Shown here in pieces: positions 1 through 64,000 of a DNA stretch of 64,000 bases. The notes beneath the pieces are model-generated. The model ran no database searches. It was not told where the DNA came from and saw only the letters and a program-made list of their open reading frames with translations. A program made the translations under genes and the position numbers. Every line of letters starts with the position of its first letter. Positions within the stretch are counted from its first letter, which is position 1. The DNA lies in assembly GCF_001688725.2 (NCBI RefSeq), contig NZ_CP015401.2:3100001-3164000 (forward strand), in the 5' to 3' direction. This DNA is from Bacteroides caecimuris. Lineage in GTDB: Bacteria; Bacteroidota; Bacteroidia; Bacteroidales; Bacteroidaceae.

Positions 1-902
1 CCCGGAATTTCTACCGCCTTTCCTGTTGTAAAAGAAAGTTCTGTACCATAGTCAGTTCCAGAATAAGCTCGGCAAATATATTCTGTCTCCGCCTTTAGGT
101 GTGGAACACAAGCCGTAAATGCCGCTCCATCAAATGTTATATAAGATTTATCTACTTTTTGCCATTCAAGTGCGGAAGTCTCACGGATTTCAAACCCATT
201 ATCCTCTCCTTCAAGCCCTTCACCATATAACCATGCTACATTCACCCATCCATCGGCCTGCTTCGTTTCAGCATTTTTATCTTTACGATAAGCACGCACT
301 TCCCATTCTTCTTCAAAGGAATCTTTATATTTCACCAAGATTTTGGCAGAAGCGTAATTGGAATATACAGTCCAATTCAAAGAAGGTATTTCAGTACTTC
401 CATTATAAGTAGCTCCTACCGGTCCCAACTTCAGTTCAAGCAATTGCAGCTCTTTCCACTTTGTGTCTTTTGTCACATATGCCACAGCCAACCGCTGTTC
501 TTCATTAATATCAGATACCCCAACTTGATTTTGGAGTTTATAAGTTCGATCTATATTACGCTTGGCAAGGATACTCCACTGATAATTTTGATAAAGTGAC
601 AATGTTACTTTATAAGGACTCGTCAAATCAATAATATCGTTCACCGCAAGTGTACTTTCAGCACCTTCCGTCACAGTGAAAGCAGTAACCTGAACTTTTT
701 TCAAATCCTGCGTCTCTTCTATATTAAGTGTGACTGTACGGTTTTCTTCGGAAATAACAGCATTCCCTTGCTGTCCGGTCACTTGCATTTCTATAATAGA
801 TAATGCAATCTGCGGATATCCTATGTCATTTTTGATACAGCTTTGCAGTAAACATACGATTACTGCACTAAGAGATAAATTATATATAATACGCATCACC
901 AT
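1..902 (-). CDS. Surface lipoprotein with an fn3-like module, partial (C-terminus beyond the window)
   Basis: An open frame runs from 902 off the left edge. The start ATG at 902-900 overlaps the TAA of the upstream gene (TAATG), which suggests translational coupling; a second in-frame ATG lies at 896. The N-terminus is a short hydrophobic segment ending in a lipobox-like LLQSC, so export as a lipoprotein is likely. The visible part ends in an fn3-like stretch (TEYICRAYSGTDYGTEL, then SFTTG). The same kind of stretch precedes the PCMD domain in the protein at 2511-4760, so I infer a PCMD-type C-terminus outside the window. It is the last visible gene of a six-gene operon. Function unknown. Confidence 0.75.
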   Translation of the reverse strand, partial: MVMRIIYNLSLSAVIVCLLQSCIKNDIGYPQIALSIIEMQVTGQQGNAVISEENRTVTLNIEETQDLKKVQVTAFTVTEGAESTLAVNDIIDLTSPYKVTLSLYQNYQWSILAKRNIDRTYKLQNQVGVSDINEEQRLAVAYVTKDTKWKELQLLELKLGPVGATYNGSTEIPSLNWTVYSNYASAKILVKYKDSFEEEWEVRAYRKDKNAETKQADGWVNVAWLYGEGLEGEDNGFEIRETSALEWQKVDKSYITFDGAAFTACVPHLKAETEYICRAYSGTDYGTELSFTTGKAVEIP

Positions 903-1750
903 TACATGCAAAAAGTTAAACCAATATTTATATTAAACAGATTGATCTTAAAATCAGCACCGCTAGACCGTCGTTTTCCAGTTTCTCCCAAATTATTGCT
1001 TTGTTTCTCCAATCTATATTTGAAACCCACTACTCCAAAAGAAAGTTCTGCACAAACATTCTGTGTTATAAAAACAGAGATGCCCGGATTGATACCCAAA
1101 TGCAATTCATTTATCGTTGTATCCGTCCGCTTATATTCCGCTCCTTCTCCTCTGGCAAAACTCGATGTCCCATTCAAATACGTTAATGTCGTCTCATTAA
1201 ATAATCCGAATAATTTTCCCCTATCAAGCCCGACATACGAACGGTGGAACAAGCCAAAGGAATACAAGTCTTCCGCATATCTCATATTACTCAATGAGAA
1301 ATCCGACTCTTCATCAATATTAAGCGATATATTTCCTAAATCAGCAATTGTATGATTATATCCGAGCTTCATTCCGACTACAACATTATCCTTCACTGCA
1401 TAACCAACAAAAGGCTTAACTGAAAACATTTTAAAGTTACAATCAAAATCCTTCAGCATAGAAAACAGCAAACGGCTGTCATCACTATCAAAATTAACAT
1501 AGGAGAAAGTAAGACCACCAATCCATTTTTTCTTAGGAATAAACCGATAACTTACAATTCCACGATCAAAGCGTCCGATTGGTTTGATATGAATCAAGTT
1601 AGTGTTCTCTACAACATCTTTCTTCCTCTCCAATTCCGCTTTATCCAAATAAATGGTATCACGTATTATAACTGTATCCCGTTGTTGTGCCGAAAGTGTC
1701 TGTACTCCAGCCAACACAACCATTACACATATATAGATTAATCGACTCAT
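902..1750 (-). CDS. Outer-membrane beta-barrel protein (paralog of the next gene upstream)
   Basis: 282 aa with a signal peptide ending around LSAQ (residues 1-21). A short charged segment follows (RDTVIIRDTIYLDKAELERKK, roughly residues 24-44), then alternating strands typical of small 8- to 12-stranded outer-membrane barrels; there is no plug domain or lipobox. It shares the opening RGIVSYRFIPKKKWIGG (compare FVPKGQWIVG) and the ending FKINLFNINIGL (compare FKINLFSIGLGI) with the 1761-2489 product, so the two look like duplicated paralogs. The genes are 10 bp apart in one operon with DUF4493-type lipoproteins. The role is unknown; it may anchor or export the co-encoded lipoproteins, but that is inference. 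Confidence 0.8.
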   Translation of the reverse strand: MSRLIYICVMVVLAGVQTLSAQQRDTVIIRDTIYLDKAELERKKDVVENTNLIHIKPIGRFDRGIVSYRFIPKKKWIGGLTFSYVNFDSDDSRLLFSMLKDFDCNFKMFSVKPFVGYAVKDNVVVGMKLGYNHTIADLGNISLNIDEESDFSLSNMRYAEDLYSFGLFHRSYVGLDRGKLFGLFNETTLTYLNGTSSFARGEGAEYKRTDTTINELHLGINPGISVFITQNVCAELSFGVVGFKYRLEKQSNNLGETGKRRSSGADFKINLFNINIGLTFCM

Positions 1751-1760
1751 TATTTCTTTC

Positions 1761-2489
1761 TTATAAGTAGAATGCTATACCTAATCCAATAGAGAATAGG
1801 TTAATTTTAAAGTTTGCCGCACTCGACGAACGCTCTCCGACATACACTTGATCTGTAGTTTGTTTTACCTTACTAAAATCCAATCCAAGAACCCCAACAC
1901 TGACCTCAACTGCCGTAAAATTATTTATAAACGCAACAATACCGGGAGCGACTCCCAAGCCAAAATCTGTAGTTTTCGAATATGTTCCGCTTAGTGAAGT
2001 ATTATCCTTTGTGATTACTTTAGACTGGCTTCCACCAACCTCCAATCTGGTTTCAGCGAAAAGAGCAAAACGTTTGCTCGTCCCTATGTTGATATAATTT
2101 CGAAGAATTCCAATGGCACTGTACGTGTGCTTCAATTGATACATATCATTCACATCAAACTTGGTATCTTCGTCAAGATTCAGAGTCACTCCATCCAATT
2201 TTGTCAATGTACGTCCATAAGAGAAACGTCCTCCGGCAGCCACATTATCTTTAAATGCATAACAAAACATCGGACTCACCTTAAAGGTATATCCATCTGA
2301 ATTGAAACCATCAATTACCAGAAACTGATAGTTCTGCTCGCTATGTTCGGAATAAGAAACCGAACTGCCAACAATCCATTGCCCTTTCGGAACAAAGGTG
2401 TGAGCCTCTATATTACGTTTAAACTCTTGTGCCTGAGCAGTCATACCCACTATCAACAAGAGATATATTAAAATCTTTTTCACGTGCAA
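1761..2489 (-). CDS. Outer-membrane beta-barrel protein
   Basis: 242 aa with an N-terminal signal peptide (MHVKKILIYLLLIVGMTAQAQ). The rest is built of amphipathic strands and ends in an aromatic-containing hydrophobic strand (IGLGIAFYL), as expected for a barrel inserted by the BAM complex. It is a paralog of the downstream gene at 902-1750 but lacks that protein's charged N-terminal extension. It lies 21 bp after the DUF4493-PCMD lipoprotein gene and is probably co-transcribed with it. No enzyme motifs are visible. Confidence 0.8.
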   Translation of the reverse strand: MHVKKILIYLLLIVGMTAQAQEFKRNIEAHTFVPKGQWIVGSSVSYSEHSEQNYQFLVIDGFNSDGYTFKVSPMFCYAFKDNVAAGGRFSYGRTLTKLDGVTLNLDEDTKFDVNDMYQLKHTYSAIGILRNYINIGTSKRFALFAETRLEVGGSQSKVITKDNTSLSGTYSKTTDFGLGVAPGIVAFINNFTAVEVSVGVLGLDFSKVKQTTDQVYVGERSSSAANFKINLFSIGLGIAFYL

Positions 2490-2510
2490 TATTTATTTGA
2501 TAATCAATGG

Positions 2511-4760
2511 TTAATACACTAGTTCTACATCATCTATCCACATTATACTCCCCACAGCTCCGGCAAAATAATCTCCATAGCGACTAGAAGAAGCAACCAT
2601 CACGATATATTTGGGCAAACGGGTGTTATCTCGATAATCCAAAGGAATGATAATCTCCGCCATTTCAGTGTCTCCGCCAACATCCTCCGTAAAAATACGC
2701 TCTCCATAGGCAATTATATTCTCATCATTCGGATCAAAAGTGCGTGTGTTTTCCGGATGATTAAAATCCGTCTGTGCAACGACAGCCCATTCATATCCCG
2801 AAATATATTCACTACCCGTTCCAGGCCAATCACCTACAGCCACATAAATGATTCCCTGATCCGGCTCCCCTGAAATAAGTCCTTGTTCAGGCAAGGCGTT
2901 GTTAGTTACTACTTCAGGACGATACTTAACATAGACACGTAAAGCTGACGGACGGGCTGTAAAAGGACGCCCCCAACCTAAGACACCATTTCCTTTCCAT
3001 CCATCCATTATGGTTTTCAAATATCTTCCGGCAAACAGATTACCTGCTGCAAACTGTCCGATTCCAAGAACTTTGGCATCTGTTGAAGTTAACTTAGCAG
3101 AATATGTTCCACTATGTTTAATAGAAGCATCAGCAACCGTAATATCGACACTCGCAGATTTGGAACCATGATTTCCTGAATCCCAAAAAATATCACTTTC
3201 GGCAGATGAAGTCGCAATATAGGCAGGCATACTTCCCGACCAATATTCAAAACTACTATTTTCCAGTTGCAATGCTTTTTCCGTAGTAAACGTACAGACA
3301 ACTGTAGATAGCACATCACCATCCATTAATTGATATTCATATTTCGTGTCAGAAAGCAATCCCGTCACAGCAGACGCGCTCTGAACATTCTGCCCGTCAC
3401 GAACAGCATCTACTATTTTCCAATCTTGCTCATCCGCCTTACGATAGCGGAAGGCCAATGCACCTTGTGGCTCACGACCGGGAAGAACAGTACCATACAG
3501 AGTAGCTTTTGTTGCCCACACTTCATAGACCGGAACAGGTTCTGTTTGTACGGTAGCATCCGAAACTACCATCTTCCAGTTTGCTGTACGCATCTTATTA
3601 TTTGCATCTGTCGCAGTCAGGCTAATTGCATAAGTACCTTCGTTAACCGTATATTTCCGAATCAAATCAGCAGACAGAATCAGATTCAATGCATATCCTT
3701 TGGATTCTGCTTTTTCATCAATCAGTATTCCACCTTCCGTCAACTGAGTTTTTTGTTCCTCTGTCAGATTTTTCAAGTCAAAAGAGTTTTCACTTGTTGC
3801 CAAAAATTCAGGAAACTGTTCAGATGAAAGAAGCACTTGTTGCAAAGCAGAAGAGCCGGTAATATTTATAGTAACATCCGAACCACTTTCAGTAGCGACA
3901 TAACTTGTGGCATCCAGATTGAAGATTTCATCTCCATATGCAGCAGTAAATACCGGGCGACGGTAATACACAACCTCTTCTTCAATGATTTCCAACGGAG
4001 TGGCATCCACTCGTAAATGTAAAATAGCCCCTCCGGTATCAGGATTTCCCACCTCAATATCCTTGTATTCATAAGTCAACTGATAAAGAGTGGCCGCTTT
4101 CGCTTGTGGAATAGTATCAACCTGTGTGTACGGACGTCCTGCAATATCAGTTGCCGAAAATGTGCAAAACAAAGTATCGCAATCGGCTGGAAGAGAGAAA
4201 TATCCCATTGCTTCCAAATTATCCGCATTAAAATCCAATATTCCATTTTCTGCCTTTACGGCTATTGACACAGCATATTCTTCTTTAAAAACAGTTTTCA
4301 AAGATTCACCGAAAGCAACTTTTGTTACTGTGTTTGCAATATTACATATCACATCTACCGGGGTTACTTTTGCTCTCTCTACAGTGAAAGGTTCAACTCC
4401 CTCATAGAACTTTTTGGTAAACGATGCAGCCACAGAATCTCCGGCAGTCACCCGTACACGGTATTCGCCGGAAGGCAATGTTATCCCTTCTTCCGGAAGT
4501 TCTGCCGTACCCAAGTATTTACGAATCAACTTATCCGTATCATAAATTCGAATTTTACAATCTTTTACCAAGGCACTTTCTTCATCGGCAGTCAGAGAAC
4601 GAGTAACAACTACCTGCAAGTCATTTTTCATCTGTACCCCCAAACGAAGCGTACCTTCTCCACCATAGCCTACATTTTCATCACTCTGACAACCACTTAA
4701 AGCCAACAGAGATAAAATGATATATTTATTAATCTTTTTCATCATACTCCTTTGCCTCAC
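2511..4760 (-). CDS. DUF4493 and PCMD domain lipoprotein
   Basis: 749 aa. A signal peptide with lipobox LSGCQ follows an N-terminal extension; the likely start is the second or third Met (MMKKINKYII), about 6 residues in. Residues about 30-240 resemble the DUF4493 family of Bacteroidetes surface proteins (a VTRSL segment, then an IRIYDTDKLI strand and an SGEYRVRV motif). Two Ig/fn3-like stretches follow. The last about 245 residues, beginning LENSSFEYWSG and ending MWIDDVELVY, look like a PCMD (putative carbohydrate metabolism) jelly-roll domain. A surface-exposed carbohydrate-binding role is suggested by the family name only. It lies 2 bp downstream of the 4763-6028 gene. Confidence 0.82.
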   Translation of the reverse strand: MRQRSMMKKINKYIILSLLALSGCQSDENVGYGGEGTLRLGVQMKNDLQVVVTRSLTADEESALVKDCKIRIYDTDKLIRKYLGTAELPEEGITLPSGEYRVRVTAGDSVAASFTKKFYEGVEPFTVERAKVTPVDVICNIANTVTKVAFGESLKTVFKEEYAVSIAVKAENGILDFNADNLEAMGYFSLPADCDTLFCTFSATDIAGRPYTQVDTIPQAKAATLYQLTYEYKDIEVGNPDTGGAILHLRVDATPLEIIEEEVVYYRRPVFTAAYGDEIFNLDATSYVATESGSDVTINITGSSALQQVLLSSEQFPEFLATSENSFDLKNLTEEQKTQLTEGGILIDEKAESKGYALNLILSADLIRKYTVNEGTYAISLTATDANNKMRTANWKMVVSDATVQTEPVPVYEVWATKATLYGTVLPGREPQGALAFRYRKADEQDWKIVDAVRDGQNVQSASAVTGLLSDTKYEYQLMDGDVLSTVVCTFTTEKALQLENSSFEYWSGSMPAYIATSSAESDIFWDSGNHGSKSASVDITVADASIKHSGTYSAKLTSTDAKVLGIGQFAAGNLFAGRYLKTIMDGWKGNGVLGWGRPFTARPSALRVYVKYRPEVVTNNALPEQGLISGEPDQGIIYVAVGDWPGTGSEYISGYEWAVVAQTDFNHPENTRTFDPNDENIIAYGERIFTEDVGGDTEMAEIIIPLDYRDNTRLPKYIVMVASSSRYGDYFAGAVGSIMWIDDVELVY

Positions 4761-4762
4761 TT

Positions 4763-6028
4763 TTACTTGGTATTCAATGTCAAGGTAGCTGTAGCAGATG
4801 CATTTGTTACATCTTTCACCGTAATCTTAAACTGATGCATGCCATGATATACCTGCAACAGTGGAACAAATTTTGTAATATTAAAAGGTACCGTCTCTGT
4901 TGTTTTCACTTCATCTCCAACCGGGAAACCTAATGAAATCAAGTTATTTTTATGATCCTCATCTGCCGGCGGGTTTGCCAAATCAAAGGACGTAGCACCA
5001 AACAACTCTACTACAGCTGCCACAAAATCGTTATCAGAACTTGTAATCTCCACAATCACATTCTTTATTCCTCTGGAAGCCAACAAATTCACAACAACAA
5101 GACCATCAACCTCTTCATTATAGTCATTTGCATCAATTGGAGTATTCAAATCAAAATTCTTATTACCACTTGTCACAGTAGGGTCAGTACCTTCCTTATC
5201 TCCTCCTGATGGAAAGTCGTCTATTCCCTCTTCCTCTCCGGGATGAACAGAACCATCCAACTCTACAATATCACAAGTAACATCATACTCAACAGACGGA
5301 TTGGCAGCTCCTCCTGTTCCCGGATCACCATTGGCATCCCGCAATGTATAAGTAATAATCAATTGAGAACCCATATTTATATTGGAAAAAGATTTATTAA
5401 TCGGCACATCTAGTTCATCATCAAGCTCACCTATAAACTTCGCATCAATCACGTTACCACTTGCTGCTGCAGGAAAATAACCGGCACGAGTTTCATCTTT
5501 TTCAAAATTAAGAGAGTATTTATTATTAACAGTAACTTTAATATTAGCCTCATCCCCCAACAATTTCCTGAAATTCTCATCATATTGGATAGTCACCATG
5601 ATACAATTCAATGTACAGTTAACCGTTTCAAGATTAGTAATCTGATCTTTCTGAATCTCAAAATTCTTCGATCCTTCACAATAAGGCTCATCAAATAAAG
5701 CTATGCCAACATTAGGAGCATGAGCTATCACTTTATATTTTCCCACCTTTAACTGAAAAATCTCAGGAAGCTCACTATATTTCCATTCCGAAACCAAAGT
5801 TTCATCTTCTGCATTATAGATGCCTACTATATAATTACTGGGATCTACTGTTTCAGCACGAGATACCGGAGTAGCATTTACATTTACCGACAGTCCCATA
5901 GAAGCCAAATTCACTTGTCCATAATCATTGGACTCTTTTCCAAAATCCATGTTTTCGCGATCACAAGCTGACATTAATATTATCAAAACAGTCAGCAACA
6001 AATATGTCGGATGAATTATTTTTTTCAT
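4763..6028 (-). CDS. DUF4493 domain lipoprotein
   Basis: 421 aa. The signal peptide ends in lipobox MSACDRE. Residues about 40-260 match the same DUF4493-like architecture as its two neighbours (VGIYNAEDETLVSEWKYS, then KVGKYKVIAHAP and the YCEGSKNFEI motif). The C-terminal 130 residues form another Ig-like region, but this copy lacks the PCMD domain. It sits 21 bp after the 6050-8572 gene and 2 bp before the 2511-4760 gene. The three copies probably arose by duplication. Function unknown. Confidence 0.8.
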   Translation of the reverse strand: MKKIIHPTYLLLTVLIILMSACDRENMDFGKESNDYGQVNLASMGLSVNVNATPVSRAETVDPSNYIVGIYNAEDETLVSEWKYSELPEIFQLKVGKYKVIAHAPNVGIALFDEPYCEGSKNFEIQKDQITNLETVNCTLNCIMVTIQYDENFRKLLGDEANIKVTVNNKYSLNFEKDETRAGYFPAAASGNVIDAKFIGELDDELDVPINKSFSNINMGSQLIITYTLRDANGDPGTGGAANPSVEYDVTCDIVELDGSVHPGEEEGIDDFPSGGDKEGTDPTVTSGNKNFDLNTPIDANDYNEEVDGLVVVNLLASRGIKNVIVEITSSDNDFVAAVVELFGATSFDLANPPADEDHKNNLISLGFPVGDEVKTTETVPFNITKFVPLLQVYHGMHQFKITVKDVTNASATATLTLNTK

Positions 6029-6049
6029 ATCATTTTTATTTAATGTAAA

Positions 6050-8572
6050 TTAGTTTGCATATTCTAAAACCAGATCATCGATAACCAAAACATTACCTAT
6101 AGCTCTAGTATCTCCATATCCAGCAAAGAGTCCTAAACTGCCACTATATCCGTTCACAGATGGCGTAGAAGCAGTACTTGCCAAAAACTCAACAGATATG
6201 TGTGTCGGTGAAAGTTGAATATTCTTATATTCAATACCAACTATTCCCTGAGTGTCAACAGGAGTAGCCATTGAACTCGTCAATTCCAACATACCTTCAC
6301 CTAATACAACAATACTTCCATCGTCTTCACGATGTTCTATTTTCACAACAGCAGAAGCAGATTCACCATTTATAGAATGAAAACGATAAATAAATGACAT
6401 CTGAGTAGGACGAGAACTAAATATATGTCCATATTGTTCTCCTGATTGTTTATCATATTGACCTATAAACAAACAACCTGATGTTTTCTTTCTACAATTA
6501 GGAGAATTCTTTTTAGAACAAGTACTTCCTGCCCCCCAGCCTACAACAGCTATTTCTGCAGAATACTCACCGTTACACGGTTTATTCGAAATTCCTATTT
6601 TTGAGCTAGCAGAATGGTTAGAATTAACATAGGTAGTACTCAGATGATATCTATAAAAATAAGATTGATCATCGGATTCAGCTGTACTCAAATCGTTGCG
6701 TGTTGCCCACCACGGCTCATTTTCACCTTCTAAATAAGGATATGCAGTATATATTTCCTGATTTCCATTACTAATACCACTTATTTTATCTGATTTCCAT
6801 ACAAACTTCTCATACCATTGTTCAAAGTTTGAATTAGGTATCTGTAATTCACTTTCCGTATTAATTTCCAATTCATCAGAAGCTGCAACAATATCTCCTT
6901 CCAAATCCTTTTTCACAATACGAAGATCTATTTTCTCCCCTGCAGGCAATCCGGTCATGGACACAGAAGTATTATCAACACTATAAACCGGATTTATCTC
7001 TTTCCCGTCATTAAAACATAAAAATTCCCAACCGTCCTCAATACTTTTGTCCACTTGTACTGTTGCTTTCTTTGTCCAAACATCACCAGGATAAGCCAGA
7101 CTAAGTGTATACAATGGAGCTTCAACAGTACTTTCTACCGACTTCATCCGACGAAGGTAGTTAGCTTCTATTTGCATTACGGAAGTCTGTGACTCAGGCA
7201 AAACAAAAGTCAGTTGATGTTGTTCCTTATCAGAGTTTATTTTCTTTGGAGTAATAGCTTGCTTGCTATCACCTACCTTCAACCAATAATTAACTTTTAA
7301 TGGATCTCCATCAAGCGTCATATTCACATTCACTTTGGTCGTACCATAAGCAATTGTAGGTCCAGTAGTAATTGCAAACTTATTATCCAGACTATTCACT
7401 TTGAGAGTCAACGGTTCTTCATTGGTTTTTGAAAGTATATCAACCGCATTTAAAGTGAAAAGATGTTCTGCGTCCCCTTCTTTATATTCCAAGAAAGGGA
7501 TAACATCCGTAAAATCAATCATCGCTATCTTATCCTTCTTGTCACTTAGGCCTACGATTTTCAATCCTAACTCTTGCATTTTTTCTAAAATATCGGCAGG
7601 CACATTAGCCAAGTCCACCGATTCCGGCCATCCTTGCTCAATCAAAGTATTGGAGCGAGTTGTCAAATTACAATGGGCAATCCCACCAGCCGCATTCAAA
7701 TATGCGTAAATCTGTGATGATTCGGCACTTTTACCTTCAACAACAGACAATGCTTCTGTCCCAAATCCATTCGCTTTCAGATAAGGAGCCGGAGCACTTA
7801 ACGCTTCGTCAGAAACATCAATTGTTATTGGTTCCTGATTTGGAATATCGTCACTGAACGATATATTTACCATTGATGAACCTGCATCCACATCAAGCGT
7901 CAAAATATAAGCATGACGGGCTTCTGCTAAAAAAGTTTTTGCTTGCACAGTCACTTCCTGACTGCTACCTTGCTTTTTGCGAAATGTGGTACGGACTTGC
8001 AGCTCTCCCGGTTTAAAATATCCATAGCGTTCTTCCGACTGTTCAAACTTTACTATGTTATTTAAAGAAGAAGTAACTTCGGAAGAGTAGGAAGAAAAGA
8101 ATTCTTTAAAAGCATCCGTATAAGTAATCTTTAGTTTTGCATTCGCTAAATAGCAAGTCACTTTCACATTAGTCGTTTTTCCTTTCGATATAGTAAACGA
8201 TTGATTACCTTCAAAATATGGTAATTCAAATCCTTCATTTTCGACATCACTATACGAAGCAACCGCTGTATAATTTCCCGAACGAAGTGTCAGTTCATCA
8301 TCCGCAAAAAAATCCGCCAAAGTAGCCCATTTTCCACGAAGAGTTTCTCCTTTAAATATGGAAAAAGAGAAATCATTTACATCAGGAACTCCCTGTTCTG
8401 TTCCGTCACCCACCCGGGTATTGGTTCCCACTACCACCTCGGGATTTGCATTAACCTGTACATGTAATGTCCCACTTCCTTCACTACCTTCATCACGTTC
8501 TGAAGAACAAGAAAAAAACAGAGGCAAAAGACATATACAAAAAGCTAGTTTTACTAGTTGTCTGTTACTCAT
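6050..8572 (-). CDS. DUF4493 and PCMD domain lipoprotein, first gene of the operon
   Basis: 840 aa. Signal peptide with lipobox FFSCSS; mature N-terminus acidic and Ser/Gly-rich. DUF4493-like region at about residues 30-250 (FSIFKGETLRGKW, SGNYTAVASY, YFEGNQSFTI), Ig-like middle, and a PCMD-like C-terminal domain from about residue 565 (IPNSNFEQWYEKF) to the end (NVLVIDDLVLEYAN). It leads the six-gene minus-strand operon running past the left window edge. I could not find a convincing TAnnTTTG element in the 225 bp upstream. The family is typical of gut Bacteroides; substrate and partner are unknown. Confidence 0.82.
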   Translation of the reverse strand: MSNRQLVKLAFCICLLPLFFSCSSERDEGSEGSGTLHVQVNANPEVVVGTNTRVGDGTEQGVPDVNDFSFSIFKGETLRGKWATLADFFADDELTLRSGNYTAVASYSDVENEGFELPYFEGNQSFTISKGKTTNVKVTCYLANAKLKITYTDAFKEFFSSYSSEVTSSLNNIVKFEQSEERYGYFKPGELQVRTTFRKKQGSSQEVTVQAKTFLAEARHAYILTLDVDAGSSMVNISFSDDIPNQEPITIDVSDEALSAPAPYLKANGFGTEALSVVEGKSAESSQIYAYLNAAGGIAHCNLTTRSNTLIEQGWPESVDLANVPADILEKMQELGLKIVGLSDKKDKIAMIDFTDVIPFLEYKEGDAEHLFTLNAVDILSKTNEEPLTLKVNSLDNKFAITTGPTIAYGTTKVNVNMTLDGDPLKVNYWLKVGDSKQAITPKKINSDKEQHQLTFVLPESQTSVMQIEANYLRRMKSVESTVEAPLYTLSLAYPGDVWTKKATVQVDKSIEDGWEFLCFNDGKEINPVYSVDNTSVSMTGLPAGEKIDLRIVKKDLEGDIVAASDELEINTESELQIPNSNFEQWYEKFVWKSDKISGISNGNQEIYTAYPYLEGENEPWWATRNDLSTAESDDQSYFYRYHLSTTYVNSNHSASSKIGISNKPCNGEYSAEIAVVGWGAGSTCSKKNSPNCRKKTSGCLFIGQYDKQSGEQYGHIFSSRPTQMSFIYRFHSINGESASAVVKIEHREDDGSIVVLGEGMLELTSSMATPVDTQGIVGIEYKNIQLSPTHISVEFLASTASTPSVNGYSGSLGLFAGYGDTRAIGNVLVIDDLVLEYAN

Positions 8573-8733
8573 CTCTCTAGAATCTCTAAAATGTATAAAA
8601 CTGAACGTAAAAGTACAGTTTTACTTTTTTATAATAAAGTATCCAAAGAAAGTTTTATTTCCAAATATGAAAATAGGAACACAATTAGCATATTACATCT
8701 AAAAAACAGACCATTTTAAAGAGGAAAAACACA

Positions 8734-8767
8734 AAAGTTCTGTCTTTCATATGAAAAACAGAACTTT
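8734..8767 (-). terminator. Rho-independent terminator of the PPDK-type gene
   Basis: Near-perfect 34-bp inverted repeat with arms AAAGTTCTGT and ACAGAACTTT around a TTTCATATGAAA palindrome. On the minus strand it lies 31 bp past the stop of the gene at 8798-11773 and is followed by TTGTGTTTTT. Confidence 0.75.
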
Positions 8768-8797
8768 CCTTATTCAAGTTGAGAGTGTTAACAGAAC

Positions 8798-11773
8798 TTA
8801 TTTGTCGATATCCGGCATCAGGACGACTCCGAGCTTTTTCTTCCCATCCATCTTGACAATCATCGGTTTTTTAAAACGGACGTGACGAAGGTATTTTGTT
8901 TCTTCCACTGCCGGCTGTGCGTTGAGGAATTCCTGGTTATAAATCCCATCATTCATAAAGGCATTGATGGTGAAATAACCCACACCAAAAGAAGTCAAGT
9001 TCTGGAAGAAGTGCGTGCCTTGACTGGGGTCTACGCGATAGTTGGTCAATCCGGCTTCTACGATTACACGGGCGGCGGAGATGTGCGGCCACTTCACCGG
9101 GATACCCAGCCATGTGTCACTACTTCCCCAACGTCCCGGCCCGACAAGCACATAATTCTTGCCTTCGTTCAGGAATTGCTGGTTTATCTTTTCTATCTCC
9201 CAGGCAATAGTTTGATTATTCGAAGCACTGTAACCGTCGGTCTTGACATAGACAACATCACAAATGTCATTCATAATGCCATGCCCCAGTGAGTTATAAG
9301 AACGAAGCACTACATCCTCGTCCGGTATCTCGTTCAAATCTTCATCCAAAATTTCCTTGCTGTCTACGATGGGACGGATTTGCAGCAGATAGAACGTACC
9401 CGTCTTATCCTGCTCACGGCTTAGCGTAGCTGCAAATTCGATTTCAACAGGACGGCGCATCTCCTGTTCACTGTACTTCAACACTAATTGAAGAATACGT
9501 GCCAACGGGAAAACATCATGTTGCAGAATATTGGCAAACGTGATTACTTTACGTCCTCCCGGATACAAGCCATCCCGGATAATTTGGTCATACGGGTCGT
9601 ATGTGGAAGCGATGTAGCGCAAAGCCCCGTCATTTTCCGCCTCTTTCACGTGAAGCTTCAAGAGGTTGAAGCCATCGTCGATAGAGAAATCATGCCCTGC
9701 GTTCTTCAAGTCCAAAGCATAGAAACGGGTTTGTGTTTCTTTCAGAGCTATTTCCATTTCGCTGGTTTGCAATACCTGGTTCGGGTGATAAGGAGAGAAA
9801 CGGAGTGTCATGCCACCATCCACAATATATTTCCCTAATCCTAAAGCCAGGTTTACCGTTCCTTCTTCCGCCTTTTCATCGCCCAACGGATAATAATTCA
9901 ATGAACGGGCCACACCGGACATGGAAGGATAATAGCGGTCGCCATACTGATTACCCACCACTTCCTGCAAGATTACAGCCATTTTCTCCTGGTCGATTAC
10001 ATTCGAGGTAGCCTGCATATACGCCTTACTATCGCGGAAATAGACCGAAGCATATACCCCCTTGATAGCATCGGAAAGCATACGCAACATCTCATAGCGG
10101 TCGTCCAGATAAGGAACCATATATGTATTGTAGATTCCGGCAAAAGGCTGATAGTGAGAATCCTCTAATAAAGAAGAAGAGCGGATGGCAATCGGAGACT
10201 TCACTACATCAAAGAAAGTGAAGAAATCCTCTACCAGTCTGTCCGGCAATTTTGCTTTCAGGAAATATCTCAGAATCGTATCGTCGTCCGCATCCGAAAG
10301 GGCAATCTGATACAGATTATTGGCATCCATAAATTCATCGAACACATCCGTACAGAGCACCACCGTCTTGGGAATAGCAACCCGTGCATTCTCGAACTCG
10401 TCAAACTCCGGATGACGTTTCACCATATTGTCTATAAAAGCCAGTCCGCGTCCTTTTCCGCCTAATGAACCGTCGCCGATACGGGCAAAATTGGAGTAGC
10501 GGTCGAAACGGTCGCGCTTGAACACCGCCACGACCCCTTGATTCTTCATTTTGCGGTATTTTACGATAGCCTCGAAGATAATGCGGCGATGAGCATCCAC
10601 ATCTTGAAGACTGCTCCAGGTGATAGGCTTCAAGAATTCCGCCACAGGAAACATAGCCCGCGAATAAAGCCAACGGGACACGTGATTGCGGCTGATATGA
10701 TATAGGAAAGATTCGGCAGGCACGGCAAACAGGATATTCTGCAACTCCTTCAGATTACGAACGTGCGCTATCTCCTCACCCGTCTCAGGATTGCGGAAAA
10801 CAAAATCACCGAAACCGAAATTGTCAGAAACGATACGGCGCAAATCGACGTCCATCTTCTTCGAGTTCTTATCAATAAAGCTCGCACCGTATTTCGCTGC
10901 ATAAGAGGAGTTTTCCGATTCGGACGACTGGATAATCAAAGGAACAAACGGATCATTCTTGCGAATCTCGGCACATAACTTGATACCTGCCAGACCGTCT
11001 TTCTCCCCCCGTTCCACTTTCGGGAAACGCACGTCGGTGATTACACCTAATATATTATTCTGATATTTGTGATAAATCTCCATCGCTTCCTGATATGTAC
11101 GCGCCAACACGATTTTAGGACGCCCGCGCATACGAAGCGTACGTTGATGCGCATTCAGAGCTTCCGTAGAGAATTCCTGGCTTTGCTGCAACACGAACTT
11201 ATACAGATTCGGCAGAATGGAAGAATAGAAGCGTATACCATCTTCTACCAGCAGAATCAACTGCACGCCCACTTCCTGCACATCATGTTCCAGATTCATC
11301 TTATCTTCCATCAACTTGATGATAGACACCAACAGGTCGGTATTGCCCAACCAGCAGAACACGTATTCAAACGCGCTCAAATCCTCGTTGATGATTCGTT
11401 TCGTGATACCATGACTAAAAGGAGTCAGAATAACGATAGGAATATGCTCGTATTTCTCCTTGATATGCCGGCCGATGTCAAAACTGTCGTTATCCCCCGT
11501 ACCCGGCATACAAATCACCAGGTCGAATGACATATTCTCCAACTGAGCCAACGCTTCCTCTTCCGTAGACACCTGCGAGAACCGGGGCGGATAACGCAGA
11601 GACAATGAAGTATATTCATTGAAAATCTTCTCGTCAATGCGTCCGTCATCTTCGAGCATGAAAGCATCATAAGGGTTGGCTATTAACAACACGTTAAAAA
11701 TTCGCCGGGTCATTAAATTAGCAAATTGCGTATCTTTGAAGTAAAGCTGGTTTAATTTATATTTACTGAGCAT
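8798..11773 (-). CDS. Receiver domain fused to a PEP synthase/PPDK-type ATP-grasp domain
   Basis: 991 aa, cytoplasmic. Residues about 25-160 look like a degenerate receiver domain without a clear phospho-acceptor Asp. Residues about 165-320 form a second receiver with an insertion and the expected residues (VED acidic pair, Asp in GVITDVRFP, Ser in IIQSSES, Lys in FIDKNS). From about residue 430 there is a PPDK N-terminal ATP-grasp region (GSLGGKGRGLAFIDN, AIRSSSLLED, QIRPIV). I see neither the phospho-His swivel domain nor the PEP/pyruvate TIM barrel of true PEP synthase/PPDK. A conserved C-terminal region (VGPGRWGSSDTWLG) replaces them. It may be a phosphotransfer regulator or nucleotide-dependent kinase rather than a metabolic dikinase. 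Monocistronic, with its own promoter and terminator. Confidence 0.8.
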   Translation of the reverse strand: MLSKYKLNQLYFKDTQFANLMTRRIFNVLLIANPYDAFMLEDDGRIDEKIFNEYTSLSLRYPPRFSQVSTEEEALAQLENMSFDLVICMPGTGDNDSFDIGRHIKEKYEHIPIVILTPFSHGITKRIINEDLSAFEYVFCWLGNTDLLVSIIKLMEDKMNLEHDVQEVGVQLILLVEDGIRFYSSILPNLYKFVLQQSQEFSTEALNAHQRTLRMRGRPKIVLARTYQEAMEIYHKYQNNILGVITDVRFPKVERGEKDGLAGIKLCAEIRKNDPFVPLIIQSSESENSSYAAKYGASFIDKNSKKMDVDLRRIVSDNFGFGDFVFRNPETGEEIAHVRNLKELQNILFAVPAESFLYHISRNHVSRWLYSRAMFPVAEFLKPITWSSLQDVDAHRRIIFEAIVKYRKMKNQGVVAVFKRDRFDRYSNFARIGDGSLGGKGRGLAFIDNMVKRHPEFDEFENARVAIPKTVVLCTDVFDEFMDANNLYQIALSDADDDTILRYFLKAKLPDRLVEDFFTFFDVVKSPIAIRSSSLLEDSHYQPFAGIYNTYMVPYLDDRYEMLRMLSDAIKGVYASVYFRDSKAYMQATSNVIDQEKMAVILQEVVGNQYGDRYYPSMSGVARSLNYYPLGDEKAEEGTVNLALGLGKYIVDGGMTLRFSPYHPNQVLQTSEMEIALKETQTRFYALDLKNAGHDFSIDDGFNLLKLHVKEAENDGALRYIASTYDPYDQIIRDGLYPGGRKVITFANILQHDVFPLARILQLVLKYSEQEMRRPVEIEFAATLSREQDKTGTFYLLQIRPIVDSKEILDEDLNEIPDEDVVLRSYNSLGHGIMNDICDVVYVKTDGYSASNNQTIAWEIEKINQQFLNEGKNYVLVGPGRWGSSDTWLGIPVKWPHISAARVIVEAGLTNYRVDPSQGTHFFQNLTSFGVGYFTINAFMNDGIYNQEFLNAQPAVEETKYLRHVRFKKPMIVKMDGKKKLGVVLMPDIDK

Positions 11774-11825
11774 AAAGTCATCTCCTTTCTTATTTCAAAT
11801 CGTCTATCTACAGAATCACATTTTG

Positions 11826-11833
11826 CAAAGTTA
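11826..11833 (-). promoter_or_regulatory. Bacteroides -7 element for the receiver/PPDK gene
   Basis: TAACTTTG on the minus strand, matching TAnnTTTG, about 53 bp before the ATG at 11773. No clear -33 TTTG is seen at the usual distance. Confidence 0.5.
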
Positions 11834-11877
11834 ATTCTTTAAATCTCATTTTCCATCATCTTCTTTATAAAGTTTAC

Positions 11878-11907
11878 TTGTTTATCTCTTATTATTTTGT
11901 AGATTTG
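11878..11907 (+). promoter_or_regulatory. Bacteroides-type promoter for the prolyl oligopeptidase gene
   Basis: TTG (11878-11880) and TAGATTTG (11900-11907) are separated by exactly 19 nt, the canonical layout for the Bacteroides primary sigma factor. Transcription would start near 11914, leaving a leader of about 30 nt before the ATG at 11944. Confidence 0.7.
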
Positions 11908-11943
11908 TAACTTTAAGTTTATTCAAAAAGACTTTTTATTCAC

Positions 11944-14055
11944 ATGAAAAAAGCAACTTTATTAATGAGTGGAATCATGGTGATGTCATGCGCTCCCCAA
12001 CAAAAAAAGCTGGTCTACCCCGAGACGGCAAAGGTAGACACTGTAGATGTGTACTTCGGCACACAAGTTCCCGACCCTTACAGATGGTTGGAAAATGACA
12101 CCAGCGCAGCCACTACTGCCTGGGTAGAAGCACAAAACAAAGTAACGAATGAGTATCTTAGCCAGATCCCGTTCCGCGAAAACCTACTGAAACGATTGAC
12201 AACACTGGCCGATTACGAGAAGATCAGTGCTCCGATCAAGAAACATGGAAAGTATTATTTCAGTAAAAATGACGGTCTGCAGAACCAGAGTGTATTCTAT
12301 GTGCAGGATTCACTGGACGGAGAACCGCGTGTTTTTCTCGATCCGAACAAACTATCGGACGACGGAACAGTAGCACTGACCGGTCTTTATTTCTCAAACG
12401 ATGGCAAGTATACCGCTTACAGTATTTCACGCAGCGGATCGGACTGGTCTGAAATTTATGTAATGGATACCGAAAGCGGAAAACTACTGGAAGACCACAT
12501 CGAATGGGCCAAATTTACCGGTGCCGCCTGGCAGGGAGACGGTTTCTATTACAGCGCCTATGATGCACCATCCAAAGGAAAAGAGTTCTCCAACGTGAAC
12601 GAAAATCACAAAATCTATTATCACAAAATCGGTGAGCCACAGTCAAAAGATAAACTGATTTATCAGAATCCTGCTTATCCGAAACGTTTCTATACATCGA
12701 GCACCAATGAAGACGAACGGATTCTCTTCCTAACGGAATCCGGCGCCGGAAGAGGTAACAACCTGTTTATACAGGATTTGAAAAAGCCGAATTCACCCTT
12801 CATCCAGCTGACTACAGACCTCGACTACCAATATTACCCAATCGAAGTTATCGGCGACCAGATTTATATTTATACCAACTACGGTGCACCGAAAAACCGA
12901 ATCATGGTAGCCGACATCAACCGTCCGAAGCTGGAGGAATGGAAAGAGCTCGTACCCGAATCGGAAGCTGTTCTTTCAAATGCGGAAGTGATCGGTGGCA
13001 AGCTGTTCCTTACTTATGACAAAGATGCCTCGAACCACGCATACGTTTACGGTCTCGACGGTAAACAAATTCAGGAAATCCAACTGCCGTCACTCGGTTC
13101 CGTAGGCTTTAGCGGCAACAAAGACGACAAAGAATGTTTCTTCGGATTCACTTCATTCACCATACCGGGTGCTACCTACAAATACGACATGGAACAGAAT
13201 ACCTACGAACTATATCGTGCCCCGAAAGTACAATTCAACTCAGACGATTTTGTGACCGAACAAGTATTCTTCGCCAGCAAAGACGGCGTAAAAATTCCGA
13301 TGTTCCTTACTTATAAGAAAGAGTTGAAGAAAGACGGCAAAAACCCTGTATTCCTCTACGGATACGGTGGCTTCGGTATCAGCCTCAACCCGGGCTTCAG
13401 CGCCACACGTATTCCATTCCTCGAAAATGGGGGTATCTACGCACAAGTAAACCTGCGCGGTGGTAGTGAATACGGCGAAGACTGGCACGTAGCCGGAACT
13501 AAAATGCAGAAACAGAACGTATTCGACGATTTCATCTCTGCTGCCGAATATCTGATCGACCAGAAATATACGAATAAAGATAAAATCGCCATTGTAGGAG
13601 GTTCCAACGGTGGTCTGTTGGTAGGTGCCTGCATGACACAGCGTCCTGACCTGTTCCGTGTAGCGATCCCGCAGGTAGGTGTGATGGATATGCTCCGCTA
13701 CCATAAATTCACTATCGGCTGGAACTGGGCAAGCGATTACGGCACAAGCGAAGACAGCAAAGAGATGTTTGAATACCTCAAAGGCTACTCTCCACTGCAC
13801 AACCTGAAGCCGGGCACGAAATATCCGGCAACACTGGTCACTACCGCCGACCATGACGACCGTGTAGTCCCTGCCCACTCATTCAAGTTTGCCGCTACCC
13901 TGCAAGCCGACAACGACGGTACGAATCCGACACTGATTCGTATTGACAGCAAAGCCGGGCATGGCGCAGGCAAACCAATGGCTAAAGTACTGGAAGAACA
14001 AGCTGATATTTACGGATTCATCATGTATAATCTAGGAATGAGACCAAAATTCTAA
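11944..14055 (+). CDS. Prolyl oligopeptidase, S9A family, lipoprotein
   Basis: 703 aa. A short signal peptide ends in a lipobox (VMSCAP), so the enzyme is probably membrane-anchored and periplasmic or surface-exposed. The N-terminal half carries the family's PDPYRWLEN entry motif followed by a seven-bladed propeller; the alpha/beta hydrolase domain follows from about residue 430 (GYGGFGISLNP). The catalytic triad is visible: Ser554 in GGSNGGLL, Asp638/639 in ADHDDRVVP, His673 in KAGHGAGK, at almost the same numbers as in mammalian POP. It would cut short peptides after proline. It is flanked by its own promoter and a strong terminator, so it is probably a single-gene unit. Confidence 0.93.
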   Translation: MKKATLLMSGIMVMSCAPQQKKLVYPETAKVDTVDVYFGTQVPDPYRWLENDTSAATTAWVEAQNKVTNEYLSQIPFRENLLKRLTTLADYEKISAPIKKHGKYYFSKNDGLQNQSVFYVQDSLDGEPRVFLDPNKLSDDGTVALTGLYFSNDGKYTAYSISRSGSDWSEIYVMDTESGKLLEDHIEWAKFTGAAWQGDGFYYSAYDAPSKGKEFSNVNENHKIYYHKIGEPQSKDKLIYQNPAYPKRFYTSSTNEDERILFLTESGAGRGNNLFIQDLKKPNSPFIQLTTDLDYQYYPIEVIGDQIYIYTNYGAPKNRIMVADINRPKLEEWKELVPESEAVLSNAEVIGGKLFLTYDKDASNHAYVYGLDGKQIQEIQLPSLGSVGFSGNKDDKECFFGFTSFTIPGATYKYDMEQNTYELYRAPKVQFNSDDFVTEQVFFASKDGVKIPMFLTYKKELKKDGKNPVFLYGYGGFGISLNPGFSATRIPFLENGGIYAQVNLRGGSEYGEDWHVAGTKMQKQNVFDDFISAAEYLIDQKYTNKDKIAIVGGSNGGLLVGACMTQRPDLFRVAIPQVGVMDMLRYHKFTIGWNWASDYGTSEDSKEMFEYLKGYSPLHNLKPGTKYPATLVTTADHDDRVVPAHSFKFAATLQADNDGTNPTLIRIDSKAGHGAGKPMAKVLEEQADIYGFIMYNLGMRPKF

Positions 14056-14085
14056 AGCGGCACTTCCTATTTATAAACACATACA

Positions 14086-14132
14086 AGCCCCGTAACCTGT
14101 ATTTTACATTACAGGCTACGGGGCTTTGTGTT
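14086..14132 (+). terminator. Terminator of the prolyl oligopeptidase gene
   Basis: GC-rich stem from AGCCCCGTA to TACGGGGCT (14086-14125) with an inner CCTGT/ACAGG extension, followed by TTGTGTTTTT. It lies 30 bp past the stop codon. Confidence 0.85.
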
Positions 14133-14212
14133 TTTCAGCAGAAGAGACTGACATTTTATCATTATTTAATCAAAATATTCGCATCAAAACAAGCAACCTT
14201 GAAAAATTTTCC

Positions 14213-14220
14213 TATATTTG
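14213..14220 (+). promoter_or_regulatory. -7 element of gdhA
   Basis: TATATTTG, 51 bp before the gdhA ATG. No good -33 motif is present, so the promoter may need an activator. Confidence 0.5.
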
Positions 14221-14271
14221 CGGAGAGTTAGTTGACATTTTATCAGAATTAACCTTTTAAAATATAGTATC

Positions 14272-15609
14272 ATGAACATCCAGAAAATCATGTCCTCTTT
14301 GGAGGCTAAGCATCCCGGTGAATCTGAATATCTTCAAGCAGTGAAGGAAGTTCTTCTTTCCATCGAAGATATATACAATCAACATCCTGAATTTGAAAAA
14401 GCTAAAATCATAGAAAGATTGGTAGAACCCGACCGTATCTTCACTTTCCGTGTAACGTGGGTGGATGATAAAGGTGAGGTGCAGACCAACCTCGGTTATC
14501 GTGTACAATTCAATAATGCGATCGGTCCTTATAAAGGCGGTATCCGTTTCCATGCTTCCGTCAATCTTTCCATTCTGAAATTCCTCGGTTTCGAACAGAC
14601 ATTCAAAAATGCACTGACCACGCTGCCTATGGGTGGTGGAAAAGGAGGTTCCGATTTCTCTCCACGCGGTAAGAGTGATGCTGAAATCATGCGTTTCTGC
14701 CAAGCCTTCATGTTGGAACTGTGGCGTCACCTCGGACCGGATATGGATGTACCTGCCGGTGATATCGGCGTAGGCGGACGCGAAGTAGGCTATATGTTCG
14801 GTATGTATAAGAAACTGACTCGCGAATTTACAGGCACATTCACCGGCAAGGGATTAGAATTCGGAGGCTCGTTGATTCGCCCGGAAGCTACCGGTTTCGG
14901 TGGTCTGTATTTTGTAAATCAGATGCTACAAGCGAAAGGTATTGATATAAAAGGTAAGACAGTCGCTATTTCCGGTTTCGGCAACGTTGCATGGGGAGCA
15001 GCTACCAAAGCTACCGAACTGGGTGCCAAAGTGATTACAATTTCCGGTCCGGACGGATATATCTACGATCCGGATGGTATCAGCGGCGAAAAAATAGACT
15101 ATATGCTCGAACTTCGTTCTTCGGGTAATGACATTGTTGCACCTTATGCAGAACAATATCCAAATGCTACCTTTGTAGAAGGAAAGCGCCCATGGGAAGT
15201 GAAAGCAGACATCGCACTTCCTTGTGCTACCCAAAATGAATTAAATGGAGAAGATGCTCAAAATCTCATAAAAAATGACGTACTTTGCGTCGGAGAAATT
15301 TCCAACATGGGATGTACTCCCGAAGCAATCGACCTCTTTATTGAACATAAGATAATGTATGCTCCGGGTAAAGCGGTCAACGCAGGCGGTGTTGCCACTT
15401 CCGGTCTGGAAATGTCTCAAAACGCAATGCACCTAAGCTGGAGTGCTGCCGAAGTGGACGAAAAGCTCCATGCAATCATGCACGGCATCCATGCACAATG
15501 CGTGAAGTACGGCACGGAACCCGACGGATACATTAATTATGTGAAGGGTGCCAACATTGCCGGATTTATGAAAGTAGCTCACGCAATGATGGGACAAGGC
15601 GTTATTTAG
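14272..15609 (+). CDS. gdhA: Glutamate dehydrogenase (hexameric, NADP-type)
   Basis: 445 aa, the usual length of bacterial hexameric GDH. It interconverts glutamate and 2-oxoglutarate plus ammonium and is a main ammonium-assimilation route in Bacteroides. The glutamate-site signature PMGGGKGGSDF (Lys about residue 124) and the PAGDIGVGGREVG segment are intact. A Rossmann nucleotide-binding motif (AISGFGNVAWGAA) follows at about residue 234. Cofactor choice is inferred from similarity to NADP-type enzymes. It has its own -7 element upstream and a hairpin terminator downstream. Confidence 0.95.
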   Translation: MNIQKIMSSLEAKHPGESEYLQAVKEVLLSIEDIYNQHPEFEKAKIIERLVEPDRIFTFRVTWVDDKGEVQTNLGYRVQFNNAIGPYKGGIRFHASVNLSILKFLGFEQTFKNALTTLPMGGGKGGSDFSPRGKSDAEIMRFCQAFMLELWRHLGPDMDVPAGDIGVGGREVGYMFGMYKKLTREFTGTFTGKGLEFGGSLIRPEATGFGGLYFVNQMLQAKGIDIKGKTVAISGFGNVAWGAATKATELGAKVITISGPDGYIYDPDGISGEKIDYMLELRSSGNDIVAPYAEQYPNATFVEGKRPWEVKADIALPCATQNELNGEDAQNLIKNDVLCVGEISNMGCTPEAIDLFIEHKIMYAPGKAVNAGGVATSGLEMSQNAMHLSWSAAEVDEKLHAIMHGIHAQCVKYGTEPDGYINYVKGANIAGFMKVAHAMMGQGVI

Positions 15610-15644
15610 AAGACTTTGTTTAGTTGTATTTGTATTTGTGGTTT

Positions 15645-15690
15645 GCGCTGCTCGCCCCCTGTGACAGGACGCGGGTAGCGCTATTTTTTT
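15645..15690 (+). terminator. Terminator of gdhA
   Basis: Stem GCGCTGCTCGC with GCGGGTAGCGC (paired with two G-U wobbles) plus an inner CCTGT/ACAGG pair, followed by TATTTTTTTG. It starts 36 bp after the gdhA stop. Confidence 0.75.
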
Positions 15691-15720
15691 GAAATTAACA
15701 ATATTTTCGCTGGAATTAAT

Positions 15721-15728
15721 TATCTTTG
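15721..15728 (+). promoter_or_regulatory. -7 element of the M24 peptidase gene
   Basis: TATCTTTG just after the gdhA terminator, implying a leader of about 107 nt before the ATG at 15842. The leader is AT-rich and I see no riboswitch-like structure in it. Confidence 0.5.
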
Positions 15729-15841
15729 TGGCATAATAGGTTAAATAATGGTTTGTGAATTTATTATATCAAATCAATAACTCACAACTAATAATCTACC
15801 ATTACCAGTTTTGTAATTAATAATCATGTAATAAATAAAAA

Positions 15842-17005
15842 ATGCTACAACCCGAATTGAAATTTCGCCGTGACAAGATTCGCAGTCTGATGGTGTCACA
15901 GGGCATTGATGCCGCACTTATTACTTGTAATACAAATTTAATTTACACGTATGGCTGTGTAGTCAGTGGCTATCTTTACCTTCCCCTTCATTCGCCTGCA
16001 CTCTTGTTTTTCAAACGCCCTAATACTATCACAGGAGAACATTCGTTCCCTATTCGCAAACCGGAACAAATCGTTGACCTGTTGAAAGAACAAGGATTGC
16101 CGATGCCAACCAAACTGATGTTAGAAGGTGACGAGCTCCCTTATACGGAATATTGCCGTCTGGCCAGCCTGTTTCCGGAAGCAGAAGTTGTAAATGGCAC
16201 CCCGTTGATTCGTCAGGCACGCAGCGTAAAAACACCTGTAGAAATTGAAATGTTCCGCCGTTCGGGCATTGCCCACGCCAAGGCATACGAGCAGATTCCA
16301 AGCGTATATTGCCCCGGTATGACAGACATTGAGTTTTCCATTGAAATAGAACGCCTGATGCGCCTGCAAGGTTGCCTCGGAATTTTCCGGGTATTCGGAC
16401 GCAGCATGGAAATATTCATGGGTAGCGTACTGACCGGAGACAACGCCGGATACCCCTCTCCTTATGATTTTGCTTTAGGTGGACAAGGACTTGATCCTGC
16501 TTTGCCGGGAGGAGCGAATAAAACTCCGCTAAAGGAAGGTCAGAGTGTTATGGTGGATTTGGGAGGTAATTTCAACGGCTATATGAACGACATGAGCCGT
16601 GTATTCTCAATAGGCAAGCTGCCCGAAGAGGCTTACACCGCCCATCAGGTTTGTTTGGACATTCAAGAAAAGATTGCTTCCATCGCCAAACCGGGCATTG
16701 CTTGCGAAGTGCTCTATGACACAGCTGTCGAAGTAGCCAAAGAAGCCGGATTTGCCGACAAGTTCATGGGAACAGGACAACAAGCCAAGTTTATCGGCCA
16801 CGGTATCGGACTCGAAATTAATGAAGCTCCGGTATTGGCTCCCCGCATGAAACAACAATTAGAACCGGGAATGGTCTTTGCTCTCGAACCGAAAATCGTT
16901 ATTCCGGGTGTAGGTCCCGTAGGTATTGAAAACTCTTGGGTAGTAACCAATGAAGGAGTAGAAAAACTGACAAACTGCAATGAAGAAATCATTGAATTAA
17001 GTTAA
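15842..17005 (+). CDS. M24 family metallopeptidase (Xaa-Pro aminopeptidase-like)
   Basis: 387 aa, no signal peptide, cytoplasmic. An N-terminal creatinase-like domain (residues about 1-135) precedes a pita-bread catalytic domain. All five metal ligands can be placed: Asp239 in MVDLGG, Asp250 in NDMSR, His320 in GHGIG, Glu349 in ALEPK, Glu363 in GIENS. This fits a dinuclear-metal aminopeptidase removing an N-terminal residue before proline; the exact substrate is unknown. Downstream (17058-17162) is a pair of dispersed repeats, and the next gene is convergent. Confidence 0.9.
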   Translation: MLQPELKFRRDKIRSLMVSQGIDAALITCNTNLIYTYGCVVSGYLYLPLHSPALLFFKRPNTITGEHSFPIRKPEQIVDLLKEQGLPMPTKLMLEGDELPYTEYCRLASLFPEAEVVNGTPLIRQARSVKTPVEIEMFRRSGIAHAKAYEQIPSVYCPGMTDIEFSIEIERLMRLQGCLGIFRVFGRSMEIFMGSVLTGDNAGYPSPYDFALGGQGLDPALPGGANKTPLKEGQSVMVDLGGNFNGYMNDMSRVFSIGKLPEEAYTAHQVCLDIQEKIASIAKPGIACEVLYDTAVEVAKEAGFADKFMGTGQQAKFIGHGIGLEINEAPVLAPRMKQQLEPGMVFALEPKIVIPGVGPVGIENSWVVTNEGVEKLTNCNEEIIELS

Positions 17006-17057
17006 ACAAGTGCGGTTTTAAATTAAAACTAGTTCGTTTCGATACGGTTTTTGATTC

Positions 17058-17162
17058 TTTTCACCACAGAGAACACTAAGGAAACAGAGGTTACAGTCAT
17101 CTCTGAATTAGGATTTTGAAGCCTTTGTCTTCTCTGTGTCCTTTGTGTCCTCTGTGGTGAAA
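17058..17162. repeat. Inverted pair of the TTCACCACAGAG dispersed repeat
   Basis: Left arm 17058-17090 starts TTTTCACCACAGAG. Right arm 17122-17162 is its imperfect reverse complement, ending CTCTGTGGTGAAAT. The pair lies between convergent genes and could fold as a terminator for both. Single copies of the same motif occur at 19651, 21491 and 59868. Confidence 0.65.
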
Positions 17163-17207
17163 TAATTCATTTATAAAATAGATATGAACTATTCAACTAC
17201 CCCTATA

Positions 17208-18641
17208 TCAGCGCACCGGCGTCAGCCCCATCTTCTTAGCCCGCTCCAGCATGAAAGCATGAGCAGCCTCATATTCGTTCGGAATCACTCCATCCAAGAT
17301 AGCATCCTTTATAGCACTTTTCAGAGCACCGACTTCACGACAAGGTTCCAAACCGAAAGTCTCCATAATTTCTTCTCCGCTCACGGGTGGCTGGAAGTTA
17401 CGGACACGGTCTTTCTCTTCCAAATCCTTCAGTTTTTGTCGAACCAACTGGAAGTTATTCAGGAAACGTTGCTTACGTTCCATATTCTTGGAAGTAATAT
17501 CCGCTTCGCAGAGCATCATCAAATCGTCAATGTCATCTCCCGCTTCAAAGAGCAGACGGCGTACAGCCGAGTCTGTCACCACATCATCCGCGATAACAAT
17601 CGGACGCATGTGCAGGCTAACTAGCTTCTGTACATACTTCATCTTCTCATTCATTGGCAGTTTCATTTTACGGAAGATATTCGGAATCATCTTTTCACCA
17701 ATAAAGTTATGGTTGTGGAACGTCCATCCCGCTTTAGGCTCCCAACGTTTCGTGACAGGCTTGGCAATGTCATGCAGCAAAGCAGCCCAGCGTAACCAAA
17801 GGTTATCAGTCTTCTTGCTGATATTATCCAGCACTTCCAATGTATGATAAAAATTATCCTTATGCGAACGTCCGTTCCGTGTTTCCACTCCCTGCAAGGC
17901 AGCAAATTCCGGGAAAATCAACGGCAGCAAACCGCTACGTTCCAAATCAATAAAACCTTTCGAGGGAATCGGAGAAAGAATAATCTTATTCAGTTCGTCC
18001 GCAATACGCTCGCGGGAGATGATTTCAATCCGTTCTTTATTCCGGCAAAGCGATTCGAAAGTATCATCGTCAATGTAAAAGCCCAGCTGCGTAGCAAAAC
18101 GGATGCAACGCATCATGCGCAAAGGATCATCGCTGAAAGTGATATCCGGGTCGAGCGGAGTGCGGATTGTCTTTTCCTTCATATCCTCCATGCCTCCGAA
18201 CGGGTCTACCAGTTCGCCGAAACGTGCCTTATTGAGACATACGGCAAGAGCATTGATCGTGAAATCACGACGGTTCTGATCGTCTTCCAGCGTACCGTCT
18301 TCAACAATCGGTTTGCGCGAATCCCGTTGATAAGACTCCTTACGGGCACCTACAAACTCTACTTCCGTACCTCTGTATTTTACTTGTGCTGTCCCGAAAT
18401 TCTTGAAAACAGAGACATGAGCACCACGTCCCAACCGTTTTCCAAGGGCTTCTGCCATTGCAATTCCACTTCCTACAACTACTACATCTATATCTTTAGA
18501 GGGACGTTGCAGAAAAATATCACGAACGTAACCACCTACCACATAACACTCCATGCCGAGCGCATCGGCCGTTTCGGCTATCTGTCCGAAGATGGGTTCG
18601 CTAAAATACTGCTTCAATTCCTCTTGAGTCAACTCTATCAT
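17208..18641 (-). CDS. cca: CCA tRNA nucleotidyltransferase with HD domain
   Basis: 477 aa. The class II nucleotidyltransferase head is clear: GGYVRD, metal-binding DID in PSKDIDVVV, and RRDFTINAL. It is followed by the RNA-binding neck and an HD phosphohydrolase domain ([12 protein letters not shown], about residue 285). It adds or repairs the 3' CCA of tRNAs. The tRNA-Ser gene at 53445-53532 lacks an encoded CCA, so this activity is needed. A -7-like TAATTTTG lies at 18669-18676 on the minus strand, 28 bp before the start. Poly(A) polymerase is a possible alternative, but the architecture favours Cca. Confidence 0.9.
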
Positions 18642-18689
18642 TCTTTTTAGTTATAAGTTTTGAGGGGACAAAATTACAAAAATAAGGGA

Positions 18690-18705
18690 TATATTTGTAT
18701 TTTTG
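18690..18705 (+). promoter_or_regulatory. Tandem -7 elements for the 18805 lipoprotein
   Basis: Two overlapping-register matches, TATATTTG (18690-18697) and TATTTTTG (18698-18705), about 100 bp before the ATG at 18805. Confidence 0.4.
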
Positions 18706-18804
18706 CCGCTAATAAAGTGAATGAAGAACAGAACGATGAACAGTGAATGGCAAACGGACACTGCTTATTCATGTAAATAATAAAATTAGTAAATAGAATT
18801 TGTG

Positions 18805-19641
18805 ATGAAAAAACTGATTATCCTCTTTTGTGGTACGCTGGCATTAGCTGCCTGCGGAAATGGCCTTGAGAAAAAAGCCAATGAAAAACTGATGGTTGCC
18901 AAGGCTGCCTACGAACGTGGCGACTATGAAGAAGCTAAGTTACAAATTGACAGTATCAAGATTCTGTATCCCAAAGCGTTCGAAACACGTAAGGCGGGAC
19001 AGGCACTAATGCTTGATGTTGAAACAAAGGCACAGCAAAAAACGCTTGCTTATTTGGATAGCGCCTTTCAGGCAAAAACGAAAGAATTCAACGCCATCAA
19101 AGACAAATTCACACTAGAAAAAGATGCCGAATATCAACAAGTAGGCAACTACCTCTGGCCTACACAGACCATTGAGAAAAACATGCACCGTTCGTATCTC
19201 CGTTTCCAAGTGAACGAGCAAGGCATCATGAGTATGACTTCTATCTATTGCGGTGCCGGTAATATCCACCACAACAAAGTGAAAGTGATTGCTCCTGACG
19301 GCAGTTTTGCCGAAACTCCAAGCTCCAAAGACAGCTACGAAACAACGGATATGAACGAGAAAATAGAAAAAGCTGATTACAAACTGGGAGAAGACGGTAA
19401 TGTAATCGAATTCCTCCATCTCAATAAAGACAAAAATATCCGTGTGGAATATATGGGCGACCGTACCTATAAAACAACAATGAGTCCCACCGACCGACTA
19501 GCCGCAGCCAATGTTTATGAATTAGCGCAAATCCTCTCTGCAATGGAACAGATAAAAAAAGAACAAGAGGAAGCTAACCTGAAAATCGGATTTATCAATA
19601 AGAAAAAAGAACGGAAGGCACAGGAGGAAATTACCGATTAA
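18805..19641 (+). CDS. Conserved lipoprotein of unknown function
   Basis: 278 aa from ATG at 18805; a GTG codon directly before it is a less likely start. The signal peptide ends in lipobox LAACGN. Residues about 20-100 are helical and TPR-like (AKAAYERGDYEEAKLQIDSI). The middle (about 110-230) is a beta-rich domain of unknown fold, and the tail is a charged helix rich in K and E (MEQIKKEQEEANLK). The TPR-like start suggests protein-protein contacts in the periplasm. No enzyme motif seen. Confidence 0.75.
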   Translation: MKKLIILFCGTLALAACGNGLEKKANEKLMVAKAAYERGDYEEAKLQIDSIKILYPKAFETRKAGQALMLDVETKAQQKTLAYLDSAFQAKTKEFNAIKDKFTLEKDAEYQQVGNYLWPTQTIEKNMHRSYLRFQVNEQGIMSMTSIYCGAGNIHHNKVKVIAPDGSFAETPSSKDSYETTDMNEKIEKADYKLGEDGNVIEFLHLNKDKNIRVEYMGDRTYKTTMSPTDRLAAANVYELAQILSAMEQIKKEQEEANLKIGFINKKKERKAQEEITD

Positions 19642-19688
19642 TAAAAAAAGATTCACCACAGAGGTGAGAAAATGTTTCCTCCACATCC

Positions 19689-19826
19689 TCACCTCACTCT
19701 TCTATTCAACTGATTATTAGCCTTTTCCTGTTTTGATTTTCCTATTCGTTTTCCAGTTGCCTTCTTTTTACCGGCTGCGGGCTTTGCCTTTCCGGCAAAG
19801 GGATTGTTACTTTTTTTGATTGGCAT
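19689..19826 (-). CDS. Small basic protein, 45 aa
   Basis: ATG at 19826, TGA ending at 19689. The product is strongly basic (Lys/Arg about one third) and Gly/Ala-rich (NNPFAGKAKPAAGKKK), resembling a nucleic-acid-binding tail. Codon use is like that of real genes and the N-terminus is not a simple repeat. It sits between the end of the lipoprotein gene and the 19873-20865 gene. No obvious ribosome-binding site is seen, but these are weak in Bacteroides. A chance ORF is possible. Confidence 0.45.
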   Translation of the reverse strand: MPIKKSNNPFAGKAKPAAGKKKATGKRIGKSKQEKANNQLNRRVR

Positions 19827-19872
19827 AGACAACACTTATATAAACAGTACTTATATCTGATTCTTATTCCTC

Positions 19873-20865
19873 TTATTCTCCTTCGTAATATTCGCCCAAA
19901 AACCAGCGAGCTACAAAATCCCAGTTTTCCTGCAACAGTTCCTTTCCATTCTCAAACGGGAACTGTGCTTCCGATAACAGCTCATGTTCCATTCCATATT
20001 TCAACAAATCAAACGGGCACAAACCTTCTTCACAAAACAGTTCGTATGCTTCCTCTTCTGCTAGTTCAGCATTGTAGAGCGGGTTGTGTTTGTCCGCAAA
20101 ATATGGGGCTACGTCAGGCCCTATCAACAGACCTTTCGGATTGGCGAAAACCACGAAGTTATCAAACTCTTTTAAATCAGGCAATAGAGAATCTTCTTCA
20201 TCCTCCCACTTCAATGATTGCACAAAGAAAAATTTCAGCGCATCGTAAGAGTCGAAGTATAAAAGCGGTTCACCTTTGCTTGCTTCAAGGAAACGTTCTA
20301 CGTTGGTAGGCATTTTTTCTCCCGGCAAAGCTACGGGCAGAGGCATTCGCTTCTTTTGCATCAATTCTGTTTCCAGCAGCCAGTCTGTCGCTAGATAATC
20401 ACTGATAGGAGCCAATTCGAACGCAGCATCCAAACGGTTATATAATGCATCTGCAAACTCCAGCAAATCTGCATCCATCGGGTTCTCCACTCCGTCAAAA
20501 TTATCACCGACCGGTGAATTGATTGCCCACAAAAGGAAAACAACATCTTCACGGTTGATTTCGTCCGGCATATAATCATCCGTCAACGTGTAGAAAGGCA
20601 GGTAACGTCCGTAGTTCTCCTGATGCCAGTGGATAAACTGGCGCCAGTTTCCTCCATCTGCTACGCAATCTTCCAAATACAGGGCACATGTCAAAGCCAC
20701 TCGCTTCTGGTCTTCTTCCATTTCTTTCCCAGCATATATATAAGATTCAGCCACCAAAGGCAATAGCTGATTAGCGAAATCCAGATACCAACCATCCGTA
20801 TCCACCACTTTTACACGACCGTGAGCGTCCAGCCATGCCTGCATATAAATTTTCTTCTGCTTCAT
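19873..20865 (-). CDS. Conserved Bacteroidetes protein of unknown function (possibly DUF3843)
   Basis: 330 aa, acidic, soluble, no signal peptide. Rich in Trp/Tyr and Asp/Glu (WYLDFANQLLPLV, WRQFIHWHQENYGRYLPFY). I tentatively associate it with DUF3843 from memory. Its start is 1 bp after the stop of ruvA, so the two are probably translated from one message. No catalytic motif recognised. Confidence 0.75.
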   Translation of the reverse strand: MKQKKIYMQAWLDAHGRVKVVDTDGWYLDFANQLLPLVAESYIYAGKEMEEDQKRVALTCALYLEDCVADGGNWRQFIHWHQENYGRYLPFYTLTDDYMPDEINREDVVFLLWAINSPVGDNFDGVENPMDADLLEFADALYNRLDAAFELAPISDYLATDWLLETELMQKKRMPLPVALPGEKMPTNVERFLEASKGEPLLYFDSYDALKFFFVQSLKWEDEEDSLLPDLKEFDNFVVFANPKGLLIGPDVAPYFADKHNPLYNAELAEEEAYELFCEEGLCPFDLLKYGMEHELLSEAQFPFENGKELLQENWDFVARWFLGEYYEGE

Positions 20866-20866
20866 A

Positions 20867-21469
20867 CTACAAACGTTTCAAAGCCAGTTTGATAACCTTT
20901 TCTACCGGAGCATCCGGTTCTTCCTTCAAGATAGCCAGCACCACCTTCTGCGAAGGCGCGACAGCAAAACCGAGCATTGTCAATGCAGACACTGCCTCTT
21001 CCTGCACTTCTGCATTGGCAGGTTGCAGCAACAGACCTACAGAAGCACCTCCGCCGGCAACTCCACCCATCGTTTTTATCTTATCTTTCAGATCGACAAT
21101 CACCCGTTGCGCAGTCTTCAGCCCGATACCTTTCACCGTTTTCAGCATATTCGCGTTTTCGGTGCTGATTACGTTCACCAGTTCGGCAGGTGAGAGCGCC
21201 GAGAGAATCATACGTGCAGTGTTCCCCCCGATTCCGGAAACGGAAATCAACAATAGGAAAATCTCCCGCTCCTGCTTCTCGGCAAATCCATAAAGCACAT
21301 ATGCGTCTTCCCGAATCGCCTCGTGAATATATAGCTTACAGTTTTTCTTTCCCTGAATAGCCGAATAGGTATTCAAGGATATATTGGCGGCATATCCCAC
21401 CCCGTTACAGTCAATCACTGCGGTTGCCGGACTTAGTTCGGCAAGTTCGCCTCTAATATATTCTATCAT
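20867..21469 (-). CDS. ruvA: Holliday junction branch migration subunit RuvA
   Basis: 200 aa, typical RuvA length. N-terminal OB fold ([29 protein letters not shown]), then two helix-hairpin-helix motifs ([17 protein letters not shown] and [16 protein letters not shown]), and a C-terminal RuvB-binding domain (residues about 150-200). It binds four-way junctions and loads RuvB. A TATCTTTG on the minus strand at 21478-21485 would give a nearly leaderless transcript. ruvB is not in this window. Confidence 0.95.
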
Positions 21470-21490
21470 AACAGGGACAAAGATAAAACA

Positions 21491-21522
21491 ATTTCACCAC
21501 AGAGGCTACAGAGGTCACAGAG
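21491..21522 (+). repeat. TTCACCACAGAGG dispersed repeat, single copy
   Basis: ATTTCACCACAGAGG followed by degenerate ACAGAGG words (CTACAGAGGTCACAGAG). It lies in the intergenic region between divergent ruvA and ddh. Same family as 17058-17162, 19651-19664 and 59868-59901. Confidence 0.55.
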
Positions 21523-21637
21523 TTTTTTCAATGCAGCACATCCCCTCCTGATTTGCTCTCATGCGGACTGGCATTGTCTGCTAGTGAAAAAAAATAAAAT
21601 ATTAAAGCGGACAAAGCAAAGTTAGTAGTAAATTGTT

Positions 21638-21645
21638 TACTTTTG
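21638..21645 (+). promoter_or_regulatory. -7 element of ddh
   Basis: TACTTTTG, 43 bp before the ATG at 21688. It supports 21688, not the upstream in-frame TTG, as the start of ddh. Confidence 0.45.
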
Positions 21646-21687
21646 CAAGCAAAAGAAAGAAAATTGTTCATTAAAACCAAGAAAAGA

Positions 21688-22587
21688 ATGAAAAAAGTAA
21701 GAGCTGCCATCGTTGGTTATGGTAACATTGGACATTATGTACTGGAAGCGCTTCAGGCGGCACCTGATTTCGAAATAGCCGGAGTCGTTCGTCGTGCAGG
21801 AGCAGAGAACAAACCGGAAGAGTTGGCAAACTATGCAGTAGTAAAGGACATAAAAGAGTTGGGGGATGTAGATGTAGCTATTCTTTGCACGCCCACTCGC
21901 AGCGTCGAGAAATATGCAAAAGAATATCTGGCAATGGGGATTAATACGGTAGACAGTTTCGATATCCACACCGGTATCGTGGACTTGCGCCGCACACTGG
22001 ATGCTACTGCCAAAGAACATAAAGCCGTATCGATCATTTCCGCCGGATGGGATCCGGGAAGCGACTCCATCGTGCGCACCATGCTCGAAGCAATTGCTCC
22101 GAAAGGAATCACTTACACCAACTTCGGTCCGGGTATGAGCATGGGACATACAGTGGCTGTAAAAGCCGTCGACGGAGTGAAAGCCGCTCTTTCCATGACT
22201 ATTCCTACCGGCACGGGAATCCACCGCCGCATGGTGTACATCGAGCTGAAAGACGGATATAAAATTGAAGAAGTAGCTGCTGCTATCAAAGCAGACCCTT
22301 ACTTCGTGAATGATGAAACGCACGTGAAACTCGTTCCGAGCGTAGACGCTCTATTGGATATGGGTCACGGTGTAAATCTCACTCGCAAAGGTGTATCCGG
22401 CAAAACACAGAATCAGTTGTTCGAATTTAATATGCGCATCAATAACCCCGCACTGACAGCACAAGTATTGGTATGTGTGGCACGTGCCTCGATGAAACAA
22501 CAACCGGGATGTTACACAATGGTAGAAATTCCTGTTATCGACCTTCTTCCCGGCGACCGTGAAGAATGGATCGGACATTTGGTATAA
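21688..22587 (+). CDS. ddh: Meso-diaminopimelate D-dehydrogenase
   Basis: 299 aa. The N-terminal Rossmann motif AIVGYGNIGHYVLEAL binds NADP(H); the rest matches the DapDH family (STRSVEKYA-like CTPTRSVEKYA, AGWDPGSDSIVR, GPGMSMGHTVAVKAVDG). It reversibly converts tetrahydrodipicolinate plus ammonia to meso-DAP, a one-step shortcut to lysine and the peptidoglycan cross-linking residue. The open frame extends upstream to 21643 without an ATG, so I chose the ATG at 21688. It ends in a strong terminator at 22610-22646. Confidence 0.93.
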   Translation: MKKVRAAIVGYGNIGHYVLEALQAAPDFEIAGVVRRAGAENKPEELANYAVVKDIKELGDVDVAILCTPTRSVEKYAKEYLAMGINTVDSFDIHTGIVDLRRTLDATAKEHKAVSIISAGWDPGSDSIVRTMLEAIAPKGITYTNFGPGMSMGHTVAVKAVDGVKAALSMTIPTGTGIHRRMVYIELKDGYKIEEVAAAIKADPYFVNDETHVKLVPSVDALLDMGHGVNLTRKGVSGKTQNQLFEFNMRINNPALTAQVLVCVARASMKQQPGCYTMVEIPVIDLLPGDREEWIGHLV

Positions 22588-22609
22588 TATATTTATACAT
22601 AAAATAATA

Positions 22610-22646
22610 AATAGAGAAAGGCAATACACCTTTCTCTATTTTTTTT
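22610..22646 (+). terminator. Terminator of ddh
   Basis: Perfect 12-bp stem AATAGAGAAAGG / CCTTTCTCTATT with a 7-nt loop followed by six more T. It directly abuts the -7 element of the next gene. Confidence 0.85.
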
Positions 22647-22653
22647 ATCTTTG
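22646..22653 (+). promoter_or_regulatory. -7 element of the DUF3857 gene pair
   Basis: TATCTTTG, 25 bp before the ATG at 22679. The terminator of ddh occupies the place of a -33 element. Confidence 0.5.
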
Positions 22654-22678
22654 TGAGCATATTACAAAAAACACAATT

Positions 22679-24718
22679 ATGAGAAAAGTATTCATTCTCT
22701 GCGCATTTCTATTGCAATACCTGTTGCCTGCCTACCCACAACAAGCCACAACAGTCACCATAGAACCCAATCTGAAATACGGAAAACCTTCTAAAGAAGA
22801 ACTATCTCTCAGTTCTTATCCCCCGGATACCACAGCCACAGCCATTTATCTATTCCATCAGGGACAAAGTGATTTCATCTACCACGATGGTTTCCAACTG
22901 GTCACCGAGCACTGGGTACGCATCAAAATTTTAAAACCACAAGGAGTGTCCTATGCCAATGTTTCCGTTCCTTACTACTCTCCTACCGATAAAGATGAAG
23001 GACAAGAAAGAGCCAGTGAAATAGAAGGCTGCTCCTACAACATGGAAAATGGAAAATGTATCAAAACACCCATGAAGCGAGAATCCATTTCTTTTGAGCG
23101 AATCAACAACCTGTATAAAATGCTAAAATTCTCTCTGCCTGCCGTCAAAGAGGGGACTATCATCGAATATCACTACAAACTCTACTCCGACTATTTTTCA
23201 CATATCGACAACTGGATGATGCAGGAGGAACTTCCTATGCTCTACAACCAATACAAAATCACAATCCCTCATGTGTTCATCTACAACATTGAACTCCGAG
23301 GAAAAGATTACATACAAATAAAGCAAAAAGGCTCCTCCATTCACGCCACGGAACGTGATGGGTCCAGTGCAGGTGGAGTCAGCAAAGACTTCACCGTTTC
23401 TGCACAAGAAACAATCTTTACTTCACGCAACCTTCCGGCTATCCGGCAGGACGAATCCTATTGCTGGTGCCCGGAAGACTATAAAATACAAGTCAGTTTC
23501 GACCTGCAAGGAACCCAATTCAGCCCCAATGAATACAAGCCATACAGCCAGAAATGGGAAGATGTAGATCATCAACTGCTAAAACCAGAAAATACACAGT
23601 TCGGCAAATATCTCTCGCTCACCAACCCTTTCCGTCCCGAAACCAAACAAGCCTACAACAGCGAAATGAATTTCGAGAAGAAAATCATCTGCGCTTTCCA
23701 GATACTCAAAAAGAAAATGGCCTGGAACGGACGGTATCAACTCTACAGTAAAGAACTTGAAAAGGTGATCAAAAAAGGAAGCGGCAGTAATGCCGATCTC
23801 AATTTTATCCTTATCAGCATCCTGAAAGACTTCGGACTGGAAGCCTATCCGGTGGTTATGAGCCGACGTTCATCAGGCATACTGCCCTACAACTTTCCTT
23901 CCCTTCAAAAACTAAATACATTCATCGTCGCCGTCTACGACATAACCAAACAGAAATATGTATTTTTAGACAGCTCCATGGCTATACCTGCCCTCAATAT
24001 ATTGCCACTCGACTTAGCTGTCAACAAAGCACGCATACTATCCCCCAAAGAGAAAGAAGAAAAGAAATGGGTAAACGTGATGGCTCTTTCCGACAATAAA
24101 AGTTTTATGAAGATTGACGCCCGAATAGAGGGAAACCAGGTGAAAGGACATCGAAGCACGGTTCTTTACGGGCAGGAAGCCATCAAATATCAGACAAATG
24201 AGAAGCATAAGCAAGACAGCCTCGTTTCGAATCCTGAAAGCAACGGCGATCAGAAAGAAAAACTCACTGTCACCAACCTGAAAGTGAAAAAACAAGAGAA
24301 TAACTATGCACTGATAGAAGAAGAATTCGACTTCGTCCTGCAAGCCGACCGGACGGACGATCACCTTTATATTAATCCGATGATCTTTCCGCAATTGAAA
24401 AACAATCCATTTATCCAGACGGAACGGGTACTTCCCATCGAATTCCCCTATCCGTACAAGTTCACGATGCTGTCTACGCTGACTCTCCCCGATGGCTACG
24501 AAGTGGAGGAGCTGCCTCAATCACAAACCATCCGGTCAGAAGAAAACGGATTACAATGTAAATATATGATCCAACAACAGGGAAATACAATCCTGCTCAA
24601 TTATGTATTCCACCTGAAAAGATACATATTCCTTTCCGAACAATACAAACAACTACAGGAACTCTGGACCAAAGTGATCGAAAAAAATAATTCACTAATC
24701 GTACTCAAGAAAATATAA
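22679..24718 (+). CDS. DUF3857 / transglutaminase-like exported protein, probably inactive
   Basis: 679 aa from ATG at 22679 (the frame is open from 22559 but the promoter lies at 22646). The signal peptide ends near AYPQQ. A DUF3857 domain spans about residues 50-300. The transglutaminase-like core follows (about 330-480), but the usual GxGDCKD motif reads KKGSGSNADLNF and the usual NHxxV reads LNTFIVAV. The nucleophile Cys and the His are therefore missing. A beta-rich C-terminal domain completes the fold. It lies 18 bp upstream of a family member with an intact site, so the two may act as a pair in the periplasm. Confidence 0.8.
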   Translation: MRKVFILCAFLLQYLLPAYPQQATTVTIEPNLKYGKPSKEELSLSSYPPDTTATAIYLFHQGQSDFIYHDGFQLVTEHWVRIKILKPQGVSYANVSVPYYSPTDKDEGQERASEIEGCSYNMENGKCIKTPMKRESISFERINNLYKMLKFSLPAVKEGTIIEYHYKLYSDYFSHIDNWMMQEELPMLYNQYKITIPHVFIYNIELRGKDYIQIKQKGSSIHATERDGSSAGGVSKDFTVSAQETIFTSRNLPAIRQDESYCWCPEDYKIQVSFDLQGTQFSPNEYKPYSQKWEDVDHQLLKPENTQFGKYLSLTNPFRPETKQAYNSEMNFEKKIICAFQILKKKMAWNGRYQLYSKELEKVIKKGSGSNADLNFILISILKDFGLEAYPVVMSRRSSGILPYNFPSLQKLNTFIVAVYDITKQKYVFLDSSMAIPALNILPLDLAVNKARILSPKEKEEKKWVNVMALSDNKSFMKIDARIEGNQVKGHRSTVLYGQEAIKYQTNEKHKQDSLVSNPESNGDQKEKLTVTNLKVKKQENNYALIEEEFDFVLQADRTDDHLYINPMIFPQLKNNPFIQTERVLPIEFPYPYKFTMLSTLTLPDGYEVEELPQSQTIRSEENGLQCKYMIQQQGNTILLNYVFHLKRYIFLSEQYKQLQELWTKVIEKNNSLIVLKKI

Positions 24719-24736
24719 ATTCTACCTGTTAATAGA

Positions 24737-26656
24737 ATGATTCGTTCCAATCGCTCCATCCTAAAGCAAATGACACATCGGACATTCAGTCTGTCCTGTG
24801 TCTTTATTTGCCTAAGTCTGCACACACTGTCTGTGTGTGCACAAGATATCCTCCAAGATGCCAATTCCGTTATCGTGGAAGCACGCACAGAGGTTCTCTG
24901 CAAATCCATGACTCAATCCATAGAAAAAGAGAGCCTGATAATCACCGTCCTCAACCGTAAGGGACTGGATGCAGCGCATTTCTTCTGTGGATGTGACATG
25001 TTCCGTTCTTTGCAGAAATTCTCCGGGGAGATCATCAATGCTAGCGGACAAAGTGTACGCAAGATAAAGAAAGGCGAACTTCAGAAAAGTGAATATAGTT
25101 CTTCGCTTAGCACGGACGATTATTTCTATTACTACGAATGTAATTATCCGACATTCCCTTTCACTGTGAAATACGAATGGGAAGTGAAGTGCAATAACGG
25201 ATTGATCGGCTATCCCACCTTTATACCACAAGCATACTTCGACCAAGGGGTAGAGATAGCAACTTACCGCATCGAGCTGCCTGCAGGACAAAGATGCAGA
25301 TACCGTGAACTGAATACGCAAGGAAAAAAAATCCAAGTAAAAGAATCTACCGGAGCCGACGGGCAGCAAGTGATTGAAGCCACCGCCTCCAAACTCTCTC
25401 CTATCGTCAAAGAACCTTTCGGACCGGATTTCGCAGAACTGCTTCCACGTGTCTATTTTGCGCCTTCCGCCTTCAAGTTCGATAAGTCGGAAAGCGATAT
25501 GAGCAGTTGGCAAAAGTACGGAGAGTGGCAATACCGGTTGCTCGACGGACGCGACCAGCTCACCGAACCTTTCCGCGCCAAGCTGCACGAACTGACAGCC
25601 AACTGTGCCACCGAACGGGATAAGGTGAAGACCATTTATGATTATCTGGCCAAAACCACCCGCTACGTCAGCATCCAACTGGGTATCGGAGGCTTACAGC
25701 CTATTGCTGCTACCGATGTCTGCCGCACGGGATTCGGCGACTGTAAAGGATTATCCAATTACACCCGTGCCATGCTGAAAGAATTGGGGATTGTTTCCAC
25801 TTACACAGTTATCAGTACCACCAACGAACGTTTATTACCGGATTTCTCCAGTGCCAACCAAATGAATCACGTCATTCTGCAAGTTCCGCTTCCCCAAGAC
25901 ACTCTTTGGCTGGAATGCACCAATCCGTCACTTCCATTCGGATATGTTCATCAGGATATTGCCGGACACGATGCTTTACTGATTGAACCGGACGGTGGCA
26001 AAATGTACCGCCTGCCCACTTATCCTGACTCGCTGAACACGCAGCACATCGCTGCCGACATCACTCTCTCTCCCACAGCAGAAGCACGGATAGAAGTGAA
26101 CGAAGTCTCCCGGATCTTTCAATACGAAAATGAAGCAGGTATCGTCTATCTGGAACCTAACCAACAGAAAGACCGCATCCGCTCGGGCATCCACTTGCCT
26201 CAAGCCGATATCCGAAATCTGCAAATCAGCGAATGTAAGGAGGCAAATCCATCCATCACTTTCCGATACACTGCCACCAGCAATCAATACGGTCATAAGA
26301 CGGGAAACCGTCTGTTTATCCCCGCCAATGTGTTCCGAAAAGAATTCAGTGTTCCTCCTCTGACAAAGCGCATGTATCCTATTCATATCGACTATGGCTA
26401 CACAGATACAGATAGTATTCGTATCCAATTGCCAGAAGGCTATGTGATTGAGGGACTTCCAAAACCACTTGACGTGAAAAGCAAGTTTGGCAGTTTCCAT
26501 TCCGACATTCAGGTGAAAGATAAGAAAATATACATCGTTCACCGATTGTTCATGTCTAAAGGGGTTTACAGCCCAACTGAATATGCGGCATTTCTTGATT
26601 TCCGCAAGCAAGTAGCCGGGCAATACAGTGGAAAAATCATTCTAAAAAGAGAATAA
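24737..26656 (+). CDS. DUF3857 and transglutaminase-domain exported protein
   Basis: 639 aa; a second Met 11 codons in (MTHRTFSLS) may be the true start, giving a cleaner signal peptide ending SVCAQ. A DUF3857 domain (about 40-270) precedes a transglutaminase-like core with an intact site: Cys336 in GFGDCKGLSNY, His378 in MNHVIL, and the acidic strand LWLECTNP. Family members are papain-fold hydrolases or transferases acting on peptides or cell-wall material; the substrate is unknown. It is the second gene of an operon with the degenerate paralog at 22679-24718. Confidence 0.85.
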   Translation: MIRSNRSILKQMTHRTFSLSCVFICLSLHTLSVCAQDILQDANSVIVEARTEVLCKSMTQSIEKESLIITVLNRKGLDAAHFFCGCDMFRSLQKFSGEIINASGQSVRKIKKGELQKSEYSSSLSTDDYFYYYECNYPTFPFTVKYEWEVKCNNGLIGYPTFIPQAYFDQGVEIATYRIELPAGQRCRYRELNTQGKKIQVKESTGADGQQVIEATASKLSPIVKEPFGPDFAELLPRVYFAPSAFKFDKSESDMSSWQKYGEWQYRLLDGRDQLTEPFRAKLHELTANCATERDKVKTIYDYLAKTTRYVSIQLGIGGLQPIAATDVCRTGFGDCKGLSNYTRAMLKELGIVSTYTVISTTNERLLPDFSSANQMNHVILQVPLPQDTLWLECTNPSLPFGYVHQDIAGHDALLIEPDGGKMYRLPTYPDSLNTQHIAADITLSPTAEARIEVNEVSRIFQYENEAGIVYLEPNQQKDRIRSGIHLPQADIRNLQISECKEANPSITFRYTATSNQYGHKTGNRLFIPANVFRKEFSVPPLTKRMYPIHIDYGYTDTDSIRIQLPEGYVIEGLPKPLDVKSKFGSFHSDIQVKDKKIYIVHRLFMSKGVYSPTEYAAFLDFRKQVAGQYSGKIILKRE

Positions 26657-26683
26657 GGAGGAAACGCTTTATGGAGAATAAAA

Positions 26684-26691
26684 TATCTTTG
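26684..26691 (+). promoter_or_regulatory. -7 element of the hemolysin III gene
   Basis: TATCTTTG, 44 bp before the TTG start at 26736 and only 27 bp after the previous stop codon. Confidence 0.5.
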
Positions 26692-26735
26692 CGGCCCAAC
26701 ATTTTTGGCGACTTCACCATTCAAGAAAAGGAACA

Positions 26736-27386
26736 TTGAAGAACAAACGATATAATAATATAGAAGAATGGGCAAATACCCTTAGCCATGGAATAGGTAT
26801 TCTGCTTGGAATCGGAGTCGGATATTTGCTATTGAAAAAGGCATCCGAAAATATAGAGCCGCAGTGGGCAGTTGCTTGTGTATCTGTCTATCTGGCGGGG
26901 ATGCTTTCTTCTTATATCAGTTCTACGTGGTATCACGGCAGCCATCCGGGAAAGCTGAAAGAGCTACTCCGTAAATTCGATCATGGAGCTATCTATTTGC
27001 ACATTGCCGGAACCTACACCCCTTTCACCCTGCTTGTTCTGCGACATGCCGGCGGATGGGGATAGTGTATTTTTGCTTTTGTCTGGCTGTCGGCTGTCGC
27101 CGGTTGCATTCTTAGCTTCAAAAAGCTGAAAGAACATAGCAATCTCGAAACGGCTTGTTACGTAGGTATGGGGGCGTGCATATTGATAGCCATGCAACCT
27201 TTGTTAGATCATCTGGAAGAACTGGGAGCCACTACCGCTTTTTGGTGGCTGATTGGCGGAGGAGTTTCGTATATCGTAGGAGCTGTTTTTTATTCATTGC
27301 GCAAACCATATATGCATACCACTTTCCACTTGTTTTGTCTGGGAGGCAGCATCGGGCATATTATTGCCATCTGGCTGATTCTATAA
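26736..27386 (+). pseudogene. Hemolysin III / TrhA-family membrane protein interrupted by an in-frame TAG
   Basis: Read through, the frame encodes 216 residues, the usual length of this PAQR-like seven-helix family. Hallmarks are HGIGILLGIGVGY, SSTWYHGSHPG, FDHGAIYLHIAGTYTPF and, past the stop, HTTFHLFCLGGSIGHIIAIW. Codon 110 (27063-27065) is TAG; the same frame continues uninterrupted to 27386. Relatives usually have Trp here (GGWGW), so a single TGG-to-TAG change is the simplest explanation. The start appears to be TTG at 26736, preceded by AAGGAAC. Everything else is intact, so the change is recent or a sequencing error. Confidence 0.85.
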
Positions 27387-27401
27387 GGAACGGCAGGTAA
27401 C

Positions 27402-27467
27402 AAAAAAAGGCTATCTATCCCAGACAGCCAATCTTTGTTAACCTTAAATCTAATACTATGAAAAACA
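27402..27467 (-). ncRNA. Candidate small RNA, about 65 nt
   Basis: On the minus strand a perfect Bacteroides promoter (27473-27503) is followed about 40 nt later by an intrinsic terminator: stem GGCTGTC / GATAGCC (27409-27429, one G-U pair), then seven T (27402-27408). The RNA would begin near 27466 with GTGTTTTTCATAG and contain the segment TTAGATTTAAGGTTAAC before the hairpin. No ORF of useful size lies on that strand. I believe similar segments recur in Bacteroides intergenic regions, but that is from memory. Confidence 0.6.
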
Positions 27468-27472
27468 CAGTA

Positions 27473-27503
27473 CAAAGATACGGACTTTCCGATTATCTCC
27501 AAA
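27473..27503 (-). promoter_or_regulatory. Complete -33/-7 promoter of the candidate small RNA
   Basis: Minus strand TTTG (27503-27500), exactly 19 nt, then TATCTTTG (27480-27473). With the promoter at 11878-11907 it is one of the two best matches to the Bacteroides consensus in the window. Confidence 0.7.
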
Positions 27504-27784
27504 TTTTCGGGGCAAAGCAACCCAACTTATAACACGGTTTAATAAAAAGCAGAGGTTCATTAACGTTTAACACAATAAAATTAAAAAATTAACGAATCAT
27601 TTTTATTAACTTTTTAAATGATTGAATGGCCGTTAAGGAAACTTTTCTCATCTGAAGAGATTGGGTCGTCTACCGGAGTTTCAGAAAACATACACACAAG
27701 GTTCAAGTGGAGTATTCAGGGATCCATCTAAAAAATCAGCCTTCTTATTACTGATAAACTACCGTCTTATCGTATGCTTTATTT
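27504..27784. other. AT-rich intergenic stretch without a recognisable gene
   Basis: Between the small-RNA promoter and the left end of the ISAs1 element. ATTAAC(G) words recur at 27557, 27590 and 27605, but I see no ORF, terminator or promoter with good support. Before the IS insertion this DNA was continuous with 32114 onward. Confidence 0.5.
27777..27784. repeat. Target-site duplication, left copy (ISAs1 element)
   Basis: CTTTATTT directly before the left terminal inverted repeat. The same 8 bp follow the right inverted repeat at 32106-32113. Confidence 0.85.
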
Positions 27785-28013
27785 CCAGGGAAAACGCACG
27801 ATCGTTAATTATCTAATAACCAGCATTTATCTTTTCTTCTCAAAACTTATTTGATGGCAAAACTCTTTTATATCTAATAAATAAAGTCTTCCTACTTTCT
27901 TTTCCTCCTATAGACGTGTCACAACTTCCCATTGTCATGTTACCTATTGGTTTCATCCTTTTTTTTATCTTCGTGGTTCTTCAATTGTAATCATTCTATT
28001 TTCCGCCACGACA

Positions 28014-28044
28014 ATTTTATCGGCTGTTTTTCAGCCGATAAAAT
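28014..28044 (-). terminator. Hairpin inside the left end of IS66
   Basis: Perfect 13-bp stem ATTTTATCGGCTG / CAGCCGATAAAAT with a TTTTT loop, 30 bp past the tnpC stop. It may also block transcription entering the element. Confidence 0.6.
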
Positions 28045-28073
28045 AAAAATGCCCGCAAGAAAATATTTTTGTT

Positions 28074-29834
28074 TTAACATTCCGGTTTATAAAAACATGG
28101 TAGAAGAGTCTTCTTGTCGCAGTCCTTACCATGAAGAATACATTCGAACAGGTGCTTCAGGTAATCCTGAGGGTCTATGCCATTAAGCTTACAGCTTTCT
28201 ATCAGAGAGAAGATGAATGCCGAGTTTTCTGCCGCATCCTCACTGCCTATGTTCATACAGTTCTTGAGCAACAGCTTTACCGGTTTCATCCTTTGTTCAC
28301 AGAGGTTGTTCGATATTTCCGCTGCACCGTCCTTGAGGATATTTCTCAGGGACTTCCACTGGTTTAACGTATAATTGACAGCCTTTCTCATCAGTTCGTT
28401 AGCCATAACCTTCGCATCCTGCATCATCATGACCACCTTATGATGGATACTTTCAAGGATCGGTCCTGTAAGCTTCCGTCTTTTCCCCTTTATCTGCTCA
28501 CCGCTGAGCTTCATGGTGCGGAACAGATCTTCATTCATGAACATATCGCCGATGGAGTCTATTATCTCCATCGCTGTCCTGTCCGAAGGCAAGGCGTCAA
28601 CCCACAACCTTCTGCAGTGCGTCCAGCATCCTATATGAAGCACCTTTGAGTCTTCTCCATCAAACATTCTGTAAACCGTATATCCGTCAGTGGAAAGGGT
28701 CCCCATAAAATGTTCCAGGAACGACTTCGCCGCATCGGATGACCTGCTGCCGTTGTTATAGTGGTAATAGACCATCTTCATATGCTTTGCAAAGAATGCC
28801 CATAAGTACTTTCTCCTGTAAGCCTTGCCTTCCTTTGTTTCGACGCCTACAAGTTCGGTCGTCTCATCAACCATAAGATATTCAGCCTGCTGTACAAACC
28901 CCTTGAATACCTCTCCGATAAAACCCTTGAGTTTGGCGATTCCGTTATGGATATAGCTGTTCAGTGTGGTATTGCTTATGTGGATGCCCTCTCTGGCAAG
29001 CAGTCTTATCTGCCTGTTCTCCGGCATGCTGAAGTCGTATTTCAGACAGAGCAGACGGGCAAGCAGTTCAGGAGAGAAGATGCCTCCAAGGTCTTTCAGC
29101 GGATGTTCCATCGTGTTCGCGAAAGTGCCGTCCGCAAGCTTCACCCTTGCCACCTTGTAGACATGTTCCACGTTATGAGCCCTTACATGTTCTATAACCC
29201 TGTATTCCCACACATCAGGCATACCGTTGCGGTTCATGAACCGTCCTCCTTCGGGAAGCGTGTAATACTCGTCCACTTCATGTACTACTACTTTGTCAAC
29301 TTTCAATTTGGTTTTCACGGCACGTGGTGCAGTTTCCTTTCTTCTTGAAGGTTGGCTGTCCTGTGCAGGTGTGCTACCAGAAGTGGTACTGCTGCCGGTT
29401 TCGTTACCGTCAGCCTTATCGTTGTCATCATCCTTTCTGTCAGAACCGTCATATTCGGACTTATGCAGTGCAGACTTGTCAAGGTTACGGTTGTTCAGCA
29501 GTTTTCTTTGCTCGGATGTACGGCCGAAACGGTGTTTCCTGTTGTCCTCAAGCTGAAGCCTGAGATTGGAAATCTCGTTTGCCAGCATCCTGTTCACCTC
29601 GTCTTTCGCTTCAAGCTGCTTTCTCATAAGCTCCATTTCTTTTCGATAGTTCTCGACTGTTACGGATAATTCATTGATTGTATCAACCAGAGCCTTGGAG
29701 TTCTCCTTATTGGATTCTTCAATGGCCTTAAACCTCGCAATCAGTTCGTTTACCTGTTTGCGAAGCCCTGCCTTTTCCTCATTCGCCAGACCCAACTGGC
29801 AGCAAAGTAACTCGTATGCCCTTTCATCAATCAT
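28074..29834 (-). CDS. tnpC: IS66 transposase TnpC
   Basis: 586 aa. The N-terminal 120 residues are a coiled coil (LANEEKAGLRKQVNELIARF); a low-complexity acidic Ser/Thr linker follows (about 125-165). The DDE catalytic core has Asp in YLMVDETTEL, Asp in LSTDGYTVYRM and Glu in NNLCEQRMKPVKLLLKN, and the protein ends in the IS66 C-terminal region (IDPQDYLKHLFECI). It looks complete and active. It is the last gene of the IS66 operon, 87 bp after tnpB. Confidence 0.93.
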   Translation of the reverse strand: MIDERAYELLCCQLGLANEEKAGLRKQVNELIARFKAIEESNKENSKALVDTINELSVTVENYRKEMELMRKQLEAKDEVNRMLANEISNLRLQLEDNRKHRFGRTSEQRKLLNNRNLDKSALHKSEYDGSDRKDDDNDKADGNETGSSTTSGSTPAQDSQPSRRKETAPRAVKTKLKVDKVVVHEVDEYYTLPEGGRFMNRNGMPDVWEYRVIEHVRAHNVEHVYKVARVKLADGTFANTMEHPLKDLGGIFSPELLARLLCLKYDFSMPENRQIRLLAREGIHISNTTLNSYIHNGIAKLKGFIGEVFKGFVQQAEYLMVDETTELVGVETKEGKAYRRKYLWAFFAKHMKMVYYHYNNGSRSSDAAKSFLEHFMGTLSTDGYTVYRMFDGEDSKVLHIGCWTHCRRLWVDALPSDRTAMEIIDSIGDMFMNEDLFRTMKLSGEQIKGKRRKLTGPILESIHHKVVMMMQDAKVMANELMRKAVNYTLNQWKSLRNILKDGAAEISNNLCEQRMKPVKLLLKNCMNIGSEDAAENSAFIFSLIESCKLNGIDPQDYLKHLFECILHGKDCDKKTLLPCFYKPEC

Positions 29835-29921
29835 GATATAAAGGTACGAAAAATCAGGCAGTTACGCAAACTTTTTATCGTTTATTTTTATATCATTTTA
29901 CTGATAATCAATATATTAATA

Positions 29922-30266
29922 TTAATCTTTTGAACTAACGTACATCTTGTCAACTACAATACTTTCCGTAAGATAGTCCATGTCTGACCATTGTATCCGG
30001 TAGCATTTGGAGACCTCATCAAATACCGGTTTCTTGAACTTTCCCATGACAGGACGTTTCTCGTAAAGCACATAAAAACCGCGTTCATAATGAAGTATCT
30101 TCACAACCTTCCGGTTACGGGACATGAACATATAGACGTTGGAGGCATCGCTCGGGTCAAGTGACATCTCTTCCCTTATACTCTCACATAATCGGAAAAT
30201 ACCTTTCCGCAGATCAACATTACCGTTGAACAGGTAATAGTTCAGGTTAGCACTCAGTCCCAGCAT
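29922..30266 (-). CDS. tnpB: IS66 accessory protein TnpB (Orf2)
   Basis: 114 aa. Matches the IS66 Orf2 family: opening LNYYLFNGNVDLRKGIFRL, middle YMFMSRNRKVVKILHYERGF and ending of a short basic domain. It is required together with TnpC for IS66 transposition by an unclear mechanism. It starts 1 bp after the tnpA-like gene. Confidence 0.9.
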   Translation of the reverse strand: MLGLSANLNYYLFNGNVDLRKGIFRLCESIREEMSLDPSDASNVYMFMSRNRKVVKILHYERGFYVLYEKRPVMGKFKKPVFDEVSKCYRIQWSDMDYLTESIVVDKMYVSSKD

Positions 30267-30267
30267 G

Positions 30268-30636
30268 TCATCCTATCATTTTATTAAGCAACAAGCTCAA
30301 ATCAAGAACTGTGGTGTTTCTCAGGAACAGCGTTGCGCCTGATGCCAATTGTAATTTTACCCATCTTATCGGAGCTTCACCTTCGGGCTGTCTCACTTCC
30401 ATTTTCACGGTTGGACTGTTGCAGGGATTGCCGGTTATCTGGACTTTGGCAACCTTGGGGTGATCAACCTGAACTGTCTTGCCTAACTTCTCACTCCATA
30501 GCTGGTGGCGCTGCCAGTTCATGAACTTGTCGTAATTCACTCCATAATCCGCACAGAACTCGCGAAGGTCTTTGGTTTCGCAGCACAGCTGATAGAGGTC
30601 GTACACCTCTTGGTAGTTTACTTTTTCTTTTGCCAT
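30268..30636 (-). CDS. tnpA: IS66 accessory protein (TnpA-like Orf1)
   Basis: 122 aa from the ATG at 30636. An upstream ATG at 30666 overlaps the -7 element TATCTTTG (30671-30664), so it cannot be transcribed; I therefore take the inner start (MAKEKVNYQEV). The N-terminal half is helix-turn-helix-like (LREFCADYGVNYDKFMNW) and the C-terminal half resembles the domain upstream of tnpB in Bacteroidetes IS66 elements. Confidence 0.8.
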   Translation of the reverse strand: MAKEKVNYQEVYDLYQLCCETKDLREFCADYGVNYDKFMNWQRHQLWSEKLGKTVQVDHPKVAKVQITGNPCNSPTVKMEVRQPEGEAPIRWVKLQLASGATLFLRNTTVLDLSLLLNKMIG

Positions 30637-30663
30637 AATCTTTGTTAGTAATTGGTTATGGCG

Positions 30664-30671
30664 CAAAGATA
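30664..30671 (-). promoter_or_regulatory. -7 element of the IS66 operon
   Basis: TATCTTTG on the minus strand, 28 bp before the chosen tnpA start and about 45 bp inside the right end of the IS. Confidence 0.55.
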
Positions 30672-30794
30672 TGCTGGGTTGCGATGCGTGTCAAGGCGGA
30701 AAATAGAATGGTTACTCTTCAATTGATATATTGATTATTTATATTGTATACCTTCTAGTATTTCATTATCTTCACGCCTAAATAATAAATAGTA

Positions 30795-32087
30795 ATGGAT
30801 AAGATTGCAAAAGATTTTTTAATAAATGACGAATTGGCGCGTCATATGGCCAGTATGTCTGAAGCTATTGATACAATCGACCCACGTGAAAAGAATAAAG
30901 TCACTTATTCGGGCAAATTGATAATGCTTGTCACTTTATCAGGTATTTTTTGTGATTGTCAGAGTTGGAATGATATAGCAGACTTCGCCCGTTATAAGAA
31001 AGATTTTCTTAGAAGATTCATACCGGACTTAGAAACTACCCCGTCACATGATACATTACGCCGATTTTTTTGTATCATAAAAACGGAAAAATTAGAGAGT
31101 TGTTACAGAGAATGGGCCCGTAATATGAGGGGGGATTCACCATCCATAGAAGATTGTGACTGGTCGAAAGTTCAAATTAATGAGGGAAATGATCTTTATA
31201 CGAATAGACATATAGCTATTGACGGAAAAACGATCCGTGGTGCCATCAATGCTGATAAACTGGTACAAGAGTCAGCGGGTAAAATAACAAAGGAGCAGGC
31301 ATCAGTAGCCAAACTTCATGTTGTCAGTGCCTTTCTTTCTGATATGAGTCTGTCATTAGGGCAGGAACGGGTCTCAATAAAAGAGAATGAAATAGTAGCA
31401 ATACCCAAATTACTGGACGACATTGATATACGACAAGGAGATGTAGTTACCATCGATGCACTTGGTACCCAAAAGAAAATTGTAGAAAAAATAGTAGAGA
31501 AACAAGCCGATTATCTTTTAGAGGTGAAAGACAACCATTTAAAACTAAGGGAAAATATCGAAAACGATGCAGAGTACTTGCTAATTTCCGGAAGAAAAAA
31601 TGATTTTATCAAAAGAGCTGAAGAAACCACAGAAGGTCATGGATTTATGGTGACAAGGACCTGCATATCCTGCTCTGAGCCCAGTAGATTAGGGTTCTGT
31701 TATCGCGATTGGAAGAATCTTAGGACTTATGGAATGATAAAGACCGAGAAAATAAATATAGCCACAGGAGAAATACAAAATGAGAAACATTGTTTCATCT
31801 CTTCATTAGTGAACAATCCAGAGCTTATTCTTAAATATAAGAGAAAGCATTGGGCGGTAGAAAATGGATTGCATTGGCAATTGGATGTTACATTTAATGA
31901 AGATGATGGAAGAAAAATGATGAATTCGGCACAAAACTTTTCCACTTTAACGAAAATGGCATTGACCATTTTGAAGAATTATCAGGATGAAGACAAGAAG
32001 ACTTCGGTCAATAGGAAAAGGAAGAAGGCAGGATGGAGTGATGAGTACTTAACTAATTTGATAGATACCTTTATTAAAGCCTTTTAA
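30795..32087 (+). CDS. ISAs1-family transposase
   Basis: 430 aa. N-terminal DDE_Tnp_1-associated domain (SDTLRRFF-like SHDTLRRFFCIIK) followed by a DDE core with Asp in HIAIDGKTIRGA, Asp in VVTIDALGTQKKI and Glu in KHWAVENGLHWQLDVTF. No frameshift or stop. The stop TAA abuts the right inverted repeat. It mobilises the 27785-32105 element. Confidence 0.93.
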   Translation: MDKIAKDFLINDELARHMASMSEAIDTIDPREKNKVTYSGKLIMLVTLSGIFCDCQSWNDIADFARYKKDFLRRFIPDLETTPSHDTLRRFFCIIKTEKLESCYREWARNMRGDSPSIEDCDWSKVQINEGNDLYTNRHIAIDGKTIRGAINADKLVQESAGKITKEQASVAKLHVVSAFLSDMSLSLGQERVSIKENEIVAIPKLLDDIDIRQGDVVTIDALGTQKKIVEKIVEKQADYLLEVKDNHLKLRENIENDAEYLLISGRKNDFIKRAEETTEGHGFMVTRTCISCSEPSRLGFCYRDWKNLRTYGMIKTEKINIATGEIQNEKHCFISSLVNNPELILKYKRKHWAVENGLHWQLDVTFNEDDGRKMMNSAQNFSTLTKMALTILKNYQDEDKKTSVNRKRKKAGWSDEYLTNLIDTFIKAF

Positions 32088-32105
32088 ATCGTGCGTTTTC
32101 CCTGG

Positions 32106-32113
32106 CTTTATTT
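32106..32113. repeat. Target-site duplication, right copy (ISAs1 element)
   Basis: CTTTATTT, identical to 27777-27784. Confidence 0.85.
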
Positions 32114-32126
32114 CTATTCATCCATC

Positions 32127-32237
32127 GCCGACTAGAGTTGTCTACCTGGCTGACTAGAGTCGGCGGATTGGACAACAGCAGTAGACCAGGTGGACAACTC
32201 CAGTCGGCTTCTTAGATGTAAGCTGTTCCACTGGACC
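32127..32237. repeat. Degenerate tandem array, five 22-bp units, forming a long hairpin
   Basis: Units at 32128, 32150, 32172, 32194 and 32216. In the first four, conserved columns spell roughly nnACtnnAGTnGnC...GG; the fifth is weaker. The outer 23 bp (32127-32149) are the reverse complement of 32186-32208 with two mismatches, so the array also folds as a hairpin. It lies 14 bp past the right target duplication of the ISAs1 element. The same period recurs at 39428 and 60116. Confidence 0.65.
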
Positions 32238-32517
32238 AGATTGACAATGCCAATGCGAAGGTTACGCACAGTGAAGGATGTGAAGCACTACTTCGGTGTT
32301 ATGGAGCAAACAACGTATTGGCAAATCCTGCAATAAAAGTTGCTTTCGATAATGGTCAGTATGTAAAATCCCGTACAAATCAACTTCACCACTGCAAATT
32401 AGGTAGATATTCATTTGTTCGCTTTCCATATCGCTTATATATTGTTTTTTTATCTGTTTTTGGGAATCAATCTCCCTTTTCAACCTGTAAGTTATAAAAA
32501 AGATTCATATATTTCGC
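32238..32517. other. Intergenic stretch without a supported gene
   Basis: Holds a 73-codon minus-strand frame (32262-32483) that I do not regard as a gene, and no clear promoter or hairpin before the -7 element at 32518. Confidence 0.5.
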
Positions 32518-32525
32518 TATCTTTG
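32518..32525 (+). promoter_or_regulatory. -7 element of the ABC-F gene
   Basis: TATCTTTG, 22 bp before the ATG at 32548, giving a leader of only about 15 nt. Confidence 0.55.
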
Positions 32526-32547
32526 CGCCTCAATTTAAAAGAATAGT

Positions 32548-34185
32548 ATGATTTCTGTTGACGGACTAGCCGTGGAGTTTGGCGGCACCACTTTATTTAG
32601 TGATATTTCTTTCGTAATTAATGAAAAAGACCGCATCGCACTAATGGGTAAAAATGGGGCGGGAAAAAGTACGCTGCTGAAAATTTTGGCAGGCGTACGA
32701 CAACCGACACGTGGAAAAGTTTCCGCGCCCAAAGATTGCGTGGTAGCCTATCTTCCCCAACACCTGATGACGGAAGACGGAAGAACAGTGTTTGACGAGA
32801 CGGCACAGGCTTTTTCGCATCTGCACGAAATGGAAGCGCAGATCGAGAAACTGAACAAAGAGCTTGAGACACGGACGGATTATGAGAGCGACAGTTACAT
32901 GGCGCTGATTGAAGAAGTGTCTGCCTTAAGCGAGAAGTTTTATTCGATTGACGCAACTAATTATGAAGAGGATGTGGAAAAGTCATTGCTCGGATTAGGG
33001 TTCACCCGGAGCGATTTTCAACGCCCGACGAGTGATTTCAGCGGTGGATGGCGGATGCGTATCGAGCTCGCTAAATTACTATTGCAGAAACCGGATGTAC
33101 TTTTGCTCGATGAGCCGACCAATCACTTGGATATTGAATCTATTCAATGGTTGGAAGATTTCCTTATTAATAATGGGAAAGCAGTTATCGTAATCAGCCA
33201 CGACCGCAAATTCGTGGATAATATTACAACACGCACCATCGAAGTGACGATGGGACGTATTTATGATTATAAGGTGAATTATTCCCAATATCTGCAACTG
33301 CGCAAGGATCGCCGCGAACAGCAGCAGAAAGCATACGACGAGCAGCAGAAGTTTATTGCTGAAACGAAGGAGTTCATCGAACGATTCAAAGGAACATATT
33401 CAAAGACGTTGCAGGTACAGAGCCGCGTCAAAATGCTGGAAAAATTGGAATTGCTCGAAGTCGATGAGGAGGATACTTCTGCATTGCGATTGAAATTCCC
33501 GCCTTCACCCCGTTCGGGCAGTTATCCGGTTATCATGGAGGGTGTTGGAAAGGCATACGGAGAGAAAGTCGTGTTCCGCAACGCCAATCTGACGATTGAG
33601 CGTGGTGATAAAGTAGCTTTTGTCGGCAAAAACGGTGAAGGTAAATCTACACTTGTGAAATGTATTATGAAGGAGATTGAGCACAACGGCACACTGACTC
33701 TCGGACATAATGTGCAAATCGGATACTTTGCTCAGAATCAGGCTTCGCTGATGGATGAAAACCTGACGGTTTTCCAAACGATTGATGATGTAGCCAAAGG
33801 GGATATCCGGAACAAGATTCGTGATTTACTGGGTGCTTTCATGTTTGGTGGCCCCGAGGAATCAATGAAGAAGGTGAAAGTTCTTTCGGGTGGGGAGCGT
33901 ACACGTCTTGCCATGATTAAATTGCTGTTGGAACCTGTCAACCTCCTAATCCTGGACGAGCCGACGAATCATCTGGACATGAAAACGAAAGATATCCTGA
34001 AACAGGCATTGCTAGATTTTGACGGCACACTGATTGTTGTTTCACACGACCGTGACTTCCTTGACGGACTGGTGAGCAAAGTGTATGAGTTCGGTAATCA
34101 AAAGGTGACAGAACATCTTTGCGGCATTTACGAGTTCCTCGAAAAGAAAAAAATGGATTCGTTGCAAGAGCTGGAAAAGAAATAA
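32548..34185 (+). CDS. ABC-F family ATPase (translation factor type)
   Basis: 545 aa with two complete nucleotide-binding domains and no membrane segments. The Walker A motifs are GKNGAGKST (about residue 35) and GKNGEGKST (about 358); Walker B plus following residues read LLLDEPTNHLD and LILDEPTNHLD; the signatures are FSGGWRMR and LSGGERTR. A helical charged linker (about 235-310, RKDRREQQQKAYDEQQ) is the P-site tRNA interaction motif region. ABC-F proteins bind the ribosomal E site and relieve stalled translation. The general Uup/YbiT-like layout gives no reason to call it a resistance factor. Confidence 0.9.
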   Translation: MISVDGLAVEFGGTTLFSDISFVINEKDRIALMGKNGAGKSTLLKILAGVRQPTRGKVSAPKDCVVAYLPQHLMTEDGRTVFDETAQAFSHLHEMEAQIEKLNKELETRTDYESDSYMALIEEVSALSEKFYSIDATNYEEDVEKSLLGLGFTRSDFQRPTSDFSGGWRMRIELAKLLLQKPDVLLLDEPTNHLDIESIQWLEDFLINNGKAVIVISHDRKFVDNITTRTIEVTMGRIYDYKVNYSQYLQLRKDRREQQQKAYDEQQKFIAETKEFIERFKGTYSKTLQVQSRVKMLEKLELLEVDEEDTSALRLKFPPSPRSGSYPVIMEGVGKAYGEKVVFRNANLTIERGDKVAFVGKNGEGKSTLVKCIMKEIEHNGTLTLGHNVQIGYFAQNQASLMDENLTVFQTIDDVAKGDIRNKIRDLLGAFMFGGPEESMKKVKVLSGGERTRLAMIKLLLEPVNLLILDEPTNHLDMKTKDILKQALLDFDGTLIVVSHDRDFLDGLVSKVYEFGNQKVTEHLCGIYEFLEKKKMDSLQELEKK

Positions 34186-34233
34186 TAAATAATAAAAAGA
34201 GAGCATCGGCTGCAGGCGGAATAAAAGTATTTG

Positions 34234-34241
34234 TATATTTG
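34234..34241 (+). promoter_or_regulatory. -7 element of the 34297 small gene
   Basis: TATATTTG, 55 bp before the ATG at 34297. Confidence 0.45.
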
Positions 34242-34296
34242 CAACATTATTTATAACAGGCATTTAGAAAAAAATGGATGAAACAAGGCAGTTATT

Positions 34297-34497
34297 ATGT
34301 CAAATAATGAAATGCAAGAATTGAGCGATAAATTACGACGCGGCCTTCAGCTGGCAGAAAAGCGATTGCTGGAGAAAAATGCTCGCAATGGTAAACTCCT
34401 TAGTCAGGGAACACCAGATGGAAAAGTAATTTATGTATCAGCAACAGAATTGCTGGAACGTTTGCAAGAAAAAGAAAAGAAATCAATAAAAAAATAA
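34297..34497 (+). CDS. Small hypothetical protein, 66 aa
   Basis: Soluble, highly charged, mostly helical: an N-terminal helix (MQELSDKLRRGLQLAEKRLL), a short beta hairpin (GKVIYVSATELL) and a Lys-rich tail. No metal-binding residues. It has its own -7 element and lies 17 bp before the His/Cys-rich gene. Its fold is reminiscent of small toxin-antitoxin or ribosome-associated proteins, but I cannot assign it. Confidence 0.6.
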   Translation: MSNNEMQELSDKLRRGLQLAEKRLLEKNARNGKLLSQGTPDGKVIYVSATELLERLQEKEKKSIKK

Positions 34498-34514
34498 ATT
34501 CTCTAAAAGAAAGG

Positions 34515-34922
34515 ATGAAAGGGAAGAAACGAATAATAGTAACTCTGCTGTTTTTAATCAACATTATAATGTTGGTGGCAGCCGTTATTCCCCATCACCA
34601 TCATCCCAACGGAATGATTTGCATGAAGCAGGACTTGCCTATAGAACAGCAATGTCCCACGCATCATCACCCGGGAAACGATTCATGTTGCAGCAGCGAA
34701 TGTATGACTCGTTTCTACTCTCCCACTCCATCCGTACATACGGATAGCGGACCGAATTACGTATTCATCGCTACCCTGTTCACGGATGTAATCATCGAAC
34801 ATCTATTACGGCCACAAGAGAGACGGATTAAGAACTATTACGTCTATCGAGACTCTCTGCATGGTACGGATATACACCGTACCACTCCTCTTCGTGCCCC
34901 TCCCTACTCTGTTTTTGCGTAA
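34515..34922 (+). CDS. His/Cys-rich membrane-anchored protein, probably metal-related
   Basis: 135 aa. A single N-terminal transmembrane or signal segment (IIVTLLFLINIIMLVAAVI) is followed directly by IPHHHHP and then a cluster of potential metal ligands: MICMKQ, CPTHHHPGNDSCCSSECM. The C-terminal half is not metal-rich. Position directly before the heavy-metal RND operon and the His/Cys/Met cluster suggest a periplasmic metal-binding accessory protein. I infer that role from context; I recognise no named family with certainty. Confidence 0.75.
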   Translation: MKGKKRIIVTLLFLINIIMLVAAVIPHHHHPNGMICMKQDLPIEQQCPTHHHPGNDSCCSSECMTRFYSPTPSVHTDSGPNYVFIATLFTDVIIEHLLRPQERRIKNYYVYRDSLHGTDIHRTTPLRAPPYSVFA

Positions 34923-34958
34923 AAGCGTAAGTGCAAATCAGTTGCATTTGCGTTACCT

Positions 34959-34966
34959 TATCTTTG
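34959..34966 (+). promoter_or_regulatory. -7 element of the metal-efflux operon
   Basis: TATCTTTG between the 135-aa gene and the adaptor gene, 43 bp before the ATG at 35009. Just upstream, TGCAAAT and ATTTGCG words form a loose dyad (34932-34952) that could be an operator; this is speculative. Confidence 0.5.
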
Positions 34967-35008
34967 CAACGTACAAAAAACAGTAAAATTTAGTAGGAAA
35001 ATATCATT

Positions 35009-36244
35009 ATGAAAAAACTTATTTTCGTAGGAATCCTAGGCTTATTCATGCTGGGTTCTTGTCATAATAGTACCGTCACACACACACACAATGAACACGA
35101 TCATGCCACGGAAGGACATAATCACGAGGCAGAGGGTTCCGATCATTCTCATGAAGGCGAATGTAGCGGAGAACACAATCATGAAGCGGCCGATGGACAT
35201 AACGAGTCTGCCAAAGCGCACAGTGATGAAATCATCCTTCCGAAAGCAAAAGCTGAAGCAGCCGGTGTCAAGGTGAGCGTTATCGAACCTGCACCTTTCC
35301 AGCAAGTGATTAAAACCAGCGGACAGGTGCTGGCTGCCCAAGGTGATGAATCGGTTGCCGTAGCTACAGTGGCCGGTGTTGTATCTTTCCGTGGAAAAGT
35401 AACGGAAGGAATGAGCGTCGGCAGCGGCACTCCGCTAGTCACGATTTCTTCAAAGAATATCGCCGATGGTGATCCGGTACAACGTGCCCGCATTGCCTAC
35501 GAGGTATCTAAGAAGGAGTACGAACGTATGAAAGAGCTTGTTAAAAACAAAATTGTATCTGACAAGGATTTTGCACAGGCAGAACAAAGTTATGAAAATG
35601 CCCGCCTTAGCTACGAAGCCCTTTCCAAGAATCATTCGGCTATCGGCCAAAGTATTACGGCTCCTATTGCAGGATATGTGAAAAGCGTTCTTGTGAAAGA
35701 AGGCGACTACGTGACCATCGGGCAACCGCTGGTGAGCGTGACGCAGAATCGTCGTCTTTTCCTCCGTGCCGAAGTGTCGGAAAAGTATTATCCATACCTC
35801 CGTACAATCAGTTCCGCCAATTTCCAGACTCCTTATAATAATCAGGTGTACGAGCTGAAAGCATTGAACGGCAAACTTCTCTCTTTTGGAAAAGCTGCCG
35901 GAGACAACTCTTTCTATGTACCTGTCACTTTTGAGTTCGACAATAAAGGGGAAGTGATCCCCGGCTCATTCGTAGAGGTGTTCTTGCTTTCTTCAACGAT
36001 GGAAAACGTTCTTTCTCTTCCACGCACGGCACTGACAGAGGAACAAGGTATCTTCTTTATCTACCTGCAACTGGACGAAGAGGGTTATAAAAAACAGGAA
36101 GTAACGATAGGAGCCGACAACGGTAAAAGTGTTCAGATCCTGACCGGAGTGAAGGCTGGCGACCGTGTAGTGACCGAAGGTGCTTATCAGGTTCGACTGG
36201 CAAGCGCAAGCAATGCCATCCCGGCACATAGTCACGAACATTAA
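35009..36244 (+). CDS. RND efflux periplasmic adaptor, CusB/CzcB-like
   Basis: 411 aa lipoprotein (lipobox MLGSCH). Residues about 22-68 are extremely His/Glu-rich (THTHNEHDHATEGHNHE and similar), a likely metal-sensing or sequestering arm. The barrel-sandwich/lipoyl halves are at about 85-130 (GVVSFRGKVTEGMSVG) and 205-240 (IGQSITAPIAGYVKSVLV), with an alpha-hairpin between them (YEVSKKEYERMKELVKN). The C-terminal membrane-proximal domain is present, and the protein ends AHSHEH. It links the inner-membrane pump at 36322 to the outer-membrane channel at 39790. Zn, Co, Cd, Cu or Ni are all possible substrates. Confidence 0.9.
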   Translation: MKKLIFVGILGLFMLGSCHNSTVTHTHNEHDHATEGHNHEAEGSDHSHEGECSGEHNHEAADGHNESAKAHSDEIILPKAKAEAAGVKVSVIEPAPFQQVIKTSGQVLAAQGDESVAVATVAGVVSFRGKVTEGMSVGSGTPLVTISSKNIADGDPVQRARIAYEVSKKEYERMKELVKNKIVSDKDFAQAEQSYENARLSYEALSKNHSAIGQSITAPIAGYVKSVLVKEGDYVTIGQPLVSVTQNRRLFLRAEVSEKYYPYLRTISSANFQTPYNNQVYELKALNGKLLSFGKAAGDNSFYVPVTFEFDNKGEVIPGSFVEVFLLSSTMENVLSLPRTALTEEQGIFFIYLQLDEEGYKKQEVTIGADNGKSVQILTGVKAGDRVVTEGAYQVRLASASNAIPAHSHEH

Positions 36245-36321
36245 AGCGGCGAGGTGCCGCAGCCGGATTTTCTTGCGGCGCATCTATCAAGTTATTTATA
36301 ACTCTCAATTAATGAAATATC

Positions 36322-39300
36322 ATGCTTAATAAAATTATACATTACTCCCTACACAACCGGTTGGTTGTAGTCTGCGCGACCATCCTCCTGCTAATTGCGG
36401 GAACGTATACCGCCATGCATACGGAAGTAGACGTATTCCCCGACCTGAACGCACCTACGGTAGTCATCATGACCGAGGCCAACGGTATGGCTGCGGAAGA
36501 GGTTGAACAGCTCGTCACTTTTCCTGTTGAAACTGCCGTAAACGGAGCTACGGGTGTACGCCGTGTACGCTCTTCTTCTACCAACGGATTTTCCGTTGTC
36601 TGGGTAGAATTTGATTGGGGAACCGATATTTATCTCGCTCGCCAGATTGTTAGCGAGAAGTTAGCAGTGGTCAGCGAATCACTGCCGGTCAACGTCGGTA
36701 AACCGACACTCGGCCCACAATCTTCCATCTTGGGCGAAATGCTCATCGTCGGTCTGACTGCCGACTCTACTTCGATGCTCGATCTTCGTACGATTGCGGA
36801 CTGGACCATCCGTCCCCGTCTATTGTCTACCGGAGGAGTGGCACAGGTTGCCGTGCTCGGAGGAGATATCAAAGAATATCAGATTCAGCTGGATCCCGAA
36901 CGGATGCGTCATTACGGCATTTCGATGGGAGAAGTGATGGCTGTGACACAGGATATGAACCTGAACGCAAACGGAGGTGTGCTCTACGAATTTGGAAATG
37001 AATATATTGTGCGCGGTGTACTTTCTACTTCTAAAACAGAACAACTTGGCAAAGCGGTAGTAAAGACAGTGAACAACTTCCCTGTCACGCTGGAAGATAT
37101 TGCGGACGTAACCATCGGACCGAAAGCCCCGAAACTGGGAACTGCTTCAGAGCGTGGAAAATCTGCCGTACTGATGACTATTACCAAACAGCCGGCTACC
37201 AGTACGCTGGAACTGACGGATAAATTGGAAGCATCTTTGAAAGACCTGCAAAAGAATCTGCCACCGGACGTAAAAGTTTCAACGGACATATTCCGTCAAA
37301 GCCGCTTTATCGAAAGTTCCATCGGCAATGTGAAGAAATCACTCTTTGAAGGAGGTATTTTTGTAGTAATCGTACTCTTCCTGTTCCTGGCAAATGTGCG
37401 CACTACATTGATTTCATTGGTAACGCTGCCTCTTTCCCTGCTTGTTTCGATTCTGACACTACACTACATGGGACTGACAATCAACACCATGAGCCTCGGA
37501 GGTATGGCGATAGCCATCGGATCATTGGTAGACGACGCCATCGTCGATGTGGAAAACGTGTATAAACGACTGCGGGAGAACCGTCAGAAAGCAGAAGCGG
37601 AAAGGTTAAGTACACTCGAGGTGGTATTCAATGCTTCGAAAGAGGTGCGGATGCCTATACTTAATTCTACGCTGATTATCGTTGTCAGCTTTGTTCCGTT
37701 GTTCTTCCTTAGCGGAATGGAAGGCAGAATGTTGGTTCCGCTGGGCGTTGCCTTTATCGTAGCATTGTTCGCGTCGACAGTAGTTGCTCTGACGCTGACT
37801 CCGGTGCTCTGTTCTTATCTATTAGGAAGCAATAAGACAAACAAGGAACTGAAAGAAGCTCCCCTTGCCCGTTGGATGAAAGGGATTTATGAAAAGGCAC
37901 TGACTTGGGTGCTGGCACACAAACGAGTGACACTTGGAGGTACAATCGCACTCTTTGTGGTTGCGCTCGGAGTGTTCTTTACACTCGGACGCAGTTTCCT
38001 TCCTTCCTTTAATGAAGGATCGTTCACCATCAATATTAGTTCTCTACCGGGTATTTCACTGGAAGAAAGCAATAAAATGGGACATCGGGCAGAAGAGTTA
38101 TTGATGACGATTCCCGAAATACAAACCGTAGCCCGGAAAACGGGACGCGCCGAACTGGACGAGCACGCGTTAGGGGTAAACGTTTCTGAAATAGAAGCTC
38201 CGTTTGAACTGAAAGATCGTTCGCGCAGTGAACTGGTAGCTGATGTACGTGAAAAGTTGGGTACTATCACCGGGGCAAATATAGAAATCGGACAACCAAT
38301 CAGTCACCGTATCGACGCTATGTTATCGGGTACGAAAGCGAATATCGCTATCAAACTGTTCGGAGACGACCTGAATAAGATGTTTTCACTCGGTAATCAA
38401 ATTAAAGAAGCTATCAGTGATATTCCCGGTGTTGCCGACCTGAACGTGGAACAACAGATTGAACGTCCGCAGCTGAAAATACAGCCTAAACGGGAAATGT
38501 TGGCTAAGTTCGGTATTACTCTGCCGGAGTTCTCGGAATATGTGAACGTTGCTTTGGCCGGAAAAGTGATCTCGCAGGTTTATGAACAAGGCAAGAGTTT
38601 CGATCTGATCGTGAAAGTGAAGGATGATGCCCGGGATGAAATAGAAAAAATCCGCAACTTGATGGTAGACACGAATGACGGGCGCAAAGTACCTTTGAAC
38701 TATGTAGCAGAAGTGGTATCAGCCATGGGACCAAATACGATCAACCGCGAGAATGTAAAACGTAAAATTGTGATTTCTGCTAATGTGGCCGACCGCGATT
38801 TGCGTAGTGTTGTAAATGATATTCAGAAACGCATCGACACATCGGTGCAACTGCCCGAAGGCTATCACATCGAGTATGGCGGACAGTTTGAAAGTGAACA
38901 GGCTGCCAGCCGGACACTGGCGCTGACTTCATTTATCAGCATTGTAGTAATCTTCTTGTTATTGTATAATGAGTTCCGTAGCGTGAAAGAGTCGGGCGTC
39001 ATCTTGCTGAATCTTCCGCTGGCGCTGATCGGTGGCGTATTTGCTTTGGTGATTACAACAGGAGAAGTCAGTATTCCGGCTATCATCGGTTTCATTTCCT
39101 TGTTCGGTATTGCAACGCGTAACGGTATGTTGCTCATCAGCCACTACAATCATCTACAAAAGGAAGAAGGTTTGAATGCGTACGATAGTGTGCTCCGAGG
39201 TTCTCTCGACCGTCTGAATCCGATTTTGATGACGGCATTGTCTTCTGCACTGGCACTGATTCCATTGGCACTCGGTGGCGACTTGCCGGGTAACGAAATT

Positions 39301-39432
39301 CAAAGTCCGATGGCAAAAGTGATTTTAGGAGGGTTATTAACGTCTACTTTTTTAAACGGTTTTATCGTTCCGATTGTTTATCTGATGATGCATCGGAAAA
39401 AAGCTGTAGCGCGTGATGTTTTTCCCCGGTGA
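36322..39432 (+). CDS. Heavy-metal efflux RND pump, CzcA/CusA family
   Basis: 1036 aa, the expected length for an HME-type RND pump. Twelve transmembrane helices in the usual 1+5, 1+5 layout around two large periplasmic loops. N-terminal entry YSLHNRLVVVCATILLLIAG; DVFPDLNAPTVVIMTEA matches the first porter loop. The TM4 proton-relay segment GSLVDDAIVDVENVYKRL carries three Asp and one Glu. It is driven by the proton gradient and exports metal ions from periplasm or cytoplasm. The stop codon (39430-39432) lies inside the first unit of the 22-bp tandem array. Metal specificity cannot be read from sequence alone. Confidence 0.92.
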   Translation: MLNKIIHYSLHNRLVVVCATILLLIAGTYTAMHTEVDVFPDLNAPTVVIMTEANGMAAEEVEQLVTFPVETAVNGATGVRRVRSSSTNGFSVVWVEFDWGTDIYLARQIVSEKLAVVSESLPVNVGKPTLGPQSSILGEMLIVGLTADSTSMLDLRTIADWTIRPRLLSTGGVAQVAVLGGDIKEYQIQLDPERMRHYGISMGEVMAVTQDMNLNANGGVLYEFGNEYIVRGVLSTSKTEQLGKAVVKTVNNFPVTLEDIADVTIGPKAPKLGTASERGKSAVLMTITKQPATSTLELTDKLEASLKDLQKNLPPDVKVSTDIFRQSRFIESSIGNVKKSLFEGGIFVVIVLFLFLANVRTTLISLVTLPLSLLVSILTLHYMGLTINTMSLGGMAIAIGSLVDDAIVDVENVYKRLRENRQKAEAERLSTLEVVFNASKEVRMPILNSTLIIVVSFVPLFFLSGMEGRMLVPLGVAFIVALFASTVVALTLTPVLCSYLLGSNKTNKELKEAPLARWMKGIYEKALTWVLAHKRVTLGGTIALFVVALGVFFTLGRSFLPSFNEGSFTINISSLPGISLEESNKMGHRAEELLMTIPEIQTVARKTGRAELDEHALGVNVSEIEAPFELKDRSRSELVADVREKLGTITGANIEIGQPISHRIDAMLSGTKANIAIKLFGDDLNKMFSLGNQIKEAISDIPGVADLNVEQQIERPQLKIQPKREMLAKFGITLPEFSEYVNVALAGKVISQVYEQGKSFDLIVKVKDDARDEIEKIRNLMVDTNDGRKVPLNYVAEVVSAMGPNTINRENVKRKIVISANVADRDLRSVVNDIQKRIDTSVQLPEGYHIEYGGQFESEQAASRTLALTSFISIVVIFLLLYNEFRSVKESGVILLNLPLALIGGVFALVITTGEVSIPAIIGFISLFGIATRNGMLLISHYNHLQKEEGLNAYDSVLRGSLDRLNPILMTALSSALALIPLALGGDLPGNEIQSPMAKVILGGLLTSTFLNGFIVPIVYLMMHRKKAVARDVFPR

Positions 39433-39537
39433 TGAAACAAGTGTTTCTCAGTGATGAAACAAGTGTTTCCCAGTGATGAAACAAGTGTTTCCCAGTGATG
39501 AAACAAGTATTTCCCGGTAATGAAACAAATAGATGCC
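39428..39537 (+). repeat. Tandem array of five 22-bp units at the end of the RND pump gene
   Basis: Units begin at 39428, 39450, 39472, 39494 and 39516. Units 2 and 3 are identical; 1 and 4 differ from them by two and one bases; 5 is degenerate. The core is GTGATGAAACAAGTGTTT, which contains the small dyad GAAAC-AAGT-GTTTC. The pump's stop codon is inside unit 1, and the preceding GTGATGTTTTTCCC in the coding sequence looks like a further partial unit. Confidence 0.9.
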
Positions 39538-39550
39538 TTAGCATAAAGTA

Positions 39551-39743
39551 ACGTTAGTTCGATATAAACTTGTACTATTCCGATTCTCCTCCTTCAGGAA
39601 GGAGGAGTCCCCGTAGGGGGAGGTGGTAGGTAAAAGTGTAAATTTATATATTACAGAATAATATGTATTCCTACACCCCGTCCTTCGGACACCCCTCCTT
39701 CCCAAAGGGAAGCCATGCGGACGAAGTCATATCGAACTTACGT
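39551..39743 (+). mobile_element. MITE-like element, copy 1
   Basis: 193 bp without coding capacity. Terminal inverted repeats ACGTTAGTTCGATAT and ACGTAAGTTCGATAT (14 of 15 identical), flanked by a 7-bp direct repeat TAAAGTA (39544-39550 and 39744-39750). The interior contains two hairpins, CTCCTCCTTCAGGAAGGAGGAG and GTCCTTCGGAC-like. A near-identical inverted copy lies at 41001-41192. Confidence 0.75.
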
Positions 39744-39789
39744 TAAAGTATCTATCAACAATAGCTTGTAACAAATAAAAAAATTAGAA

Positions 39790-40974
39790 ATGAAACAAAT
39801 CATGACCATAAGCACTGCACTTCTTTTCTTAACCATAGGCGAAGTGCAAGCCCAAAACGGAATTGAACAGGTATTGAAGAATATCGAAACGAACAATAAG
39901 GAGTTGCAGGCAAACGAGCAACTGATTACTTCGCAGAAGCTGGAAGCTAAAACGGATAATAACCTGCCTGATCCTACACTCTCTTACGCACATCTATGGG
40001 GAGCGAAAGATAAAAACGAAACAATCGGCGAACTGGTTGTTTCACAAAGCTTTGATTTCCCCAGTTTATATGCTACACGCAACAAGTTGAATCGTCTGAA
40101 AGCCGGAGCTTTTGACAGTCAGTCAGATGTTTTCCGTCAAGAGAAACTATTACAGGCGAAAGAACTTTGCCTGGATATTATCATGCTTCGTCAGCAAAAG
40201 CATATTCTGGAAGAACGCCTCCGCAATGCGGAAGAACTTGCAAAGATGTATGCCAAACGTCTCCAAACAGGAGATGCAAATGCTCTCGAAACCAACAAAA
40301 TCAATCTGGAACTGTTGAATGTCAGAACAGAAGCGTCTCTGAACGAAACAGCACTCCGCAACAAACAGCAGGAGCTGAATACGCTGAATGGTAATATTCC
40401 GGTAGTTTTCGAAGAAAACCAATATCCGGCTATACCTTTCCCAAACGATTATCAAATATTGAAGTCGGAAGTCATGGCAACGGACCGTACTCTTATGGCG
40501 CTCGGCAACGAAAGTCTTGTTGCCCGTAAACAGATTGCTGTCAATAAATCACAATGGCTACCGAAGCTGGAACTCGGCTACCGCCGGAACACAGAAACAG
40601 GCGTACCTTTCAACGGTGTAGTGGTAGGTTTCTCTTTCCCGCTTTTTGAAAACCGGAATAAGGTAAAAATCGCCAAAGCACAGGCTCTTAACATTGACTT
40701 ACAAAAGGATAATGCTACCCTGCAAGTAGAGTCCGAATTGGCACAGCTTTACCGGGAAGCGAAAACACTGCACGCTTCGATGGAAGAATACAGCAAGACT
40801 TTCCAGTCGCAACAAGATCTGTCACTGCTGAAACAGGCTCTGACAGGTGGACAGATTAGTATGATTGAATATTTCGTTGAAGTTTCTGTCATCTACCAAA
40901 GCTATCAGAACTATCTGCAACTGGAAAATCAGTACCAGAAAGCAATGGCACGGATTTACAAGAGTAAGTTGTAA
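39790..40974 (+). CDS. TolC-family outer-membrane channel, CusC/CzcC-like
   Basis: 394 aa with a signal peptide (ending VQAQN). Two OEP repeats of long amphipathic helices and strand pairs (about 30-200 and 220-390); GVPFNGVVVGFSFPLFENRNKVKIAKAQ is the typical second-repeat signature and is intact. No lipobox Cys. It would complete the tripartite efflux system of the two genes upstream, though it is separated from the pump by 357 bp of repeats and may have its own promoter. The gene lies between two inverted copies of the MITE-like repeat. Confidence 0.9.
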   Translation: MKQIMTISTALLFLTIGEVQAQNGIEQVLKNIETNNKELQANEQLITSQKLEAKTDNNLPDPTLSYAHLWGAKDKNETIGELVVSQSFDFPSLYATRNKLNRLKAGAFDSQSDVFRQEKLLQAKELCLDIIMLRQQKHILEERLRNAEELAKMYAKRLQTGDANALETNKINLELLNVRTEASLNETALRNKQQELNTLNGNIPVVFEENQYPAIPFPNDYQILKSEVMATDRTLMALGNESLVARKQIAVNKSQWLPKLELGYRRNTETGVPFNGVVVGFSFPLFENRNKVKIAKAQALNIDLQKDNATLQVESELAQLYREAKTLHASMEEYSKTFQSQQDLSLLKQALTGGQISMIEYFVEVSVIYQSYQNYLQLENQYQKAMARIYKSKL

Positions 40975-41000
40975 ATAGTACATAAAATCCTTTAGACATG

Positions 41001-41192
41001 GATTACGCCGAACATACCGCACAGTTTCCCCTCCTTTCGGGAAGGAGGGGTGTCCGAAGGACGGGGTGGTAGGAATACATATTATTCTGTAATATATAAA
41101 TTTACACTTTTACCTACCACCTCCCCCTACGGGGACTCCTCCTTCCCGAAGGAGGAGAATCGAAATAGTACAAGCTTATATCGAACTTACGC
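41001..41192 (-). mobile_element. MITE-like element, copy 2 (inverted relative to copy 1)
   Basis: About 150 bp (41040-41192) are nearly identical to copy 1 in reverse orientation, including the 15-bp terminal repeat ATATCGAACTTACGC (41178-41192). The other end (41001-41040) has diverged and its terminal repeat is barely recognisable (TTACGCCGAACATA), so this copy is probably no longer mobile. Confidence 0.7.
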
Positions 41193-41197
41193 TAATT

Positions 41198-41273
41198 TTA
41201 GGCACGGATTCCACGGATTTTAGCAATATGATTGCCATAAAGCAACAGCGTAATCCGTGTAATCCGTGCCTAA
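41198..41273. repeat. Inverted repeat TTAGGCACGGATT
   Basis: Arms TTAGGCACGGATTCCACGGA and its complement ending ATCCGTGCCTAA, 22 bp with one mismatch, around a 32-bp loop. It directly abuts the MITE copy at 41001-41192. It may serve as a terminator, but no T-run follows. Confidence 0.6.
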
Positions 41274-41337
41274 ATATATCTCCCCTCTCCTTTCTCATTT
41301 TCTTTAAGTTCCAACTAAATATTTCAAAATAATATGC

Positions 41338-41345
41338 TACATTTG
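41338..41345 (+). promoter_or_regulatory. -7 element of the 41368 lipoprotein
   Basis: TACATTTG, 22 bp before the ATG. Confidence 0.5.
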
Positions 41346-41367
41346 CAACGAACATAAAATACAGATT

Positions 41368-42195
41368 ATGAGAACGAAACAATTCTATCTATTCATGTTA
41401 TGTTGCATCCTTACACTATTCAGCGGGTGTAAAGAGGATGAAGAAAATCCACTCCGTTTTTACAACAGTGAATATGAAGTACCCATGGGTGGCAGACGTT
41501 ACCTTGGACTGGAAAGCGGAAATGGTGATTACTCACTTGAAGTTAAAGACACACGCATCGCAAGCGCAGGAACCGAAACCGGCTGGAGCGGAGTACCTGC
41601 CGGACGTATGATTTATGTTACCGGTATTCTCACCGGGCAAACTTATCTGACAGTAACGGACAACGCCACACAAGAAACCTGCACCCTGCCAATCAAGGTT
41701 GTCGACAATTACGAAGATATAAAGTTGCTCCGCAGCCACTTGTCTAACTTACCCAACGGAGACGCGAATCTCCTGCCCGGCATTTCCGACATTTTTCTAA
41801 TCAACAATCACGCACGGGATGCTTATTTTTTCAAACAGGGAGAACAAACTGCTTTTTCATCCGGACTTACCCTAATAACTCGAGGAAGTTATAAACTGGA
41901 AAAAGAAGAAGGAAATAATGAGAAAACTATACTGACTCTCACCTTTTCGGAAGATGCGGCAACACCTATTTCCAATCATAAATTCATCTTGTGGGGAAAC
42001 GCATACGTATTTCACCGCTTGGATAAAAGCTTGAATCTGAATTGGAATACTCCACCCATCGGAGAAACGCGGACATCACCTGCACCACCTCCTTCCTACA
42101 CGCTGGAAGAAATCGCTGGAGGTGAACCAGGCACAGGCAAACAAATTAGTTTTACCCTTTCCGAACAGGAAATACCTGCCGGAATACTGCCTTAA
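41368..42195 (+). CDS. Lipoprotein of unknown function
   Basis: 275 aa; the signal peptide ends in lipobox FSGCKE. Residues about 30-115 look like a bacterial Ig-like domain (YEVPMGGRRYLGLESGNGDY, VTGILTGQTYLTVTDNATQET, TLPIKVVDNY). The remainder is a separate domain with a Pro-rich hinge (TSPAPPPSYTL) near the end. No enzyme motif and no family I can name. It is a single gene with its own promoter, convergent with the methyltransferase gene. Confidence 0.7.
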   Translation: MRTKQFYLFMLCCILTLFSGCKEDEENPLRFYNSEYEVPMGGRRYLGLESGNGDYSLEVKDTRIASAGTETGWSGVPAGRMIYVTGILTGQTYLTVTDNATQETCTLPIKVVDNYEDIKLLRSHLSNLPNGDANLLPGISDIFLINNHARDAYFFKQGEQTAFSSGLTLITRGSYKLEKEEGNNEKTILTLTFSEDAATPISNHKFILWGNAYVFHRLDKSLNLNWNTPPIGETRTSPAPPPSYTLEEIAGGEPGTGKQISFTLSEQEIPAGILP

Positions 42196-42210
42196 TCAGC
42201 AGGGTCTTCT

Positions 42211-43743
42211 TTAATCAACTGTACTTTCTGCTAATATGCGTATATTTTCCGGCAAGTATCCGCTACGGATACGCCATTCTTGCGGATAGAGATTATTGGC
42301 ACGATTACCGATGTTCTTCACAAATCCGAGAGGAATATGCCGGTACGTAAGCAAAACATATCCACGAGGGGCTGTTACCGGCAAGGTAATGGCCTCTTTT
42401 CGTAAATAAGTGATAGCCTGTTTATAACTTATTTCTTCCGTAGCGAAAGCTTCCCGGCATAAAAGTGAACTACACATCGCCAATGCATGGTCAGGTATCA
42501 AATCCTTTCCTTTCACTTCTCCTATCTCCACTCCTGCCGATACGATTTTCAGGCATTGTTTCATCGCCATTAATTCATCAGCATAATGCTTTGAAAAAGC
42601 CCGGATACTTGTTCCTTCTGCCGACAATATATACTTGTCCGAATTCTCATCGTTCAACCAGCTTTTTGCAATATTCAACTGTTCTTTCGAAACAGGAGAA
42701 GATGCTGCTCCTCCTTTCTTATCTTTCTTTTTAGAAGTCTTCTCCTTCGAGAAAGAAACTACCGGAATCTCGTCTCCTGTCTCCGGCTTCCGAAAAGCTG
42801 CCAGGAAAAAGCCTTCGCCTTTCGTCTTATGAGGGAAAAAATGATAGACAGGAATAGAAGATTTAGAACCCTCACAATTATCAGGTAAAAGATCTCCTGT
42901 TATATTCCAGTTTTCCTGTACCTGCACAGTTAACGGTTCGGCTCCATACTCTTGTTGAATCCAACGTGCATTCTCTTCGTCCTCTTTTGTATTAAATGTA
43001 CACGTACTATATATAAGAATTCCCCCAGGCTTCAACGTGTCCCAAATATCTCCAATAATCCGCCGCTGCCGCTGCCAACAGATTTCTACATTCTCGGGAC
43101 TCCACTCTTCTACAGCGACAGGGTCTTTACGGAACATTCCTTCACCGGAACAGGGAACATCTGTAAGAATCACATCAAAGAAAGACGGTAAAGCCGCAAA
43201 ATCTGCCGGATCATTATTGGTTACTACCACATCCGGATGTCCCCACTTCGTTAAATTCTCCGCAAGAATCTGCGAACGATTCCGGATGACTTCATTAGCC
43301 ACCAGCAAGCTTCCTTCGGGGAGCACACTACGGGCATGAGTAGACTTTCCACCGGGAGCCGCACAAAGATCCAGCATCTTCACCGGTCCAGTGACATACT
43401 GCCGGAGCACCTGCTCCACAAACATAGAAGAAGCTTCCTGAACATAATAACAGCCTGCATGAAACAATGGATCAAACGTGAAAGTGAGACGTTCATCCAG
43501 ATAAAACCCTTCAGAAGACCAAGGGACTTGATTAAATTCAAAGTTGAAAGCTGAAAGTTGAAAATCAGTAATGCAGCCTGCTTGCGGTACAATTCTGCAT
43601 TTTCCATTTTCAATTTTTAATTTTCCATTATTCAACCGGATGCTGACAGGCGGTTCTTGTTGGATGGCAACAGCTAATTTGTCGTATTCTTCATCGCCCA
43701 GCAGGGCACGGGTATAATCTATAAAAGAAGCAGGTAATTCCAT
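42211..43743 (-). CDS. rRNA (cytosine-C5) methyltransferase, RsmF-like, with an in-frame repeat insertion
   Basis: 510 aa. The SAM-dependent NOL1/NOP2/Sun core is clear: AAPGGKSTHA (about residue 128), DPADFAALP, catalytic TDVPCSGEGMFRKDP and STCTFNTKEDEENA with the second Cys. The C-terminal third (from about 330) is the RsmF-type RNA-binding region. Residues about 39-71 (NGKLKIENGK and following) interrupt the otherwise conserved SIRLN...VPWSSEGFYL segment and are encoded by AT-rich simple repeats at 43531-43629. A -7-like TATTTTTG lies at 43770-43777. Confidence 0.88.
   Translation of the reverse strand: MELPASFIDYTRALLGDEEYDKLAVAIQQEPPVSIRLNNGKLKIENGKCRIVPQAGCITDFQLSAFNFEFNQVPWSSEGFYLDERLTFTFDPLFHAGCYYVQEASSMFVEQVLRQYVTGPVKMLDLCAAPGGKSTHARSVLPEGSLLVANEVIRNRSQILAENLTKWGHPDVVVTNNDPADFAALPSFFDVILTDVPCSGEGMFRKDPVAVEEWSPENVEICWQRQRRIIGDIWDTLKPGGILIYSTCTFNTKEDEENARWIQQEYGAEPLTVQVQENWNITGDLLPDNCEGSKSSIPVYHFFPHKTKGEGFFLAAFRKPETGDEIPVVSFSKEKTSKKKDKKGGAASSPVSKEQLNIAKSWLNDENSDKYILSAEGTSIRAFSKHYADELMAMKQCLKIVSAGVEIGEVKGKDLIPDHALAMCSSLLCREAFATEEISYKQAITYLRKEAITLPVTAPRGYVLLTYRHIPLGFVKNIGNRANNLYPQEWRIRSGYLPENIRILAESTVD
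43531..43629 (-). repeat. Simple-repeat insertion within the methyltransferase gene
   Basis: Short AAATTGAAAATGG-type and GTTGAAAGCTGAAAG-type words, arranged roughly as inverted halves around a unique centre. The insertion keeps the frame and adds about 33 residues to a normally conserved N-terminal segment. Confidence 0.6.
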
Positions 43744-43851
43744 TTTTCGTTATTAATTTCCGCAAATATCAAAAATATTTCGTCTCTTTGCAACTTTCTA
43801 TGATATTAACTACGTCTAACAGACAAAGAAATAAATTAAAAAACTATTGAT

Positions 43852-44637
43852 ATGAAAAATTTTCTATTAGCATTGATGGTTGTACTGACCACTTGCACAC
43901 TGGCTATTGCCCAAAACCAAACTACTGTTGTCCGCGATTCTGTCGGAAAAGTAAAAATAACTGTGACCAAAGACAATAAAGCAAAAACAAATAATACTGC
44001 TGTCACAGTCATCGGTGTAGATACAGCGGATATAGATTCCACAGAAGTAGATACAAATTCAAGTAATGTTAATGCTGGTCATGGTAAGGCCAGTTTTACA
44101 TTCGAATCGGATGACGACGATTTCCCATTCCACGGCTTTGGTATCAACGGAGGAACTCTCGTAGCAATCATATCAGTCATTGCCGTTTTCGGATTTCCGG
44201 TATTCATTCTGTTTGTAATCTTCTTCTTCCGTTATATAAACCGGAAAGCACGCTATCGTCTTGCCGAACAGGCACTCGCTGCAGGTCAGCCATTGCCAGT
44301 AGAATTTATTCGTGAAAACAAAACGGTTGACTCACGTTCACAAGGTATCAAGAACACCTTTACAGGTATCGGTCTTTTCATCTTCCTTTGGGCAATCACC
44401 GGTGAATTCGGAATTGGAACGATCGGCTTACTCGTTACATTTATGGGGATCGGACAATGGATCATCGGTAGTAAACAACAGGCTCAAGATACAAATGCTC
44501 CTCAGATGCATACTAGCCATAAAGATGAAAAAAAGAATCAGGATAACGTCAAAAATGATAGCTTCGAAATGATCCCTTTCGCACCCGAAGAGAAAGATAA
44601 TGGAGTAAACGAAGAAAAGAACGACGAGAATAAATGA
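43852..44637 (+). CDS. Membrane protein of unknown function, co-transcribed with an ECF sigma factor
   Basis: 261 aa. Signal peptide (ending AIAQN), an extracytoplasmic Ser/Asp-rich stretch (about 25-90), then three transmembrane segments (about 100-125, 168-190 and 195-215) and a charged cytoplasmic tail. The family may be DUF6249, from memory. Its stop overlaps the sigma factor start (ATGA, 44634-44637), so the genes are translationally coupled. It may sense a membrane or periplasmic signal for the sigma factor, but this is inference. Confidence 0.75.
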   Translation: MKNFLLALMVVLTTCTLAIAQNQTTVVRDSVGKVKITVTKDNKAKTNNTAVTVIGVDTADIDSTEVDTNSSNVNAGHGKASFTFESDDDDFPFHGFGINGGTLVAIISVIAVFGFPVFILFVIFFFRYINRKARYRLAEQALAAGQPLPVEFIRENKTVDSRSQGIKNTFTGIGLFIFLWAITGEFGIGTIGLLVTFMGIGQWIIGSKQQAQDTNAPQMHTSHKDEKKNQDNVKNDSFEMIPFAPEEKDNGVNEEKNDENK

Positions 44638-45185
44638 GCCAACTCAATGATATATCGTTAGTCGCACAGGTCGTGGTGTTCAAGAACACCAAGGCCTTCG
44701 ACCAGTTGGTGGGGAAGTACCAGTCGCCCATTCGGCGATTCTTCCTGAACCTGACTTGCGGCGACAGCGAATTGAGTGACGACCTTGCACAAGATACATT
44801 TATCAAAGCATATACGAACATTGCCTCTTTCCGAAACTTGTCAAGTTTCTCTACGTGGCTGTACCGCATTGCTTATAATGTTTTTTATGATTATATTCGC
44901 AGCCGGAAAGAGACAGCCGACTTGGATACAAAAGAAATAGACGCCATCAACAGTACCGAACAAGAGAATGTAGGACAGAAAATGGATGTTTATCAGTCAC
45001 TCAAAATGCTTAAGGAAGTGGAAAGAACCTGCATTATGTTGTTCTATATGGAGGACATTAGTATCGACAAAATAGCAGGTATTGTAGGAATACCGTCAGG
45101 AACGGTGAAAAGCCACCTGTCACGTGGAAAAGAAAAATTAGCAACGTATTTAAAACAAAACGGTTATGACAGAAATAGACAATGA
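44634..45185 (+). CDS. ECF-type RNA polymerase sigma factor
   Basis: 183 aa. Region 2 (about 20-90: FDQLVGKYQSPIRRFFLNL, DDLAQDTFIKAY, SSFSTWLYRIAYNVFYDYIR) and region 4 (about 120-175: CIMLFYMEDISIDKIAGIVGIPSGTVKSHLSRGKEKL) are complete; there is no region 1 or 3, as expected for ECF factors. It overlaps both neighbours (4 bp upstream, 20 bp downstream), which ties the three proteins together stoichiometrically. No SusC/FecR-type gene is adjacent, so it is not an obvious polysaccharide-locus sigma factor. Confidence 0.92.
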   Translation: MSQLNDISLVAQVVVFKNTKAFDQLVGKYQSPIRRFFLNLTCGDSELSDDLAQDTFIKAYTNIASFRNLSSFSTWLYRIAYNVFYDYIRSRKETADLDTKEIDAINSTEQENVGQKMDVYQSLKMLKEVERTCIMLFYMEDISIDKIAGIVGIPSGTVKSHLSRGKEKLATYLKQNGYDRNRQ

Positions 45186-45495
45186 TAAGCTCTTGCGCGA
45201 TTTCTTCGCAGAAAACAAGCAGGAAATAGCAGACAACGGATTCAGTCGCCGTGTTATGCACCATTTACCCGGTCGTAGCAACTACCTGGCTCGTATCTGG
45301 AGTGCCTTTGTAATGACTGTTGCGGCCGTACTTTTTGTATGGTTAGGCGGATTGGAAGCAGCTTGGGGAACAATAAGAGAAGTATTTATCGGCATGATTA
45401 ATCATGGCACTACCAGCCTTGACCCAAAGTCAATTATTATCGCAGCTGCCGTATTATTATTTATGGCTACACGAAAGGTTGCTTCTATGGCATAA
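45166..45495 (+). CDS. Small membrane protein, candidate anti-sigma factor
   Basis: 109 aa, start overlapping the sigma gene by 20 bp. N-terminal soluble 35 residues (DKLLRDFFAENKQEIADNGFSRRVMHHLP) are followed by two transmembrane helices (about 40-62 and 88-105). This small soluble-plus-membrane layout and the overlap fit an anti-sigma protein, possibly DUF5056 (from memory). No zinc-binding anti-sigma motif is present. Confidence 0.7.
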   Translation: MTEIDNDKLLRDFFAENKQEIADNGFSRRVMHHLPGRSNYLARIWSAFVMTVAAVLFVWLGGLEAAWGTIREVFIGMINHGTTSLDPKSIIIAAAVLLFMATRKVASMA

Positions 45496-45641
45496 ACAAA
45501 ATAAATACAGATTAAAAGTCCAAAGCATAAGTTTCCCGGATTTTTATATTTATGAGTCAAAGAACTCTTTATCCCTCTCTTTTAGTGTTAAACAATAATA
45601 AATCTACCCTTTACTCCAAGTAAGCCCAAACATAGATGTTG

Positions 45642-45649
45642 TATATTTG
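45642..45649 (+). promoter_or_regulatory. -7 element of the cardiolipin synthase gene
   Basis: TATATTTG, 32 bp before the TTG start at 45682. Confidence 0.5.
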
Positions 45650-45681
45650 TTGCTCTGTAAACTAAAATAGAGAGAAGAGTT

Positions 45682-46953
45682 TTGAAACTACGTATATTTA
45701 TTTTATTTCTATTCCTGCCTTTATTACATGTTCAGGCAGATGTCATCGACAGTCTGATGACGCAGCCCAGAGACTCAATCGGACTAACAAGCGATTCCTT
45801 AGTACTGCATTTCTTGGAAGAGTCGGGAATCCCTATATCTGATAATAATAAAGTCAAACTGCTAAAAAGCGGACGGGAGAAGTTTATCGATTTATTTGAA
45901 GCCATCCGGGAAGCCAAGCACCATGTTCATCTGGAATATTTCAACTTCCGAAATGATTCCATTGCCAATGCTTTATTCTCTTTATTGGCCGAAAAAGTGA
46001 AAGAAGGCGTTGAAGTAAGAGCTATGTTTGACGCTTTCGGAAATTGGTCGAACAACAAACCTCTTAAAAAGAAACACCTCAAAAAGATAAGTGAACAGGG
46101 AATCGAAATTGTTAAGTTTGACCCGTTCACCTTCCCTTATATCAATCATGCCGCCCACCGCGACCATCGCAAAATTGCTGTTATCGACGGAAAAGTGGCA
46201 TATACAGGCGGAATGAATATCGCCGATTATTATATCAACGGACTACCCAAAATCGGAACCTGGCGTGATATGCACATGCGTATCGAAGGGGATGCTGTCA
46301 ATGATTTGCAGGAAATTTTCCTGACGATCTGGAACAAAGAGACTAAACAGAACATAGGAGGAGAAGCTTATTTCCCCCAACATGAGGGACAGACAGACAG
46401 CACGAATATTGTTGTAGCAATTGTAGACCGTACCCCGAAAAAGAATAGCCGTATGTTGAGTCATGCCTATGCCATGAGCATTTATTCGGCACAAAAGAAT
46501 GTTCATATCGTCAATCCTTATTTTGTACCGACCTCTTCCATCAAAAAGGCATTGAACCGGACAATCGACCGGGGAGTAGATGTAACCATCATGGTTTCCT
46601 CTGCTTCCGATATCCCTTTTACCCCGGATGCCGCACTTTATAAATTACATAAACTAATGAAAAGGGGAGCTACTGTCTACATGTACAACGGGGGATTCCA
46701 TCACTCGAAAATCATGATGGTGGACGACTTGTTCTGCACAGTCGGTACAGCCAACCTGAACAGCCGCAGCCTACGATATGACTACGAAACAAATGCCTTT
46801 ATTTTTGATAAAAGAATAACGGATGAATTGAATAATATGTTCCGAAACGATATCGAGCATTGCACGCAGCTGACACCGGAGTTTTGGAAAAAGCGTTCTC
46901 CCTGGAAGAAGTTCGTCGGCTGGTTTGCTAATTTATTCACTCCATTTTTGTAA
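45682..46953 (+). CDS. cls: Cardiolipin synthase (phospholipase D family)
   Basis: 423 aa. Two HKD motifs define the active site: HRDHRKIAVIDG (about 155) and HHSKIMMVDD (about 346). An N-terminal hydrophobic segment (IFILFLFLPLLHVQA) targets it to the membrane or periplasm; the usual two N-terminal transmembrane helices of Gram-negative Cls are reduced to this one. It joins two phosphatidylglycerol molecules into cardiolipin. The start is TTG at 45682, the only start codon near the N-terminus in this frame. Confidence 0.88.
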   Translation: MKLRIFILFLFLPLLHVQADVIDSLMTQPRDSIGLTSDSLVLHFLEESGIPISDNNKVKLLKSGREKFIDLFEAIREAKHHVHLEYFNFRNDSIANALFSLLAEKVKEGVEVRAMFDAFGNWSNNKPLKKKHLKKISEQGIEIVKFDPFTFPYINHAAHRDHRKIAVIDGKVAYTGGMNIADYYINGLPKIGTWRDMHMRIEGDAVNDLQEIFLTIWNKETKQNIGGEAYFPQHEGQTDSTNIVVAIVDRTPKKNSRMLSHAYAMSIYSAQKNVHIVNPYFVPTSSIKKALNRTIDRGVDVTIMVSSASDIPFTPDAALYKLHKLMKRGATVYMYNGGFHHSKIMMVDDLFCTVGTANLNSRSLRYDYETNAFIFDKRITDELNNMFRNDIEHCTQLTPEFWKKRSPWKKFVGWFANLFTPFL

Positions 46954-46958
46954 TTTTG
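46951..46958 (+). promoter_or_regulatory. Possible -7 element of thyA
   Basis: TAATTTTG overlapping the end of cls, 34 bp before the ATG at 46993. TTTG occurs 23 nt upstream (46924-46927), a little further than the optimum. Confidence 0.4.
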
Positions 46959-46992
46959 TACGGAGAATCATTTTCACTGCAAATTATTCATT

Positions 46993-47787
46993 ATGAAACA
47001 ATACCTGGATTTACTCAATCGTGTACTTACCGAAGGCACGGAGAAAGGTGATCGTACCGGAACCGGAACGATCAGTATCTTCGGTCATCAAATGCGTTTT
47101 AACCTTAATGACGGTTTCCCGTGTCTGACAACCAAAAAACTGCATCTGAAATCAATCATATACGAATTGCTTTGGTTTTTGAAAGGAGATACAAACGTGA
47201 AATACCTACAGGAACACGGAGTACGTATTTGGAACGAATGGGCAGACGAGAACGGTGATTTGGGTCATGTCTACGGTTATCAATGGCGTTCATGGCCTGA
47301 TTACAACGGTGGCTTCATCGACCAGATCAGCGAAGTTGTGGAGACACTCAAACACAATCCGGATTCACGCCGTATCATCGTCAGTGCCTGGAACGTAGCA
47401 GATTTGAACAATATGAATCTACCTCCCTGTCATGCATTCTTTCAGTTTTACGTAGCAGACGGGCGATTGAGCCTGCAACTGTATCAACGCAGTGCCGATA
47501 TATTTCTCGGTGTTCCCTTCAACATTGCTTCATACGCATTATTGCTGCAAATGATGGCACAAGTGACAGGTTTGAAAGCTGGTGACTTCGTTCATACTTT
47601 TGGTGATGCTCATATCTACCTGAACCATCTGGAACAAGTGAAGCTCCAATTATCACGAGAGCCTCATCCATTGCCGCAAATGAAAATCAATCCGGATGTG
47701 AAAAACATCTTCGATTTTAAATTTGAGGACTTCGAATTAGTAAACTATGATCCGCATCCGCATATTGCAGGAGTAGTAGCTGTGTAA
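46993..47787 (+). CDS. thyA: Thymidylate synthase
   Basis: 264 aa, the same length as the E. coli enzyme. The nucleophile Cys146 lies in [12 protein letters not shown]; the dUMP/folate-binding segments [17 protein letters not shown] and [12 protein letters not shown] are intact. It makes dTMP from dUMP with methylene-tetrahydrofolate, producing dihydrofolate, which the next gene product recycles. Only 5 bp separate it from folA. Confidence 0.97.
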
Positions 47788-47792
47788 AAAAT

Positions 47793-48287
47793 ATGAGTAA
47801 AGTATCCATCATTGCTGCCGTAGACCGCCGCATGGCTATAGGCTTCGAGAATAAGCTTCTTTTCTGGTTACCGAATGATTTGAAACGTTTCAAAGCATTA
47901 ACTACCGGAAACACCATACTTATGGGACGCAAAACTTTCGAGTCATTACCGAAAGGCGCATTGCCTAATCGCAGAAATATCGTTTTATCTTCCAATCCGG
48001 ACACGGTATGTCGCGGTGCGGAAGTGTTTCCTTCACTCGAAGCGGCTTTGAGAAGTTGCCAGAAGGATGAACATATTTATATTATAGGAGGGGCAAGCAT
48101 TTATCAGCAAGCTCTGCCCTTTGCTGACGAGCTTTGCCTGACAGAAATAGACTGTACGGCTCCCAAAGCTGATGCTTATTTTCCGGAAGTATCTTCAAAG
48201 GTATGGCAGGAAAAAAGCAGAGAAGCCCTTCCTGCGGATGAGAAACATCTCTGCTCTTATGCTTTCGTTGATTACGTAAGAAAGTAA
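47793..48287 (+). CDS. folA: Dihydrofolate reductase
   Basis: 164 aa. Canonical DHFR elements: IIAAVDRRMAIGFENKLLFWLPNDLKRFK (active-site Asp in PND) and GNTILMGRKTFESLP (NADPH binding), IYIIGGASIYQQALP. The loop usually reading NxLPW here reads NKLLFWLPND. It regenerates tetrahydrofolate for ThyA and follows it in the same operon. Confidence 0.95.
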   Translation: MSKVSIIAAVDRRMAIGFENKLLFWLPNDLKRFKALTTGNTILMGRKTFESLPKGALPNRRNIVLSSNPDTVCRGAEVFPSLEAALRSCQKDEHIYIIGGASIYQQALPFADELCLTEIDCTAPKADAYFPEVSSKVWQEKSREALPADEKHLCSYAFVDYVRK

Positions 48288-48333
48288 GGAAATTGTTTCT
48301 TACTGTGATCCAACCACGAATACTGACCAATGA

Positions 48334-48813
48334 TTAATCTTCATCTTCTATGTCGACCATAATCGGCATCTGCCGCTTAATGGCTTCATGGAAGGAGATT
48401 AATGTTTCGGTACGCGCCAAGCCCAATGGTTGCAACTTATCGTGAATAATACTCAATAAGTGGTGGTTATTCTTCGCGTAAATTTTAATAAACATATCAT
48501 ATTTTCCGGTAGTGAAATGACATTCCACCACTTCGGGGATAGCCTCTAAAGCTTTTGTTACCGAGTCAAAGGATTCGGGGTCTTTTAGATATATACCAAT
48601 ATAAGCGCAAGTCTCATATCCGATTTTCTCGGGGTCGATAACATACTCCGAACCTTTTAATATTCCTAGATTAGTAAGCTTCTGAATACGCTGATGAATC
48701 GCAGCACCGGAAACATTACATGCTCTTGCCACTTCCAAAAAAGGAATACGCGCATTCCCTGCAATCAGTCTCAGAATTTGCTCATCTAATGCATCTAATT
48801 GATGATGTCCCAT
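48334..48813 (-). CDS. Lrp/AsnC family transcriptional regulator
   Basis: 159 aa. N-terminal winged helix-turn-helix (LDEQILRLIAGNARIPFLEVARACNVSGAAIHQRIQKL) followed by the ligand-binding RAM domain (about 75-145: GIYLKDPESFDSVTKALEAIPEVVECHFTTGKYDMFIKIYAKN). Probably binds amino acids and controls amino-acid metabolism genes, acting as an octamer; target unknown. Divergent from the M64 peptidase gene, with a minus-strand TAACTTTG at 48852-48859. Confidence 0.9.
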   Translation of the reverse strand: MGHHQLDALDEQILRLIAGNARIPFLEVARACNVSGAAIHQRIQKLTNLGILKGSEYVIDPEKIGYETCAYIGIYLKDPESFDSVTKALEAIPEVVECHFTTGKYDMFIKIYAKNNHHLLSIIHDKLQPLGLARTETLISFHEAIKRQMPIMVDIEDED

Positions 48814-48851
48814 TTTTGAATCAAATTGTTTTTATCAATGAATCTTTTATG

Positions 48852-48940
48852 CAAAGTTAGCGATTTTTCGACAACAAATACTAGAATCTATTACTTTTAT
48901 TTGCAGAAAGCGGATAAGTCAACAATAGTTCGTACCTTTG
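48852..48940. promoter_or_regulatory. Divergent promoter region of the Lrp regulator and M64 peptidase genes
   Basis: TAACTTTG on the minus strand (48852-48859) faces the regulator and TACCTTTG on the plus strand (48933-48940) faces the peptidase. The regulator could bind here and control both, an inference from layout only. Confidence 0.5.
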
Positions 48941-48965
48941 CGAAAAACATAAATATACCATTTAT

Positions 48966-50243
48966 ATGAAACATATTTGTTGTATTATTCTGTGTTTCTG
49001 CACTTCTATAGGAAGTTATGCCCAGAATTTTGCTGATTATTTCCAGAACAAAACATTGCGAGTGGATTATATCTTTACCGGGGATGCTACACAACAGGCT
49101 ATCTATCTGGATGAGCTTTCACAGCTCCCCACCTGGGCAGGGCGTCAACATCATCTCTCCGAACTTCCCTTGGAAGGCAACGGACAAATTATTATGAAAG
49201 ACCTTGCCAGCAAACAGTGTATCTACAAAACTTCTTTCTCTTCTTTATTTCAAGAATGGTTGTCAACAGACGAAGCCAAAGAAACAGCTAAAGGGTTTGA
49301 GAATACCTTTCTTCTTCCCTATCCCAAACAGCCTGTAGAAATAGAAGTGACTTTATATTCTCCACGAAAGAAAACAATGGCTACTTACAAACATATCGTG
49401 CGTCCGAATGACATATTGATTCATAAACGGGGAGTATCACATGTTACTCCACACCGGTATATGCTGCAAAGTGGCAATGAAAAAGACTGTATAGATGTTG
49501 CTATCCTGGCAGAGGGATATACAGAAAAAGAAATGGATATATTCTATCAGGATGCACAATATACCTGCGAAAGTTTGTTTTCGTACGAGCCGTTCCGTTC
49601 CATGAAGGGTAAATTTAATATTGTTGCCGTAGCCAGTCCTTCAACAGATAGTGGTGTCAGTGTTCCCCGCGAAAATCTGTGGAAAGAAACGACGGTTCAT
49701 TCTCATTTCGATACCTTTTATTCAGATCGCTATCTGACTACCAGCCGGGTAAAGTCTATCCACAATGCATTGGCTGGTATCCCTTACGAGCATATCATTA
49801 TCCTCGCCAACACAGATGTATACGGCGGAGGAGGAATATACAATTCTTATACGCTGACCACGGCACATCACCCCATGTTCAAACCGGTGGTAGTGCACGA
49901 ATTCGGACACAGCTTCGGCGGATTGGCCGACGAGTATTTTTATGAGGATGATGTGATGACGGATACTTATCCACTGGATATCGAACCGTGGGAACAGAAT
50001 ATTTCAACACAGGTGAACTTTGCTTCCAAATGGAAAGACATACTTCCGTCAGGCACTCCGATCCCTACTCCTATTACTGAAAGAAAGGAATATCCGGTAG
50101 GAGTATATGAAGGAGGCGGCTATTCCGCCAAAGGTATTTATCGTCCTGCCTACGACTGCCGTATGAAAACAAACAGTTACCCGGAGTTTTGCCCGGTTTG
50201 TCAACGTGCCATCCGCCGAATGATTAAGTTTTACGTTCCTTAA
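48966..50243 (+). CDS. M64 family metallopeptidase (IgA peptidase-like), exported
   Basis: 425 aa. Signal peptide ending SYAQN. An N-terminal beta domain (about 20-140) precedes the M64 zinc domain; the zinc site HEFGHSFGGLADEY (about residue 311) matches HExxH with a downstream acidic ligand. Earlier landmark: VAILAEGYTEKEM. Family members cleave IgA or other host or glycoprotein substrates; this one has no cell-wall anchor, so it is probably periplasmic or secreted. Confidence 0.9.
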   Translation: MKHICCIILCFCTSIGSYAQNFADYFQNKTLRVDYIFTGDATQQAIYLDELSQLPTWAGRQHHLSELPLEGNGQIIMKDLASKQCIYKTSFSSLFQEWLSTDEAKETAKGFENTFLLPYPKQPVEIEVTLYSPRKKTMATYKHIVRPNDILIHKRGVSHVTPHRYMLQSGNEKDCIDVAILAEGYTEKEMDIFYQDAQYTCESLFSYEPFRSMKGKFNIVAVASPSTDSGVSVPRENLWKETTVHSHFDTFYSDRYLTTSRVKSIHNALAGIPYEHIIILANTDVYGGGGIYNSYTLTTAHHPMFKPVVVHEFGHSFGGLADEYFYEDDVMTDTYPLDIEPWEQNISTQVNFASKWKDILPSGTPIPTPITERKEYPVGVYEGGGYSAKGIYRPAYDCRMKTNSYPEFCPVCQRAIRRMIKFYVP

Positions 50244-50340
50244 TTGAATAACAATCATCGATGGTAGCGGAGGTAAATACCTATTTAGAAACAAAATCAA
50301 TATACAATCATATTATTGTCAAACTTAAAACCCAAACCTC

Positions 50341-50880
50341 ATGATTAGACTTCAACCAATCAATACGTCGGATCTGCAACATTACAAATTTATGGAAGAG
50401 CTCCTGATTGATGCATTTCCACCAGAAGAGTACCGCCAGCTAGAACAACTGCGCGAATACACTGACCGTACGGGTAACTTTTATAATAACATCATCTTCG
50501 ATGATGACTTGCCAGTCGGCTTCATTACCTATTGGGATTTTGACAGTTTTTACTATGTTGAACACTTTGCAACCAATCCTGCCCTGCGAAATGGAGGTTA
50601 TGGAAAACATACACTGGAATACTTATGCAATTACTTAAAACGCCCGATCGTATTGGAGGTAGAACGTCCGGCCGAGGAAATGGCCAAACGACGCATCAGC
50701 TTTTATCAACGCCAAGGCTTTACACTATGGGAAAAAGACTACTGTCAACCTCCTTACAAGTCCGGAGATGACTTTCTTCCCATGTATTTAATGGTACACG
50801 GAGAGTTGGATTGTGAAAAGGATTATGAAACAATCAAAAAGAGAATACATAAAGAAGTATATGGAGTAAAAGACAATTAA
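50341..50880 (+). CDS. GNAT family N-acetyltransferase
   Basis: 179 aa. Acetyl-CoA motif A is recognisable in VEHFATNPALRNGGYGKHTLEYL (R/Q-x-x-G-x-G/A type), and the strand-helix KRRISFYQRQGFTLWEKDYCQPPY is the usual motif B. Substrate unknown. Downstream is a MITE terminal relic and a strong palindrome. Confidence 0.85.
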   Translation: MIRLQPINTSDLQHYKFMEELLIDAFPPEEYRQLEQLREYTDRTGNFYNNIIFDDDLPVGFITYWDFDSFYYVEHFATNPALRNGGYGKHTLEYLCNYLKRPIVLEVERPAEEMAKRRISFYQRQGFTLWEKDYCQPPYKSGDDFLPMYLMVHGELDCEKDYETIKKRIHKEVYGVKDN

Positions 50881-50909
50881 TTAACGTAAGTTCGAAAACA
50901 TTACTCCAG

Positions 50910-50967
50910 TGCTATATATATAGAAAGGGCGTTCAATTCAAATTGAACGCCCTTTCTATATATAGCA
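50910..50967. terminator. Bidirectional terminator between convergent genes
   Basis: Long palindrome with arms starting TGCTATATATATAGAAAGGG and ending CCCTTTCTATATATAGCA; about 26 bp pair around GTTCAATTCAAATTGAAC, with a 2-bp bulge. It separates the GNAT gene (plus) from the ExbD operon (minus). Confidence 0.75.
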
Positions 50968-50977
50968 AATTAACTAA

Positions 50978-51448
50978 TTATTTCTCACCACGTTTAGTAG
51001 CTGAATAGTTAATCTTTAAAGCATAAGATTTTCTAAGGGCATTTTTTACATCAGTAACAATACCCATTTTTGTCTTTTGATCTACTTTAAGAGACACAGT
51101 CATCTTAGCAGCATCACCTTCACTCATACTCGCACGCTCCTGGAAAATAAAGTCTTGTACTTCACTAACTTCAGCATAGCTGTCATTGAGCTGAATACGA
51201 CTCTCAGTACCCATTTTTGCACGATATTCCTGTGTAGGTTCTCCTACATAGATAAATGTTACCAGCGATTTCTTCTCCAGTTTTTCGAGTTCAGTACCTT
51301 GCGGAAGTGTAAACTGCACCTTTAATGTTACCTCACGCATTGTCGTTACAATCATAAAGAAGAACAACAAGGTAAAGATAAGGTCAGGCAGCGAAGAAGT
51401 ATTCAATGCCGGCATTTCACGTTTACCAGTCTTATTAAATTTTCCCAT
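50978..51448 (-). CDS. ExbD/TolR-type biopolymer transport protein
   Basis: 156 aa. A short N-terminal cytoplasmic stretch, one transmembrane helix containing the conserved Asp (SSLPDLIFTLLFFFMIVTTM) and a periplasmic domain. It partners with ExbB to convert the proton gradient into motion of TonB. It ends a four-gene operon (52573, 52081, 51452, 50978) and is 3 bp after the first exbD-like gene. Confidence 0.9.
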   Translation of the reverse strand: MGKFNKTGKREMPALNTSSLPDLIFTLLFFFMIVTTMREVTLKVQFTLPQGTELEKLEKKSLVTFIYVGEPTQEYRAKMGTESRIQLNDSYAEVSEVQDFIFQERASMSEGDAAKMTVSLKVDQKTKMGIVTDVKNALRKSYALKINYSATKRGEK

Positions 51449-51451
51449 TAC

Positions 51452-52045
51452 TTACCTCTTTTTTTCTCCGTATTTTTTAGGTTCTGCTTCAGAAATTCGT
51501 TGCGGATAAACTTCACGAATTGCTTTCTGCTGCGCATCACTCAATTCTCCATAAGTAGTTCCGAACTTTTCCTTAGCTAACTCATCTCTCAATTCATTGT
51601 ATGCAGCTACCAATTCGTTCTGCACACTTATATATGCCTGATAAGAAGATCCACGGTCATTCTGCAAAGAAATTACATGCTTGTCATTAACAAGAGTAGT
51701 ACCAAAGAAATCGACATTTTTCTGTGTCTTTTCCGGCATATCCTCAGCGTTATTGACATTAGCAATAAATTCTTTGGCTTTCTGTCTCAACTGATCAACA
51801 CCGATATAATCACTTCCGCACATCAAAGCATCATCTTTATTCAGATAAACCTGTAGGATGTTACGTTCTTTAATTTTATCGGTATTCTCATTCTTTTCAT
51901 CTTCGGGAGGTGGAGGCAAAAGTCTTGCCAAACCACGGTCCGTATCCATTGATGTCGTAATCAAGAAGAAGATCAGCAACAAGAAAGCGATATCCGCCGT
52001 AGAACTTGAGTTAATATCAGGAACTTTTCTTTTTCCTTTTGCCAT
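51452..52045 (-). CDS. ExbD/TolR-type biopolymer transport protein (longer paralog)
   Basis: 197 aa. The same N-terminal layout with the essential Asp in the transmembrane helix (STADIAFLLLIFFLITTSMDTD), but a longer periplasmic domain with charged helices (KTQKNVDFFGTTLVNDKHVIS). Two unequal ExbDs are the rule in Bacteroidetes. Confidence 0.9.
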   Translation of the reverse strand: MAKGKRKVPDINSSSTADIAFLLLIFFLITTSMDTDRGLARLLPPPPEDEKNENTDKIKERNILQVYLNKDDALMCGSDYIGVDQLRQKAKEFIANVNNAEDMPEKTQKNVDFFGTTLVNDKHVISLQNDRGSSYQAYISVQNELVAAYNELRDELAKEKFGTTYGELSDAQQKAIREVYPQRISEAEPKKYGEKKR

Positions 52046-52080
52046 TTTAATAACTTATTTAATCGAGTATCCTCAATTGA

Positions 52081-52566
52081 TTATGATAATTTTTTCTTTA
52101 CACCACTTATAATGATTGCAACAATCGTTACAAACAACAGAATATAAATAGAATAAAGGAACATATCAGTCAGTTTCAGCCAAAAAGGAACATTATCTGT
52201 ACCACTATAGCCTTGAATCTGCATTGGTGTACCATCACCCATTGCCCATGCTACAACTAAAACAACAGCCAACAGCACCAAACCAAGTAAAGACTTTATT
52301 GCATTTGCCGGGTTATCTTTCAAAGCTGCACCAAATTGGAATATAGCACCAATTAGTGTAGCAGCTACTGCTAAACCAAACAATACGTAAATAAGCATCA
52401 GCAAAGCATTGGTATATGCCGGTTGCCACATTTCAGGATCAACTCCTACGACAACATCCGCACCTTGAGCATCACCACCAAGGTAGAAAAGGCCCAGTAC
52501 AATGAGGATGACAGCAAACATCGCATACAAAGCATAATACGATATTCTATAGGTTAACTTACTCAT
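52081..52566 (-). CDS. Conserved membrane protein between ExbB and ExbD
   Basis: 161 aa with four predicted transmembrane helices (about 9-28, 50-75, 87-107, 128-153) and no charged catalytic residues. It sits in the same operon, 6 bp after exbB. The position is conserved in Bacteroidetes TonB systems as far as I remember; it is absent from proteobacterial Exb operons. A structural role in the motor is plausible, but unproven here. Confidence 0.8.
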   Translation of the reverse strand: MSKLTYRISYYALYAMFAVILIVLGLFYLGGDAQGADVVVGVDPEMWQPAYTNALLMLIYVLFGLAVAATLIGAIFQFGAALKDNPANAIKSLLGLVLLAVVLVVAWAMGDGTPMQIQGYSGTDNVPFWLKLTDMFLYSIYILLFVTIVAIIISGVKKKLS

Positions 52567-52572
52567 CTCGGA

Positions 52573-53373
52573 TTATTTTTTGTATTTCAAGTTATATTTG
52601 ATTACCATGTCAAGCAAAGAGATAGAAGAATCTTCCATTTCGCTTGTAAGAGCTTCAATCTTAGCAAGTACGTAATTGTAGAATACCTGAAGGATCAATG
52701 CTACGATCAAACCGAAGATAGTTGTAATCAAGGCAACTTTCATACCACCTGCAACAACCGTCGGAGAGATATCACCTACCTGCTGGATTTTATCAAATGC
52801 CTGCACCATACCGATTACAGTACCCAAGAATCCGAGTGACGGAGCCATTGCAATAAACAGTGTGATCCAAGAACATCCTTTTTCAAGGTAACCAGCCTGT
52901 ACACCACCATAAGATACAATTGACTTCTCAACTACATCAATACCCTGATCAATTCTCATCAGACCTTGATAGTAGATAGAAGCAACCGGACCTCTGGTGT
53001 TACGAGCAATGTCTTTAGCAGCTTCAACATCACCTTTTTCCAAAGCTGCTTCGATAGATGCCATGAATTTCTTTGTGTTGATTTCAGCCAAGCTCAAATA
53101 AATGATACGTTCGATACAGAAAGCCAAACCGATCACCAAAGCAACAGCTACCAAACTCATGAAAGATGCAGTACCTTCGATGAATTTAACTTTCAGTTCT
53201 TTGTGAATACCACCTTCTTCTGCAACAGGAGCAGCAGCAGTAGCAGCTTCAGCGGCAGGAGCTACTTGTTGTTCAGTTTGTTCTGCTGCAGGAGCATCTT
53301 GAGCCTGAGCAAGTTGAATTGAGCCAAAAGTAAAGGCCCCAATCACAGCAACAATTGCAAATAACTTTTTCAT
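52573..53373 (-). CDS. exbB: ExbB/TolQ/MotA proton channel
   Basis: 266 aa. A signal-peptide-like N-terminus (ending AQAQDAPAAE) with an Ala/Glu/Gln-rich periplasmic stretch precedes three transmembrane helices. The TolQ/ExbB signature is present (APSLGFLGTVIGMVQAFDKI, then VAGGMKVALITTIFGLIVAL). It forms the pentameric proton channel around ExbD. First gene of the four-gene motor operon; TonB is encoded separately at 56199-56882. Confidence 0.92.
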   Translation of the reverse strand: MKKLFAIVAVIGAFTFGSIQLAQAQDAPAAEQTEQQVAPAAEAATAAAPVAEEGGIHKELKVKFIEGTASFMSLVAVALVIGLAFCIERIIYLSLAEINTKKFMASIEAALEKGDVEAAKDIARNTRGPVASIYYQGLMRIDQGIDVVEKSIVSYGGVQAGYLEKGCSWITLFIAMAPSLGFLGTVIGMVQAFDKIQQVGDISPTVVAGGMKVALITTIFGLIVALILQVFYNYVLAKIEALTSEMEDSSISLLDMVIKYNLKYKK

Positions 53374-53444
53374 TGTGTGTCTAATTTTTAAGATTAATTA
53401 ATTGATTATTATTGTATTTACTTCTCATCTCTCTTTCATTTCTG

Positions 53445-53532
53445 CGGAGAGACGGGGATTCGAACCCCGGATACGCTTTTGGCGTATACACGCTTTCCAG
53501 GCGTGCCTCTTCAACCACTCGAGCATCTCTCC
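53445..53532 (-). tRNA. tRNA-Ser (anticodon GGA)
   Basis: 88 nt with a 7-bp acceptor stem GGAGAGA/TCTCTCC, discriminator G, anticodon stem CACGC/GCGTG with loop CTGGAAA (anticodon GGA), a long variable arm (TATACGCC/AAAAGCGTAT) typical of serine tRNAs, and TTCGAAT in the T loop. No CCA is encoded. It lies between exbB and tatD. Confidence 0.95.
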
Positions 53533-53652
53533 TTATGAGTTTTCCAGATTTTCAGCTACAAATGTATTCTTTTTTTTCTTTTCATGAAGCATTCTCCCCC
53601 TTTTATCTTGAATAAATACTGCAAATTAATATAATTTAAAACCTTTCGAACC

Positions 53653-54429
53653 TTATTTGCGGATTCCAAACACTTTTAGTGCATTAACAGAAGTGCCCTC
53701 TTCAACGCGCTTTGGAGTTATCTGATAAATCTCCGCCACCTTCATAAGTATGTCTTTCACATTGGCACTCTCATTTCTCTTTCCCCGGTTCGGCACAGGA
53801 GTCAAATAGGGAGAATCGGTTTCGAGCACAATGCGTTCTAAAGGAACTGTTGTCAGAGTTTCCGGCAAAGTCGATTTCTTAAAGGTAACGACTCCGTTAA
53901 TGCCCAACATAAATCCTTCAAACTCCAACAATTTCGCTGCTTCTTCCGATGTTCCGGTGAAACTATGAAAAATGCCGGTCAATGCCGTCTTTTTATAGGG
54001 TTCCATTACCTTATATATATATTCAAACGCCTCTCTTGAATGAATAACGATCGGAAGGCTATACTCCAGCGCCCACTCTATTTGCTTTTCAAAAGCCAAA
54101 ATTTGTTCTTTCAGAAAAGTCTTATCCCAATAAAGGTCAAGGCCTATTTCTCCGATAGCCACAAATTCATTAGAAGTCGACAAGTACTTGTGTACAACTG
54201 CTAATTCCTGTTCATAAGATTCATTGACGGAAGTGGGGTGCAGTCCGATCATCGGATAGCAAAAACCCGGATAATCCCTACACACTGACAACATAGCATC
54301 AATGGTGGTACTGTCTATATTGGGCATGAAAATATAGGAAACTCCCGCTTTTCGTGCACGTTCCATCACCTGCGGCAGGTCTTCGGTAAATTCTTCAACA
54401 AAAAGGTGAGAATGGGTGTCTATCAGCAT
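53653..54429 (-). CDS. tatD: TatD family hydrolase (metal-dependent deoxyribonuclease)
   Basis: 258 aa TIM barrel. Metal-site residues: His-His in MLIDTHSHLF, Glu in IGEIGLDLYWD, His in PIVIHSREAFE, His in GIFHSFTG and Asp in LETDSPYLTPVPNRGKRNES. It acts as a 3'-5' exonuclease or D-aminoacyl-type hydrolase in other bacteria. Its start overlaps the end of the upstream gene by 7 bp. Confidence 0.92.
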   Translation of the reverse strand: MLIDTHSHLFVEEFTEDLPQVMERARKAGVSYIFMPNIDSTTIDAMLSVCRDYPGFCYPMIGLHPTSVNESYEQELAVVHKYLSTSNEFVAIGEIGLDLYWDKTFLKEQILAFEKQIEWALEYSLPIVIHSREAFEYIYKVMEPYKKTALTGIFHSFTGTSEEAAKLLEFEGFMLGINGVVTFKKSTLPETLTTVPLERIVLETDSPYLTPVPNRGKRNESANVKDILMKVAEIYQITPKRVEEGTSVNALKVFGIRK

Positions 54430-55139
54430 GATATTTCTTTTTCTTCTTTTACTTTCTCACTGGAGCGATAATAATATATCAGTCCATAGTCGCGACATTT
54501 TTCTAATCTGGTATCATTGGGAGTAACACCCTGATATTTAGCTTCTACCTGGTTCCAGATATCCAAAATCAGTTCATCTGCACGGCCACGCATGGATGCC
54601 AGTTCATCAAGACTGCGATTGGTTAATGCCTGATAGTTTTTCTGTCGCTCGTAGCTTTCCAGAAAAATATCATAATGTACTTTTACACGTGCAATAGTCG
54701 GATTATAAATAGGTATGCCACCTTGAGTTGTCCTTAGTTGTTCGCCTTCAATTATTTTCTTCCCCCACTCCACCAATGCGGCTTCACTCAACAGGTCCGG
54801 CACTGTATTTGAAGCAGGTAAGCCATATAATTCTTTATGCACCACTTTAATTTCATCCCGAAGTACAGCCAAATTGAGTACCTGGATAAAATGAGAGATA
54901 TACAACCGGGCGGTCTTCACATTCATCTGATGCTTACGGCTGGCACGCGATTGATTGTTGTAACACTGTGTATAATAAATCTGCGCAGCCTCGAACCGAT
55001 GTAAGAAATTACGTGCCTCAAATAACGTCTTCAATGTAATAGCCAAATCACTCACATTATACATTTCACCCATTTCGACCGCTGCTTTCAACGCCCGAAC
55101 TCTTGCTTGATCTGTATTTGGTAATCGTCTGTAAGGCAT
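54423..55139 (-). CDS. Conserved Bacteroidetes protein of unknown function
   Basis: 238 aa, mainly helical, basic, no signal peptide. Segments such as YYTQCYNNQSRASRKHQMN, ISHFIQVLNLAVLRDEI and SLDELASMRGRADELILDIWNQV suggest an all-alpha bundle. It lies between the prenyl synthase (15 bp) and tatD (overlap), so it is in their operon. No function recognised. Confidence 0.7.
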   Translation of the reverse strand: MPYRRLPNTDQARVRALKAAVEMGEMYNVSDLAITLKTLFEARNFLHRFEAAQIYYTQCYNNQSRASRKHQMNVKTARLYISHFIQVLNLAVLRDEIKVVHKELYGLPASNTVPDLLSEAALVEWGKKIIEGEQLRTTQGGIPIYNPTIARVKVHYDIFLESYERQKNYQALTNRSLDELASMRGRADELILDIWNQVEAKYQGVTPNDTRLEKCRDYGLIYYYRSSEKVKEEKEISC

Positions 55140-55154
55140 ATCTTTAGTAGTTAA

Positions 55155-56129
55155 CTACATTTCACGATACATTAATAATTTCACCAGATTCTTCAATTCT
55201 TTTTTTCTGTCTTCTGCAACAGCCACCGCTGCCAAACTTTCCATAGCAAGCGTATAATATTCACGCATTTTGTTTTCGCAGACATTGCGGATATTCAACT
55301 GATTATAGATTTCGGTTACCGCTTCTATTTTTTCTGCCGGTTGAAAAGTTTCCGCATTCAACCAACGATTCAATTCTTCCTGGTGCTTTTCATCTGCGTG
55401 CTCCAATGCTTTGATAAGCATATATGTTTTTTTATTGCAAAGAATGTCCCCGCCTATCTTCTTCCCGAACACTTTCGGATCACCGTATACATCCAACAAA
55501 TCATCCTGCAACTGGAATGCAACTCCAATATGCATTCCAAAATTATAAAGATTCTCTGCATCTTCAGCAGTCGCTCCTGCCAAAATCGCACCGATTTTAA
55601 GACTAGCAGCAAGCAACACTGCCGTTTTCAAACGAATCATTTCAATGTATTCGTTTTCTGTAACATCACAGCGAGACTCAAATTCCATATCCAGTTGCTG
55701 CCCTTCACAAATTTCAAGTGTAGTCAGACTGAATAAATCCATCACTTCTTTCAGATATTCCTGCGGACATGCCGTCATATATCGAAATGCCAGAATCAAC
55801 ATAGCATCTCCCGAAAGAACAGCAGTGTTATCATTCCATACTTTGTGCACAGTAGGTTTTCCCCTGCGTACATCCGAACGATCCATCAAATCATCATGTA
55901 ACAAGGTGTGATTGTGATAAACTTCAATTGCTGTGGCGGGACCATATATAGACGCAATATCCTCCCGATATAAGTTATATCCCATCAACATTAACACAGG
56001 ACGTATCCGCTTCCCACCCAGAGAAAGGATATATTCAATCGGTTCATAAAGTCCTTTCGGCGTCCGGGTAAACTGAATTTCAGAAATATGATTATTTATC
56101 TTATCAAGTAATTGAGAAGCTGTAAACAT
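55155..56129 (-). CDS. Trans-polyprenyl diphosphate synthase
   Basis: 324 aa. The first aspartate-rich motif is in LLHDDLMDRSDVRRGKPTVH and the second in LQDDLLDVYGD; KRIRP and LKIGAIL are also typical. It condenses isopentenyl diphosphate onto allylic diphosphates; residues before the first motif (HNHTLLHDD) do not allow me to set chain length, so the product could feed menaquinone or other isoprenoids. First gene of the prenyl synthase-unknown-tatD operon. Confidence 0.9.
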   Translation of the reverse strand: MFTASQLLDKINNHISEIQFTRTPKGLYEPIEYILSLGGKRIRPVLMLMGYNLYREDIASIYGPATAIEVYHNHTLLHDDLMDRSDVRRGKPTVHKVWNDNTAVLSGDAMLILAFRYMTACPQEYLKEVMDLFSLTTLEICEGQQLDMEFESRCDVTENEYIEMIRLKTAVLLAASLKIGAILAGATAEDAENLYNFGMHIGVAFQLQDDLLDVYGDPKVFGKKIGGDILCNKKTYMLIKALEHADEKHQEELNRWLNAETFQPAEKIEAVTEIYNQLNIRNVCENKMREYYTLAMESLAAVAVAEDRKKELKNLVKLLMYREM

Positions 56130-56152
56130 GATGAATAAAAAAATTAATGAAT

Positions 56153-56178
56153 AAAAAGAGGCTGCCGAAAGCAGCCTC
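56153..56178 (-). terminator. Terminator of tonB
   Basis: Minus strand stem GAGGCTGC / GCAGCCTC (56158-56178) followed by TTTTTATTC, 21 bp past the tonB stop. Confidence 0.85.
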
Positions 56179-56198
56179 CTAATTTATATTTTTACAAA

Positions 56199-56882
56199 TT
56201 ACTGCAATCTAAACATCACAGGAACCGTAAATTTAACACGTACCGGTTTTCCGCGCTGCATACCTGGTTTCCACTTCGGCATGGTATTAATCACGCGGAG
56301 GGCTTCTTTATCCAGATACGGGTCAACGCTACGTACAACCTTCGCATCTACGATACTACCATCCTTGTTAACAACGAACTGTACGATAACACGTCCTTGA
56401 GTTCCGTTTTCCTGTGCGATAGTCGGATATTTAATATTCTTTGCCAGATACGCCATCAAAGCGGCTTGTCCTCCCTGAAATTCCGGCATATTTTCTACAA
56501 CCTCGAAAATAGTCTGTTCTTCCGGTTCTTCTTCAACAACTTGCACAGGCACATATTTTACTTCTACAGGAGCTTGGGTGTCTTCATTGATAATAGTTGT
56601 TGTTTCATCAATCTCAGCTTGGTCATCCACAATCTCCAGCAATTCTGCTACTTTTGGAGCTTCAGGTGGTGGTGGAGCTGCTTGTTCAGGGGTTTCGGTA
56701 ATAGGAATAATTTCCTCTTCAAACACGACATCAGCTACTACTTGGCTTGTATCAATCTTCACATCACGTTGGGTCCATTCGAACGCCACGAACATGAAAG
56801 ATAGAACTACCACGTAACCAATGAGCAACCATGTAGACTTCTTGCCTTCCAGGTCTGCTTTGGGTGATTTTTTAACTTCCAT
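56199..56882 (-). CDS. tonB: TonB energy transducer
   Basis: 227 aa. I take ATG at 56882 (MEVKKSPKADLEGKK) because a -7 element TATATTTG lies at 56942-56935; the longer open frame to 57152 has no support. One transmembrane helix (about 18-37), a Pro/Glu-rich periplasmic spacer (EQAAPPPPEAPKV and EEEPEEQ) and a C-terminal TonB domain (about 145-227: QGRVIVQFVVNKDGSIVDAKVVRSVDPYLDKEALRVI). With ExbB/ExbD it energises outer-membrane receptors such as the XusA-like protein at the end of the window. Confidence 0.92.
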   Translation of the reverse strand: MEVKKSPKADLEGKKSTWLLIGYVVVLSFMFVAFEWTQRDVKIDTSQVVADVVFEEEIIPITETPEQAAPPPPEAPKVAELLEIVDDQAEIDETTTIINEDTQAPVEVKYVPVQVVEEEPEEQTIFEVVENMPEFQGGQAALMAYLAKNIKYPTIAQENGTQGRVIVQFVVNKDGSIVDAKVVRSVDPYLDKEALRVINTMPKWKPGMQRGKPVRVKFTVPVMFRLQ

Positions 56883-57067
56883 AAATTTATTAATATAATG
56901 ATTAAAAAAAAGTGTCCTTTCATGTGTCTCCGGGCAAATATAGTACATTTTCATGTATTCGTTCCCCTCTTTGCCTCTTTTTATCCGGCTTTTTAACTTT
57001 TTTAATTCTTTCGTACTTGTCTTGTTCCTTTTAACGGCAAATTTATGGTTGATTTTCAAATTTACCG

Positions 57068-57075
57068 TATCTTTG
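57068..57075 (+). promoter_or_regulatory. -7 element of cmk-ispH
   Basis: TATCTTTG, 24 bp before the ATG of cmk at 57100. It excludes the upstream in-frame start at 56953. Confidence 0.6.
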
Positions 57076-57099
57076 GCGGACAAATCAGATGAACTGAAT

Positions 57100-57786
57100 A
57101 TGAAAAAGATAACAATTGCAATCGATGGTTTTTCCTCTTGCGGAAAAAGCACAATGGCTAAAGATCTGGCCCGTGAAGTGGGCTACATTTACATTGATAG
57201 CGGAGCCATGTATCGTGCGGTCACTTTATATAGTATAGAAAACGGAATTTTCGACAGAGACGTTATCGATACGGAGAGGCTGAAAAAAGAAATTAAGGAC
57301 ATTCATATCTCGTTCCGACTAAATAAGGAAACCGGGCGTCCCGACACTTACCTCAACGGGGTGAACGTAGAGAATAAAATCCGTTCGATGGAGGTTTCTT
57401 CCAAAGTGAGTCCTATCAGTACGCTCGACTTCGTACGTGAAGCAATGGTAGCTCAACAGCAAACAATGGGAAATGAGAAGGGAATTGTTATGGATGGCAG
57501 GGACATAGGCACCACTGTTTTCCCTGACGCGGAACTGAAAATATTTGTAACCGCCACTCCCGAAATCCGTGCTCAACGCCGTTACGACGAGCTGAAAGCA
57601 AAGGGACAGGAAGCCAGCTTCGACGAGATTCTGGAAAATGTGAAACAACGGGATTATATCGATCAAAACCGGGAAGTTAGTCCGTTGCGCAAAGCAGAAG
57701 ATGCGCTGCTCCTGGATAATACCGACTTATCGATTGAAGAGCAAAAAAAATGGCTTTTCGAACAATTTAATAAAGTAAGTAAATAG
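57100..57786 (+). CDS. cmk: Cytidylate kinase
   Basis: 228 aa. P-loop [19 protein letters not shown] at the N-terminus; [14 protein letters not shown] (CMP-binding), [22 protein letters not shown] and a [21 protein letters not shown] lid-like end are canonical. It phosphorylates CMP and dCMP. 8 bp upstream of ispH; the frame is open further upstream but the promoter position fixes the start. Confidence 0.95.
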
Positions 57787-57794
57787 TTTGCTTT

Positions 57795-58664
57795 ATGATC
57801 AAGGTAGAAATAGACGAAGGTTCCGGCTTCTGCTTTGGTGTGGTGACAGCCATTCATAAGGCAGAAGAAGAGTTGGCAAAGGGAGAAACACTCTATTGTC
57901 TCGGAGACATTGTGCACAATAGCCGAGAAGTGGACAGGCTGAAAACGATGGGATTAATCACCATCAATCGGGAAGAATTCAAGCAATTGAGAAATGCAAA
58001 AGTATTGCTCCGGGCGCATGGAGAGCCACCGGAAACTTATATGATTGCCCGTGAAAATAATATCGAGATTATCGATGCAACCTGTCCGGTTGTATTACGT
58101 TTGCAGAAACGTATCCGACAAGGGTATCTGGCAGACAGTGACAAAGAAAAGCAAATTGTCATCTACGGCAAGAGCGGACACGCTGAAGTGTTGGGATTGG
58201 TAGGACAAACAGATGGAAAAGCAATTGTGATCGAAAAGGCAGAAGAGGCAAAAAAACTGGATTTAAATAAAAGCATCCGCCTTTTCTCACAGACAACCAA
58301 GTCATTGGAAGAGTTTCAGGAAATCGTAGAATACTTCAAACAACATATTTCACCGGAGGCGACTTTCGAATATTATGATACAATCTGCCGTCAGGTTGCC
58401 AACCGCATGCCTAAGCTCCGGGAGTTTGCGGCTACACACGATTTGATCTTCTTTGTCAGCGGTAAAAAGAGTTCGAACGGAAAGATGCTGTTTGAAGAAT
58501 GTCTGAAGGTGAACGCTAATTCGCATTTGATAGATAACGAGAAAGAAATCGATCCCTCTCTTCTTCAAAACGTAAAATCGATTGGTGTATGTGGAGCGAC
58601 TTCTACTCCGAAATGGTTGATGGAGAAGATTTACAATCACATCCGGACGCTCATCAAAGAATAG
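57795..58664 (+). CDS. ispH: 4-hydroxy-3-methylbut-2-enyl diphosphate reductase
   Basis: 289 aa. The three cluster cysteines are in GFCFGV (residue about 13), DATCPVV (about 97) and GVCGATSTPKW (about 264); SHGEPP-like RAHGEPPE and TKSLEEF are also present. It is the last step of the MEP pathway, producing IPP and DMAPP, substrates of the prenyl synthase at 55155-56129. An [4Fe-4S] enzyme; co-transcribed with cmk. Confidence 0.95.
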   Translation: MIKVEIDEGSGFCFGVVTAIHKAEEELAKGETLYCLGDIVHNSREVDRLKTMGLITINREEFKQLRNAKVLLRAHGEPPETYMIARENNIEIIDATCPVVLRLQKRIRQGYLADSDKEKQIVIYGKSGHAEVLGLVGQTDGKAIVIEKAEEAKKLDLNKSIRLFSQTTKSLEEFQEIVEYFKQHISPEATFEYYDTICRQVANRMPKLREFAATHDLIFFVSGKKSSNGKMLFEECLKVNANSHLIDNEKEIDPSLLQNVKSIGVCGATSTPKWLMEKIYNHIRTLIKE

Positions 58665-58746
58665 CTGCTTTATTCATAAAAGAATAATAGCAAAACAACA
58701 TAAGAAAAACGGCAAAGTAACACGAATGAATATCAACTTTTTATTG

Positions 58747-58754
58747 TACATTTG
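58747..58754 (+). promoter_or_regulatory. -7 element of pfkA
   Basis: TACATTTG, 32 bp before the likely start at 58787 and 17 bp before the alternative start at 58772. Confidence 0.5.
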
Positions 58755-58786
58755 CCGCGTCAAACTAATTAATGAGAGATTGTTAT

Positions 58787-59767
58787 ATGGGAACAGTTAA
58801 GTGTGTCGGAATTTTGACCTCCGGAGGTGATGCTCCGGGAATGAACGCTGCTATACGTGCCGTGACACGTGCAGCTATCTACAATGGATTGCAAGTCAAA
58901 GGTATATACAGAGGCTATAAAGGTCTGGTCACAGGTGAAATCAAAGAATTCAGGAGTCAGAATGTGAGTAACATCATCCAACTGGGTGGAACTATCTTGA
59001 AAACAGCCCGCTGCAAGGAGTTCACCACTCCTGAAGGTCGCCAATTGGCTTATGATAATATGAAAAAAGAAGGCATTGATGCCTTGGTTGTCATTGGTGG
59101 AGACGGTTCGCTGACAGGTGCACGCATCTTTGCACAGGAATTTGATATTCCGTGTATCGGACTGCCGGGAACCATTGATAATGACCTTTACGGTACAGAC
59201 ACTACCATCGGATATGACACTGCATTAAATACGATATTGGACGCTGTGGATAAAATACGTGACACGGCCACTTCACACGAGCGTTTGTTCTTTGTTGAAG
59301 TGATGGGACGTGACGCCGGTTTCCTTGCACTGAACGGAGCGATCGCTTCGGGAGCGGAAGCTGCTATTATTCCGGAATTCAGTACGGAAGTCGACCAGCT
59401 GGAAGAGTTTATCAAGAATGGATTCCGTAAATCAAAAAACAGTAGTATTGTATTGGTAGCCGAAAGCGAACTGACCGGAGGAGCCATGCATTATGCCGAA
59501 CGTGTGAAAAACGAATACCCGCAATACGATGTACGTGTGACGATCTTAGGTCACTTGCAACGTGGCGGTAGCCCGACTGCCCACGACCGTATCCTGGCAA
59601 GCCGCCTCGGTGCTGCTGCTATCGACGCTATTATGGAAGATCAACGTAACGTAATGATCGGTATCGAACATGATGAAATCGTTTACGTACCGTTCAGCAA
59701 GGCTATCAAGAATGACAAACCGATCAAGAGAGATCTTGTCACTGTATTGAAAGAGCTTTCAATCTAA
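58787..59767 (+). CDS. pfkA: ATP-dependent 6-phosphofructokinase
   Basis: 326 aa from ATG 58787 ([14 protein letters not shown]); a further in-frame ATG at 58772 adds five residues. Motifs: [18 protein letters not shown] (ATP site), [12 protein letters not shown] (the GGDGS rather than GGEDT form fits ATP rather than pyrophosphate use), [14 protein letters not shown] (catalytic Asp) and [12 protein letters not shown]. Committed step of glycolysis. It ends in a strong terminator; the 850-bp region beyond it is the most unusual in the window. Confidence 0.95.
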
Positions 59768-59812
59768 TCTTTTTGTTTTTAGGAGTTCAGCTTATATCAG
59801 TATTATAAGATA

Positions 59813-59866
59813 AAGAGCGGCGGATGAACGGGAGGTTTCCTAATCATTCACCGCTCTTCTTTTTTC
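59813..59866 (+). terminator. Terminator of pfkA
   Basis: Stem AAGAGCGG / CCGCTCTT (59813-59858) with partially paired inner part, followed by CTTTTTT. It lies 46 bp after the pfkA stop. Confidence 0.75.
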
Positions 59867-59867
59867 A

Positions 59868-59901
59868 TTTTCACCACAGAGGACACGGAGGACACAAAGG
59901 T
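59868..59901 (+). repeat. TTCACCACAGAGG dispersed repeat, single copy
   Basis: TTTTCACCACAGAGGACACG then GAGGACACAAAGG, directly after the pfkA terminator. Fourth locus of the family in the window. Confidence 0.6.
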
Positions 59902-60000
59902 GAACTTTGTTCATGACTATACTGGAATGAATGAGATTTTGTTTTCAATTACTGATTTGCATAAGTATAACATGAACTTTTGATTCATAAGTTCCACCCG

Positions 60001-60100
60001 TTTCACCTTATAGCTGAAACATCGATGAATAAGGAGATAGCGGGTGAAAGCGTAGGAAAAAAACAGGTGAAGTCTTCCATTATCGCTTTCACCTTTTGAA
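60001..60100. repeat. Left arm of a 100-bp imperfect inverted repeat
   Basis: Reverse complement of 60404-60503 with roughly 75 percent identity and no gaps; the longest exact blocks are CGATGAATAAGG and ATAGCGGGTGAAAGCG. It contains GGTGAA words spaced 22 bp apart (60043 and 60065). Confidence 0.8.
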
Positions 60101-60115
60101 TTTATTTATACCGAT

Positions 60116-60397
60116 TGCTGGACATATATAGCCATCGTGATAGACATATATAGCCACCATGCTGAATATATAGATGCAATACGGTGAGTATATAGATGCA
60201 ATCTGTTGAATCTATAGACGTACCAATTCAAGTATTAACAGATGAGAACCAAGGTATTAACACCTGACGACTAGGCTATTAACATCTGACAGTTCATCTA
60301 TTAATATCTGACAATGGATTTGCTATAAGCATATTTTCATTAGCTATAAGGATATCCGGATTAGCTATAATGATATTGGTTTTAGCTCAAAGGATAT
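60116..60397 (+). repeat. Contiguous array of 13 degenerate units in three blocks
   Basis: Block A: five 22-bp units starting 60116, 60138, 60160, 60182, 60204 (core GAnATATATAGnnnCA). Block B: four 22-bp units starting 60226, 60248, 60270, 60292 (core TATTAACAnCTGAC). Block C: four 21-bp units starting 60314, 60335, 60356, 60377 (core TTAGCTATAAGGATAT). The blocks follow each other with no spacer. No ORF, promoter or terminator is apparent. Confidence 0.85.
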
Positions 60398-60403
60398 TTT
60401 GAA

Positions 60404-60503
60404 AAAACAAGGTGAAACCGATAATGTTCTGTTTCACCTGATTTCACCCCTCGCTTTCACCCGCTATAGCCTTATTCATCGGCATTTCAGGAATCAGGTG
60501 AAA
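60404..60503. repeat. Right arm of the 100-bp imperfect inverted repeat
   Basis: Pairs with 60001-60100. Contains TTTCACC and GGTGAAA words, the same vocabulary as the left arm. Confidence 0.8.
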
Positions 60504-60614
60504 GCGATGAATGGCAATAATCTTATAGTGGCATTGATGATACTTTATTTATAAAGAAAGAGGCAAGTTACGCAGTATTCCGCTATCGAATGAGTCAGAA
60601 CTGCACAGTTTAGC

Positions 60615-61742
60615 TCATTTTTGTACCGTTTTGAGTTTTTTTATCCATAAATAATATCCAGTCAACGGCAATGCAGCCCCAATCAAAGCAGCAATAAAGG
60701 CAAGTATGCGGGTAAACATTCCTCCCCAGTTACCGACATGTATAGAATAAATCCAACCACGAATCTTTCCCGACTTGTCTTGATGTTGGTAAAGACTTGT
60801 TTCTGTAAATTCACCATTATCCGTATTGAAAGAATAACGGTCAGATGCCCGCTGGTTCCCAAAACGGTTGAAAGACACGCTTGCCGTACCAGAAGAAATA
60901 CTGATTTGCTTATACTCCGGATTCTGACGGCTTAGTTTATCATAAACCTCCTGCCAATAAGCGAATGGTTTCTTTTTCTGATGAGATGCCGATTTGGTAC
61001 CACCGTTTTGAACATCACTTTTCTGTTCATGTCCTTGGGCGACACGTTGCTGTACTTCTACCCCGAAGATCTTATAGAAAGCCATCCGATACCACGGAAA
61101 AGACCAGGTCAACCCCGTCAGTGCCATAGCCAACAGAAAGATCAGAGCATACATTCCACCTGCCACATGCAAGTCATACCAAAACCTTCGCCATCCTTTA
61201 GTTGCTGTTATCTTCAGGCTATTCTTCAATGCTTTACGTGTACGCGGCCACCAAATGACAACTCCCGAAATCAGAACGAATACAAGTAAAAGCGTACTGA
61301 CACCTACAATCATCTTGCCCCAAAAGATCCCTTCATTTCCCGGATTCATACTATCCAGCAGCCAGCGATGCATTCGGAACATAAACATAAAGAAGCCGCT
61401 ACGCTCGCTTTTTCCTTTTACTTCACCCGTATACTGGTCTACATACAAAGATGCACGGCGTGGTTTGGAAAGACTAACCTGATACGCACGTCCGGGATCA
61501 GAAGATATGCTCACACCGGTCACTGATACACTGTCAGGCAATGTCGTCGCTACTTTTTCAAGCAGTTTATCCATAGGTAGAGAAGATTCCTTTACCGTTT
61601 CCACGTAGTAAAGGTCGGGTCGAGACCACTCATTCACCTCGTTTTCGAACACCAGCATGGCACCGGAGAAACAGATTAGAGTTATTACCAGCCCGAAAGG
61701 GACGGAAAGCCACAAATGTATCTTTCTGAATATTTTTTTCAT
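60615..61742 (-). CDS. xusC: PepSY-domain inner-membrane protein, XusC-like
   Basis: 375 aa from the ATG at 61742 (MKKIFRKIHLWLSVPFG); a longer frame starts at 61775. Four transmembrane helices: about 8-33 (LWLSVPFGLVITLICFSGAMLVF), 147-172, 199-222 and 343-367, with two periplasmic PepSY-like segments between. In Bacteroides this gene type accompanies DUF4374 and TonB-receptor genes in the xenosiderophore (Xus) locus, where it is thought to act in iron release at the inner membrane. Family membership is from known locus layout; iron role here is inferred. Confidence 0.8.
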   Translation of the reverse strand: MKKIFRKIHLWLSVPFGLVITLICFSGAMLVFENEVNEWSRPDLYYVETVKESSLPMDKLLEKVATTLPDSVSVTGVSISSDPGRAYQVSLSKPRRASLYVDQYTGEVKGKSERSGFFMFMFRMHRWLLDSMNPGNEGIFWGKMIVGVSTLLLVFVLISGVVIWWPRTRKALKNSLKITATKGWRRFWYDLHVAGGMYALIFLLAMALTGLTWSFPWYRMAFYKIFGVEVQQRVAQGHEQKSDVQNGGTKSASHQKKKPFAYWQEVYDKLSRQNPEYKQISISSGTASVSFNRFGNQRASDRYSFNTDNGEFTETSLYQHQDKSGKIRGWIYSIHVGNWGGMFTRILAFIAALIGAALPLTGYYLWIKKLKTVQK

Positions 61743-61834
61743 GTTTTCAATCCTATTTCTTGAAAAAGCCTGCAAAGCTTTCTGCTCGGCAGACTTTTAT
61801 CTACAACAAAAGATTCTCTACTTAACCGGCTGTA

Positions 61835-64000
<2,166 letters not shown>

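Follow-up and report, generated by a model that had tools for sequence, protein, structure and literature searches.

Organization of the region between pfkA and the PepSY_TM gene

The window analysed here is a stretch of 64 000 nucleotides from the genome of Bacteroides caecimuris. It includes a gene for 6-phosphofructokinase (pfkA, PF00365; positions 58772..59767, forward strand) and a gene for a PepSY_TM membrane protein (PF03929; 60615..61775, reverse strand), whose 3' ends both face a repetitive element lying between them. Two inverted arms of 95 nt, the left one at 60001..60095 (forward strand, including the sequence GATGAATAAGGAGATAGCGGGTGAAA) and the right one at 60409..60503 (reverse strand), are 78 per cent complementary (0.779 when compared ungapped). 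They bracket three array blocks on the forward strand: block A (60116..60225), with five units of 22 bp; block B (60232..60319), with four units of 22 bp and the core TATTAACATCTGAC; and block C (60320..60403), with four units of 21 bp and the core TAGCTATAAGGATAT. Block A is made up of two sub-seeds, GACATATATAGCC followed by ATATATAGATGC, and is separated from block B by a remainder of 6 bp.

Self-identity at the lag of one unit is 0.68 for block A, 0.73 for block B and 0.70 for block C, values reached by none of the 5000 Markov-1 resamples per block at any lag from 15 to 30. No mutual relation between the three blocks was detectable in either orientation: in column permutations of whole blocks, fractions of 0.34–0.88 reached the observed score, and two sub-block tests gave 0.115 and 0.417. 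Within block A, units 1–2 are related to the last three units (permutation fraction 0.021). A scheme in which the blocks are inverted halves of one ancestral array was dropped, since the permutation tests give it no support. A first-pass annotation of this DNA had described three unrelated blocks of five, four and four units (22, 22 and 21 bp long, respectively) between inverted arms. The arms were placed correctly to within 5 nt, and the resamples and permutations bear out the units and the lack of a detectable relation between blocks; the two sub-seeds of block A, the homology past the arms and the presence of multiple copies go beyond that description.

Compared with a relative, G021, the whole insert spans 59919..60614 (no strand assigned), the G021 flanks matching up to 59918 and resuming at 60615. 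Other copies share varying parts of about 59911–60636, so that homology between copies extends past the arms. The copy at the pfkA site contains no open reading frame of 80 or more amino acids, and a loose Bacteroides promoter pattern does not occur in the element.

Dispersed copies and host range

With a 581-base query (59960–60540), the element was found at at least seven places in its own genome: the pfkA site, four nearly full-length copies (88–93%), one interrupted copy (91% over 397 bp) and one diverged copy (75%). Because the scoring covered at most 10 of the 45 first-look candidates, seven is a lower bound. The arm motif, allowing up to three mismatches, occurs at 13 sites in the whole genome, compared with none for the reversed control; 12 of these sites fall within the seven known places, and the remaining one has three mismatches. 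One copy (L026, at about 2058817) is cut off within block C and is followed by other sequence.

The query has matches in 25 of the 99 genomes of the genus sample. Seven of them, the genome studied here and G009, G012, G021, G058, G085 and G090, carry long copies; the other 18 have short matches only, mostly to the array. Among the candidates scored, there was no match in 71 genomes from 15 other genera of the same family, in 58 order-sample genomes from other families or in 60 further genomes of the phylum sample. Bacteroides is the only genus of the samples examined in which the element was found. One copy is carried by a plasmid record of B. finegoldii (83% over the whole query), and two unannotated records from a phage collection match the element in part.

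The flanks of the copies are unlike one another. By BLAST, the left ends lie mostly at 59911–59938 (two at 59987) and the right ends at 60509–60562 or 60613–60636. Copy ends thus differ, and no target duplication was recognised among them by eye; nor was a clean terminal repeat found among the copies, the arms sitting inside variable outer ends. No autonomous partner, mobiliser or binding protein was found. Two pairs of terminal repeats in the G021 family, 3.4 and 5.7 kb long, were considered as an autonomous partner and rejected: they look like copies interrupted by putative IS3- and IS110-like genes (the Pfam run covered the first pair only). Genes of both kinds were seen between the terminal repeats of array-carrying elements at the G021 loci L352 and L353.

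The pfkA 3' region in related species

The pfkA 3' region was checked in 31 of the 80 pfkA loci. B. acidifaciens carries the element at the same pfkA site (97.6%), so that absence from all close relatives, the outcome that the first-pass annotation had set against its own proposal, is not what is observed. No match to the element was found in 28 of the 31 regions, two of which hold fewer than 300 bases of the region, and 2 of the 31 have unread bases there. Among the 28 is B. heparinolyticus, with a different, palindromic 22-bp array at the pfkA 3' region.

G021, in which the flanks are 93–96% identical, has a 539-bp element at the same intergenic site. It follows the same plan, an array of 22-bp units, identified by eye, being enclosed by inverted terminal repeats of 97 bp that are 96% identical, and BLAST finds no similarity between it and the element of the window. 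Elements like it, of 539 and about 514 bp, are also present elsewhere in G021 and in G085.

Variation between copies

Twenty-four fetched copies were aligned to the window copy over 59990–60525. The substitution rate against the window copy is 0.114 in the array and 0.113 in the arms, and this equal divergence gives no sign of added constraint on the array. Sixteen copies are diverged by no more than about 15%; of their 15 array indels, 13 are of −22, with one of −21 and one of +19, and their eight arm indels comprise seven of −1 and one of +25. The copies thus differ by whole units. All 13 gaps of 22 lie in block A, where they occupy three positions, and some of the copies are orthologues, so the underlying events are few; one of them may have been a gain on the lineage leading to the window copy. 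In the remaining eight copies, which are more diverged, many array gaps have other lengths, partly alignment noise.

At another locus, an orthologous array read by eye consists of four units in B. timonensis, B. stercorirosoris and B. oleiciplenus; its core and spacing are constant, and its 9-nt spacers differ among the three species. There, B. cellulosilyticus has one unit and is exactly 66 bp shorter, and two further species have none.

A 22-bp period in mostly unrelated arrays

Tandem arrays were collected from 2.35 Mb of sequence, consisting of the window, 800 kb of spaced stretches of four genomes and 80 pfkA loci from Bacteroides and near kin. Among arrays of at least 2.3 copies, 63 have a period of 22 bp, 11 of 21 bp and 13 of 23 bp, with one each at 20 and 24 bp. 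The pfkA loci being orthologous, the intergenic arrays were clustered by BLAST. The 22-bp period accounts for 29 of the 70 non-redundant clusters (21 bp, four; 23 bp, five; 20 and 24 bp, one each); four clusters each have periods of 11 and 13 bp, two each 10 and 12 bp, and none 33 bp. A period of about 22 bp is thus common to arrays with mostly unrelated seeds across the sampled genomes.

In the spaced stretches alone, 22-bp arrays make up 7 of 15 in the genome studied here and 3 of 9, 2 of 3 and 3 of 9 in the others, and arrays of period 21–23 occur at 17–33 per Mb in the four genomes. Such arrays hardly arise in controls: ten order-2 Markov replicates of a 400-kb sample gave one array of period 21–23 in total. 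Equally good periodicity in shuffled sequence, which the first-pass annotation had also raised, was therefore hardly seen. Recurrence of 9-mers at distances of 12–45 bp gives the same picture. At 128–269 per Mb, 22 bp leads all other distances in each of the four genomes (0–10 at 23 bp and 33–80 at 21 bp), with recurrence at 17 and 26 bp approaching the 22-bp value in one of them.

Beyond these genomes, the taxonomic reach of the period was sampled only thinly. Across 17 further families of the Bacteroidales, with about 20 kb from each and three additional stretches below 1.3 kb (two of them excluded from the count), arrays of all copy numbers include six at 23 bp, two at 22, one at 21 and three at 20. 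Five of these families, sampled at 80–100 kb each, gave three arrays at 21–23 bp, none at 22, and three other genera of the family to which Bacteroides belongs (80 kb in all) gave none at 21–23. In 160 kb from the same class there are three arrays at 21 bp and one each at 22 and 23, and in 220 kb from other classes three at 21 and one at 22; in the latter, 22 bp is also the top 9-mer bin (82 per Mb), with the one 22-bp array given by TRF. In 50 kb of Escherichia coli there is one array of period 21.

A decaying MITE subject to ordinary minisatellite slippage, with a period handed down from a few ancestral arrays whose sequences have since drifted too far to be recognised, would agree with the whole-unit indels and with the equal substitution rates of array and arms; several array families are, moreover, dispersed copies of one another. 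Against it stand the 29 clusters at 22 bp, which have no BLAST relation (BLAST could miss very old common descent), and the finding that species differ in the array present at the pfkA 3' region. The earlier argument that slippage of one seed fails to explain unrelated seeds with one period withstands this comparison and applies across many loci. We regard an origin of the period by slippage and descent as rather unlikely.

The first-pass annotation had also proposed a dedicated process that copies DNA in steps of 21–22 bp. A copying activity, or mutational ruler, that directly makes such duplications would account for the sharp period among arrays with unrelated seeds, and one array does carry an additional unit that is an exact 22-bp duplicate. 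A ruler also predicts a peak at 22 bp among two-copy repeats, and this is indeed the commonest period when two-copy intergenic repeats are clustered alone (9 of 47; 20, 21 and 24 bp, four each; 23 bp, one). The two-copy peak is nevertheless weaker than that of the multi-unit arrays (29 of 70; Fisher p = 0.015), in a comparison where TRF is less powerful for two-copy repeats. Some two-copy repeats may be eroded arrays: on joint clustering, which merges them with related arrays, 4 of 36 remain at 22 bp, and the multi-unit arrays then have 28 of 64. In open reading frames from a simple greedy caller (those containing arrays are probably spurious in some cases), 22 bp is found in 9 of 41 multi-unit clusters and in 2 of 46 two-copy clusters, though the reading frame selects against 22. 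The proposal of a copying process is weakened by these counts, and we consider it unlikely. Retention or amplification of multi-unit arrays is preferred to it because the 22-bp peak is sharper in them, by a modest margin.

Position and structure of the arrays

By genomic setting, 33 of 87 arrays have co-oriented neighbouring genes, 18 convergent and 13 divergent ones; 19 lie within called open reading frames and four at contig ends. The orientation of genes around intergenic arrays is near background, neither promoters nor gene ends are clearly preferred, and a regulatory position was not retained. Long inverted arms belong to a minority, 5 of 51 arrays exceeding the 99% null where 0.5 would be expected. 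Core-versus-spacer clustering is significant over 33 arrays taken together (Fisher p about 1e-6) but individually in only 7 of 33 at p ≤ 0.05, and some of the arrays are orthologues. By eye, some arrays (L152, L154, L146, L158, L160 and L162) finish in one inverted unit that forms a terminator-like hairpin.

A further dispersed family, consisting of four palindromic 22-bp units in 90 bp, has many copies in G072, G042, G056 and G086, and fewer and weaker matches in G046. Together with the families of the pfkA site and of G021, this makes at least three dispersed families that carry 22-bp arrays, and similarity between them was not detected. Within the window, a stand-alone 22-bp array of 4.7 units (CCCAGTGATGAAACAAGTGTTT) lies at 39425–39528, at the 3' end of an open reading frame; it has two weak matches only (72–74%) elsewhere in the genome.

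The element might function as a folded strand, either as a structured RNA or as hairpin-forming DNA. Folded as single-stranded DNA, it has a z-score of −9.7, and an unrelated 93-bp family reaches −8.1. The fold score largely follows from the inverted arms, and the element has no Rfam match above the gathering score, the window containing only matches to FopS and to a tRNA. In the 93-bp family (64 units from 16 distinct copies), changes at paired positions are mostly one-sided: pair 8–14 is AT in 38 units, GT in 13, AC in 13 and GC in none, and two-sided changes are rare (for example, 2 of 64 at pair 3–19 and one at pair 2–20). Compensatory pairing in this second family was therefore discarded as rare, and a function as a folded strand seems improbable.

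REP, BIME and REPIN sequences are dispersed intergenic palindromic units, often clustered, hit by IS elements and associated with RAYT transposases. The arrays resemble them as dispersed intergenic palindromic units, a third of the unit consensi having palindromic cores (stem of at least 5; 22 of 64 compared with 7.0 ± 2.4 in letter shuffles), and differ in that the Bacteroides units run head to tail at a fixed period of about 22 bp. IS110-like and IS3-like genes also occur within related elements, and IS insertion into REP sequences is reportedly known in other bacteria (PMC1525189). Movement of REP/REPIN-type palindromes by a RAYT (Y1) transposase is nevertheless highly improbable, and membership of this class was rejected as largely refuted, since PF01797 is absent from five of six array-bearing Bacteroides genomes and single in the sixth, that of the window (5 of 14 control genomes match).

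Comparison with known systems

The first-pass annotation knew of no described element with this layout, but BrickBuilt of Porphyromonas gingivalis (PMC4596501) is close, and is the closest known system. BrickBuilt is a dispersed intergenic non-coding MITE with 19 copies in one strain, in which a spacerless minisatellite of 23 nt lies between flanking segments with inverted ends; its units have a conserved and a variable part, and their number differs among copies. Its ends are 12-nt IS5-type terminal inverted repeats (GAGACCTTTGCA). Complete matches to BrickBuilt are reported from P. gingivalis alone, and homologues from P. gulae. The Bacteroides element is likewise multicopy, intergenic and non-coding, with spacerless units of 22, 22 and 21 bp (about two helical turns) that vary in number between copies. 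It differs in having three unrelated unit blocks where BrickBuilt has one, 95-nt imperfect arms instead of 12-nt IS5-type ends, no recognised target duplication, and another genus as host. The best match to GAGACCTTTGCA in 59900–60640, in both orientations, is 8 of 12. Lacking IS5-type ends, the element is not filed as BrickBuilt, although it is built like one, the two being compared by the published description and the end motif. MITE464/PgRS of P. gingivalis, as presented in PMC4596501, is also a MITE with internal tandem repeats, and differs by its 41-nt units and IS5-type ends.

Of the properties of a MITE, the Bacteroides element has a length within 50–1000 bp, no coding capacity, inverted repeats and several copies. 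Among the matches listed in the open-access literature, no title or abstract opening reports 22-bp arrays or such an element in Bacteroides.

Plasmid iterons and the end sites (about 22 bp) of TnsB in Tn7 and MuA in Mu are direct repeats roughly two helical turns in length, to which a single kind of protein binds at adjacent positions. The arrays share the repeat length of these sites, and differ by the many unrelated unit sequences and by having no replicon or transposase gene inside or adjoining the element. Arrays of the CRISPR-like and tandem-guide kinds were also weighed and set aside.

A model for the element and its period

On balance, we think it probable that the element is a dispersed, non-coding, MITE-like Bacteroides repeat of about 0.55–0.7 kb, whose arrays are kept or amplified at about 22 bp by a putative factor binding side by side. 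It consists of inverted arms of about 100 bp around a minisatellite of 12–13 units in three blocks, presumably a captured one, and copies may be spread by a transposase acting in trans. Unit number could alter by slippage or unequal recombination, and blocks could arise when a diverged unit is re-amplified in the same register. Inverted-repeat elements would capture arrays, and multi-unit arrays would be retained or amplified through a factor that occupies adjacent units on one DNA face, at a distance of about two helical turns. The suggestion of the first-pass annotation that the units are sites on one DNA face is thus the favoured reading, though unproven. The helical repeat in vivo is near 11 bp; simple phasing would also allow 33 bp, and the absence of that period from the clusters counts against pure helical phasing.

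A wider proposal, which we put forward tentatively, is that a common trans-acting factor (a protein lattice, perhaps concerned with chromosome packing or mobile-element targeting, which selects or amplifies units spaced by two helical turns) holds the period of the mostly unrelated intergenic arrays, and that MITE-like elements captured such arrays more than once. Should the 22-bp period be set in trans, some factor of Bacteroides would have to measure DNA in steps of two turns, and to do so at many intergenic sites in each genome; such a factor could be sought by pull-down. Read more modestly, the data extend array-carrying MITE-like repeats beyond Porphyromonas by one family, whose unit counts may act as strain markers in gut Bacteroides. 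The sharp 22-bp period of unrelated arrays is the part worth following, and it hints at a factor making or reading DNA in 22-base steps.

Other repeats and features

The Rfam small RNA FopS lies at 27399–27468 of the window (reverse strand), with a match to the Bacteroides-type promoter pattern just upstream (27473–27503); this pattern has two matches in the window, compared with 2.1 expected by chance. A short repeat around CCACAGAGGACACGGAGG, with a step of 9 bp, occurs at 17122–17156, 21497–21522, 22830–22844 (a fragment of 6-bp period only) and 59875–59900. A match to it adjoins the unrelated same-site element of G021 (L305), and another was seen by eye at L356. In the outer flanks of L034, L356 and L364, a palindromic repeat around TTCATTTCCGTACGGAAATGAA recurs, by eye, in steps of about 20–21 bp; it flanks two element families externally, in inverted orientation.
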